A stretch of DNA of 45,424 nucleotides from Pseudomonadota bacterium (GTDB taxonomy: Bacteria; Desulfobacterota; Desulfobulbia; Desulfobulbales; CALZHT01). Shown here in pieces: positions 1 to 45,424 of this stretch. The stretch spans positions 1-45,424 of the forward strand of contig JAHJJF010000061.1 in NCBI GenBank assembly GCA_018823135.1, written 5' to 3'. Positions within the stretch are counted from its first letter, which is position 1, and the number at the start of each line of letters is the position of its first letter. A program made the translations under genes and the position numbers. The notes beneath the pieces were generated by a model. That model ran no database searches, had not been told where the DNA came from, and saw nothing but the letters and a program-made list of their open reading frames with translations.

Positions 1-263
1 ATGAACCCGCTGATAAGCCAGAGTAACGAGACGTAGAAAAGTCGCGGTATCAAAAGGTCCACCACATAAAATTAACTGGTTATCAAGTAATAACTCGATG
101 AAATCAGTCTTTTTGCGATTTCATCAAAATGTGATGAACCCGCTGATAAGCCAGAGTAACGAGACGTAGAAAAGTCGCGGTATCAAAAGGTCCACCACAT
201 AAAATTAACTGGTTATCAAGTAATAACTCGATGAAATCAGTCTTTTTGCGATTTCATCAAAAT
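1..263. repeat. Tandem direct duplication, period 133 bp
   Basis: Bases 1-130 recur apparently without change at 134-263, with GTG between the copies. Each copy ends in an inverted repeat, GATGAAATC (97-105 and 230-238) pairing with GATTTCATC (117-125 and 250-258) around an 11-nt loop. The first copy touches the window edge, so more copies may lie upstream. No coding frame runs through it. The function is unknown; it may be an intergenic repeat or the result of a recent local duplication. Confidence 0.9.
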
Positions 264-330
264 TTGGTTTAAGACAAACAGCTTTTCATGGTAAGATTAC
301 AAATTCTGATAGAAAACAACTTTAAGCATA

Positions 331-348
331 TGTGAAATTCGTTTCACG
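331..348. promoter_or_regulatory. Palindrome upstream of the GspE/PilB-like gene
   Basis: GTGAAA (332-337) and TTTCAC (342-347) form a perfect inverted repeat around TTCG, about 40 bp before the start codon. It could be an operator, or an RNA hairpin with a TTCG loop. It resembles a CRP/FNR-superfamily half-site pair (TGTGA ... TCAC), but the spacing is 2 bp longer than the classical CRP site. No regulator can be assigned. Confidence 0.3.
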
Positions 349-386
349 GTCACTATCATCACCCAGGAGATGCTCAGGCATTTAAT

Positions 387-2609
387 ATGGCAGCCCCACC
401 AAGAAACCAGGACAAGTCACACCTGAAGTCGACGATTAAGGACCAGTCAGGCGCCGGCAAAGTCAGAATTGGGGATATGCTCAAGAGGCAGGGTTTGATT
501 ACGGCCTCGGATCTTGAAAAGGCTTTAGCTTTCCAGAAAAAACACAAAATGCGTCTTGGCAGCATCCTTGTCAAAATGGGCTTTGTGTCCGACGATGATA
601 TCCTTAATACGCTTACCAGGCTTCATAATTTCCCGGCGATTAATATCAGCCGCGAACCACCCACCGAAGAAGCCCTTTCCAAAATGTCCTTTGAAGTTGC
701 TGCGCGCTATACGGCATTTCCTCTGAGGGTAATAGGTAAATCCCTTCAGGTCACCATGGCCGAACCCACTGATACCTCTGCAATCGAAAATCTGCAGATG
801 GAATTGAAGATGGGTTTGAGTATTTGTGTTTCAACGGAAAAGGATATTTTCGAGGCCTATAAAACTCACTACAAAATCAGTGAGGAAGAATTCAATACCC
901 TTTCCGGTGAGGATGAGAAACCGGAGGATGAAGAAGATGATGAAATAACCCAGATTGATTCTTTCGGTGACCTTGCCGACCAGGTTGCGGACGAGATGGG
1001 TGTCGATACCTATGATGAAGTTTCCCAGGCCATGTCGGCTGATGATGCGCCGATCATCAAACTGGTAAACGGTATACTTTCTCAGGCGGTAATTGACGGG
1101 GTCAGTGATGTTCATATCGAACCTTTTGAAAAATCTCTCCAGGTTCGATATCGTCTCGACGGTTCGCTTTACAAATCCATGAACCTGCCGTTGAACATCA
1201 AAAATGCCCTGAACTCACGCATCAAGATCCTCGCTAGCCTTGATATCACCGAGAGACGTGTTCCCCAGGATGGCCGTATCAAAATGCGTGTTGGTAAAAA
1301 GTCGGTTGATTTTCGTGTTTCCTCGCTTCCGACCCTGTTCGGTGAAAGTATTGTTCTCCGTATCCTTGATAAGAGCAGTTTGAATGTAGATCTTACCAAG
1401 CTGGGCTTTGAACCTGCAGTATATAAGAGACTTCAGGGTTGTCTCGACCGACCGCAGGGCCTGCTTCTGGTTACAGGTCCCACCGGTAGCGGTAAAACAG
1501 TTACATTATACTCCGCCTTAAACACCTTAAACAAAGAAGACACCAAAATACTGACGGCTGAAGATCCTGTTGAGTTCAACTTTAAAGGCATCAACCAGGT
1601 TAATGTTCACAAAGAAATAGGCATGACCTTTCCGGCAGCTCTCAAGGCTTTCCTGCGCCAAGATCCCGATATCATCATGGTTGGTGAGATCCGTGATATT
1701 GAAACTGCTGAAATCGCCATCAAGGCGGCGATGACCGGCCATCTTGTATTCAGTACCCTTCACACAAATGACTGCCCCGCAACAGTAGCACGTCTTGTTG
1801 ACATCGGCATTCCGCCGTTTATGGTTGCATCGGCGGTCACCATGATTCAATCCCAGCGTCTCGGAAGAAAACTCTGCCCGGCATGCCGGAGAGAAATGAC
1901 CCCGGATGATTTATCCCGCGAAGAACTGCTGGCCATGGGTTTCAAGGAAAAAGAAGTGGACACTCTTAAACTCTATATGCCCACCGGTTGTGGAACCTGC
2001 AGGGGCGGAGGATATAAGGGTCGGGTCGGTTTCTTTGAACTCATGGAAATAACCGATGAAGTTGCCAAAGCGATCAGCGCCGAAGTCCCGGAAGACCAGC
2101 TGCGCAAAGTTGCAATCCACGAAGGCATGTATACCCTGAGAGAGGCTGCTCTGGAAAAGGCCCGTCAGGGTATTACCAGTCCCCAGGAAGTAACACGCAG
2201 AACCGTTGTAACCGAAGAAAGCCTTCCCGCGTATCTGGTGAATCCGGATGTCGAAAATTATGATGACGGTGACGCTATTATCCGTCAGGGGAATAGTGAT
2301 AAAGACTTTTTCAAACTTCTTACCGGAGCGGTCATAGTTGTCAAGGATGGCAAGAAAATTGCTGAAATCACCCAGCCCGGCGAATATTTCGGGGAAATGT
2401 CTGCAATATCAGGGGAAGCCCGTTCAGCTTCAATTATTTCAAAGGGCAGAAGCAAGGTCAAGAGATTCCCAGGGGACAAACTCCTTGAACTTATAGAAAC
2501 CGTACCACAAGTCGGCACGCATCTCTTTAACTCTCTGGTCTCGCGCCTGGAACAGGCAAACAGTATAATTGTCAAGCTGGCAAATGAAAGAATGAGAAAG
2601 GCAAGCTGA
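387..2609 (+). CDS. GspE/PilB-family assembly ATPase with MshEN-type N-terminus and C-terminal cyclic-nucleotide-binding domain
   Basis: 740-residue cytoplasmic motor ATPase of the type II secretion/type IV pilus family. Residues about 25-95 carry the MshEN signature (RIGDMLKRQGLIT, then RLGSILVKMGFVS), a fold known to bind c-di-GMP in MshE-like ATPases. Walker A GPTGSGKT is at 364-371 and the Walker B/Asp-box region DPDIIMVGEIRD starts at 426. CxxC pairs near 497 (CPAC) and 535 (CGTC) form the family zinc site. Residues about 615-720 add a cyclic-nucleotide-binding domain with a phosphate-binding-cassette-like stretch FGEMSAISGEARSAS; this is not part of ordinary PilB or GspE. The ATG at 387 follows AGGAG at 365-369, a long spacing, but the protein start fits the family. 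No other pilus genes are adjacent, so the machine it drives is unknown. Confidence 0.9.
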   Translation: MAAPPRNQDKSHLKSTIKDQSGAGKVRIGDMLKRQGLITASDLEKALAFQKKHKMRLGSILVKMGFVSDDDILNTLTRLHNFPAINISREPPTEEALSKMSFEVAARYTAFPLRVIGKSLQVTMAEPTDTSAIENLQMELKMGLSICVSTEKDIFEAYKTHYKISEEEFNTLSGEDEKPEDEEDDEITQIDSFGDLADQVADEMGVDTYDEVSQAMSADDAPIIKLVNGILSQAVIDGVSDVHIEPFEKSLQVRYRLDGSLYKSMNLPLNIKNALNSRIKILASLDITERRVPQDGRIKMRVGKKSVDFRVSSLPTLFGESIVLRILDKSSLNVDLTKLGFEPAVYKRLQGCLDRPQGLLLVTGPTGSGKTVTLYSALNTLNKEDTKILTAEDPVEFNFKGINQVNVHKEIGMTFPAALKAFLRQDPDIIMVGEIRDIETAEIAIKAAMTGHLVFSTLHTNDCPATVARLVDIGIPPFMVASAVTMIQSQRLGRKLCPACRREMTPDDLSREELLAMGFKEKEVDTLKLYMPTGCGTCRGGGYKGRVGFFELMEITDEVAKAISAEVPEDQLRKVAIHEGMYTLREAALEKARQGITSPQEVTRRTVVTEESLPAYLVNPDVENYDDGDAIIRQGNSDKDFFKLLTGAVIVVKDGKKIAEITQPGEYFGEMSAISGEARSASIISKGRSKVKRFPGDKLLELIETVPQVGTHLFNSLVSRLEQANSIIVKLANERMRKAS

Positions 2610-2888
2610 AGTCAACTCAATTAGACGTCGAGATGATACAAGTCGTAGTATTTTTTCTTACAAAAATCTATAATCCTCTTGAAAACTGCTCTGGGATTCA
2701 TTATATTCGACTGTTTTAACCTTTTAAATTATTTCCCTCTCCGATGCAAATAGCTGATTTGTTTTGGATTTCTTGAAACCGAGGGGGAACTTTATCCTGA
2801 TTATGTTCAAAATGAATTAGGATGAATATTTTTTTACCATTTATAACAGACTGAATATATTTCGATATTTAAAATAAGGAGAAAAAGA

Positions 2889-3776
2889 ATGAGCGCCACT
2901 ATAATCAGCGGAACCGAAACCGCTAAAGCTATTCGTGAAGAACTGGCAGTTGAAATTGCCGAGCTGAAAGAAAAACATAATATTGTGCCGGGCCTTGCCA
3001 CAATTCTCGTTGGCGTTGACCCTGCTTCCCAGTCCTACGTCACTGCAAAAAATAAAACGGCAAAAAATCTAGGCATTTATTCACAACAGGTAACCAAACC
3101 TGCTGACATATCTGAAGAAGAGCTTCTTTCATTAATTGAACAATTTAATAATGATGAAAAAGTTCATGGCATACTTGTTCAATTACCACTGCCCAAGCAT
3201 ATCAATGAGGGAAGGGTGTTATATGCGATTAACCCTGATAAAGACGTCGATGGATTTCATCCGGTCAACGTCGGAAAAATGGTCCTGGGTGAAAAATGTT
3301 TCCTTCCGTGCACCCCACACGGGATACTGGAACTGCTCGTACGATCAGGGGTTGAGACCAGCGGCGCTGAAGTTGTTATACTCGGTCGTTCAAATATTGT
3401 CGGCAAACCAATTGCAAATCTCATGCTGCAAAAACGTGCTGCCGGAAATGCCACCATCACTCTGTGCCACACTCGAACAAAAGACATGGCAGCACATTGC
3501 CGGCGAGCCGATATCATTATCGCAGCAGTAGGTGTTCCCAATCTGGTTACTGCAGATATGGTGAAAGACGGTGTAGTTATAATTGACGTTGGTGTAAACA
3601 GGATCGGCATGTCTGATTCAGGAAAGGCTATCCTTGCCGGTGATGTCGATTTTGACGCGGTTAAAGAAAAAGCGTCTTTCATCACCCCGGTTCCCGGCGG
3701 AGTTGGTCCGATGACCATCACCATGCTTATGAAAAATACTGTTCAGGCTGCCAAGCAATCTGCCGGCCTTATTTAA
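2889..3776 (+). CDS. folD: Bifunctional methylenetetrahydrofolate dehydrogenase / methenyltetrahydrofolate cyclohydrolase
   Basis: 295 residues, the normal FolD length. It interconverts methylene-, methenyl- and formyl-tetrahydrofolate with NAD(P)+, the middle C1 steps of the Wood-Ljungdahl methyl branch. Visible family motifs are SYVTAKNKTAKNLGI (containing the catalytic Lys region), PLPKHI, DKDVDGFHPVNVGKM, the nucleotide-binding GRSNIVGKP and the C-terminal PGGVGPMT. A clear Shine-Dalgarno (AAGGAG) precedes the ATG at 2889. It lies 78 bp upstream of cooS on the same strand, so it probably opens the C1 operon. The 279-bp gap before it is AT-rich and is the likely promoter region, although no promoter could be pinned down. 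Confidence 0.96.
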   Translation: MSATIISGTETAKAIREELAVEIAELKEKHNIVPGLATILVGVDPASQSYVTAKNKTAKNLGIYSQQVTKPADISEEELLSLIEQFNNDEKVHGILVQLPLPKHINEGRVLYAINPDKDVDGFHPVNVGKMVLGEKCFLPCTPHGILELLVRSGVETSGAEVVILGRSNIVGKPIANLMLQKRAAGNATITLCHTRTKDMAAHCRRADIIIAAVGVPNLVTADMVKDGVVIIDVGVNRIGMSDSGKAILAGDVDFDAVKEKASFITPVPGGVGPMTITMLMKNTVQAAKQSAGLI

Positions 3777-3854
3777 TTAAGATCAACAAGCAAAGCAGAG
3801 ACTGTCGGCTTCGAAAATATTCCGGCAACAATAAAGTCTTATTGAGGTGTTTAA

Positions 3855-5852
3855 ATGGCTATTAAAAGAAACGGATGCGAAGGCTGTACGGAAATAACCT
3901 GTACATCCACAAAACAGGTACTCCAGCAGGATATCGCCAAAAACGTCGTTACAGCTTTCGACAGAGTTAAAGCCCGCGGCATGTCGGCCTGCCTTTTCGG
4001 TTCCGGTGGTACATGCTGCAGGAATTGCAATATGGGCCCCTGCCAGATCATCGACGGCGTTGATAATATGATCGGCATTTGCGGAGCCACTGCCGATACG
4101 GTGGCAGCAAGAAATTTTGCGCGGACTGTTGCAGCAGGCACCGCTGCTCATACAGATCATGCACGGGAAATGGTTCGCGGATTCATTGAAACCGCAAAAG
4201 GTAATGGCCCACACAAGATACAAGATGTCGATAAACTCATGAAACTTGCCAAGACCTTTGATATTGAGACCGAAGGTCGAGAAGTCAACGACATTGCCCT
4301 TGAGCTTGGCCAAAGAGCCCTTGCCGAATTCGGCAGCCAGGACAACACGCCACTGTCAATGCTCAAGAGAGCACCTGAAAAAAGACAGGCGATCTGGAAA
4401 AAACTCGGCGTCGAACCCCGAGGCATTGATCGCGAAGTCGTTGAGATGATGCATCGGACCCATATGGGAGTTGACCAGGAATATGAAAACATCATGCTTC
4501 AGGCATCACGCTGCGCTTTGTCTGACGGCTGGGGTTCCTCAATGCTTTCAACCGAACTCACCGACATCATGTTCGGCACCCCGGTTCCCCGCCGTGCAAT
4601 CGTTGATCTCGGTGTACTCAAAGGGGACCAGGTCAATGTGACGGTTCACGGTCATGAACCGCTTCTTGCTGAGTCTCTCTGCATCGCCGCAGGCGACCCG
4701 GAAATTCTCGCGCTTGCCAAAAAAGCCGGCGCCAAGGGCGTAAATCTTGCCGGTGTCTGCTGTACGGGCAATGAAATCCTCATGCGCCGAGGCATTCCTG
4801 TTGCTGCCGGTTTCATCCAGCAGGAGATGGCTCTTGCAACCGGTGCAATTGAAGCCATGGTGGTGGATGTTCAATGCGTCATGCAATCGGTAGCCCAGGT
4901 GGCAAGTAATTTCCACACAGATATTATTACAACCAATTACCGTGCTAAAATGCCTGGAGCGATTCATCTGCAGTTCGAAGAACATGATGCTCTGGAATCT
5001 GCGAAAAGAATTTTGAAACATGCCATTGCCAATTACAAAAAACGCGGCAAACATTTCATCCCAAAACTTGAAAAAGTCGATGTGGTTGTCGGGTTCAGCC
5101 ACGAAACAATAAATTATATGCTGGGTGGACGTTTTCGTTCCAGTTATCGTCCGTTGAACGATAACATCATTAACGGCCGTATTCGCGGAGTTGCAGCAAT
5201 AGTCGGCTGCGACAACTTCAAACTTGCTGATGATGCTCATGAGACAATAGCCCGGGAACTCATAAAGAACAATATTCTGGTTCTCGCTACCGGTTGTGCC
5301 GCCACATCTCTTGGTAAAGCCGGACTTTGCAGCCCGGAAGCAATCAAATTCTGCGGATCAAGCCTTGCTGAAGTCTGCGAAACGGTTGGTATGCCTCCGG
5401 TGCTTCACATGGGATCATGCGTCGATAACAGCCGCATCCTCATCGCCGCAACCGAAATGGTGCGCGAGGGCGGCCTTGGAGATGATATTTCCGATCTCCC
5501 AGCCATTGGAACAGCGCCCCTGTGGATGAGTGAAAAAGCAGTTGCGATCGGCCAGTATTTCGTAGCCAGCGGCGCTCAGGTTGTATTTCAGAATCTGGCC
5601 ACCACCGGCGCCAAGAAGTTCAATAATTACCTTTTAGATGGTATCATGAAAACTTTCGGCGCTCACTGGAATGTCGCAAGTGAACCACTGGAAATTGCCC
5701 GGATCATGATCGAAAAAATTGAAGAGAAACGTGAAGCCCTGGGTATTAATAAAAAGAAAGAAAGGACCCTGTTTGACATGGCGATGCGTCGAGATCTCAG
5801 CACCGGTGCCATCGGTGACGTCGGCTGTACCGGACCGGCTAGCAACGCCTAG
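3855..5852 (+). CDS. cooS: Anaerobic Ni-Fe carbon monoxide dehydrogenase catalytic subunit
   Basis: 665-residue CooS/AcsA that interconverts CO and CO2 at the NiFe4S4 C-cluster; in CODH/ACS it supplies CO to AcsB. N-terminal cysteines C8, C11 and C16, then C46, C54, C55, C58, C63 and C76, match the D- and B-cluster region of the family. Further hallmarks are HGHEPLLAESL (C-cluster His region), GVCCTGNEILMRRG, DVQCVMQS, VGCDNFK, GCAATSLGKAGLC and HMGSCVDNSR. A good ribosome site (TTGAGGTG) precedes the ATG. The position between folD and the metF-acsD fusion, with acsB and acsC following, identifies it as the CODH of a CODH/ACS complex (acsA role) rather than a stand-alone respiratory CODH. No nickel-insertion gene cooC is adjacent. 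Confidence 0.96.
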   Translation: MAIKRNGCEGCTEITCTSTKQVLQQDIAKNVVTAFDRVKARGMSACLFGSGGTCCRNCNMGPCQIIDGVDNMIGICGATADTVAARNFARTVAAGTAAHTDHAREMVRGFIETAKGNGPHKIQDVDKLMKLAKTFDIETEGREVNDIALELGQRALAEFGSQDNTPLSMLKRAPEKRQAIWKKLGVEPRGIDREVVEMMHRTHMGVDQEYENIMLQASRCALSDGWGSSMLSTELTDIMFGTPVPRRAIVDLGVLKGDQVNVTVHGHEPLLAESLCIAAGDPEILALAKKAGAKGVNLAGVCCTGNEILMRRGIPVAAGFIQQEMALATGAIEAMVVDVQCVMQSVAQVASNFHTDIITTNYRAKMPGAIHLQFEEHDALESAKRILKHAIANYKKRGKHFIPKLEKVDVVVGFSHETINYMLGGRFRSSYRPLNDNIINGRIRGVAAIVGCDNFKLADDAHETIARELIKNNILVLATGCAATSLGKAGLCSPEAIKFCGSSLAEVCETVGMPPVLHMGSCVDNSRILIAATEMVREGGLGDDISDLPAIGTAPLWMSEKAVAIGQYFVASGAQVVFQNLATTGAKKFNNYLLDGIMKTFGAHWNVASEPLEIARIMIEKIEEKREALGINKKKERTLFDMAMRRDLSTGAIGDVGCTGPASNA

Positions 5853-5934
5853 TTGGAATCTTTTCAACCAATTATATGGAATTCTCTCGACCAGACTTCC
5901 ATTTAACAAAATATAAACAAGGGAAAAATAACCG

Positions 5935-8493
5935 ATGAAATCGGGAAGCCGTTTAGAACGAATATTAACTGCCGGGAAATTTGCCGTTACCGGGGAGCTT
6001 GGACCACCCAAAAATGCCGATCCTGCAATAGTCCGGGAAAAAGCGCGGATTCTGAAAGGGCACGTCGATGCAGTCAATATTACGGACTGCCAGACCGCCA
6101 TTGTCAGGATGTCAAGCATCGCCGCAGGGTTGATTGTCCTTTCGGAAGGTGTTGAGCCGGTTATTCAGATGACATGCCGCGATCGCAATCGTATCGGCAT
6201 GCAAAGTGATATTCTCGGTGCCGCAGCCCTTGGCTTGAAAAACCTGCTTTGTCTTACCGGCGATCATCAGAAATTCGGCAATCATCCCGGCGCAAAGGGT
6301 GTCTTTGACATGGATTCCATTCAGTTGCTCGGAATGGTAAAAGACATGCGCGATGATAAAAAATTCCAATGCGGCGAAGTCATAAAAAATAACGAACCGA
6401 AGCTTTTTTTGGGGGCAGCAGCAAATCCTTTTGCCGAGCCCTTTGAATACCGTGCTCCGCGCCTTGGGAAAAAAGTTGCCAACGGTGCTGATTTCATCCA
6501 GACCCAGATCGTCTACAACGTTGAAAAATTTGCAAAATTCATGGAAATGGTCCGTGATCTGGGGCTTCATGAAAAAGTCTATATTCTCGCAGGTGTTACT
6601 CCTCCGAAATCCCTTGGCATGGCCAGGTACATGAAAAAGTTTGTTCCTGGTATGGATGTCACCGATGAAGTAATTCAAAGGATGAAAGATGCCAAAGATA
6701 AAGAAGATGAAGGCATCAATATCTGCGTAGATGTTATCAATCAGGTTAAAGAAATCAAAGGGGTTGCAGGCGTTCATATCATGGCAATTGAATGGGAAAG
6801 CGCGGTTCCTGAAATTGTCAGTCGGGCTAAGCTTGCAACCCGCCCGGTACTTGATGATGATTCAAAACCTGCCGCATTACCACGGGAAGTAATAACCATA
6901 GCAACAACCCCGGCAGTTTCCGGGGAACGACCTGATGATATTTTGGCATCAGCAAAAGCCGAAGCAGCAAAAATAATTGCCGCCGCTAAAGAGCAGGCTC
7001 AAACTGGGTCAGGAACGATAGAAATTGATGATGCAGGAGAACATACAATGAATGAAAAAGAGCGTCAAATGGCTTTGGAATCCGTAAAGACCGGGCTCGA
7101 TTCACTTAAAAAGGCCTTTGGCCTGTCGGATGATCAGTTTGAGGCGCTGGCAAAATTTGCCGGAGCGGAAGCAATTCTTTCCCGTCAGCCAGTGGTTTCA
7201 ACGCCTTCTACTCCACCTGTAGCTCCACCGGTAAAACCAACCCCTACTCCGCCTCCTTCAGATAAGGCCCAACAGGCAGCCAAGGAAACAAAAAAAGCCG
7301 AAGAGGAAAAGAAAGCCCAGGAAGCAAAAGCTGCTCAAGAAGCACAAAAAGCTGCTGAAGAAAAGAAGGCCCAGGAAGATAAAAAGGCGGCTGATGCTAA
7401 AGCCGCTGAACAGGCCAGGAAGACTCAGGAAGCAAAACCGAAAGAAGAAAGCAAAAAAGCTCCTGCTGCCAAAACAAAAGCTGCCGCGGCCGGAAGCATT
7501 ACGGCTGCAGAGTTAAAAGTTGAAACATCAACCCTTGCCCAGCGGGCTTCCAGAATTCCTGAAGATAATTATAAAATTACCTATAGCGGTAAACTCCGTG
7601 AGATTAAATTAGGAAACGGCGACAACACCATTACCGTTGGCGGCACAGCTACAATGCCTTTCCAGCTTTTCGAGGGTGCCATGCCCCGCAAACCTCTTTT
7701 TGCCATGGATGTACTTGATATTAATCCTGACGAATGGCCCAAAACCCTTACCCGCCACTTTGATGGAGTTCTGAATGATCCTGTTGCCTGGGCAAAAAAA
7801 TGCGTGAATGAATATAATGCCGATGCCATCTGTATCTCTCTTATCAGCACCGATCCTAATGGCATGAATCGCCCGGCAAGCGAAGCAGCAAAAGTTGCTG
7901 CGGATGTTGTCAAGAATATTGATGTACCGATTATTGTCTGGGGTTGCGGCAATGCTGATAAGGACACCGAAACATTACGCGAAGTCACCGCAATGATCGG
8001 CGATAAAAAAGTTTGCCTGGCGCCCCTTGGCGATGTGAATTATCGGTCTTTGGGAGCAACCGGCATGGCTTTTCAGCATCCCATGGTGGCTTCTTCACCC
8101 ATTGACGTCAATCTTGCCAAGCAGCTCAATATTCTTCTTGAAAACCTTGGTGTTTCACTGGAGAGTGTTCTCATTGATCCTTCAATCGGTGCCCTTGGTT
8201 ATGGAATCGAATATTCCTATTCAGTAATGGAAAGAATCAGACTGGCAGCACTCACCCAAAAGGACGAAAAACTTCAGGTGCCATTCATCTGTAACCTTGG
8301 CCGTGAGGTCTGGAAAGCAAAAGAAACCAGATTGCCTTCCGATGCGCTTATCGGTGATCAGGAACGACGGGGCGTACTTATGGAGGCTATCACCGCATCC
8401 TGTATGTTGATGTCCGGTGGCGAAGTCATGATTATGCGCCATCCCCAGGCTATTGCGCTGGCTAAGTCCCTTGTAAATGGTCTTATGGGATAA
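5935..8493 (+). CDS. Fusion: methylenetetrahydrofolate reductase (MetF) plus corrinoid/iron-sulfur protein small subunit (AcsD)
   Basis: 852 residues in one open frame. Residues 1 to about 295 are a MetF-type TIM barrel: FAVTGELGPPK near the start, QMTCRDRNR, LCLTGDH (flavin/folate Asp region) and DFIQTQIVYN. Residues about 296-371 form a linker with an Ala/Lys-rich helix. Residues 372-420 look like a short helical domain (KKAFGLSDDQFEALAKFAG), and 421-520 are a Pro-rich then Ala/Lys/Glu-rich linker, probably a flexible helical tether. Residues about 540-852 match the CFeSP small subunit barrel (PRKPLFAMDVLD, DAICISLISTDPNG, IIVWGCGNADKD, IDPSIGALGYGIEYSYS). MetF makes methyl-THF; the CFeSP carries the methyl group to AcsB. 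A second start with its own Shine-Dalgarno lies in frame at codon 372, so a free AcsD may also be made. No zinc-binding MetV partner is in the window. Confidence 0.9.
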   Translation: MKSGSRLERILTAGKFAVTGELGPPKNADPAIVREKARILKGHVDAVNITDCQTAIVRMSSIAAGLIVLSEGVEPVIQMTCRDRNRIGMQSDILGAAALGLKNLLCLTGDHQKFGNHPGAKGVFDMDSIQLLGMVKDMRDDKKFQCGEVIKNNEPKLFLGAAANPFAEPFEYRAPRLGKKVANGADFIQTQIVYNVEKFAKFMEMVRDLGLHEKVYILAGVTPPKSLGMARYMKKFVPGMDVTDEVIQRMKDAKDKEDEGINICVDVINQVKEIKGVAGVHIMAIEWESAVPEIVSRAKLATRPVLDDDSKPAALPREVITIATTPAVSGERPDDILASAKAEAAKIIAAAKEQAQTGSGTIEIDDAGEHTMNEKERQMALESVKTGLDSLKKAFGLSDDQFEALAKFAGAEAILSRQPVVSTPSTPPVAPPVKPTPTPPPSDKAQQAAKETKKAEEEKKAQEAKAAQEAQKAAEEKKAQEDKKAADAKAAEQARKTQEAKPKEESKKAPAAKTKAAAAGSITAAELKVETSTLAQRASRIPEDNYKITYSGKLREIKLGNGDNTITVGGTATMPFQLFEGAMPRKPLFAMDVLDINPDEWPKTLTRHFDGVLNDPVAWAKKCVNEYNADAICISLISTDPNGMNRPASEAAKVAADVVKNIDVPIIVWGCGNADKDTETLREVTAMIGDKKVCLAPLGDVNYRSLGATGMAFQHPMVASSPIDVNLAKQLNILLENLGVSLESVLIDPSIGALGYGIEYSYSVMERIRLAALTQKDEKLQVPFICNLGREVWKAKETRLPSDALIGDQERRGVLMEAITASCMLMSGGEVMIMRHPQAIALAKSLVNGLMG
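7035..7050 (+). promoter_or_regulatory. Internal Shine-Dalgarno and in-frame ATG inside the metF-acsD fusion
   Basis: AGGAGA at 7035-7040 stands 7 nt before ATG at 7048-7050. That ATG is codon 372 of the fusion and is in frame with it. The arrangement is stronger than several true starts in this window and falls exactly at the junction between the MetF side and the AcsD side. Translation from here would give a 481-residue AcsD with its linker. It may be a relic of two formerly separate genes or an active internal start. Confidence 0.6.
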
Positions 8494-8529
8494 ATTTTGA
8501 TAATCAAATGATGTTAGAGGAGTTTCCCA

Positions 8530-10734
8530 ATGTCTAAAATAATATGTTCAGCCGCCATCAGAGGTGCCCACAAAATAGTGGACATGGCCGAAGAGAAATT
8601 TGAAGAGGCCTTGAAAAAATACGGACCTGAACAGGAAGTTTCGCTTCCGAACACGGCCTATTTTTTGCCGGTCATTTACAGTATGCTCGGCGCAAAAGTT
8701 GAAAAGCTGGGAGACATGAAAGATATTTTTCTTGAGTGTCGAAAACTCCTTCCGAATATGGTGAGCGACAATGTCTGGCTTCCATATCTTGCCCCGGCTC
8801 TTGATGCCGGAATGGCAACCTTCTTTGCGGAAGAAATGTATGAAACCATTCGGTATCTGAACGAATCCGAATTTTATACCAAGAGCGAACAACCCCTGCC
8901 GGAAAACCTCTGGCTCGGCGCTGCCGATGACCTGATATTCCGTAAACGCGGCGTTGAATTTGTTGATGGTACCGCTCCGGGTTTTGCTGCGATCATGGGT
9001 GCGCCGCCCAACAAGGAAATCGCCAGCAAAATAGCACTTGAACTCCAGGAAAAGAATCTCTACATCTTTATGCATGACCATACGAACGGCATGCGAATGG
9101 CTGAACAATTGGTTGCCAATGGTGTACAGGTCGGTTGGAATACCCGGCTGGTACCTTTTGGACCAACCTATACTTCCGCCGTCTTTGCCATTGGTTTTGC
9201 CTGTCGTGTTGCCATGGCTTTTGGCGGCATCAAGCCTGGAGATTACAAAGGCAATCTCATTTATAATAAAGATAGAACATTCGCCTTTGTCATGGCCTTC
9301 GGACCGGTCAGTGACGAATGGTATGCAAATGCTGCAGGGGCGATCAACTGGGGATTTCCGACAATATCCGATTACGATATTCCGGAAGTTCTTCCCACTG
9401 GAATCTGCACCTACGAACACGTTGTCAGTCAGGTGCCTCACGATGAAATAGTCCAGAGGGCCATTGAAGTCCGGGGACTCAAGGTCACCATTTCGAAAAT
9501 CGATATCCCCTTGTCATTCGGTCCGGCCTTTGAAGGCGAGCGGATCAGAAAAGATGATCTTTTCATGGAATGTGGCGGTGGTAGAACAACAGGAGTTGAG
9601 GTTCTGATTTCAAAGGAAATGGATGAGGTGCAGGATGGACTGGTAATAGTTGAAGGTCCGGACATCAAAGATATCAAGGAAGGTCAGAACCTGCCCATCG
9701 CAATTCTCGTTGAAGTTGCCGGCCGCGAAATGCAATCCGATTTCGAACCCATTCTCGAACGCCAATTTCATCATCTGATTAATTATGTTCAGGGCATCAT
9801 GCATATCGGCCAGAGAAATATCATGTGGGTCCGCATCGGCAAAGGCGCGGTGGATAAAGGCTTCTCTTTTGAACATATTGGCAAGGTGCTGCACGGCAAA
9901 CTGCATCAGGAGTTCGGCGCCATCCTTGATAAGATCCAGGTTAAAATTTATACTGTTCAGGATAAAGTAGAAGAGGTCGTGAAACTTGCCAAGAAGGTCT
10001 ACGCAGAACGTGATCTTCGGCTCGGCAACATGACCGACGAAACCGAGGAAGTTTTTTATTCCTGCACCTTGTGTCAATCCTTTGCTCCAAGCCATGTATG
10101 CGTCATAACCCCTGAACGCGTCGGTATGTGCGGTGCTTATAACTGGCTTGACGGCAAGGCCTCATACCAGATCAACCCCACCGGTCCCAATCAGCCTATC
10201 GAAAAGGGCGAATGCCTTGATTCTGAGATTGGCTTCTTTCAAGGTATAAATGAATTCGTTAATCAAGCATCTCGGGGTGCAGTCGCAGATGTCAGCTGCT
10301 ATTCATTAATGACCAGCCCGATGACCGCCTGCGGTTGTTTCGAAGCCATTGCCGCCATGCTGCCTCAATGTAATGGAATCATGGTTGTTAATCGCGATTA
10401 TATGGGGATGACCCCCAGTGGTATGAAATTCACCACCCTTGCCGGTATGGCCGGCGGCGGGGCCCAGACGCCGGGTTTCATGGGAGTGAGCAAGCATTAT
10501 CTTACAAGCCGTAAACTCTTCAAGTCCGAGGGTGGTCTCAAACGACTTGTCTGGATTCCGCAAATTTTGAAAGACGAACTTAAAGACAAACTTATAGAAC
10601 GATGCAAAGAAGAAGGAATGCCTGAACTCTTCGATATGATTGCTACCGAAGTACAGGGCACCACAGAAGAAGAAATTCTTAAATTTTTGAAAGAAAAAGG
10701 GCATCCCGCACTTTCCATGGAAGCTGCGGTTTAA
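8530..10734 (+). CDS. acsB: Acetyl-CoA synthase (CODH/ACS alpha subunit)
   Basis: 734 residues, close to the 729 of Moorella thermoacetica AcsB, so it is the full-length bacterial form with the N-terminal CODH-contacting domain that archaeal versions lack. It joins CO, a methyl group from the corrinoid protein and CoA into acetyl-CoA, or reverses this. All six A-cluster cysteines are visible at C512, C515, C524, C534, C601 and C603. They are a constant +6 from the known Moorella ligands 506, 509, 518, 528, 595 and 597, including the CGC motif that binds the distal nickel. GAGGAG precedes the ATG by a good distance. It sits 36 bp after metF-acsD and 62 bp before acsC, as part of one operon. 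Confidence 0.97.
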   Translation: MSKIICSAAIRGAHKIVDMAEEKFEEALKKYGPEQEVSLPNTAYFLPVIYSMLGAKVEKLGDMKDIFLECRKLLPNMVSDNVWLPYLAPALDAGMATFFAEEMYETIRYLNESEFYTKSEQPLPENLWLGAADDLIFRKRGVEFVDGTAPGFAAIMGAPPNKEIASKIALELQEKNLYIFMHDHTNGMRMAEQLVANGVQVGWNTRLVPFGPTYTSAVFAIGFACRVAMAFGGIKPGDYKGNLIYNKDRTFAFVMAFGPVSDEWYANAAGAINWGFPTISDYDIPEVLPTGICTYEHVVSQVPHDEIVQRAIEVRGLKVTISKIDIPLSFGPAFEGERIRKDDLFMECGGGRTTGVEVLISKEMDEVQDGLVIVEGPDIKDIKEGQNLPIAILVEVAGREMQSDFEPILERQFHHLINYVQGIMHIGQRNIMWVRIGKGAVDKGFSFEHIGKVLHGKLHQEFGAILDKIQVKIYTVQDKVEEVVKLAKKVYAERDLRLGNMTDETEEVFYSCTLCQSFAPSHVCVITPERVGMCGAYNWLDGKASYQINPTGPNQPIEKGECLDSEIGFFQGINEFVNQASRGAVADVSCYSLMTSPMTACGCFEAIAAMLPQCNGIMVVNRDYMGMTPSGMKFTTLAGMAGGGAQTPGFMGVSKHYLTSRKLFKSEGGLKRLVWIPQILKDELKDKLIERCKEEGMPELFDMIATEVQGTTEEEILKFLKEKGHPALSMEAAV

Positions 10735-10796
10735 CCCTGGAAACTTATCTTTAAGAGAATATAACAAGTTCCTTTGAATATAGAGGAGGAAAAGAA

Positions 10797-12152
10797 ATGG
10801 CTTTAACGGGTATACAGATCCTCAAAATGCTCCCCAAAACCAATTGCGGTGATTGTGGAATTCCAACATGTCTCGCATTTGGCATGAAAGTTGCCGCCGG
10901 ACAGATTGAAATAAACGCCTGTCCCCATGTGAGCGAGGAAGCAAAAGCAACTATCGGCGAAGCTTCAGCGCCACCGATTCGTTCTATAAAATTTGGTGCC
11001 GCAGCAAACACCTTTACAGTTGGGGGCGAGACGTGCCTTTTCAGGCATGAGAAAAGGTTTGAAAACCCCACCGGTATCGCGGTTCTTGTTACAACCGAGA
11101 TGAACGACGAAGAAGTGGGCGGCAGAATAGAACGTTTCAAGACCCTTCGTTATGAAAGGGTTGGCGTTCTTCTTAAAGCCGATCTCATTGCAATTGCTGA
11201 CAATAAAAATGACGAAGCATCATTTTCCGCCTTGGCCCAGAAAGTCCTTGACGGTGCAGATGATGCCAACATCATCCTGATAAGCAACAATCCATCGAAT
11301 ATGTCTGCGGCAGGCAAAATTTGCGGCGCCCGTAAACCGCTGCTCTTCGGAGCAAACAAGGACAATTACCAGGCAATGGCGGATGTCGCCAAAGAACTTG
11401 GCTGTCCTCTGGGTATCAAGGGCGAAACCCTTGACGACACGGTCACCCTGACTGAACAATTAATGAAAGACGGTTGCAAGGACATGGTGATTGATACCGG
11501 CGCCAGAACGTTACGTGCCGCGCTCGATGACAATGTTGTTGCCCGCAGGGCGGCAATCAATAAGAAATACAAACCCCTGGGTTTCCCGACTATAACTTTT
11601 CCATGTGAAATAACTGATGATCCTCTGATGGAGGCGATGGTCGCCTCGGTATTGATTGCAAAATACGCAGGAATCATTGTTCTTTCAGATCTGCAAGGCG
11701 ATATTCTTTTCCCATTGCTCCTCGAGAGATTGAATCTTTTCACCGATCCTCAACGGCCAATGGTGGTTAAGGAAGACATCTACCCAATCAACGGCCCTGC
11801 TGAAAACGCACCGGTACTGATCACCTGCAACTTCTCGCTGACATATTTCATCGTTTCGGGTGAAATCGAGGGAAGCAAGGTTCCTTCATGGTTGTTGATT
11901 AAAGACACGGAAGGGCTTTCTGTACTTACTGCCTGGGCTGCCGGCAAATTCGGCGCTGATTTGATCGCCCAGTTCATTAAAAAATCAGGAATTGAAGGAA
12001 AAGTTAAGCACCGTGAACTCATAATTCCCGGATATCTTGCATCCATTAAAGGCGAACTGGAAGAAGAACTACCGGGTTGGACCCTCACCATAGGCCCTCG
12101 TGAAGCCGGACATCTTCCTGCTTTCCTGAAGGAATGGAAACCTGCGGTATAA
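10797..12152 (+). CDS. acsC: Corrinoid/iron-sulfur protein large subunit
   Basis: 451-residue CFeSP gamma subunit, which pairs with AcsD and shuttles the methyl group between methyl-THF and AcsB on a corrinoid. The N-terminal motif with C17, C20, C25 and C42 (TNCGDCGIPTCLAFG, then NACPH) binds the low-potential [4Fe-4S] cluster that reactivates cob(II)amide. A TIM barrel follows. The C-terminal cobalamin-binding domain ends in the typical TIGPREAGHLPAFLKEW stretch. A strong ribosome site (GAGGAGGAA) precedes the ATG. The methyltransferase gene acsE, often next to acsC, is not in the window. About 98 bp separate it from fdhA. Confidence 0.96.
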   Translation: MALTGIQILKMLPKTNCGDCGIPTCLAFGMKVAAGQIEINACPHVSEEAKATIGEASAPPIRSIKFGAAANTFTVGGETCLFRHEKRFENPTGIAVLVTTEMNDEEVGGRIERFKTLRYERVGVLLKADLIAIADNKNDEASFSALAQKVLDGADDANIILISNNPSNMSAAGKICGARKPLLFGANKDNYQAMADVAKELGCPLGIKGETLDDTVTLTEQLMKDGCKDMVIDTGARTLRAALDDNVVARRAAINKKYKPLGFPTITFPCEITDDPLMEAMVASVLIAKYAGIIVLSDLQGDILFPLLLERLNLFTDPQRPMVVKEDIYPINGPAENAPVLITCNFSLTYFIVSGEIEGSKVPSWLLIKDTEGLSVLTAWAAGKFGADLIAQFIKKSGIEGKVKHRELIIPGYLASIKGELEEELPGWTLTIGPREAGHLPAFLKEWKPAV

Positions 12153-12198
12153 AACACTGCCGTGCCAGTCAATAATAACTTTAATGAATTACTAAAAA

Positions 12199-12228
12199 CT
12201 GTAAGATTCTCAAAAACCAATTTTACAG
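12199..12228 (+). other. Hairpin between acsC and fdhA
   Basis: CTGTAA (199-204) pairs with TTACAG (223-228), and after one mismatch ATT pairs with AAT, leaving a 10-nt loop CTCAAAAACC. It has no following T-run, so it is not a classical terminator. It could be an operator, an RNA-processing site or a translation-control element. The fdhA start at 12251 has no recognisable Shine-Dalgarno, which makes the leader worth attention. Confidence 0.35.
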
Positions 12229-12250
12229 ACCAATAGTATACATATATACA

Positions 12251-15200
12251 ATGAAAATTAGCATTAATGGCCAATCAGTTACGGTAAAAGCCGGCATCAC
12301 AATCCTTGAAGCCGCTCGCCAGGAGAATATTTACATCCCAACCCTTTGTCATGTTAAGGATGGCGGGGCGGATGGTTCTTGCGAACTTTGTGTTGTAGAA
12401 GTCGCCGGGGAAGACAAGCCGGTGCGATCCTGCAAGACCAAAGTCAAGAAAGATATGGCAATCGTCACTGAATCCGAGCATCTGACTGAACACCGGAAAG
12501 CACGCCTCGCGCTCTTTGCTGAAACTCATTTCGGCGATTGCAAAGCTCCATGCAATCTGACCTGTCCGGGGCAGATTAATGTCCAGGGCTATATCGCCCA
12601 TATTGCGAAAGGGGAATATGAAGAATCAGTAAGGTTAATCATGGAAAGGAATCCTTTTCCTTTTTCCGTGGGCCGCGTCTGTCCCCGGTTCTGTGAAACC
12701 AGATGCAGGCGTATACTTGTCGATGAACCGGTTTCAATAAACCATCTTAAACGCTTTGTTGCCGACTGGTGCATGACCAACAAGGTGGACCTTAAAATTG
12801 ATCGGGCTTCAAAGCACACCGGTAAAAGAATTGCTGTTATCGGTGGTGGCCCCTCCGGTCTCACCGCGGCATTTTATTTAGCAAAAAAAGGCCATGACGT
12901 TACGGTAATTGAAGGGATGCCCAAACTTGGCGGTATGTTACGTTACGGTATTCCAGAATATAAAATTCCTAAAAATGTCCTTGATTATGAGATTAACACC
13001 ATTCTCCGAATGGGCATTTCCGTTCGTCTAAGCCAGCGATGGGGCAAAGATTTCACCCTTCAGGATTTGAAAGATCAAGGATTTGACGCGATTCTGATAA
13101 CCATAGGAACCTGGATAGAACAAACCCTTGACATCCCGGGGGCAGTTAACCCCAATGTCATTCCTGCTGTTAAGCTGCTGAGAGATATTGCCGAAGGAAA
13201 TAAATTTAATTACGGAAGACGTGCAGCGGTTATCGGCGGCAATAACATTGCAATGGAAGCCGCCCGTTCACTGCTCAGAAAGGGCGTAAATGAAGTGACA
13301 ATCATTTACCCTCGGCCGCAGACCGAAATGTCTGCCAATCAAAGGAATATCCGTGAAGCGGAACGTGATGGAGTCCAATTCCTTCTCGTGGCTTCACCTG
13401 TCCAGATTACTCATGTTGATGAAGGTTTGAATCTGGAACTTATCCGCATGAAGCTTGGAGAACCTGACGCCAGAGGCATTCGTCAACCTGAAGCCATCCC
13501 TGGTTCCACAAATATTCTCCAGGTTGACACGGTGATCAATTCTCTCGGTCAGATGGCAATAAGTGATTTTTTCACGCATACCGATCTTGAGGGGAAACTC
13601 GAGATTACTCCCAAGAATACCATTAAAGCCAATCCCAGAACCTCACTTACAAATATTCCCCGGATTTATGCAGCCGGCGATGCTGTAAGTGGTCCCCGAT
13701 CCGTTATTCAGGCGGTTGTCTCTGCCAGGCGAGCGGCTGAAAATATTCACTCACAACTCGATGATCTTCCTAAGGACGCAGGGGAGGGGCGTTTCAATTT
13801 TACCCGGGGCAAAACCTTTGACGATGTCAGTTTGCGGAACTTTGAAGGTATATCCGTTAAGTTGCGGGAAAAAATGCCGGAACGTCCCGCTGAAATCAGT
13901 ACTCAGGACTTTGATGAAACCCGTCTGGGCTTCAGTGAGAAAATGGCCTTGCGTGAAGCCGCCAGATGTCTTTCCTGCGGTTGTACAGCCTTTCATCGTT
14001 GTGACCTTAAACGTGAATGCATCGCCCATGGTGTTGATCCCAGCAAAACCGGGATGGGGACAAAACCAACCTACGCTATCGACAACTCTAATGCGGTGAT
14101 CCGGGTTGATTTAAATAAATGCATCTATTGCAAACGCTGCATGAACAGCTGTGAATACGATGCTCTGGAAATAAGCGCTGAAAAAGTCAATGAAGAAGGC
14201 AGGCCATCCGGACTGAAGCTTACATTCAAAGACAACTGTGTACACTGTGGAAAATGCGTTGATAATTGTTCCACCGGCGCTCTCAACAAAAAGAGCGCAT
14301 TTGTCCCGGTTGTTGCTGAAGAAATGAAGGATGTAAGAACCACCTGTCCCTATTGCGGCGCCGGTTGCCAGATACTTCTGAAAGTCAAAGGCAATACCAT
14401 AATGGAAGTGACGGCCGAGCCCGACCTGGCGCCAAATTACGGCGCATTATGCGTCAAGGGCAGATTCGGCTTTAATTTCGTGCAACATAAGGATCGGCTC
14501 ACAACCCCCCTTATCCGTCAACGAGGGCAACTGGTTGAAACATCCTGGGAAGAAGCACTTTCTCTTGTAGCGAAGCGCTTTCTCGATATCAAGGCAATGT
14601 ATGGTGCAGATTCAATAGCTGGTTTCAGCTGTGCCAGGGCCACCAATGAAGAAAATTACCTGATGCAGAAATTCATGCGGACAGCGATCGGAACGAATAA
14701 TATCGATCACTGCGCACGACTCTGACACGCTCCCACGGTGGCCAGTTTGGCCCTCACCTTCGGAAGCGGTGCAATGACCAATAACATTGCCGACACAAAA
14801 AACACTGATCTGTTTTTGATGATCGGCAGCAATCCTGATACAAGTCATCCGACTATCGGTTTAAGAATTCATCAGGCCGTTGACCGGGGCGCAAAACTTA
14901 TTGTTGTTGATCCTCGAAAAACACAGCTTGCCGAAAGAGCAGATATCTGGTTGCGAATCAAACCGGGAACCGATGTCGCTTTTTTGAACGGCCTAATGCA
15001 CATCATCATTAAAGAGGATTTGCTGAACAAGAAATTTGTTCATGATCGTACTGAAGATTTTGATGAACTGGCCCAACTCGTCAAGAAATATACCCCTAAA
15101 TATGTCGAGGAAATAACCACAATACCTGCGGACCAGCTTAAAAAAGTTGCCAGAATGTTTGCCGCTGAAGGTAGGCACGCCATTTATCACGGTATGGGAA

Positions 15201-16351
15201 TTACCCATTATACAACCGGCACCGACCGGGTGAAAAGCATCGCAAACCTCTCCATGCTCTGCGGCAAGGTCGGTGTGGAAGGAGGCGGATGCAACCCATT
15301 GCGTGGCCAGAACAATGTCCAGGGTGCATGTGACATGGGCGCGCTGTTCAACACTCTTCCCGGTTACGGCGGGCTGGACAATGAAGATCTGTTCGACAAA
15401 TTTGAAAAAATCTGGAAGGTAAAACTGCCACGCAGACCGGGAAAACCCGCAACCGAGGTCTGGGATAATATTTTTAAGGGTAATATCCGTTCCCTGTATG
15501 TTTTTGGTGAAGACCCGGCAATCGCCGATGCAAACATCCGTCATGTCCAGAAAGCGCTCAAAGAGCTGGATTTTCTTGTCGTGCAGGATATTTTTCTTAC
15601 GGATACGGCAAAATACGCTGACGTTGTGCTGCCGGCTGCATGCTTTGCAGAAAAAGACGGCACCTTTGCCAGCACCGAGAGAAGGGTACAGAGAGTTCGT
15701 AAGGCGGTTGACCCTCCGGGTGAAGCCAAGCCCGACTGGAAAATTTTCTGCGAACTTTCCAAAAAAATCGGCTATCCCATGGATTACAACTCTGCGGAAG
15801 AAATTTTTGAAGAAATCAGAACGCTGATGCCGCAATATGCAGGGATAACCTACGAGCGCCTTGAAACCGTCGGGTTGCAATGGCCGGTTCCCGATGAAAA
15901 TCATCCAGGGACTGCGGTACTGCATACCAAGGAATTTACCCGGGGAAGAGGGTTGTTTATCCCTGAGGATTATTTGCCGCCTCGTGAACCTACGGATAAA
16001 GAGTATCCAATGCTGTTTACCACCGGCCGTGAACTCGCCCGTTACAATTTCAGCAGTATGACCGGTAAGACCCCTGAGATAGATGTCATCTGCCCTGAGG
16101 CCTTTGCTGAGATAAATCCTGAAGACGCCAAGAAAATGACAATCAAGGATAAAGATCTGATACGCATCACATCACGGCGCGGGTCAGTGGATATTCGGGT
16201 GAAAATAACCGATCGTTCCCAGGAAGGAACAATTTTTGCCTCGTATAATTTTGTTGAAACACCTGTAAATAATGTAACTTTTGATGCTCTTGATCGTTTA
16301 TCAAGAACTCCTGAGTATAAGTTGTGTGCTGTTAAGGTTGAAGTATTGTAG
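12251..16351 (+). CDS. fdhA: Selenocysteine-containing formate dehydrogenase fused to [2Fe-2S] and NfnB/GltD-like FAD/NAD(P) domains
   Basis: 1366 residues when TGA at 14723-14725 is read as Sec825. Order: [2Fe-2S] ferredoxin (C33, C44, C47, C61); GltD/NfnB-type cysteine domain (C97, C101, C105, C144, C148, C152); FAD site GGGPSG at 198-203; NAD(P) site GGNNIAMEAAR near 335; an extra Cys cluster (CLSCGC); two [4Fe-4S] ferredoxin motifs (CIYCKRCMNSC and CVHCGKCVDNC, about 623-680); then the molybdo/tungsto-bis-MGD catalytic domain, starting with CPYCGAGC. The active site is as in E. coli FdhH: GALCVKG Lys, Sec followed by His (ARL-U-HAPTVASL), and LRGQNNVQGACDMG with the catalytic Arg. It should interconvert CO2 and formate with electrons from an on-board NAD(P)H flavoprotein. 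The usual Arg-rich NADPH motif reads YPRPQTEM here, so cofactor choice is unclear. No Shine-Dalgarno is seen. Confidence 0.92.
14723..14758 (+). promoter_or_regulatory. Sec UGA and SECIS-like hairpin in fdhA
   Basis: TGA at 14723-14725 is followed, after 11 nt, by a hairpin at 14737-14758. GGCC (740-743) pairs with GGCC (749-752) around the loop AGTTT, extended by GGT/ACC across a CTC bulge. The bases around TGA align codon by codon with E. coli fdhF, whose SECIS lies in the same place. The loop carries a G at its second position, as in bacterial SECIS loops. Confidence 0.8.
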
Positions 16352-16430
16352 ACAAATTATAGTATTTAACTGATTTACCTAAAAGTTTGCAATAATCGAT
16401 AGTTAAACCCATACAAAGCTGGAGTGTATT

Positions 16431-19400
16431 ATGGGAAAAGCGAAAGACAATAGATCAGGTGCGGTGATGGTGGTCGGCGGTGGTATTGCCGGCGTCCAGA
16501 CGGCCCTTGATTTGACTGAACTCGGATTTTATGTCTATCTTGTTGAAAAATCCGCAGCCATCGGCGGCGCCATGGCACAGCTGGACAAGACATTTCCGAC
16601 AAACGACTGCTCTCTTTGAATACTGGCGCCTAAGCTGGTAGAGGCCGGTCGGTCTCCAAACATAGAAATTCTGAGCAACACTGATTTACTTGAACTGACA
16701 GGCAAGCCTGGGAAATTCACCGCAACGCTCAAAATCCGTCCCCGCTATATAATTGCAGAAGATTGCACCGCATGCGGTTTATGTACCCAGTATTGCCCGA
16801 AACATCTTGTGGATGAATATAATGAAGGACTGGCCCTGACCAGACCGATCCATATTGATTATCCACAGGCTGTACCCGCAACTTATTATATAGATCCTGA
16901 AGCATGCCTGCATCTCACCCATGACACCTGTCAGATATGTGTTCCTGTCTGTCAGAGCAAAGCCATTGATTTCAGCCAGAAACCGGTTACGAAAAAACTC
17001 GAAATCGGCGCGGTTATCATGTCGCCTGGATTCGGCCGTATTCCGGATGAAGCACTTACAAAATACAGTTACGGACAGCATCCTGATGTGGTCACCAGTC
17101 TTGAATTCGAGCGATTGCTCAATCCTTCAGGTCCATTTGCCGGGAAGGTGTTGCGTCTTTCAGATCGAAAACACCCCAAACGCATTGCATTCATTCAATG
17201 TGTCGGTTCAAGGGATCTCGGGTGCAATAATGGCTATTGTTCTTCGGTCTGCTGCATGTACGCAATCAAAGAAGCAATGGTTGCCAAAGAGCATGATCCA
17301 GAACTTGATATCACCATTTTTTATATGGATATGCGCACCCAGGGAAAGGATTTTGATGCTGCTCAGAAAAGGGCTAAAGATCAGTTCGGCATCAAATTCG
17401 TCCGTGCCAAGGTTGCAGATGTCATGCCCTGGAACGAAAAACTTAAACTCACCTATTCAACCATGGCAGGCGATCATAGTTTCGAATCTTTTGACATGGT
17501 TGTTCTTTCCGTTGGTCTTGATGCACCTAAAAGCGCTCAAGAACTTTCAAAAATCGGCGGATTCGAGCTCAACGAATATGATTTCTGCAAAACCTCACTT
17601 GATGCGCCCCTTGCAACAAGCAAGGAAGGTATCTTTGTCGCCGGTGCATTTCAGGGACCAAAAGACATTCCTGAAAGCGTCACTCAGTCAAGTGCTGCTG
17701 CAGGTCTTGCCTCAGGCCTCCTCAAAAAACAGCGCGGCCAAGGTGTTGTGGTCAAGAGTTACCCGAAAGAAAATAAACTCGCAATGGAAGAAGAACCAAG
17801 AATCGGGGTCTTTGTCTGCCATTGCGGAATCAATATCAGCGGTGTCGTCGATGTCCCCAAGGTTGATGATTACGTAAAAGACATGGAAGGTGTTGTCTTT
17901 CATACCCAGAGTCTTTACAGCTGCTCTCAGGATGCTCAGGAAGTCATCAAACAAAAGATTAAAGAACATAATCTCAACCGTATAGTGATTGCCGCCTGTT
18001 CGCCCAGAACCCATGAACCTCTTTTCCAGGAAACCCTCAAAGACGCGGGCCTGAACAGATCTCTTTTCGAAATGGTCAATATCCGCGATCAATGTTCCTG
18101 GGTGCATGCCAATGAACCCGGAGAGGCAACCCGGAAATCAATGGATCTGGTCCGCATGGGTATTGCCAAAGCACGACATATTAAACCACTCCAGGAACAA
18201 ACGGTGCCGGTAACCCAGAAAGCACTGGTCATCGGTGCTGGAATCGCCGGTATGACGGCTGCTTTGAATATTGCAGATCAGGGCTTTCACTGTACCTTGA
18301 TTGATAAAAATGATGTGATTGGCGGTAATCTTAATAGGTTGAAATATACGATTACCAATGATGACATCCCCGGACTTCTCAAGAAAATGTCCGTCGAGAT
18401 ACAAAATAACAAACTCGTTGAACTCATGGCCAGTACTGAGCTTGTATCTACCAGTGGCTTTGTCGGCAACTTTTCCTCGGTTCTTAAAACCGGCAAGGGT
18501 AAAAAGGCCAAGGAGTTCACCCTGGACCATGGAATCATTGTTATTGCCACCGGGGGCAAAGAACACCGCCCCAAGAAAGTTCTCGGCAATACAATCACCT
18601 ATTCCGACAAAATCGTCACCCAGCAGGAACTTGAAACAACTCTTGCCGGCAAATCTAAAACCAGGGCCCCAAAATCAGTCGTGATGATTCAATGCGCCGG
18701 TTCACGTGGGGATGACCTTGGGTATTGCAGCAAAATATGCTGCACCAATGCAGTGAAAAATGCATTGAAAATCAAGGAAATAAATCCTCAATCCCAGGTC
18801 ATCATACTGTATCGTGATATGCGCACTTACGGTTATGCCGAGGATGCCTATCGCGAGGCCCGGGAAAAAGGGGTGATTTTCATTCCTTATGACATGAATA
18901 AGAAACCTGTGATTGAGACGAAGGGAAGTAAAGTCACTGTTTCTTTCTTTGATCCGATACTGCAAGATGATGTGAGCATCACTCCGGATCTCCTTACCTT
19001 AAGCGTCGGCATCGTTCCCGAAGGTACTAAAGAACTGAGCAAACTCCTGAAAATTCCGGTCAATGCAAATGATTTCTACCTTGAGGCGCATGTGAAACTT
19101 CGTCCGGTTGAACTCGCAGTGGATGGCGTTTATGTCTGCGGACTGGCGCATTCACCCAAGCCCCTGGATGAAGTTATCGTCCAGGCTCAGGCAGCTGCTG
19201 CCAAGGCTTCAATTCCACTGGTTAAAGGGTTAGTTTCAGTGGAACCGATAGTGTCAAACGTTGATAAAGATATGTGTATTGGCTGCGGAATTTGTGAAAG
19301 CTTATGTCCTTATCAGGCGATTCGCATTGTTAAGGATGATGATAATAAACGTAAAGCGGAAACCGTTGTGGCTTCCTGCAAAGCATGTGGAATTTGTGCC

Positions 19401-19496
19401 TCCCATTGTCCAACATTTGCTATATCTATGGGCGGCTTCACCAATGAACAGATTAACTCTCAAATCAAAGCCTTTGGCGAGGTTACTGAGGAGTAG
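16431..19496 (+). CDS. hdrA: Selenocysteine-containing HdrA-like flavoprotein with two FAD modules
   Basis: 1021 residues when TGA at 16617-16619 is read as Sec63, in the HdrA context [14 protein letters not shown] where relatives have Cys or Sec. Module 1 has the FAD motif GGGIAG (16-21), [4Fe-4S] ligands C112, C115, C118, C122 and C159, C167, C170, C174, and a [17 protein letters not shown] stretch. Module 2, from about 455, is a full Hdr[30 protein letters not shown] near 600, [15 protein letters not shown], and two C-terminal ferredoxin motifs ([12 protein letters not shown] near 949 and [12 protein letters not shown] near 983). HdrA is the bifurcating-flavin subunit of heterodisulfide-reductase-type complexes. 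With fdhA upstream and mvhD 3 bp downstream, it probably exchanges electrons among formate dehydrogenase, ferredoxin and the methyl branch. No hdrB or hdrC is adjacent. The ribosome site is CTGGAG. Confidence 0.92.
16617..16649 (+). promoter_or_regulatory. Sec UGA and SECIS-like hairpin in hdrA
   Basis: After TGA at 16617-16619, ACTGGC (16622-16627) pairs with GCCGGT (16644-16649) with one G-U pair. Inside a 2x2 internal loop, CTA pairs with TAG around a six-base apical loop AGCTGG. Position and loop guanines fit a bacterial SECIS. Confidence 0.7.
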
Positions 19497-19499
19497 TAT

Positions 19500-20270
19500 A
19501 TGAGCCAGGAAGTATTCAAACCTAAAATTCTGGGTTTTCTCTGCAATTGGTGTTGTTATGCGGCTGCTGATTCAGCCGGCGTATCAAGATACCAGTACCC
19601 ACCAAACCTGAGGACGATCAGGGTTATGTGTACCGGTCGCATTGATCCGGCTTTTATCTTACGCGGTTTTATTGAAGGTGCGGATGGCATCTTCACCGGC
19701 GGCTGACAACTCGGCGAATGTCATTACCAGGTTGGTAATTATGATGCAATGGGAGTCAATGCTCTGGTCAAAAAGGTACTTGTGGAAGTTGGTTTCAAAC
19801 CAGAACGTTTCAATCTGCAATGGGCCTCTGCCGCAGAAGCGCCGCGTTTCGTAAAACTTATAACCGATTTCACCCGGCAAATCCAAGAGATTGGACCACT
19901 AGGTGAAGCAGAAGGATTTAACCCTGGTCAAATAAAACAAAAGCTCGAAGATGCCCTTGAACTGGTAAGCAGCCGCAAATTACGTGTGAGTTTTGGCAAT
20001 CTGACAAAAAACTCCCGCAAAGAAGGCGCTTTTACCCAGGAATTCATCAGTAATCTGGTGGATGAAAAAATGACAGATCCCATCTCATCGGGACTTATCG
20101 AAGCGGGTTTAATAACCGCCTTAAAGGGCTCAAAATCACCTGTAGCGGTGAGCGCCTTGGCAAAACAAACAGGCACTTCAACTGAACAGATAGAAAAACT
20201 TTTGACAACCTGGTTAAAACAGGAAAAAGTAAAACAGAGCGGCAAAAAATGGGCTCTTATCGAAAAATAA
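19500..20270 (+). CDS. mvhD: Selenocysteine-containing MvhD/FrhD-type iron-sulfur subunit with C-terminal helical extension
   Basis: 256 residues when TGA at 19704-19706 is read as Sec69. The [2Fe-2S] motif begins [11 protein letters not shown] (C15, C18, C19), followed by [10 protein letters not shown] and [10 protein letters not shown] (C44). The Sec lies in [22 protein letters not shown], where MvhD proteins usually have GCHxGDCHY. MvhD carries electrons between a hydrogenase or formate dehydrogenase and HdrA. Residues about 190-256 form an extra segment with a winged-helix look ([21 protein letters not shown]), not part of minimal MvhD. The start is 3 bp after hdrA, and the ribosome site GAGGAG lies inside the hdrA end, so the two are translationally coupled and likely form one complex. 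Confidence 0.93.
19704..19739 (+). promoter_or_regulatory. Sec UGA and SECIS-like hairpin in mvhD
   Basis: After TGA at 19704-19706, ATTACC (19723-19728) pairs perfectly with GGTAAT (19734-19739) around the loop AGGTT, which is close to the E. coli fdhF apical loop. An outer TCA/TGA pairing can extend the stem across a short bulge. Confidence 0.8.
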
Positions 20271-20305
20271 CCAAGCAACGCAGAAGATTTTAACTGGAAA
20301 ATATA

Positions 20306-20337
20306 GTATGGAGGCTGTTGCAAAATAGCCTCCATAC
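20306..20337 (+). terminator. Strong hairpin after mvhD, possible terminator or attenuator
   Basis: GTATGGAGGCT (20306-20316) and AGCCTCCATAC (20327-20337) pair perfectly over 11 bp with a 10-nt loop, 35 nt after the mvhD stop. The T-run after it is poor (ATACTTTG), so termination may be partial and allow some read-through into the response regulator, whose Shine-Dalgarno begins just 8 nt later. Confidence 0.55.
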
Positions 20338-20357
20338 ATACTTTGAGGAAATGATTA

Positions 20358-20723
20358 TTGGCAACTATTCTGCTAGTCGATGATGATAAACTGGTACTGG
20401 CAGTTACCCAGGAACTCCTTGAATTTCTCAAGCATAAAGTTTTTGCTGCCAATAACGGCCAAACAGCACTTGATATTCTAAAAAAATATTCCCAGATAAT
20501 TGATATAGTCCTTCTTGACTTATCACTTCCGGACATGAATGGCGCCGATATGATACCAATTATCATGAATCAGGCCCCAAAATGTAAGATTGTCGTGTGT
20601 ACCGGGGGGGATTTCAAGGAAGATGATACCGACACCTTTTCACAACGTGGCATAGCGGCGATACTGTTAAAACCTTTTGAATTCGATGAGCTCAAAAGCA
20701 CTCTAAACAGATTGCTTGCCTGA
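20358..20723 (+). CDS. Receiver-only response regulator (CheY-like)
   Basis: 121 residues making a single receiver domain. The acidic pocket is VDDD at 7-10, the phospho-acceptor is D54 in VLLDLSLPDMNG, the conserved Thr region is CTGG and the Lys is in LLKPFEFDEL. There is no output domain, so it must act through a partner such as a phosphorelay kinase or other binding protein. The start is TTG at 20358, set by GAGGA at 20345-20349; the ATG at 20351 is out of frame. It follows mvhD on the same strand but is separated by a strong hairpin, so membership of the C1 operon is uncertain. No kinase is adjacent. Confidence 0.88.
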   Translation: MATILLVDDDKLVLAVTQELLEFLKHKVFAANNGQTALDILKKYSQIIDIVLLDLSLPDMNGADMIPIIMNQAPKCKIVVCTGGDFKEDDTDTFSQRGIAAILLKPFEFDELKSTLNRLLA

Positions 20724-20864
20724 CCCTGACTAACTTACGTGCCTTTATTGAAAATTTAACGATCAAAGGTGGCATGGATGGTCATGAACTTGGTGATTCA
20801 GCTATAATCTTCTAATGGTGTTTGCCTTTATTGCGTTCAGATGCGGCGCATGTGTAAGTATGCC

Positions 20865-21920
20865 TTAAGCTGATTTCCCGGCAAGCTGACCGCAGGCAGC
20901 GGAAATATCACTTCCTCTACTGCTTCTGACGATCACCGTATATTCCGCATCCCACAATATTTGTTGAAATGAATCGACCCGTTCCTGAGCAGGTTGTTTA
21001 TAGGGTAATTCGCCGGACTCGTTATAGGGTAACAGATTGATTTTACAAGGTATACCCTTCAGCATTTGAGCAAGTTTTCTCGCATCATCATCAGAATCAT
21101 TCACATCTTTGAGCAGGATATATTCGAACATGATCCGCCTTCTTTTGGGAAGAGGAAATTTCCTGCACGCTTCAATCAGGTCCTTCAATGGATATTTCTT
21201 GTTCACCGGCATGAGTAAATTTCTAACAGAATCCGAAGTAGCATGCAATGAAACGGCAAGGTTTATATTGGTTTTATCACCCAACTCATGAATCTTTGGG
21301 ACAATTCCGCATGTAGAAACCGTTATTTTCCGTTGAGAAAAGTCCAAACCTCGTTGATCTGTGAGAATTTCAATTGCTGCAATAAGATTATCGAAATTGA
21401 GCAGGGGTTCGCCCATGCCCATGAATACAATATTGTTTATCATTTTTTCAGAATTGAGCGTTTGTCCTGATTGATTGGCCCGTATTTTATCAATTACCGA
21501 AGTGACCTGGTTGATAATCTCGGCAGGAGTCAGGTTTCGAGTGAATCCCAAGGTGCCGGTGAGGCAGAAAGCACATTTCATCGCGCACCCCACCTGAGAA
21601 GAAACACAGAGGGTATTTCTATCGTCTTCAGGGATCAGAACACTTTCAATAACCGCTCCATCATCCAGGATAAACCCATATTTGACCGTACCGTCTTTTG
21701 AAGATTCTTCGGTATAATTTGAGAAACTGCCAATAACCGCGTTTTCTGCAAGAAGGGCTCGAACTTCCTTCGTTATATCAGTCATTTGGGAAAAATCAGT
21801 AAACCCGGGCCGATATAACCAGGAAAAAATCTGGGCAGCCCGGTATTTGGGTAATCCAAGTTTTTCAACAAAAAAGGATAATTGTTTTGAGGTATAATTT
21901 TTGAGATCAGGTTTGTTCAT
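20865..21920 (-). CDS. rlmN: Dual-specificity 23S rRNA/tRNA adenine-C2 methyltransferase RlmN
   Basis: 351-residue radical SAM enzyme of the RlmN/Cfr family, which methylates C2 of A2503 in 23S rRNA and A37 in some tRNAs. The cluster motif is GCAMKCAFCLTG (CX3CX2C). MGMGEPLLN and the C-terminal RSSRGSDISAACGQL, with the methyl-accepting Cys, are present. The N-terminal accessory domain is complete. It begins 11 nt after the stop of an upstream radical SAM gene on the same strand, so the two are probably co-transcribed. It converges on the response regulator; the 141-bp gap between them shows no clear terminator. Confidence 0.95.
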   Translation of the reverse strand: MNKPDLKNYTSKQLSFFVEKLGLPKYRAAQIFSWLYRPGFTDFSQMTDITKEVRALLAENAVIGSFSNYTEESSKDGTVKYGFILDDGAVIESVLIPEDDRNTLCVSSQVGCAMKCAFCLTGTLGFTRNLTPAEIINQVTSVIDKIRANQSGQTLNSEKMINNIVFMGMGEPLLNFDNLIAAIEILTDQRGLDFSQRKITVSTCGIVPKIHELGDKTNINLAVSLHATSDSVRNLLMPVNKKYPLKDLIEACRKFPLPKRRRIMFEYILLKDVNDSDDDARKLAQMLKGIPCKINLLPYNESGELPYKQPAQERVDSFQQILWDAEYTVIVRSSRGSDISAACGQLAGKSA

Positions 21921-21931
21921 TTGTAAACGTC

Positions 21932-22801
21932 TCAGAGCGCACGAAATCGTTCCGGCACTAATGGTGTACGGCCGGCAATCGCACTTTCAATCATTGCAAG
22001 AACTGCTTGTTTATCACGGGAAAGCCTGCTGTTTATCGGCAAATAATTGGAAGCGTGATTTGTTTGGAATAAAGCTTTCTCCAGATTGATATTTTCAACC
22101 ATGACGTGCAGTTCCTGTAATAATTCCATTTCCGTGGGAAGAAAAAATTCTCCTTTCTTCGCAAGTTGATAAAGAGGGGTATTAGGTAACAGCATCAAGG
22201 TAAGCACTCCGATCTGATTGGGTTTCATGGCGGTCAAAACACATCCTGTATCATGTGCATGGGCATGGGAATTTTTCACTCCTGCTATACCAAGAAGCAC
22301 GGTCACCGATAGAAAAAGTCCGCTTCGACGGACCTTATTCCCGGCTAGAATCATTTTTTCAGAATCAGATCCTTTGCGGATAAAGGCAAGGGTTGGATCA
22401 TGACCGGTTTCAAGGCCCATATACACCCGGTCAAGACCTAAACTTTTGAGTTCTGACAGCTGATCATCGGTCTTTGAAAGAATGCTTCGGGTGTTCCCAT
22501 AAAGGCTGATTCTGTTGACCCATGTAAGACGTGATTTGATTCTATCAAACAACTCTACCAGTCGATGGTGGGGGAGGGTGAGGACATCGCCATCGGCAAG
22601 GAAAACCCTTTTCTGACGTTTACAGTAGGTGGCGGCAAAGTCGATATCAAGATCAATAATTTGAGAATCTTTTATCCGAAACGGTTCGTCCTTATACGTT
22701 CCGCAAAAGGTACATTTATTATGGGAACAACCAACGGTAACCTGAAGAATAATGCTGTCAGCTTCGCTTGGCGGCCTGATTATCGTACCTTCGTAATGCA
22801 T
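21932..22801 (-). CDS. Radical SAM protein with CX4CX2C cluster motif, function unknown
   Basis: 289 residues. The iron-sulfur motif is GCSHNKCTFCGTY (C25, C30, C33), with four residues between the first two cysteines instead of the canonical three. Elp3/MiaB-like features follow: FLADGDVL, LYGNTRS, LGLDRVYMGLETGHD and MLLPNTPLY. Similar CxHNKCxFC proteins are widespread in anaerobes and often annotated as radical SAM proteins of unknown role. The substrate cannot be inferred. Placement directly upstream of rlmN suggests co-expression but not necessarily a shared pathway. A modest ribosome site (CCAGG) precedes the ATG. Confidence 0.85.
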   Translation of the reverse strand: MHYEGTIIRPPSEADSIILQVTVGCSHNKCTFCGTYKDEPFRIKDSQIIDLDIDFAATYCKRQKRVFLADGDVLTLPHHRLVELFDRIKSRLTWVNRISLYGNTRSILSKTDDQLSELKSLGLDRVYMGLETGHDPTLAFIRKGSDSEKMILAGNKVRRSGLFLSVTVLLGIAGVKNSHAHAHDTGCVLTAMKPNQIGVLTLMLLPNTPLYQLAKKGEFFLPTEMELLQELHVMVENINLEKALFQTNHASNYLPINSRLSRDKQAVLAMIESAIAGRTPLVPERFRAL

Positions 22802-22910
22802 CAGCCTGGATATTTCATAATATTTGAGATATGTGTTGGGCTTTGTATGGTCGATGTGGACCGAACAGGTAAAACATTTCTTAATTTACAATAATAGTTG
22901 AGCTGGGCGA

Positions 22911-22978
22911 GCTGATCAGTCCAAAACGACTGGAGTTCAATGTATCAACATACTTCAGTATAGCTGATTACATTGAAC
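22911..22978 (-). other. Pair of hairpins between serC and the radical SAM gene
   Basis: GTTCAATGTA (22935-22944) and TACATTGAAC (22969-22978) are perfect inverted repeats. Inside them TCA/TGA and ATAC/GTAT pair further, giving a long, nearly continuous stem. A second small hairpin, CAGTC ... GACTG, lies beside it at 22917-22932. On the transcribed minus strand they start about 42 nt after the serC stop. There is no long T-run, so they may be a factor-dependent terminator, a processing site or a repeat element. Confidence 0.5.
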
Positions 22979-23020
22979 CTTATATCTTCAGCTTAACTGG
23001 TGAAATATCCAGGAGTCATA

Positions 23021-24100
23021 TCAACCGTTTTTCTTTTCAAATTCATCCATGTACTGAACGAGTTGTTGGATTCCTTGTTTCGGGAAAGCATTATAGATCG
23101 AAGCGCGCACACCGCCAACGGACCGATGGCCTTTTAATCCGTCAAGACCGATTGCCGTCGCCTCGGTGATGAATTTTGCTTCAAGCTCCGGTGTGGGCAG
23201 GTTGAAGGTGACATTCATCCGCGAGCGGGAAGAAACTTTAGCATGTCCTTTATAAAAATCAGTTTTATCAATTGCCGCATAGAGAAGATCTGCTTTTTCC
23301 TGGTTCATCGCATCCATTACCGAAATACCGCCAAGACCTTTGAGCCATTTTAAAACCAGCCCAATGGTATGAATCGCAAAACACGGTGGGGTGTTATACA
23401 TCGAGCCTGAATCGGCGTGGGTTTTATATTTGAACATAGTCGGAATATTTTCAGGGACGCGATCGAGGAGATCATCCCTGATGATAACCACTGCGCAACC
23501 AGCAGGACCCATGTTTTTCTGTGCACCGGCAAAGATAATCCCAAATTTGGATATATCAATGGGAGTGGACAAAATATCTGACGACATATCGCAGACCAGT
23601 GTTTCATGGGACGGGAAAGAATGATACTGCGTTCCGTAAATAGTATTGTTCGAAACAAAGTAGAGATATTGAGCCTCAGCAGGCACAGTGTAATCGCCTT
23701 GTTGCGGCACATGATCAAAAACACTGGATTCGCTGCTATAGGCAACATCCACATTACCGAAAAGTTTTGCTTCTTTAATGGCTTTTTTGGACCAGACCCC
23801 TGTATTCAGATAACAGGCGGTCTTGTCACTGGTGAGTAAATTCATCGGCACCATGGCAAACTGCGTGGAGGCGCCGCCCTGCAAAAATAAAACTTTATAG
23901 TTGGCTGGGATGGATAAGAGAAGGCGAAGGTTAGCCTCTGTCTCATCTGTTATGGCAATGAAGTCTTTGCTGCGGTGACTCATTTCGATGAGTCCGATTC
24001 CCTTGTTATTATAATTGATAATATCTTTTGCAGCTTGAGCAAGCACTTCCTGTGGAAGGGTTGCCGGACCGGGACTGAAGTTGAAAATTCTATCTGGCAT
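23021..24100 (-). CDS. serC: Phosphoserine aminotransferase
   Basis: 359 residues when started at the ATG at 24100, the normal SerC length. GGAGG stands 5 nt upstream; the adjacent in-frame ATG at 24103 is only 2 nt from it. A frame open further upstream adds 38 unlikely residues. SerC transfers an amino group from glutamate to 3-phosphohydroxypyruvate in serine synthesis, using PLP. Visible motifs are NFSPGPATLP at the start, MSHRS, QGGASTQFAM, the PLP-lysine region IFAGAQKNMGPAG, and HRSVGGVRASIYNA near the end. Serine feeds C1 units to tetrahydrofolate, but no direct operon link to the C1 genes is seen. Confidence 0.95.
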   Translation of the reverse strand: MPDRIFNFSPGPATLPQEVLAQAAKDIINYNNKGIGLIEMSHRSKDFIAITDETEANLRLLLSIPANYKVLFLQGGASTQFAMVPMNLLTSDKTACYLNTGVWSKKAIKEAKLFGNVDVAYSSESSVFDHVPQQGDYTVPAEAQYLYFVSNNTIYGTQYHSFPSHETLVCDMSSDILSTPIDISKFGIIFAGAQKNMGPAGCAVVIIRDDLLDRVPENIPTMFKYKTHADSGSMYNTPPCFAIHTIGLVLKWLKGLGGISVMDAMNQEKADLLYAAIDKTDFYKGHAKVSSRSRMNVTFNLPTPELEAKFITEATAIGLDGLKGHRSVGGVRASIYNAFPKQGIQQLVQYMDEFEKKNG

Positions 24101-24393
24101 CATATCCTCCGTTGAATGATGAAATATATATAAAGTCGTAAAAAAAGCCGTTAGTTTTGTATCGCCTTTAAAATGTTCGTCTTGGGCGTTTACAGGTTGC
24201 AGAATTATCAGCAATGCTTAATAAAACATGTTAATTTACAGGATGAAAGAAGTTTGGACAATCTAATTCATCTTTAATAGAAGTCTTTTTCAAAAAAATT
24301 CAAAGGTATTTAAGTTGATATCATTTAGGATTTCGTAAATATACTACGAGTTCGAAACATTATTCTCCCATAATAAAATATATCTTTTGAATC

Positions 24394-25317
24394 ATGTCCC
24401 AAATACCCCAGGCCATAGCCATCATCGGGCCGACAGGTGTCGGAAAAACCGATATATCACTTGAAATTGCCGAAAAATTTGCAGGAGAAATAATCAGTGT
24501 TGATTCCATGCAGATTTATCGACACATGAATATCGGTACTGCCAAGGCAACATTTGCTGAAAGGGCGAGAGTTCCTCACTATCTCATAGACATTGTCGAC
24601 CCGGATGAAGAGTACAATGCAGCAAATTTTACCCGAGATGCCCTGATCGCAGCAAAACAAATTCATGCGAAAGGCAAAATCCCCATTTTGGTGGGCGGCA
24701 CCGGGCTTTATATTAAATCTCTTCTTAAAGGCATATTCGATACAAAACCTGTTAACCATGACTTGAGGGCATATCTTAAAAAAGAACTGCAGGAAAAAGG
24801 AAGCGCCGTACTTTACCAGGAACTTGTTACTTGTGACCCCGCAGCCGCGCAAAAAATCCATCCAAACGATCACTACAGGATACTTCGTGCCCTTGAGGTC
24901 TTTAAGACTTCTGGAACGCCTCGTTCTCTACATTTTGAAAAACAGGAATATGAAAATCCATTCAAGCGCGTATTAAAAATCGGACTCACCTGCATAAATC
25001 GTCAAACCCTTTATGATCGAATCAACCAACGCGTAGAAATGATGATTAAGCTGGGTCTGATCGACGAGGTTAATACACTTCTTGAAATGGGCTATTCTCC
25101 AGACCTGAAGCCCATGCAGTCTATTGGCTACCGACATATGGTAAATCATATTCTGCAAAAATGGACACTGGATGAAAGTCTGAACCTCATGGCCAGAGAT
25201 ACCAGACGATATGCCAAGCGACAATTTACCTGGTTCAATGCCGACCCGGAAATCGTCTGGTATGAAAACAACCAGCAGGATATGATTATCAATCAAATTA
25301 ATAATCATATTAATTAA
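24394..25317 (+). CDS. miaA: tRNA dimethylallyltransferase
   Basis: 307 residues, typical of MiaA, which adds a dimethylallyl group to N6 of A37 in tRNAs reading UNN codons. P-loop GPTGVGKT is near the N-terminus, followed by DSMQIYRHMNIGTAK, VPHYLIDIVDP, VGGTGLYIKSLL, and the C-terminal QSIGYRHMV and RRYAKRQFTWF. The partner MiaB, which methylthiolates the product, is encoded 4 kb downstream on the same strand. No Shine-Dalgarno is evident before the ATG. The roughly 290-bp divergent gap from serC must hold both promoters; nothing specific was identified in it. Confidence 0.95.
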   Translation: MSQIPQAIAIIGPTGVGKTDISLEIAEKFAGEIISVDSMQIYRHMNIGTAKATFAERARVPHYLIDIVDPDEEYNAANFTRDALIAAKQIHAKGKIPILVGGTGLYIKSLLKGIFDTKPVNHDLRAYLKKELQEKGSAVLYQELVTCDPAAAQKIHPNDHYRILRALEVFKTSGTPRSLHFEKQEYENPFKRVLKIGLTCINRQTLYDRINQRVEMMIKLGLIDEVNTLLEMGYSPDLKPMQSIGYRHMVNHILQKWTLDESLNLMARDTRRYAKRQFTWFNADPEIVWYENNQQDMIINQINNHIN

Positions 25318-25362
25318 CGTAAAGACAGCTAAATAAATACAATACTTAATGTAACAGATAAC

Positions 25363-27129
25363 ATGAAAACAAGTTTTTTCAATAAAGTATGGAAGCAAAA
25401 AGAATACGATCTGGATAAATTCAGAATTCTTGCAGAAAATACCAATATCCCGGAAACCATACTCGCTATTCTTTTTAATCGAGGATTGACCACTCCGGAA
25501 GAAATTGAATCCTTTCTCGAACCGCAGCTCGCCCATCTCCCTTCGCCATTTTTAATGAAAGGCATGGCCGAAGCATCAGAAATCATCATACAGGCCCTGG
25601 AAGAAGCACGCATTGTCTGCATTTCAGGCGATTATGATGCTGACGGGGTCACTGCAACAGCAGTTTTGTCTCTTTTTTTTCGTGAAATCAATCTCGATGT
25701 TTTAACATTTCTCCCGGACAGAAATTTACACGGATACGGCCTCAACAAAGATTCACTACAAAATCTCTATAATGAAAGTCTCAAGAAAGGGTGCAGCAGC
25801 CCGGTTCTCATTTCAGTTGACTGCGGCATCGCAAACTCCGAGGAGGTTCTTGCCGCAAAACAAATGGGATTTACGGTGATCATAACCGACCACCATCAAC
25901 CGCCTGGAAAACTCCCGGATGCAGACGTTGTGATTAATCCATTGCAGGCGGGGTGCACGTTTCCGTTCAAACATCTCGCCGGAGTGGGTATTGCATTTTA
26001 TCTTGCAATGGGAGTCCGTAACAGACTCCACGAAAAAGGTTTCTGGAATGGAAACCGAATAGAAGCCACTAATCTTAAAAAATACCTTGATCTGGTCGCC
26101 ATTGGAACAATCGCGGATATGGTTCCGCTCATCGGCACCAATAGAATTCTTGCAAAAGCAGGGCTTGAAATACTCGCAAAACCCGTAGGGGTTGGAGTTA
26201 AAATTCTCTTAGAAAAATCATGCGGCGCCAATACCCAGATAACTTCCGAGGATATTTCCTTTCAGGTCTGTCCCCGAATCAATGCAGCCGGCAGACTTAA
26301 AAATGCTCAGATTGCTTTTGATCTGCTGACCAGTGATGACATTTATGAGGCCGAAATTCTGGCAATAGAATTGGACCAAATCAACACGGAAAGAAAGGCA
26401 ATAGTTAATGAGATAACCAGTAGAGCAATTGCAATGGCCGATAAAAAAATATCAAAAGGGCACAGTTCTCTGGTTTTGTATGATCCAGACTGGCATAACG
26501 GGGTTTTGGGGATTGTTGCATCACAAATTGTTAATAAATACAATCGACCGACAATTGTATTAAGTGATTCCGGTGGAATGATAAAGGGATCAGGAAGGTC
26601 AATAGAGGGATTAAACTTATACAAAACACTCCTGGGTTGCACAGAAATATTGCATAAATTCGGGGGGCATGAATCAGCCGTTGGTCTTTCTGTTTCAGCT
26701 AACAATATACTATTATTAGAAAATTTATTCGAAGAGGCAGTAGTTGCTCATTTAAATGATGAGGAAATACAAAACCCGAGGCTCTTGATTGACAACCAGG
26801 TAGATATTGCAGAGGTAATGCACACAGGTTTTATTGAATTGTATAAAAAAATTGAGCCGTTTGGGCTGGGAAATGAAGAACCGGTGTTTATGACAAATAA
26901 GAATGTAACAATTGCCGATACACGGAAGGTAGGCGCTGACAGTCTGCAATTTTCAATTAACGAAAATAATCGACAGTATAAAGCCTTTGGTTTTGGCATT
27001 GGCAGTCTCAATGAAACATTACCAAAAAAGTTTTCCCGGTTGGCATATTGTTTACGGCCCAATACTTTTCGAGGAATCCGCAAGTGGGAGATACGGGCAA
27101 TCGACATCATCACCAACTCAACACCTTGA
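25363..27129 (+). CDS. recJ: Single-stranded-DNA-specific 5'-3' exonuclease RecJ
   Basis: 588 residues, normal for RecJ. DHH-family motifs in order: CISGDYDADGVTATAVL, SVDCGIANSEE, IITDHHQPP, DLVAIGTIADMVPL, CPRINAAGR, and the DHHA1-type FGGHESAVGLSV, followed by an OB-like C-terminal domain. The enzyme degrades single-stranded DNA with 5' ends in recombination and mismatch repair. It starts 45 bp after miaA with a weak ribosome site and probably shares its transcript. The second half uses more A/T-ending codons than the first, which may be only local drift. Confidence 0.95.
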   Translation: MKTSFFNKVWKQKEYDLDKFRILAENTNIPETILAILFNRGLTTPEEIESFLEPQLAHLPSPFLMKGMAEASEIIIQALEEARIVCISGDYDADGVTATAVLSLFFREINLDVLTFLPDRNLHGYGLNKDSLQNLYNESLKKGCSSPVLISVDCGIANSEEVLAAKQMGFTVIITDHHQPPGKLPDADVVINPLQAGCTFPFKHLAGVGIAFYLAMGVRNRLHEKGFWNGNRIEATNLKKYLDLVAIGTIADMVPLIGTNRILAKAGLEILAKPVGVGVKILLEKSCGANTQITSEDISFQVCPRINAAGRLKNAQIAFDLLTSDDIYEAEILAIELDQINTERKAIVNEITSRAIAMADKKISKGHSSLVLYDPDWHNGVLGIVASQIVNKYNRPTIVLSDSGGMIKGSGRSIEGLNLYKTLLGCTEILHKFGGHESAVGLSVSANNILLLENLFEEAVVAHLNDEEIQNPRLLIDNQVDIAEVMHTGFIELYKKIEPFGLGNEEPVFMTNKNVTIADTRKVGADSLQFSINENNRQYKAFGFGIGSLNETLPKKFSRLAYCLRPNTFRGIRKWEIRAIDIITNSTP

Positions 27130-27348
27130 TTTTATTTATATTTATTTAACTATACATAATATACATTATGCGACATTACGATAATGATCGAACAATTGAG
27201 GTGAAATCTCAGGTTTTGTGTAAATCTTTAACCGAGCAATTTCAGAGCTTTTTTGGTATAGCAAATCCACAAAATCGTAAACCACTTCTGCAAGCGATAA
27301 TTCCAATTCAATTACTAATTTTCTGAATTAAGCCCCTGGAGAATGCGA

Positions 27349-28794
27349 ATGAATCGAACCATTTATCAAGAGCCACTAGTAAGTCGCTACACCAGCCCTG
27401 AAATGCAGGGACTTTTTTCCGAACAGACAAAAATTGAAACATGGAGAAAATGCTGGATAGCCCTGGCTGAAGCTCAATGCGAACTTGGGCTTTCCATGGT
27501 CACACCTGAAATGGTTCAGCAGATGAAGGCAAACATTTCTGACATCGATTTTGAGCTGGCATCGCAAAAGGAAAAAGAAATACGCCATGACGTAATGGCC
27601 CATGTTTATACTTTCGGGGTTAAATGTCCACTCGCCGAACCCATAATTCACCTGGGGGCAACCTCTCAGTTTGTCGGCTGCAACACCGATCTCATTCTCC
27701 AGAAAAAAGCCCTGGCAATTATCAAAAAAATGCTGGTAAACGTCATTGCCAACCTCAGCCGTTTTGCCGCAACCCATAAGGCCTTGGCAACCCTTGGCTA
27801 CACCCACTACCAGCCAGCTCAACCAACTACCGTTGGCAAAAGAAACACTTTGTATATCCAGGACTTGCTTATAGACCTTGATTATCTGGAAAATCTCGAA
27901 AAGCAGATTAAGGCCCGTGGAGCCAAAGGAACTGTCGGCACCCAGGCCTCTTTTCTAGAATTATTCAAGGGCGACCATGAAAAAGTCAGAAAACTCGACA
28001 ATCTCGTTGCAGAAAAACTCGGATTCGACAAGGTCTTTGACGTGACCGGCCAGACCTATACCCGTAAGCTTGACATGAAAACCGCTGAAACCCTTGCTGG
28101 CATTGGCGCCACCGCCCATAAATTTGCCGTTGACCTTCGCCTGCTTTCAAACCTTAAAGTCCAGGAAGAACCGTTTGCACAAGGTCAGGTCGGCAGTTCG
28201 GCAATGGCATATAAACGCAACCCCATGCGATCCGAAAGGATGACCGCCCTTTCCCGTAAACTTTCAGGCCTGGTAGCAAACTTTGACGCAACCTATTCCA
28301 ATCAATGGTTTGAACGCACATTAGACGATTCCGCCATACGACGAATGGATATCCCACAATGCTTCCTGCTCACCGATGCCATACTAAAGCTGTTTCTTAA
28401 CATTACAAGCGATATGGTTGTTTTTCCGAAACAAATTGAACGCTACATCGCCCAGGAATTACCTTTCATGGCAACTGAAAAAATACTCATGGCATGCGTT
28501 GAGGCAGGTAAGAGCAGACAGGAAATGCATGAGGTAATAAATAAACATTCCATTGATGCCGGCAGAGCCGTAAAGGAAAAAGGCCTTGATAATGATTTAT
28601 TGAACCGTCTTGCCAAGGACCCGCTTATTCCTTTTGATAAATACGATTTACATAAAATGATTGTCTCTAATACCAACAGCTTTGTGGGTAGAGCCGTGGA
28701 ACAAACCGAAGATTTCCTCAACGAGGTGGTGGAACCGAGACTGAATAAATACAAAGAACTTCTCGGTGGGCTGGATTCTCAACTCTCCGTGTGA
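27349..28794 (+). CDS. purB: Adenylosuccinate lyase, long (human ADSL-like) type
   Basis: About 481 residues. The ATG at 27349 is favoured because TGGAG at 27337-27341 sits 7 nt upstream; the ATG at 27343 is too close to it. The enzyme cleaves SAICAR and adenylosuccinate in purine synthesis. Motifs are HLGATSQFVGCNTDL, the catalytic-His region LGYTHYQPAQPTTVGKR, and the flexible signature loop GSSAMAYKRNPMRSER. These sequences and the length resemble the ADSL clade found in animals and some bacteria rather than the shorter Bacillus-type PurB. A 219-bp gap from recJ precedes it. The gene lies among housekeeping genes, with no other pur gene adjacent. Confidence 0.94.
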   Translation: MNRTIYQEPLVSRYTSPEMQGLFSEQTKIETWRKCWIALAEAQCELGLSMVTPEMVQQMKANISDIDFELASQKEKEIRHDVMAHVYTFGVKCPLAEPIIHLGATSQFVGCNTDLILQKKALAIIKKMLVNVIANLSRFAATHKALATLGYTHYQPAQPTTVGKRNTLYIQDLLIDLDYLENLEKQIKARGAKGTVGTQASFLELFKGDHEKVRKLDNLVAEKLGFDKVFDVTGQTYTRKLDMKTAETLAGIGATAHKFAVDLRLLSNLKVQEEPFAQGQVGSSAMAYKRNPMRSERMTALSRKLSGLVANFDATYSNQWFERTLDDSAIRRMDIPQCFLLTDAILKLFLNITSDMVVFPKQIERYIAQELPFMATEKILMACVEAGKSRQEMHEVINKHSIDAGRAVKEKGLDNDLLNRLAKDPLIPFDKYDLHKMIVSNTNSFVGRAVEQTEDFLNEVVEPRLNKYKELLGGLDSQLSV

Positions 28795-28857
28795 ACCACG
28801 CCTGCTTGTGACGCATGATATCTCTTGTTCTTTTTAAAATAATGAAGCAGGTTTCAA

Positions 28858-29094
28858 TTGGCAAAAACACTTCCTGTCTGGCACCGAATTCCATTACGAA
28901 TAGCCCCGGAAAGAATATATTTTCTGCGGTTTATACTCGAAGGATATGACGGCCTGGCCATACTTTCAACCCTGGACCAACATGCAGGCGTCGTCGAAAT
29001 TCGATTTCCGGAATCCGCATCACAAGTTTTGTTTGGACTCCTGGAAGACATCGCCCCTACCCTTTTCAATCAATCAAGAAATCCCAACCTGTAA
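28858..29094 (+). CDS. Small conserved protein, DUF4911-like
   Basis: 78 residues read from TTG at 28858, the first possible start after an in-frame stop. GAAGCAGG a few bases upstream is a modest ribosome site. The sequence RIAPERIYFLRFILEGYDGLAILSTLD resembles DUF4911 proteins that occur in Desulfobacterota, where a compact ferredoxin-like fold handling translation-linked genes has been suspected but not shown. It ends 9 bp before miaB and is almost certainly co-transcribed with it. The function is unknown; the family call is from memory of the pattern. Confidence 0.7.
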   Translation: MAKTLPVWHRIPLRIAPERIYFLRFILEGYDGLAILSTLDQHAGVVEIRFPESASQVLFGLLEDIAPTLFNQSRNPNL

Positions 29095-29103
29095 GAATTT
29101 TTC

Positions 29104-30447
29104 ATGAAACGAGTTTACATTGAAACCTTTGGCTGCCAGATGAATGAACGTGATTCTGAAATCATGTCGCAACTTCTTGTTTCCTCCGGTTATATCGAAA
29201 CCTTTACCATCACGGATGCAGACCTTGTATTGGTAAACACTTGCAGCGTGCGGGAAAAAGCAGAACAAAAGGCTTACAGTCTCCTCGGGACCCTTAAAAA
29301 AATGAAGGTGGCCCGACCATCTCTGCTGGTTGCAGTTGCCGGATGCGTTGCGCAGCAGGACGGAGCCGGTATGCTCAAACGAATGCCCCATGTTGACCTG
29401 ATTATCGGGCCTCAAAACATTTACCGGCTGCCGGAACTTTTGGAAAAAGCATCCGATCAAACCCCTAAAAAACAAATTGCGACCAACCTTTCCAATTCTT
29501 TTGTTATTCCGCCGTTTCTGCCGAATATGAAGAACCAGTCAACATTCAAACGGTTTGTCACCATCATGCAGGGTTGCAATAATTTCTGCACCTATTGCGT
29601 AGTGCCGTTCACCCGCGGCCGTGAAGTAAGTCGCAAAAAAGATGATATAATTAATGAAATAAAACATTTGATTGATAACGGGATTAAAGAGATTACCCTG
29701 CTCGGACAAAACGTCAATTCCTATGGATTGGATCGTCCCAACGAGCAAGACATAACCTTTCCTGATCTCTTGCGAGCTGCTTCTGAAGTAAAAGGGCTTG
29801 AACGTATCCGCTTTACAACCTCTCATCCCAAAGACCTTTCAGAAGATCTTATGCGCTGTTTTCAGGAAATTAAAACACTCTGCCCACATCTGCATCTACC
29901 TGTTCAATCCGGGTCAAACACAATCCTCAAACAAATGAACAGAAAATATACCATTGAGAAATATCTTGATAAAGTCTCTGAACTTCGGAAATATAATCCG
30001 GAGATAGCCATAACCACGGATATCATTGTTGGGTTTCCGGGTGAAAAAGACGAAGATTTTGAAGCCACCATGCAATTACTTGAATCTGTTCGCTACCATG
30101 GGGCTTTTTCTTTTAAATATTCAGACCGGCCTCATACCAAATCCGCATCTTTTTCAGAGAAAGTCCCTGAAAATGAGAAAACTTCCCGGCTTGCAAGACT
30201 TAAATCCCGCCAGGATGAAATCAACCTGGAACGACATCGCCAATACATCGGCAGAAAAATGAAGATCATGATCGAGGGAACTAGTAAAGCCTCAGATGGG
30301 CAATGGACCGGCCGAACCATGACCAATCATATTGTGAACTTTGACGGAAATCCTGATCTTCAGGCAGGACAAATCATCACTGTGATTATTACCGAAACCT
30401 GCCAGAATTCTCTCCAGGGAAAACAGACAAATGATTTTAATGGATAA
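29104..30447 (+). CDS. miaB: tRNA-2-methylthio-N6-dimethylallyladenosine synthase
   Basis: 447-residue methylthiotransferase. The N-terminal UPF0004 domain carries its auxiliary-cluster cysteines (ETFGCQMNERDSE, NTCSVREKAEQKA, AGCVAQQ). The radical SAM motif is CNNFCTYCVVPFTRG (CX3CX2C), followed by LLGQNVNSYG and LHLPVQSGSN. A TRAM RNA-binding domain ends the protein. It methylthiolates the i6A37 made by MiaA. The MiaB assignment over MtaB or RimO rests on the motif set and on miaA being nearby. It lies 9 bp after the DUF4911-like gene. Confidence 0.94.
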   Translation: MKRVYIETFGCQMNERDSEIMSQLLVSSGYIETFTITDADLVLVNTCSVREKAEQKAYSLLGTLKKMKVARPSLLVAVAGCVAQQDGAGMLKRMPHVDLIIGPQNIYRLPELLEKASDQTPKKQIATNLSNSFVIPPFLPNMKNQSTFKRFVTIMQGCNNFCTYCVVPFTRGREVSRKKDDIINEIKHLIDNGIKEITLLGQNVNSYGLDRPNEQDITFPDLLRAASEVKGLERIRFTTSHPKDLSEDLMRCFQEIKTLCPHLHLPVQSGSNTILKQMNRKYTIEKYLDKVSELRKYNPEIAITTDIIVGFPGEKDEDFEATMQLLESVRYHGAFSFKYSDRPHTKSASFSEKVPENEKTSRLARLKSRQDEINLERHRQYIGRKMKIMIEGTSKASDGQWTGRTMTNHIVNFDGNPDLQAGQIITVIITETCQNSLQGKQTNDFNG

Positions 30448-30551
30448 ATCCTTGTTAACTGTTTAACATTTACTAAATTCAAAATGACGCCCGATCCTGT
30501 CGGCAGATAATCAATTCATTAAAAAAATCAACAGAATTAAAGGACGATACG

Positions 30552-31196
30552 ATGATTGATCTTCATACCCATACTTTTTTTAGCGACGGTGAACTTGTTC
30601 CAGCCGAACACCTGAGAAGAGTCGAGGTTCTTGGTTATGAAGCCATAGCCATTACCGATCATGCCGACTCATCCAACATGGATTTCATCATTCCACGAAT
30701 CGTCCGGGCGGCCAATGATCTTAACAGGTATTCAACAACCAGACTTATTCCTGGAATTGAACTCACCCATGTGCCACCAGGTATGTTTGCGGAGCTTGTT
30801 CGCAAGGCAAGAGAACTCGGGGCGCTGATTGTCGTGGGTCATGGAGAAACCGCAGTAGAACCCGTGACACCGGGTACCAACAGGGCTGCAATTGAATCAG
30901 GGGTTGATATCCTCGCCCACCCAGGATTTATAACCATTGAAGAAGCAACCCTTGCCGCCAAAAAAGGGATTTACCTTGAGCTCAGCGGCCGCAAAGGTCA
31001 TTCCATTACCAACGGGCACGTTGCTCAAACAGCACTTAAAGCCGGGGCAGCCCTCATGGTCAATGCCGACGCCCACGGCCCCGGCGATTTTCTTACGGAT
31101 GAAAAAGCACGCATCGTCGCCCTCGGCGCCGGATTATCTCCTCAGATGTATGAAAAAATCAGAAAGGACATGTCGGCTTTTGTAGCGGCGTTATAA
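30552..31196 (+). CDS. PHP-domain metal-dependent phosphoesterase
   Basis: 214 residues. PHP-family metal ligands are seen in IDLHTHTFFSDGE at the N-terminus, AIAITDHAD, a central GHGE, DILAHPGFI and the C-terminal NADAHGPGD. Relatives are annotated as histidinol-phosphate-phosphatase-like or DNA-polymerase-type PHP hydrolases. The substrate is unknown, and no histidine-biosynthesis gene is nearby. AAAGGACG gives a good ribosome site. The gene stands about 100 bp after miaB, with which it may share a transcript. Confidence 0.88.
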   Translation: MIDLHTHTFFSDGELVPAEHLRRVEVLGYEAIAITDHADSSNMDFIIPRIVRAANDLNRYSTTRLIPGIELTHVPPGMFAELVRKARELGALIVVGHGETAVEPVTPGTNRAAIESGVDILAHPGFITIEEATLAAKKGIYLELSGRKGHSITNGHVAQTALKAGAALMVNADAHGPGDFLTDEKARIVALGAGLSPQMYEKIRKDMSAFVAAL

Positions 31197-31560
31197 CGGT
31201 CGGACGCGTATACCGCTTCTAACTTCTTGAGATCATTAGGAGCGATAATTCAGTCTTGGACTTTTTACGAAGTCATCATAGTTGGAAACTTTCCACGGCA
31301 GATAAACGCAATACTTCTAACGACGGAAATATATCTAAAGGCTCTAAACGCTTTGCTATGAATTTCCAGATTTAAAACAAGACGTTGCATGAAAAATTTA
31401 AATATACCTCAGGTTATTTCTCCGCTACGATAAAATCACGCATTTGATGTGCTAAGTCCGGATTTCTTTTTTTCCCAACCATCAGATAAAAAAACGTATC
31501 AAGAGGTTCAAGAAATAATCCTGATACTATCAATAGTAAGTTAAAGGGAAACGTTCAAAA
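31197..31560. other. 364-bp intergenic stretch with a possible gene remnant
   Basis: No full gene is supported. On the minus strand 31414-31533 reads as a 39-residue frame from TTG, hydrophobic then basic, ending HQMRDFIVAEK and stop. It looks protein-like but has no ribosome site and may be the tail of a lost gene. Near 31255-31278 the bases GACTTTTTACGAAGTCATC show a faint likeness to the tail of the repeat at 1-263; this may be chance. Confidence 0.3.
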
Positions 31561-32085
31561 ATGGGTGACACGCTCAAAATTTTCATTCGCAAACTCGGAG
31601 ATATCCGGTTGAGCTGTCCTTACTGCATGGACCATAAGATTATTCCTGGTGAAAAGATTAAAGGGGAACATAAAATTCGTATAATATGTTCCTGCAAACA
31701 TGCTTTTGACGTGGAATTCGAGTACCGCAAGAAAACCCGCAAGAACGCCTCTCTGGACGGTCATTTTGAAAAAATCGATCCCCTTATGGCCCAGGACTCA
31801 TCACGCAGGAGTAAAACCAGCTGGGACCTGGCTTCCATCGCCAATCAGCATTCAAACTGTAAAATAAAGAATCTTTCCGTTGACGGTATCGGTCTTACAT
31901 CAAATTATAGCCATACAATTAAAGTCGGCGATCTCTTGGAAATCATTTTTACCCTGGATAATTCTTCGGCAACCATCATGGAAAAGATCTACACTGTTCG
32001 CTCTGTGGAAGATAATTATATGGGCTGTGAAATATATCTCCACGACCTGCAGGATAAAGATCTTGCCTTCTATATCCTTTCCTAG
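31561..32085 (+). CDS. PilZ-like domain protein with N-terminal cysteine cluster
   Basis: 174 residues. The N-terminal part has CPYC and CSC cysteines typical of a small zinc ribbon (SCPYCMDHKI, ICSCKHAFDVEFE). The C-terminal part from about residue 55 looks like a PilZ domain: a basic RKKTRKNASLDG stretch, then KNLSVDGIG matching the [DN]xSxxG motif. PilZ domains bind c-di-GMP. The basic segment lacks a textbook RxxxR, so ligand binding is not assured. AAGGGAA serves as ribosome site. A c-di-GMP phosphodiesterase-type gene (HD-GYP) is 2 kb away and an MshEN ATPase opens the window, so c-di-GMP signalling is plausible here. Confidence 0.75.
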   Translation: MGDTLKIFIRKLGDIRLSCPYCMDHKIIPGEKIKGEHKIRIICSCKHAFDVEFEYRKKTRKNASLDGHFEKIDPLMAQDSSRRSKTSWDLASIANQHSNCKIKNLSVDGIGLTSNYSHTIKVGDLLEIIFTLDNSSATIMEKIYTVRSVEDNYMGCEIYLHDLQDKDLAFYILS

Positions 32086-32288
32086 GACCCGGCATATTTC
32101 ATTAGCAGCGGCAAACTTTATCAATTCATCAGAAAAAACTATCGCAGAAGAAGCAGTGCCCAACAGGAATGGAATCAGCCATGACTTCTCTCCAACCCTG
32201 CCCTGTGCCAGTGATAAAAGGTTATAGGATATCAAACCGATGGTCATGCAAAGTTCCCTTATCAGGCTTTCGTGTTTTCACCTGTTAA

Positions 32289-32936
32289 TCAGGTTGTAAC
32301 TTTTTCGATAATCCTGCCCGCCTTATCAAAACGGCAGGCCAGCACATCCGGATCATGATAAAAAGTAAACCAGCAATTCTTATCTCGATAATCGGCAATA
32401 TATTTTTCCTTAATCTGCAGGTTTTCCGAGTTGACCAGATTCTTGAAATTAATATCCCAGTAGCTGTGCGATGCCCGGCTATTTGGGTGCAGAACATCAT
32501 ACCATTCATCTTTTTGAACCAGATACCGGGCATTTGCAAAAGAAAGCCTCTGCCTGCCATCCGGATCAAACATTTCCACCCCTCCTGCATGGTCAAAATC
32601 ACAGTGGGTGAGTACGACATAATCAATCGCAGTACTGTCAAGCCCAAGTTTTTCAAGCTCTGCCGGGATATTCCAGTCGCAGGTCACTTCATAAATATTT
32701 TTCTGTTTTTCCGAAAGTTTGTTACCGAGCCCGGTATCGACAAGGATCAAGGCATCAGGGGATTTGATGAGCAAAACGGCGTTGAGCATCAAAATATTAT
32801 TTGCCGAAACAGCGGGGATTTTCTTTTCCCAGAGCACTTTGGGAACTGCACCGAACATCGTGCCACCGTCAAGCATGAATTCGCCGCCGTTTAACCAGTA
32901 AATTTCTAAATTGCCAACGGAGAGTCTGTTATACAT
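32289..32936 (-). CDS. MBL-fold metallo-hydrolase
   Basis: 215 residues from the ATG at 32936; the open frame continues upstream from a TTG, but the family-like sequence starts at this ATG (NRLSVGNLEIYWLNGGEF). Metallo-beta-lactamase-fold motifs are LILVDTGLG, VLTHCDFDHAGG (HxxxDH) and a late DPDVLACRFDKAGR. The closest general pattern is the lactonase/quorum-quenching-like MBL group (GGEFMLDGGTMFGAVPK), but the substrate cannot be assigned. It lies 192 bp downstream of the outer-membrane protein gene on the same strand, possibly in one transcript. Confidence 0.85.
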   Translation of the reverse strand: MYNRLSVGNLEIYWLNGGEFMLDGGTMFGAVPKVLWEKKIPAVSANNILMLNAVLLIKSPDALILVDTGLGNKLSEKQKNIYEVTCDWNIPAELEKLGLDSTAIDYVVLTHCDFDHAGGVEMFDPDGRQRLSFANARYLVQKDEWYDVLHPNSRASHSYWDINFKNLVNSENLQIKEKYIADYRDKNCWFTFYHDPDVLACRFDKAGRIIEKVTT

Positions 32937-33128
32937 TTCAGGGCTGTTCCAGAAAATTAACGTTTCGATCTTGTTGATAATCGAGCAAGCAACGGGGTAC
33001 AAAATTCACGAGACCCCATGGAAAGCGAACCCAGCGAGATCCCAGAAAACACTCGCCCGGCAGGTATCACTCAAGGATCTATTTGAATTTATTATGTTTT
33101 TTTTAACAGTGTTTTTTTTGCTAAACCA

Positions 33129-34073
33129 TCAAAATTCAATATTCGGACGCATAATAAAGGACAGATCGTTTTTTTCATCATCACGAAGATATCCTGAATA
33201 TTTGCGATTTGCTTCCCATATATATCCGATGTCGATAGTGAGTGCGGCAACTTTTTGCATCGGCCATTTCTTGCTGACAAAAAAGGTATTCTGAACAAGA
33301 TTCATCTCTGCCGCATCAAACTTCAGGGTAAATTCAAAACCGCTGTTCTGCATCAGTGAAAGCCATGAAGCCTCATAATCTATGCGGCTCCTGCGCAGGG
33401 ATACATAAAAAACATCCGTAATATATTGATTGCCGTGCATCTTGCCGCCAACCCGGAAACTCCAGCTGAGACGCTGTTTCTCAACCTTGCGATCCCCTTT
33501 GATTTTCCACTCGAGCTCCAGCCAGTTATCGCTGATTGCATCATTATCCTTGATATGGTAATTGCCGGCGCTGATCAGATAGCCCATATATCCTTTATTA
33601 GGGACAAGCCCTGTCTCACCCGGCTTGCGGAAACTTATGACATTCCCCAGAAAAATCGAAAAGGCATACGGTTCTTCAAAGCCTGCGGTTACTGCCTGGA
33701 TCAGATTAATATCGCTTGATGCCTCAGCATCATCATAAAAATCCTCATAATTATTTTTGATAAACAACCCCAGGCAAGGCAAAGGATTGACACTTGCTTC
33801 AACAACTGCAAATCTTGGCACATAGGAACTGTAAAACAGATCCCGGTAAATCTGGAACTCACTTTTCTCACCGGCAAATGCTATGGGCTTATCGGTCAGA
33901 CTGACATAGAGGCCGACATTTGAATAATAGGCGTCAAGCTCATACTCAAAAGATACGGTTTCAGTCTTTTCCGCTTCTTCTGCTCCGGCGGTTATTGAAG
34001 TCATCTGTAATATAACCAGCAGGCTCATAAGCAGTGACAGGGAAAATGTATTGAAATCAGCAAGAATACTCAT
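33129..34073 (-). CDS. Putative outer-membrane beta-barrel protein, function unknown
   Basis: 314 residues with an N-terminal hydrophobic signal peptide (about 1-30, ending near ITAGAEE). The mature part is rich in alternating aromatic/polar strands (FEYELDAYYSNVGLYVSLTD, FSIFLGNVISF, LSWSFRVGGKM) and ends in an aromatic residue (RPNIEF). A terminal Phe is the usual outer-membrane beta-barrel sorting signal. No named family was recognised. It might be a porin-like or oligomeric surface protein. It stands alone, divergent from the HD-GYP gene 184 bp away, and upstream of the MBL-fold gene. Confidence 0.7.
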   Translation of the reverse strand: MSILADFNTFSLSLLMSLLVILQMTSITAGAEEAEKTETVSFEYELDAYYSNVGLYVSLTDKPIAFAGEKSEFQIYRDLFYSSYVPRFAVVEASVNPLPCLGLFIKNNYEDFYDDAEASSDINLIQAVTAGFEEPYAFSIFLGNVISFRKPGETGLVPNKGYMGYLISAGNYHIKDNDAISDNWLELEWKIKGDRKVEKQRLSWSFRVGGKMHGNQYITDVFYVSLRRSRIDYEASWLSLMQNSGFEFTLKFDAAEMNLVQNTFFVSKKWPMQKVAALTIDIGYIWEANRKYSGYLRDDEKNDLSFIMRPNIEF

Positions 34074-34257
34074 ATGTAATCAGAATAACCCAGCTCCTCT
34101 TTCGGGGCAAGAACGCTCTGGGCTGAATAAATGGTTATCTTCTTGAAAAGAATACTATTTCTTACTAGGCTTATATATATTGTAATGGATTAACAGCAAT
34201 ATACCGTATTCACCCTGACTCTATCCATGAATGTAATAATTCTGGATCCAAAAAACT

Positions 34258-35484
34258 ATGATAAAAAAAGTCAAAGTTGAACAACTTGCGCCCGGGGTCT
34301 TTATAAAAGGCTTTGACTGCGGATGGATGGGGCATCCCTTTCTGTTTAACAGCAAACTTATCACCAGTGAAAAAGCCTTGGAAAAACTTCGCTACTTCGG
34401 GATTCGAGAGGTATTCATTGATACAGAAAAAGGTCGTGATATTGAAGATGCTCCATCGGAAGCCGAACATAAACGCCAGATAGATCAAGAAATCAGAACA
34501 ATGGTAAATGACGATGTTTCGGAAGCCATCAACCATATTCCATTGCAGGAAGAAATTACCCAAGCAACGTCAATAAAACGGGAAGCAACGAAAGTCGTCC
34601 GTACCATAATGGCCCGAATCAGGCAGGGTAAAAACCTTGAACCGGATCAAGCGCATGTGCTTGTAAGAAAAATCGACGAATCAATTTCCCGCAATAAAGA
34701 CGCTCTTGTCCTTCTTCTTCGTCTGCGCAATAAGGACAATTACACTTTTAATCATTCCGTGGGAGTCGGCGCTCTCATGATGTCTTTTAGCAAACATCTC
34801 GGTTTGAGCAAACAACGCACCCATGAAATAGGTCTGGGGTCGCTTCTGCACGATATCGGCAAAATGAAGATCCCTGTTCAAATACTCAATAAGCCAGGCA
34901 AACTCTCGGACCTAGAATTTGCCGAAATAAAGAAACATGTTCAGTTCTGTGGAGATATTCTCAGCGGCACAAAAAAAATCCCTAAGAGAGCTGCTCTCGT
35001 TGCACTCCAGCACCACGAACGCATTGACGGCAACGGCTACCCACAGGGATTGAAAGGCGATGACATTTGTCTCGGCGGTCAGATGGCGGCAATAGTTGAT
35101 GTTTTTGACGCAATCACCTCGCGGCGTTGCTATCGAAACGGTCTTGATCCTGTTGACGGCCTTCGTCGCTTGTATGAATGGAGCAAATATCATTTTGATG
35201 AAATGCTTGCGCATCGATTCATTAAACACATCGGCATCTATCCGGTGGGCACGGTGGTTGAACTTGAAAGCGGCATGATCGGCGTGGTAATCGACTCAAC
35301 CGAACACCTGCTCAAACCGGTTGTTTCCGTGGTTTATAACAAAAAGAAGAATTGGCCGGTCTCACCTCGAACTATCAATCTTGACAAACCTTTCGGCAAA
35401 GGCGGTGCTGACAAAATAATCAGTTACGAATCCGCCAGACGCTTTAACATCGATCCCTTTAAAATGCTTGGGCTCGAAAGATAA
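34258..35484 (+). CDS. HD-GYP domain protein with DUF3391 N-terminus, probable c-di-GMP phosphodiesterase
   Basis: 408 residues. The first 60 or so match DUF3391 (KVEQLAPGVFIKGFDCGW). Residues about 150-330 are an HD-GYP domain: NHSVGVGALMM, LLHDIGKMKIP, ALQHHERIDGNGYPQGLKG, VDVFDAITSRRCYR. The full HHExxDGxGYP signature is present, so hydrolysis of c-di-GMP is expected. A C-terminal beta-rich segment (YPVGTVVELESGMIGVV) is common in this group. It is probably cytosolic, as no membrane segment is seen. It ends just before a strong bidirectional hairpin. Confidence 0.92.
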   Translation: MIKKVKVEQLAPGVFIKGFDCGWMGHPFLFNSKLITSEKALEKLRYFGIREVFIDTEKGRDIEDAPSEAEHKRQIDQEIRTMVNDDVSEAINHIPLQEEITQATSIKREATKVVRTIMARIRQGKNLEPDQAHVLVRKIDESISRNKDALVLLLRLRNKDNYTFNHSVGVGALMMSFSKHLGLSKQRTHEIGLGSLLHDIGKMKIPVQILNKPGKLSDLEFAEIKKHVQFCGDILSGTKKIPKRAALVALQHHERIDGNGYPQGLKGDDICLGGQMAAIVDVFDAITSRRCYRNGLDPVDGLRRLYEWSKYHFDEMLAHRFIKHIGIYPVGTVVELESGMIGVVIDSTEHLLKPVVSVVYNKKKNWPVSPRTINLDKPFGKGGADKIISYESARRFNIDPFKMLGLER

Positions 35485-35541
35485 TTCAGTCAAGTTTTCC
35501 TTGAAGCCCTGTGTGCACCGTTTGTTGATGTTGACCAAAAA

Positions 35542-35578
35542 AAACAGCCGGGAAGAATTCTCTCCTCCCCGGCTGTTT
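35542..35578. terminator. Bidirectional Rho-independent terminator
   Basis: AAACAGCCGGG (35542-35552) and CCCGGCTGTTT (35568-35578) pair perfectly over 11 bp. A run of eight or more A residues precedes it on the plus strand, giving a T-run for minus-strand transcripts from the cytochrome gene. The plus side has a weaker TTTGCCTTTT tail for the HD-GYP gene. Confidence 0.88.
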
Positions 35579-35606
35579 GCCTTTTAGTCAAATTTTCAGA
35601 TTAACA

Positions 35607-36356
35607 TCATATCTTTGGTGAAGGCACATCGTCACCGTGGCATTCCATGCAGTTTTCTTGTGAAGTAATGCCATATTCTTTGACATTACTGCCATGTGTT
35701 GGCTTATACTTACCATCCTTCCAGTCATTAAGAAGAGTGACGGTTTTCATTGCAATATCCGCCGACAACCTGGCGCATCTGTCTTTTCTCTGAGGACTGG
35801 CAAAGCTTACGCCTTCTTTTTTCATCCATTTGCCCACGGATATATGACAAAGCGGTGAGGCGCTGGCATTAACGCTTTTAAACTGTGCTTTGGGCTGTTT
35901 CGGTTTATAAATCGGCAACTGGGTTTCCGTATACCATGCAATAACGTCATTTAATATCGGTTCGGTGTCGTGACCGCCAATAAGTCCTGTAGCAATGCCT
36001 GCTCCATTTAATGAACCGCAGAGAGTTCCCCAGCCGACAGCACCGCCGTGTCCCCATTTAAAAGCCATTAAAGGCAGAGAGGAATAGGGTTCACCAATTT
36101 CCCTTTGTAACGGTTGCAGAATCCCGCTGACTACGGCAAAACAACAAAACCCTTTATACCAGTTTTCATAGGCGATATTGCCTGCTTCCTGCGGATCAAT
36201 CTTTTTGTATCCCCACGGGAAAGTCGCCGGCTTATTTGCTAAAACAGTCGTGACGACTCCGGAAGTTCCAAGAGTCAGAACTGCGGCACCAACCGCAAGC
36301 TTCCCCGCCCCAATCAGTGCTTCCCTTCTGGAAAGATCGCATTGCTTTTCACTCAT
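35607..36356 (-). CDS. Split-Soret-like cytochrome c / C_GCAxxG_C_C family redox protein, Tat-exported
   Basis: 249 residues from the ATG at 36356, set by GGAGGTG 8 nt upstream. The N-terminus carries a twin-arginine signal (SRREALIGAG then a hydrophobic stretch), so the folded protein is probably sent to the periplasm with cofactors in place. Cysteine features: GFCCFAVVSG near residue 70, GWGTLCGSLNGAG (C_GCAxxG_C_C-type redox motif), PLCHISVGKW, DRCARLSADIA, and one haem-c site CMECH near the C-terminus. The pattern and length resemble the split-Soret cytochrome c described in Desulfovibrio; only one CxxCH is present. It transfers electrons to unknown partners. Divergent regB and regA nearby suggest redox-linked expression, which is inference. 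Confidence 0.72.
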   Translation of the reverse strand: MSEKQCDLSRREALIGAGKLAVGAAVLTLGTSGVVTTVLANKPATFPWGYKKIDPQEAGNIAYENWYKGFCCFAVVSGILQPLQREIGEPYSSLPLMAFKWGHGGAVGWGTLCGSLNGAGIATGLIGGHDTEPILNDVIAWYTETQLPIYKPKQPKAQFKSVNASASPLCHISVGKWMKKEGVSFASPQRKDRCARLSADIAMKTVTLLNDWKDGKYKPTHGSNVKEYGITSQENCMECHGDDVPSPKI

Positions 36357-36503
36357 TTCTGGTTCACCTCCAAAGTATGAATTTATATTCTTTCCGAAAT
36401 AATGATTCCCGGAAATCCTAAGTGGCAATTAAGTTCCCCGCGTCAGGAAAATCTCCACACCTCGATTCCAAGTTACCGGGATGACTCGTTGGTCTTGTTA
36501 AAA

Positions 36504-36581
36504 AACTCGTATATTCCGAGTTATCATGTATGGGGGTTCTTCACCACCCCGGGGGAAGGAACTTAGGGAGTGGTGAAGAAC
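36504..36581. repeat. Two inverted repeats in the gap between cytochrome and regB genes
   Basis: AACTCG (36504-36509) pairs with CGAGTT (36517-36522). GTTCTTCACCAC (36536-36547) pairs perfectly with GTGGTGAAGAAC (36570-36581) over a 22-nt spacer. Neither is followed by a T-run. The second resembles a short mobile-element end (GGTTCTTCACCAC is ISL3-like in style) or a protein-binding palindrome. No transposase is near. The whole 36357-36679 stretch holds no other recognised element. Confidence 0.6.
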
Positions 36582-36679
36582 ACCGACTTTGCCTGCAACA
36601 AGTTAAACGGGGAAGAGAAACCTGGTGCAGGTGGGAAAAAAGAAAGTAAGCTATCACCTATCACATCCATGGCGATTCA

Positions 36680-36925
36680 GTGAATGTGGCAAATTGTCGC
36701 AGGGATGTTCAAATAATAAGAATTTGTTTGATAACACGGGACTTCCGGGCTATTAATAATCTTGTTTTTTACATGATCAACCCCTTATTACCGCGGCAGT
36801 ATCAATTTACATATTCAGGAAATGAATATGTTTTTCTTGAAAAACTTGTTGAAAAAATTCTTCCCTGCAAAGAATTTGAAGCTTCGAGCAACGAAGTTAT
36901 CCCCTTGAGAATATTTAAACCATGA
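36680..36925 (+). CDS. Doubtful small ORF overlapping regB start
   Basis: 81 residues from GTG at 36680, or 50 from the ATG at 36773 (INPLLPRQYQFTYSGNEYVF). Its TGA overlaps the regB start as ATGA, the layout of translational coupling, and its second half reads like protein (EYVFLEKLVEKILP). Against it are the lack of a ribosome site and of any recognised family. It may be a small coupled leader peptide, or chance. Confidence 0.3.
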   Translation: MNVANCRRDVQIIRICLITRDFRAINNLVFYMINPLLPRQYQFTYSGNEYVFLEKLVEKILPCKEFEASSNEVIPLRIFKP

Positions 36926-38247
36926 CCACATCCTTTCTGACAGAATCACAATCACCCTCCCGTATCGCATTTTCATGGTTATTGCATCTTCGATGGGGAG
37001 CTTTAGCAGGTCAGGCGCTGATCATTTTTCTCGTTTATATATTCTTTGAAATCAACATCCCGATTCCAACTGTTGCGGCACTCATTCTTTTTGGCGCCGG
37101 ATCCAACCTTTTCTTTTATTTTTTGATACAGAAAAAATCAGTTATTTCCGATTGGCTCACCGGCGTTGTGATGTTTCTGGACATAATCCTTTTGACCGTT
37201 TTGCTTTCCCAGACCGGCGGCCCGATGAATCCTTTTACGTTTCTCTATCTGGTGCACGTCGCTCTGGGCTCAATTCTCATGAAGGCACGCTGGTCATGGG
37301 CGCTCACAGTTTTTGCTATTCTTTGCTATGCAAGTGTATTTTACATTCCCGCATCACTCCATTTTCTACACAATCCGGAAGTAACCGGAGAATTATGCCA
37401 TGATCCGGCTCTGGTCAGCCATGATATGACCCTGCATCTCCAGGGGATGTGGGTAGCCTTTGCGGTAACCGCCCTGTTTATAGTTTTTTTTGTCGGTAAG
37501 ACTCAAAAAGCCCTTGATGAACATCAGGAAACAATCGCCAGGCTGAGGGAAGAAAAAAACAAGAATGAAAAACTTGCGGCCCTGGCGACTTTATCCGCAG
37601 GAGCAGCGCATGAGTTTTCAACTCCATTGTCAACCATAGCTGTTGCTGCAGGAGAAATGCTTCATCATCTGAAGAATAATCAGGGGGATCAAGAACTTAT
37701 CGATGATACAAAACTTATCAGATCGCAGGTTGATCGATGTAAGGAAATACTCTATCATCTGGCTGCGGATGCTGGTAATCCCCTTGGAGAAGCCCTTGAA
37801 GAATCATCCACCGACAAACTGATCAATAACATTTTGATGCAATTCCCTGACAAGATTCGTGAGAGAATTGTGTATCATAACCAGACGATGAATGCCCTGT
37901 TCCATTTCCCCCAACGAACCCTCATTCGTACCATTAAAGGGCTCCTGAAGAACGCACTTGATGCCGCAGAGGACAACTCTTCGATAATTCTTACGAGCAG
38001 ACGGGATGCAGTATATCTCTATTTTGAAGTAGAAGACCAAGGAGTAGGCATGGATCAGGAGATTATTGCCAAAGCCACAGAACCTTTTTTTACTACCAAA
38101 GAAACCGGCAAGGGGATGGGGTTGGGACTTTTCCTGACAAAACTTGTGGCCGAACGTCTCGGCGGCAGCGTTGAAATTTATTCGCAAAAAAACAAAGGAA
38201 CAAAAGCGGTATTAAAACTTGCCTTGAATAAATTAGACCCTTTATAA
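36922..38247 (+). CDS. regB: RegB/PrrB-type redox sensor histidine kinase
   Basis: 441 residues. The N-terminal membrane domain has about six transmembrane segments, carrying the RegB quinone-site motif GGPMNPF at 99-105. The H-box SAGAAHEFSTPLSTIA places the phosphorylated His at 230, and a conserved redox Cys lies at 273 (DRCKEIL). In Rhodobacter RegB the matching Cys forms an inter-subunit disulfide that switches activity. The ATPase domain has N and G boxes (LLKNALDAAED, DQGVGMD, GMGLGLFL). It pairs with the regA-like regulator 192 bp downstream. The signal is presumably the redox state of the quinone pool, and the targets in this anaerobe are unknown. The first ATG overlaps the stop of a small upstream frame. 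Confidence 0.9.
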   Translation: MTTSFLTESQSPSRIAFSWLLHLRWGALAGQALIIFLVYIFFEINIPIPTVAALILFGAGSNLFFYFLIQKKSVISDWLTGVVMFLDIILLTVLLSQTGGPMNPFTFLYLVHVALGSILMKARWSWALTVFAILCYASVFYIPASLHFLHNPEVTGELCHDPALVSHDMTLHLQGMWVAFAVTALFIVFFVGKTQKALDEHQETIARLREEKNKNEKLAALATLSAGAAHEFSTPLSTIAVAAGEMLHHLKNNQGDQELIDDTKLIRSQVDRCKEILYHLAADAGNPLGEALEESSTDKLINNILMQFPDKIRERIVYHNQTMNALFHFPQRTLIRTIKGLLKNALDAAEDNSSIILTSRRDAVYLYFEVEDQGVGMDQEIIAKATEPFFTTKETGKGMGLGLFLTKLVAERLGGSVEIYSQKNKGTKAVLKLALNKLDPL

Positions 38248-38439
38248 TTGTAATAGCTCAGAACCTAAAGTCAGAAATATACATTGCGATACGAATTCGT
38301 GACACTTGTTCAGGTCAGGAACCAAAGTGAGACTGCCGGAGCACCGATGCAGCTCTGTTAAGCAGACCACCGAGGTAAAATACAGAATGGATCTGACTTG
38401 TGGTGCTGTTTAAAAAAATAATCAGGATTTTGTACAGTC

Positions 38440-38973
38440 ATGGAAACAATTCTACTTGTTGATGATGAAGATTTCTTCAGGGAACGGCTTGAGCAGGCGT
38501 TCACCAAACGCGGCTACACGGTGTATGCCGCTGCCGATTATGTTGATGCGCTGGTGGCCATTAAGGTGCATAAACCTGCAATGGCTGTCATAGACCTGAA
38601 GATGCCCGGAAAATCAGGTCTTGAAGTAATTAAGGATGGACTGAAAATCCACCCTGATTTAAAAATTGTCGTTCTCACCGGATATGGCAGCATTTCAACG
38701 GCAACCGATGCCGTTAAACTTGGCGCTGTCAACTATCTTTCAAAACCTGCTGATGTTGATGATATCCTTCATGCTTTCACCAAGGACCCAGATCTTGCAC
38801 CGGATGTAAGCAACACTGATTTTCCCCCCCCTTCCCTTGCCCGTGTCGAATGGGAACACATAAACAGAGTGCTGGCTGACTGTGATGGTAATATCTCAGC
38901 CGCCGCCAAAAAACTCGGACTCCACAGGAGAACTCTTCAACGCAAATTATATAAATACGCGCCGAATGATTGA
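38440..38973 (+). CDS. regA: RegA/PrrA-type response regulator
   Basis: 177 residues, the usual RegA length. The receiver domain has acidic residues VDDED at 7-11, phospho-acceptor D52 in VIDLKMPGKSG, and the switch region VLTGYGS. A short proline-rich hinge (DFPPPSLARVEWEH) leads to a Fis-type helix-turn-helix with the RegA hallmark GNISAAAKKLGLHRRTLQRKLYKYAP. It should bind DNA as a dimer when phosphorylated by the RegB kinase just upstream. Candidate targets include the divergent cytochrome gene; no site could be identified by eye. Confidence 0.92.
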   Translation: METILLVDDEDFFRERLEQAFTKRGYTVYAAADYVDALVAIKVHKPAMAVIDLKMPGKSGLEVIKDGLKIHPDLKIVVLTGYGSISTATDAVKLGAVNYLSKPADVDDILHAFTKDPDLAPDVSNTDFPPPSLARVEWEHINRVLADCDGNISAAAKKLGLHRRTLQRKLYKYAPND

Positions 38974-39143
38974 TTTGTAAAATCTCCGCAACAAATTATT
39001 TCCCTTTTCCCACTTAATAACAACCTGAATATGTTTTATCTTTGCCAACTTTCCAGCTCCGATATTCGACTTCAGAAAAACGACATAAATCTGCGGAACA
39101 AATGATGCTCAAACACTGAGATGGCCATATACAATGCGGGAGG

Positions 39144-41348
39144 CTAGGAAACAGAAGACAGGGTGCGCCTGCCGTTATTAAGGATATTTCGGATTACCAT
39201 TGATAAGTCCTTCAGATCAATGGGTTTGATCAAAACCTCCTTGATGCCGAAATCTTCGGGAACAATAGTATCCAGGATTTCCGCGTTCCCGGTAATAAGC
39301 AGGACGGGCAGACCCGGCCTCATCGTCTTGATGGCGTTAGCCATTTCAACCCCGGTAATAATCGGCATGGTCTGGTCGGTAATTACCAGATCATAAAAAA
39401 ATGATCGCTGTTTGAATTCATTCAAAGCTTCCAATGGGTTATTAAAAATATTGACTTCATACCCCAGACTTTCAAGCCCTCTTTTCCGCATCTCGAGAAG
39501 CGGTATTTCATCATCCACCAGGAGTATTCGCTCGCCGTTGCCTTTAATTGGTTCAATGTCAATCTCAAGTGATTCATCAACTTTATCAAGAAGGCGCGGC
39601 AGATACACCTTGACTAACGTCCCTCGCCCAAATTTGCTTTCAACGTGGATAACCCCTTCATGTTTTTTCACGATACCATGTACAACAGCAAGCCCCATGC
39701 CGGTTCCCAAACCCGGTGCCTTGGTGGTGAAATACGGCTCGAAAATACGAGGCAGAATCACAGGATCTATGCCGGCGCCATTATCCTGAACCGTAAGCAG
39801 AACAAAACCGCTATCTGATATGGGTGCAACTCCGCCTGCCTCCTCAACTTTGTCAACAATGGACAATTTGATCGACAATTTGCCGCCGTGCTCGCGCATC
39901 GCATGATATGCATTGGTGCTCAGGTTGATGATTATCTGGTGAATTTGGGTGGGATCGGCATAAATATTACCACAGGCAGGATCAATATCATGCTTTATGG
40001 AAATTGTTGAGGGAAGAGTTGCGCGAAGCATTTTAATCGCTTCTTCGATAATCAAATGGACTTCAACGGAGAGCTTTTTCTGATCTCCATGTCTGCTGAA
40101 GGTGAGAATTTGTTTTACGAGATCCTTGGCCCTGTTGCCGGCTGCGATAATCTGATTGACATCAGAGTATACCTGACTGTCTTCATCTACATCTTCACAA
40201 ATAAGATCTCCAAACCCCAGAATAGCCCCGAGAATGTTATTGAAATCATGAGCAATTCCTCCGGCTAGAGTCCCGATGGCCTCCATTTTCTGAACTTGTC
40301 GGAGTTGGGCTTCGGTTTGCTTTTTCTGGGTAATATCCCGGATAATCGCCTGAATTATTCCTTTTTCTGCTTCAATTATTTTGCTTCGGAGGTCTACGGT
40401 CAATAAGACACCGTTAGCTTGCGTAACCACTGTTTCCATATGGACCTTGCCATCTTCGACACTTTTCCGGACTTCGGTGATTCGTTTTAAGATTGCCTGC
40501 TGCGGGAGAATGTCTCTGATATTCAAGGTGATCAAAGTTTCATGGGGATGACCGATCAACTCCTGGGCCGCATGATTTGCGTCAAGAATATTCCCATCAA
40601 AATCATAGAGAATTATCGAATCAAGTGAGTCCTCAAAAAGGCGCCTGAAGCGAATCTCGCTTTCTTTAAGTGCCTGTTCCGATTTGATTCGATTAGAGAT
40701 GTTTCCTTCCAGAAGCTGAATCATATCGGAATATTCTACAGTTCGGTCTTTTACCTGATGTTCAAGCTGGTCGTTGTACTGTTCCATCTCAAATCTCATG
40801 CTCAGCTCACTCATGAGAGATTGTTGGGTAAAATATTTGAGAATCAATAAAGTCATGAATGTTGACAGCATGAAGGCATTTGAAATACCAAATGTCTGAT
40901 AATCATTTATGCGGTCGAACAGGAGCAGGGGCGTCAGATAAATCACATAGATCAAAAAGAGCGCCAAAAGATGGAAGTATAACCTCGCCGGGAAAAAACC
41001 TATGACAATCATGGATAAAATTATGTGACCGACATAATATGGTGAGACATGACCTCCGAACCGAAGGATCATCATTTCGATAACAATTGCGGCAAGCAGC
41101 ATTGCGGCAAAACCGGATATTTTATGGACCAACGTTTTTTTGCTTGTACGATTTACATATGCGATTGATATCAAAGAAACAGCCACAACAGTGCGATAGA
41201 AAAAAAAGATCGTGAAATTTTCAGGCGTGCTGAAATAATCAAGAATTGCCAGAGACATGAAAATTAATGCCCCGATGTAGCAGGCCCTGCTGCACCAGAT
41301 ATGGAACAAGGCATTCATCTGGTTTGTAATATAATCTTCCTTGTTCAT
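39144..41348 (-). CDS. Membrane hybrid sensor histidine kinase with PAS and receiver domains
   Basis: 734 residues. Residues about 20-175 hold roughly six transmembrane helices of an unnamed sensor region. A short coiled coil (about 180-230) and a PAS domain (about 232-345, FRRLFEDSLDSIILYDFDGNI) follow. The dimerisation domain has the H-box GTLAGGIAHDFNNILGAI with H367. The ATPase domain has INLSTNAYHAM, DNGAGIDP and GTGMGLAVVHGI. A C-terminal receiver (RILLVDDE, ITDQTMP, LIKPIDL) completes it. A partner phosphotransfer protein or regulator is not adjacent. The ligand is unknown. It is separated from the neighbouring cluster by a hairpin at 41413-41439. Confidence 0.9.
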   Translation of the reverse strand: MNKEDYITNQMNALFHIWCSRACYIGALIFMSLAILDYFSTPENFTIFFFYRTVVAVSLISIAYVNRTSKKTLVHKISGFAAMLLAAIVIEMMILRFGGHVSPYYVGHIILSMIVIGFFPARLYFHLLALFLIYVIYLTPLLLFDRINDYQTFGISNAFMLSTFMTLLILKYFTQQSLMSELSMRFEMEQYNDQLEHQVKDRTVEYSDMIQLLEGNISNRIKSEQALKESEIRFRRLFEDSLDSIILYDFDGNILDANHAAQELIGHPHETLITLNIRDILPQQAILKRITEVRKSVEDGKVHMETVVTQANGVLLTVDLRSKIIEAEKGIIQAIIRDITQKKQTEAQLRQVQKMEAIGTLAGGIAHDFNNILGAILGFGDLICEDVDEDSQVYSDVNQIIAAGNRAKDLVKQILTFSRHGDQKKLSVEVHLIIEEAIKMLRATLPSTISIKHDIDPACGNIYADPTQIHQIIINLSTNAYHAMREHGGKLSIKLSIVDKVEEAGGVAPISDSGFVLLTVQDNGAGIDPVILPRIFEPYFTTKAPGLGTGMGLAVVHGIVKKHEGVIHVESKFGRGTLVKVYLPRLLDKVDESLEIDIEPIKGNGERILLVDDEIPLLEMRKRGLESLGYEVNIFNNPLEALNEFKQRSFFYDLVITDQTMPIITGVEMANAIKTMRPGLPVLLITGNAEILDTIVPEDFGIKEVLIKPIDLKDLSMVIRNILNNGRRTLSSVS

Positions 41349-41412
41349 TCCGTTTCGATTTTCATCCGTAAATAATTCTCAAATGTCATGACTGATTCGG
41401 CTGTATCTGTTT

Positions 41413-41439
41413 GCCTTTGGCGAACAATTAGCCAAAGGC
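41413..41439. terminator. Hairpin between the membrane-protein gene and the hybrid kinase
   Basis: GCCTTTGGC (41413-41421) and GCCAAAGGC (41431-41439) pair perfectly around a 9-nt loop. It lies 116 nt after the stop of the minus-strand membrane gene and 65 nt before the kinase start. Without a T-run on the minus side it may be a weak or factor-dependent terminator, or an operator. Confidence 0.4.
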
Positions 41440-41554
41440 GCCGGCTGTTGTATTTTTACACTCCAATTTTACAAATCTCAGACAAGTCTATCTGAAACTT
41501 GTGCATTTTAAAGCCATTATTCATTGATTGTGAAGAGTTCATGAGAAATACCGG

Positions 41555-42562
41555 CTAGAATTCTCCGCCGACAATCATATACATGAGGGAGTGATAGGAT
41601 GATAATACTAAAAAAACAGCCATGAATACTAATGAAATTGCGATTGAATATTTTCTAAAAATACTGATTGCATCATGCAGGCTCTGCTGTCCGGAAAATA
41701 TCTGCACTATTGCCGGGACAATGCCGAAAAATGTTGCGGTCATCAGCGATGCATAGATAAAAAATCCGATATAATGAAACTCAGGCTTCAATATACAGAA
41801 TGGGCAGTTATGAAATGGCATTGCATAAATGTAGGAAGAAAATACCGTGATGATCATCACCAGGGCAAAACCGAAAAACCACACCCAGCCTGCGGCGTAA
41901 AATATTCCTGCCGCCAACCGCCAACCGCGCCTGAGCATCACCCCGGTAACCAGCAGAACTCCCGCAGTGCCGTAAAAAATCGCCAGCATCGTTCCAACGG
42001 GCAGACTTTCCATAAGATTTGGGCCGGCATCGGCAGCAGTACTGAATACGACGGCGCAACAGGAGGTAATGATATCAGGCTTCAACCCCGCGATATACAG
42101 TGTTTGAAAAATGATGTCGGTAAACAAAAATGGAACGAGCAGTAAAAGATACACATACTTGAACTTTACCAGGGGATATTTTTCAGAGGTAATATCGAGC
42201 TTGTGGATGACAATCCAGAATCCATAGAGAAAAACCCCGGCCAACTTGATCAGCAATGCAGGCATGCCGAACGGATTGGCGAGCAAGGCACCGGTTGCAC
42301 ACATGGCGCCGACAATCACCTGGCAGAAATGATCGGCAGCCAGCACAAACAACATCAGGCTGATAATCTGAAAACCAAGGGCATAGGCGACCAGGGTTGA
42401 CGACAGCCAGATTTCGCTCTCAAGTCGAATCTGGCGATTAGTATCACTTGACGGGTCCCAGAATCTGATCACCCGGATGGCGGTTCCAGCGGCGATTACC
42501 AGCAGAAACACAACAATCAAACTGCAAAATGTAAGAGTAAGGCTCCAGGAATTAAGAAACAT
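41555..42562 (-). CDS. Polytopic membrane protein with CxxC motif, last gene of the NosL-ABC cluster
   Basis: 335 residues with about eight predicted transmembrane segments. The soluble loops carry HNCPFCILKPEFH (C253, C256), and a CC pair lies at 168-169. A His/Cys pair of this kind between membrane helices suggests metal or thiol handling; no named family was recognised. Its start overlaps the ABC ATPase stop by 11 nt, so the two are translationally coupled. It is probably a partner of the ABC transporter, and copper or haem/thiol traffic is inferred only from the nearby NosL. Confidence 0.75.
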   Translation of the reverse strand: MFLNSWSLTLTFCSLIVVFLLVIAAGTAIRVIRFWDPSSDTNRQIRLESEIWLSSTLVAYALGFQIISLMLFVLAADHFCQVIVGAMCATGALLANPFGMPALLIKLAGVFLYGFWIVIHKLDITSEKYPLVKFKYVYLLLLVPFLFTDIIFQTLYIAGLKPDIITSCCAVVFSTAADAGPNLMESLPVGTMLAIFYGTAGVLLVTGVMLRRGWRLAAGIFYAAGWVWFFGFALVMIITVFSSYIYAMPFHNCPFCILKPEFHYIGFFIYASLMTATFFGIVPAIVQIFSGQQSLHDAISIFRKYSIAISLVFMAVFLVLSSYHSLMYMIVGGEF

Positions 42563-43229
42563 CGATACGACCGTCCTTGATTTTAATTATTTGGTTCAAA
42601 TCAGGGTGATCGGTAATAAGAGAATCATGGGAGGCAATTATGATCGTTTTGCCTGCAGCGCGCAGTGCGGACATGATTTCCATGAATTCCACACTCAATT
42701 TCGTATCAAGATGAGCCGTGGGTTCATCAGCGAGAATTATCGGCGGATCATTAATAAGGGCACGGGCAATGGCAACTCGCTGGAGTTCGCCGCCGGATAT
42801 CTGGCCTGCCGGGAAATTCTCTCTATGCGTAATAGAAAGCTGTTCTATTAATCTTCGGGCGCGAGCTTTCCTTTCGGAAGGTGATATTCCTAGAGGCAAA
42901 AGCGGCAGGGTAATATTATCAAGAACGGTCAATTGGGGGAGTATATTAAATTGTTGAAATATGAAACCGATGGTCTGACGACGATGGATGGTGAGGAAAC
43001 GGTCCGGCAATCTGGACAGCGCCTGGCCGGCAATTTCCGCCTTACCGCTGGTTGGCGGAAAAACACAGCCGATAATGGCAAGCAAGGTGCTTTTGCCGGA
43101 ACCACTCGCACCTTGCAGACAGGTCATGGTATTGGGCTCAATGCGAAGGCTGACATTCTCTAAGGCCTTCACCTCGTTGAGCAGGCCCTGATTATAAATT
43201 TTTGTTACCGAATCAAGTTCTATAAGCAT
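42552..43229 (-). CDS. ABC transporter ATPase, LolD/MacB type
   Basis: 225 residues from the ATG at 43229, chosen over an open frame 11 codons longer because it starts the typical MLIELDSVTKIYNQG and leaves a 4-nt gap after the permease. Walker A GASGSGKST, Q-loop FIFQQFNILP, signature SGGELQRVAIARAL, Walker B ILADEPTAHLD and the switch ASHD are all present, so it should be active. It belongs to the group that pairs with FtsX-like permeases for lipoprotein or mechanotransmission work. Its partner is the permease encoded just upstream. Confidence 0.92.
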   Translation of the reverse strand: MLIELDSVTKIYNQGLLNEVKALENVSLRIEPNTMTCLQGASGSGKSTLLAIIGCVFPPTSGKAEIAGQALSRLPDRFLTIHRRQTIGFIFQQFNILPQLTVLDNITLPLLPLGISPSERKARARRLIEQLSITHRENFPAGQISGGELQRVAIARALINDPPIILADEPTAHLDTKLSVEFMEIMSALRAAGKTIIIASHDSLITDHPDLNQIIKIKDGRIDVS

Positions 43230-43233
43230 CGTA

Positions 43234-44427
43234 TCAACGTATGGCTGAATCAGCGGGGACAATCGCGCACCGCCAGGCAGGTATAACCGTTGCCGCCAGA
43301 TACGGCAGCACGGATATGCTGAAAATCAACAATAAATCACTGAAAGTTACATTGGGGAGTATTTTCAATGAAGGATAAATCACCGACCAGCCGAAAAGAA
43401 CCGGCCTGAAGAGGGCGGCATCGAAAAAAGCAACATGGGCATATGCCATGGTGCAGCCGAGAATAAAAGCGAGAATCGAAACCAGGAAACTTTCCCAGAA
43501 ACGGATAATCAGGATATCGTTTGTTTCCCAACCAAGGATTTTCAAAATGCCGATTTCCCGCCGTTCTTCCGGGGAAAGGCCTGAAGCTTTATCCCAGGCA
43601 AGAATAATAAAGGCGGCAAGGGCGGTGAGCAGACACACCGACGCAAAACCGCTCCGCCAGCCAAAAACAACCTGATAGGTTTTCATGATCTGCGGTTTGG
43701 TGATTACCCTGGTATCCGGCAGCAGGGATGCAATTTTTTGGGCAATTGTATTAATTTCTCTGGGATTCGAGACATAGATGCATAAATCGGTCACCATTCC
43801 TCCAGGAACTTTGAACAGATCTGCGGCGTCTTCAATGTTCATCGCCAGGAGATCCGCGGTGAGCATGTCGGTTTCATCTTTAAAAACACCGACAATCGCC
43901 AAAGATTTTATGGTCAGATCGGGTCTGAAAAATGAGATCACCTTTCTGTCCTTGAGGGCCATTATATCCAGAGCCGAATTGCCGACCACCACCCCTCCCC
44001 TTTCATCAGCACCGGGAAAGCGACCGTTTTTCAGGGTGAAACCGAGTTTGTCACCCATTGGCATCTTTGAAGCATCTAGGCCGATAACCGTATAGTTTGC
44101 CAATTTTGATTCGTCAAAATAATAGCCCCAGATCCTGGGAACAATTGTCCTGATCCCAAAAATTGTTGAAAGCGCATCTATATATGAAAGGGGAATAGCT
44201 TCCTGACGACCGGCAGACATTCGTTGAATGGTGATTTCTGGCGCATATTTAAGATTTTCCGCAGCAGCTCGGGTAAGGCCGGTATTGACCAGTTGCAACG
44301 ATCCAAGAAGAAATATAACTGCGGCAAAAACCAATAGTACACTGATGTTTTTCAATTTTCGCCGCCACAGGGATGCCAGTGAGTAATCAAGCAGATTGAT
44401 TTGTTTTTCGATTATTTTTTTCAGCAT
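43234..44427 (-). CDS. ABC transporter permease, FtsX/MacB-like
   Basis: 397 residues with one N-terminal transmembrane helix (about 28-50), a large extracytoplasmic domain (about 55-255) and three C-terminal helices (about 265-395). This is the MacB/LolC layout. FtsX-type features include the SLWRRKLKNISVLLV entry and a cytoplasmic REIGILKILGWETNDI loop that contacts the ATPase. The substrate is unknown. Such transporters often act on periplasmic proteins or lipoproteins rather than carry solutes across. It is 12 bp after the small anchored protein and 4 bp before the ATPase. Confidence 0.9.
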   Translation of the reverse strand: MLKKIIEKQINLLDYSLASLWRRKLKNISVLLVFAAVIFLLGSLQLVNTGLTRAAAENLKYAPEITIQRMSAGRQEAIPLSYIDALSTIFGIRTIVPRIWGYYFDESKLANYTVIGLDASKMPMGDKLGFTLKNGRFPGADERGGVVVGNSALDIMALKDRKVISFFRPDLTIKSLAIVGVFKDETDMLTADLLAMNIEDAADLFKVPGGMVTDLCIYVSNPREINTIAQKIASLLPDTRVITKPQIMKTYQVVFGWRSGFASVCLLTALAAFIILAWDKASGLSPEERREIGILKILGWETNDILIIRFWESFLVSILAFILGCTMAYAHVAFFDAALFRPVLFGWSVIYPSLKILPNVTFSDLLLIFSISVLPYLAATVIPAWRCAIVPADSAIR

Positions 44428-44439
44428 TGACGGCTTTTC

Positions 44440-44754
44440 TCAATCAACAGGATGAATAGGCGGATTATTGATAGTTCTTGTGACCGGCACCCAGTATGAC
44501 CCGGTGGGAAAATGTTCAATGGCGCCGGGATGGTCCATGAATGGCGCCATGGGATCGCTGACGGCAGGATGACGGGTGTATCGGGCTTCTGTTGAAACAC
44601 AAAGATCGGTGAGCCCCAAGGCGGATGTGGCAGTTGTCGAAAATTCCAATTGCCGGGTATGGTTTTTGCGGCTATGGGTGAAATGCGCATACAGGCCGAG
44701 ATCGACCACTGCAAGAGATAAAAGACAAAATAAAAATATAAATGAAGGCCTCAT
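44440..44754 (-). CDS. Small membrane-anchored or secreted protein of the NosL-ABC cluster
   Basis: 104 residues. An N-terminal hydrophobic segment (residues 4-23) is followed by a short polar periplasmic region with PMAPFMDHPGAIEHFP and TGSYWVPVTR. It could be a signal anchor or a cleaved signal peptide. No known family was recognised. A good ribosome site (AAGGAAT) and 12-bp spacing to the permease support it as real. It is presumably an accessory to the transporter, with its His/Met-containing stretch a possible metal contact, which is speculative. Confidence 0.72.
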   Translation of the reverse strand: MRPSFIFLFCLLSLAVVDLGLYAHFTHSRKNHTRQLEFSTTATSALGLTDLCVSTEARYTRHPAVSDPMAPFMDHPGAIEHFPTGSYWVPVTRTINNPPIHPVD

Positions 44755-44809
44755 GCCTTATTCCTTTGCAGAAAAGTGACAAGTAATGAGTAAATAGTGA
44801 CGAGTTGTT

Positions 44810-44836
44810 TTCACTATTCACTATTCACTATTCACT
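44810..44836. repeat. Heptamer tandem repeat TTCACTA, about 3.9 copies
   Basis: TTCACTA starts at 44810, 44817 and 44824, with a partial copy from 44831. AATAGTGA at 44793-44800 is complementary to a repeat unit, so a hairpin can form. It lies in the 150-bp gap between nosL and the small membrane protein gene. It may be a phase-variable spacer or chance slippage. Confidence 0.85.
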
Positions 44837-44904
44837 GGTAACTTCTTGTTTTGGAGTACTCGCGTGATTGGCCATTATTAGTGTTGTTCGATTCTGACAA
44901 ACAT

Positions 44905-45414
44905 TTAATGTTTCATTTTCTGCCCTGAACGAAGAGTCTCAACGACATCGGGGGTAATTTCATCAAAGGCAAAAACTTGTTCCCCTTTGTGATCTTTAAG
45001 AAAAGACTCTGCGGCCATGCGAGTTGAAAAAGGTATAAGTTCATGCCCCATGGGCCCGTAAACATCACTGCCAATCACATAAAATGCCTCTCGGGCGTTG
45101 TGCCAGTGCAATGAATAATAATCCTTGACCCAGATTTCAGGAAAAGAATCTTTTGCCTGCCCCCCATAAGCCTCTGGCTGGAAATAATAGGCCAACAGAT
45201 CTTTGACCCCGTCAAAAAATAAAACAACCCCCTGTTGCGTGTGAATCTGCGAAATAAAATTATCAAATTTAGCAACAAACATACCACACACAGGGCAACG
45301 CTCCCGCATATTCATCTTGTCAACCGGCTCAGCATACAAACCGGTTGCAACGGAAGTAAGGATTAGTAGAGAAGATACAATCACTCGAAAGAGTATTCTG
45401 GTGTAAGACTTCAT
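44905..45414 (-). CDS. nosL: NosL-family copper-binding periplasmic protein
   Basis: About 169 residues from the ATG at 45414; the frame also opens two codons earlier with GTG at 45420, near the window edge. The signal peptide (about 1-28) ends near GLYAEP and lacks an obvious lipobox, unlike classic lipoprotein NosL. The mature part has the NosL hallmark RCPVCGMFVAKFDN, where CxxCGM is the presumed Cu(I) site, and later IWVKDYYS and GHELIPF. NosL delivers Cu(I) to nitrous oxide reductase, but no nosZ is in the window. With the ABC transporter and small membrane protein downstream on the same strand it forms a likely operon. More genes may lie beyond the edge. Confidence 0.88.
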   Translation of the reverse strand: MKSYTRILFRVIVSSLLILTSVATGLYAEPVDKMNMRERCPVCGMFVAKFDNFISQIHTQQGVVLFFDGVKDLLAYYFQPEAYGGQAKDSFPEIWVKDYYSLHWHNAREAFYVIGSDVYGPMGHELIPFSTRMAAESFLKDHKGEQVFAFDEITPDVVETLRSGQKMKH

Positions 45415-45424
45415 GAGCACAACC

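Follow-up and report, generated by a model that had tools for sequence, protein, structure and literature searches.

How the methyl group of the Wood-Ljungdahl pathway reaches the corrinoid protein from the folate reductase is usually taken as a matter of free diffusion, and the methyl branch runs near thermodynamic equilibrium. In the window analyzed here, a stretch of 45,424 nucleotides, the methylenetetrahydrofolate reductase MetF and the corrinoid protein small subunit AcsD are encoded in one frame. This raises the question whether the fusion is genuine and whether the full-length chain is its only product. Our analysis shows that the locus is a genuine, old MetF-AcsD fusion and makes it likely that it carries a second, nested gene start, so that both proteins would be made and the pool of AcsC-AcsD heterodimers would be mixed. 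The fusion as such was already in print before this study. In 2016, Melton et al. (PMC5016858) named an mthfr/acsD fusion of Desulfurivibrio alkaliphilus AHT2 and delta proteobacterium MLMS-1 in their abbreviation list and Fig. 3 legend; these parts of the paper name the fusion only and describe neither linker, mini-domain, internal start, distribution nor mechanism. For a related vent epibiont, a genome paper has two metF entries, reports metV as absent, and mentions acsABC but not acsD. The open-access literature searched yielded no functional study of the MetF-AcsD fusion and no description of its internal start and hairpin. Such open reading frames are easily annotated as MetF or AcsD alone, and two-product loci can therefore be missed. 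The interesting part of the locus is the conserved internal start with its hairpin, rather than the fusion itself.

The first-pass annotation had placed MetF and AcsD in a single frame of 852 residues. The ORF is indeed intact at 5935-8493 on the plus strand, encodes a protein of 852 residues and 91.8 kDa, and matches both domains. The MetF domain, which is of the MetV-partnered type, comprises residues 1-300 (5935-6834). PF02219 (MTHFR) matches as a whole domain at residues 6-298 (3.5e-37). E21, D110 and Q191, which we take to be catalytic/folate residues as in E. coli MetF, are invariant in a 32-sequence alignment, and E21 aligns with E18 of Thermus MTHFR. The whole domain and the conserved residues assign the first half of the ORF to the MTHFR family. 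The AcsD part (7570-8490, plus strand) was delimited by domain match and alignment to solved structures. CdhD (PF03599) matches at residues 556-797 (1.9e-42), and about 300 residues can be aligned to the corrinoid iron-sulfur protein small subunits 2h9a, 2ycl and 4djd with E values of ~1e-83 to 1e-78. This similarity to the AcsD of solved AcsC/AcsD proteins, together with an AcsC partner encoded next door, identifies the second half as AcsD. Unlike the fusion, the solved AcsD chains have 309-323 residues and contain neither MetF nor the N-terminal hairpin. The domain order, with MTHFR preceding AcsD within one ORF, is that of the mthfr/acsD fusion of PMC5016858.

The genes around the fusion form a Wood-Ljungdahl cluster on the plus strand in the order folD, CO dehydrogenase, metF-acsD, acsB, acsC, a formate dehydrogenase-type gene, hdrA and mvhD. 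Domain matches identified FolD (2889-3776), AcsA/CO dehydrogenase (3855-5852), AcsB/acetyl-CoA synthase (8530-10734) and AcsC (10797-12152), and the position beside folD, acsA, acsB and acsC agrees with that of the fusion in PMC5016858. Downstream are the formate dehydrogenase-type protein (12251-16351), in which an in-frame TGA at 14723-14725 is read as selenocysteine, an HdrA-like protein (16431-19496; TGA at 16617-16619) and an MvhD/FlpD-like protein (19500-20270; TGA at 19704-19706). The contexts of these codons are CARL-U-HAP, CSL-U-ILAP and FTGG-U-QLGE, respectively. Since all three probably encode selenocysteine, the mechanical ORF calls at 14738, 16809 and 19749 appear truncated. In the remainder of this genome, a 157-contig draft, no second or standalone acsD was found. 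The gene for the methyltransferase AcsE adjoins that of a RACo-type activator on contig C15, apart from the fusion. The genes metV-mvhD-hdrC lie on contig C151 and thus not adjacent to metF-acsD; MetV was recognized by a PF12225 match. A MetVF-type reductase is therefore suggested by an encoded MetV partner, non-adjacent here and adjacent in two other clades described below. Contig C151 also carries a second MetF relative of 514 residues that is fused to a MetV-type domain (L097:14554-16098, minus strand) and shares ~28% identity with the MetF part of metF-acsD.

A single-frame fusion was found in 39 of the 58 genomes of the order sample, the genome of the window included. It occurs in many Desulfobulbales contigs (clade A), including Electrothrix, Desulfocapsa and relatives of Desulfurivibrio, as well as in other families of the phylum, which form two further clades, B and C. 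The proposal to look for the same domain order in other genomes was thus borne out. A joining of two genes by an assembly or sequencing error, conceivable for a window from a 157-contig draft and named beforehand as a possible refutation, has a negligible probability, as the same fusion is present in dozens of independent genomes, including closed genomes and genomes of one or two contigs (G006, G040, G155, G181, G254, G316 and G354). In moderately diverged Desulfobulbales pairs, dN/dS was 0.03 for MetF and 0.05 for AcsD, by which measure the fusion is under strong purifying selection.

In both domain trees, for MetF and for AcsD, Desulfobulbales and clade B stand together as sister to clade C. 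The three fused clades form a single group in both trees, which indicates one origin of the fusion. After addition of four genomes termed Thermodesulfobacterium-like, a label given in this analysis partly by kinship, one gain and one loss are needed, because these four genomes, in which metF and acsD are separate genes, fall inside clade C. The gene order of clades B and C is acsA-hdrA..hdrC-mvhD-metV-[metF-acsD]-acsB-acsC-acsE-fdh. Two genomes of family f64 (L147 and L148) share this order with metF and acsD as separate neighbors. They were considered as a simple ancestral state and rejected: their MetF is sister to the fused clade, but their AcsD groups with other unfused AcsD, so that they offer only a possible picture of the order before fusion. 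The split genes of the Thermodesulfobacterium-like genomes were likewise rejected as ancestral, since both trees place them within the fused clade.

The linker had been described as a tether of about 100 residues rich in Pro and Ala/Lys/Glu. Such a part exists at residues 420-525, but the whole interdomain stretch spans residues 301-545, about 245 residues, and is not of low complexity throughout, as a conserved helical mini-domain (residues 372-416) precedes the Pro/Ala/Lys/Glu part. An alignment of 52 unique fusions revealed the order of a variable stretch with a short helix, a conserved block starting at Met372, a Pro-rich segment and an Ala/Lys/Glu-rich segment. According to the alignment and an AlphaFold2 model (32 sequences, mean pLDDT 71.6), the short helix is amphipathic, comprises residues 334-356 (6934-7002; KAEAAKIIAAAKEQ) and has disorder on both sides. 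The mini-domain (7048-7182) has the consensus MNEKERQMALESV..GL..LKKA.GLSDDQFEAL.KFAGAEAIL and is predicted as a two-helix hairpin (374-394/399-415). It is followed by the predicted disordered Pro-rich segment at residues 420-443 (7192-7263) and by the Ala/Lys/Glu-rich segment at residues 444-512 (7264-7470), which contains a predicted helix of 46 residues (451-496). Besides these elements the model comprised two barrels; confidence was low at 310-332, 354-374, 414-453 and 497-520. In the moderately diverged pairs, dN/dS was 0.30 in the first linker part, about 0.04 in the mini-domain and 0.15 in the Pro/Ala/Lys/Glu part. The view of the linker as mere low complexity was rejected, the mini-domain being as constrained as both enzymes.

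Searches of the Desulfobulbales linker against Pfam yielded no known domain, only chance hits above E 0.04. A block in clade B resembles the Desulfobulbales mini-domain (32-50% identity by BLAST), and the clade B linker adds a coiled coil and TPR-like repeats, of which those of L132 scored slightly below the curated Pfam TPR cut-off. TPR-like repeats and coiled coils are inserted in the linkers of L132, L126, L128, L129, L137 and L141. Position and helix pattern suggest that the mini-domain of the Thermodesulfobacterium-like genomes is related to that of Desulfobulbales. Across the fused lineages the linker varies from 105 to about 500 residues. Four Thermodesulfobacterium-like loci (L181-L184) have a very short linker of 105-115 residues and a long branch in the MetF tree.

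The hairpin begins exactly at Met372, and this methionine may be a second translation start. On the plus strand, a Shine-Dalgarno motif AGGAG at 7035-7039, which includes the Gly368 codon GGA (7036-7038), is followed after 8 nucleotides by the conserved ATG of Met372 (7048-7050); positions 7035-7050 read AGGAG-AACATACA-ATG. In the AlphaFold2 model, this site falls in a predicted disordered gap directly before the hairpin. Among the 62 Desulfobulbales loci listed, in a search that required the Met, all had a GGAG core upstream of the ATG and GGA as the Gly codon. The preceding codon in these loci was GCA or GCG with very few exceptions (TTG, AGT or TCA where Leu or Ser is encoded). An independent alignment retained Gly368 and Met372 in 50/50 Desulfobulbales rows. 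Furthermore, over 217 conserved columns for which four or more synonymous codons are available, Gly368 was the only one without codon variation, with GGA in 49/49 representatives. Its codon entropy was zero, compared with 0.91 for the next lowest Gly column and a median of 1.72 over all 217; the remaining conserved Gly columns, shaped by the same phylogeny, served as control. GGA is the rarest Gly codon in these ORFs (14% of Gly codons). The mean energy of the Shine-Dalgarno duplex was -7.5 kcal/mol at the internal site versus -6.8 kcal/mol at the gene's own start, and -2.8 kcal/mol at other in-frame ATGs (n=1566; Mann-Whitney p ~1e-26 versus the internal site). The mRNA around the internal start is unusually open (-2.6 vs -8.5 kcal/mol).

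In a subset of clade C, GGAGG is located 5 nucleotides before an ATG in 9 of 11 sequences, with differing residues (LEVE, VEVE, WEEE, LEGE, VEVI); GGAGA and GGAGAGGA forms occur in the remaining two. Among the fused loci examined, most of those in clade B and some in clade C had no good internal start, and free AcsD is thus not needed in every fused lineage. Shine-Dalgarno-like motifs within genes can have other causes. The combination of a conserved start codon, a correctly spaced Shine-Dalgarno motif and nucleotide-level constraint nevertheless points to internal initiation at this site. Judged from these sequence features, the gene probably makes both the MetF-AcsD protein of ~92 kDa and an AcsD of ~52 kDa. 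The predicted second product (7048-8493, plus strand) would have 481 residues and 51.8 kDa and consist of free AcsD with the helical hairpin at its N-terminus. The idea of one chain thus stands insofar as the full frame encodes 852 residues; the conserved ribosome-binding site and start codon inside the linker probably make it an incomplete description.

The split genes of relatives bear on the same site. In the Thermodesulfobacterium-like L176, L177, L178 and L180, metF has its normal end and acsD is a gene of its own downstream. The sequences ahead of the free acsD are ATAGGAGGAAAGAATG, TTGGGGGAAAGAATG, TCTGGAGGATAGAATG or TCTGGAGGATAAAATG, and the gene encodes MQNEKE(I/L)LK... after a GGAGG- or GGGGG-type site. 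The helix that follows is the one where the internal starts of clade C are also located. Since these loci descend from fused ancestors, the split occurred at the internal start, which is easily understood only if this start was already in use.

Free AcsD could also arise by a protease cutting the linker of the full-length fusion, after which MetF and AcsD would act separately. The linker is long and in parts predicted to be disordered, as this requires, but cutting leaves the absence of codon variation at Gly368 and the Shine-Dalgarno/ATG spacing unexplained, and we regard it as very improbable. Hardly more probable is that only the full-length fusion is made, with an incidental ATG and a GGAGA motif that delays the ribosome and lets MetF fold before any AcsD has emerged. 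Shine-Dalgarno-like motifs inside genes have been proposed as ribosome pause sites, and the motif lies in a predicted disordered stretch between the domains. However, a pause requires neither an ATG at a fixed spacing of 8 nucleotides nor loss of mRNA structure, clade C keeps a differently spelled Shine-Dalgarno motif likewise directly before an ATG, and the split genes start at the homologous site.

Under the favored two-product reading, translation from 5935 would yield the 852-residue chain, and translation from the internal site and ATG (7035-7050) the 481-residue AcsD beginning with the hairpin. MetF would always be joined to AcsD, and AcsD would occur both joined and free. A fraction of the AcsC-AcsD heterodimers would then carry a flexibly tethered MetF and the rest would be ordinary. 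In this way AcsD could match AcsC without overproduction of MetF, which would be the scarcer protein; the sequence data lend this modest support. Similarly modest support exists for the hairpin 372-416 as a docking element for a partner, and for a MetF that is fed by MetV/MvhD/Hdr and kept near the corrinoid protein, to which the tethered MetF would recruit electron delivery. The tether might also raise the local concentration of methyl-THF; faster methyl transfer through it is speculative.

A tether holding the methyl-THF producer next to the methyl carrier, as originally suggested, is a fair reading, given a genuine fusion that strong purifying selection has conserved. It needs a restriction: as AcsD is probably also made alone, MetF would be attached to no more than a part of the corrinoid protein. 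Substrate channelling by the fusion is plausible, and yet methyl transfer from methyl-THF needs AcsE, in this genome a separate gene on another contig, so that direct channelling from MetF to AcsD is not the whole mechanism. In some Thermodesulfobacterium-like genomes AcsC and AcsE form one ORF with a Lys/Glu-rich linker (L145:10111-12561; L217, L218 and L219), which may indirectly support a tethered methyl branch. The AcsC-AcsE fusion of L145 showed no convincing internal start ahead of its AcsE part. One genome, G231, carries both the AcsC-AcsE and the MetF-AcsD fusion, and this would put MetF, the carrier and AcsE in one assembly.

The alternative that survives best accepts both products and denies the tether a role in channelling: a stop-loss fusion was tolerated as AcsD retained a start of its own, with the linker serving only as a spacer. 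Such an event would leave the downstream start in place. The single split within the fused clade, the linker length of 105 to ~500 residues and the separate AcsE in the window's genome fit this explanation. On the other hand, one fusion persisted through three clades and many families with a single reversal seen, and the repeated elaboration of the linker by a coiled coil and TPR-like repeats, together with the parallel AcsC-AcsE fusion, suggests selection for proximity. We consider the spacer explanation possible, although rather unlikely. Slightly better than even, in our estimate, are the chances of a broader version of the two-product reading, in which such a fusion gene occurs through much of the phylum, a defined share of the carrier has a methyl-THF reductase of its own, free AcsD has a docking hairpin, and some relatives join three successive steps of the methyl branch.

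Several known systems offer comparisons. Pyruvate dehydrogenase E2 is a Pro/Ala-linked multienzyme chain. The fusion resembles it, by analogy only, in having a small conserved helical domain that is set between larger ones and flanked by flexible Pro/Ala-rich linkers, and unlike it has no lipoyl domain. The Moorella-type HdrABC-MvhD-MetVF methylene-THF reductase complex (Mock et al. 2014, cited in PMC5736913) shares with the fusion a MetF of the MetV-partnered kind, the order hdrA..hdrC-mvhD-metV-metF/acsD in clades B and C, and the presence of hdrC-mvhD-metV in the window's genome, there on another contig. In contrast to that complex, MetF is fused to AcsD and the metV module has moved away in Desulfobulbales. 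For cas11b, nested in-frame inside a host cas gene, the short product was shown experimentally (PMC11899642). As in cas11b, the internal start would give a second, shorter subunit from one ORF; in contrast, the short AcsD is deduced from sequence, the host is a metabolic fusion, and in split relatives a real gene begins at the position of the internal start. If the two-product reading is true, a tether with a built-in setting of the share of MetF-bearing carrier would open channelling in the methyl branch to direct tests in sulfate reducers, sulfur disproportionators and cable bacteria. The locus would also be a clear case of gene fusion and fission via an internal ribosome-binding site.

Two further observations were made on these clusters and their components. 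AcsD of the Desulfobacteraceae type has a C-terminal Ala/Lys/Glu-rich tail with a conserved terminal helix (..LDRIHRR), possibly a parallel tether without MetF (L077:7956-9563, L078:7938-9590, L079:4330-5952 and L080:7992-9590). Directly upstream of folD, the window encodes a PilB/PulE-type ATPase with an added cyclic-nucleotide-binding domain (387-2609), and an ATPase of this type is also located near the cluster in several relatives.
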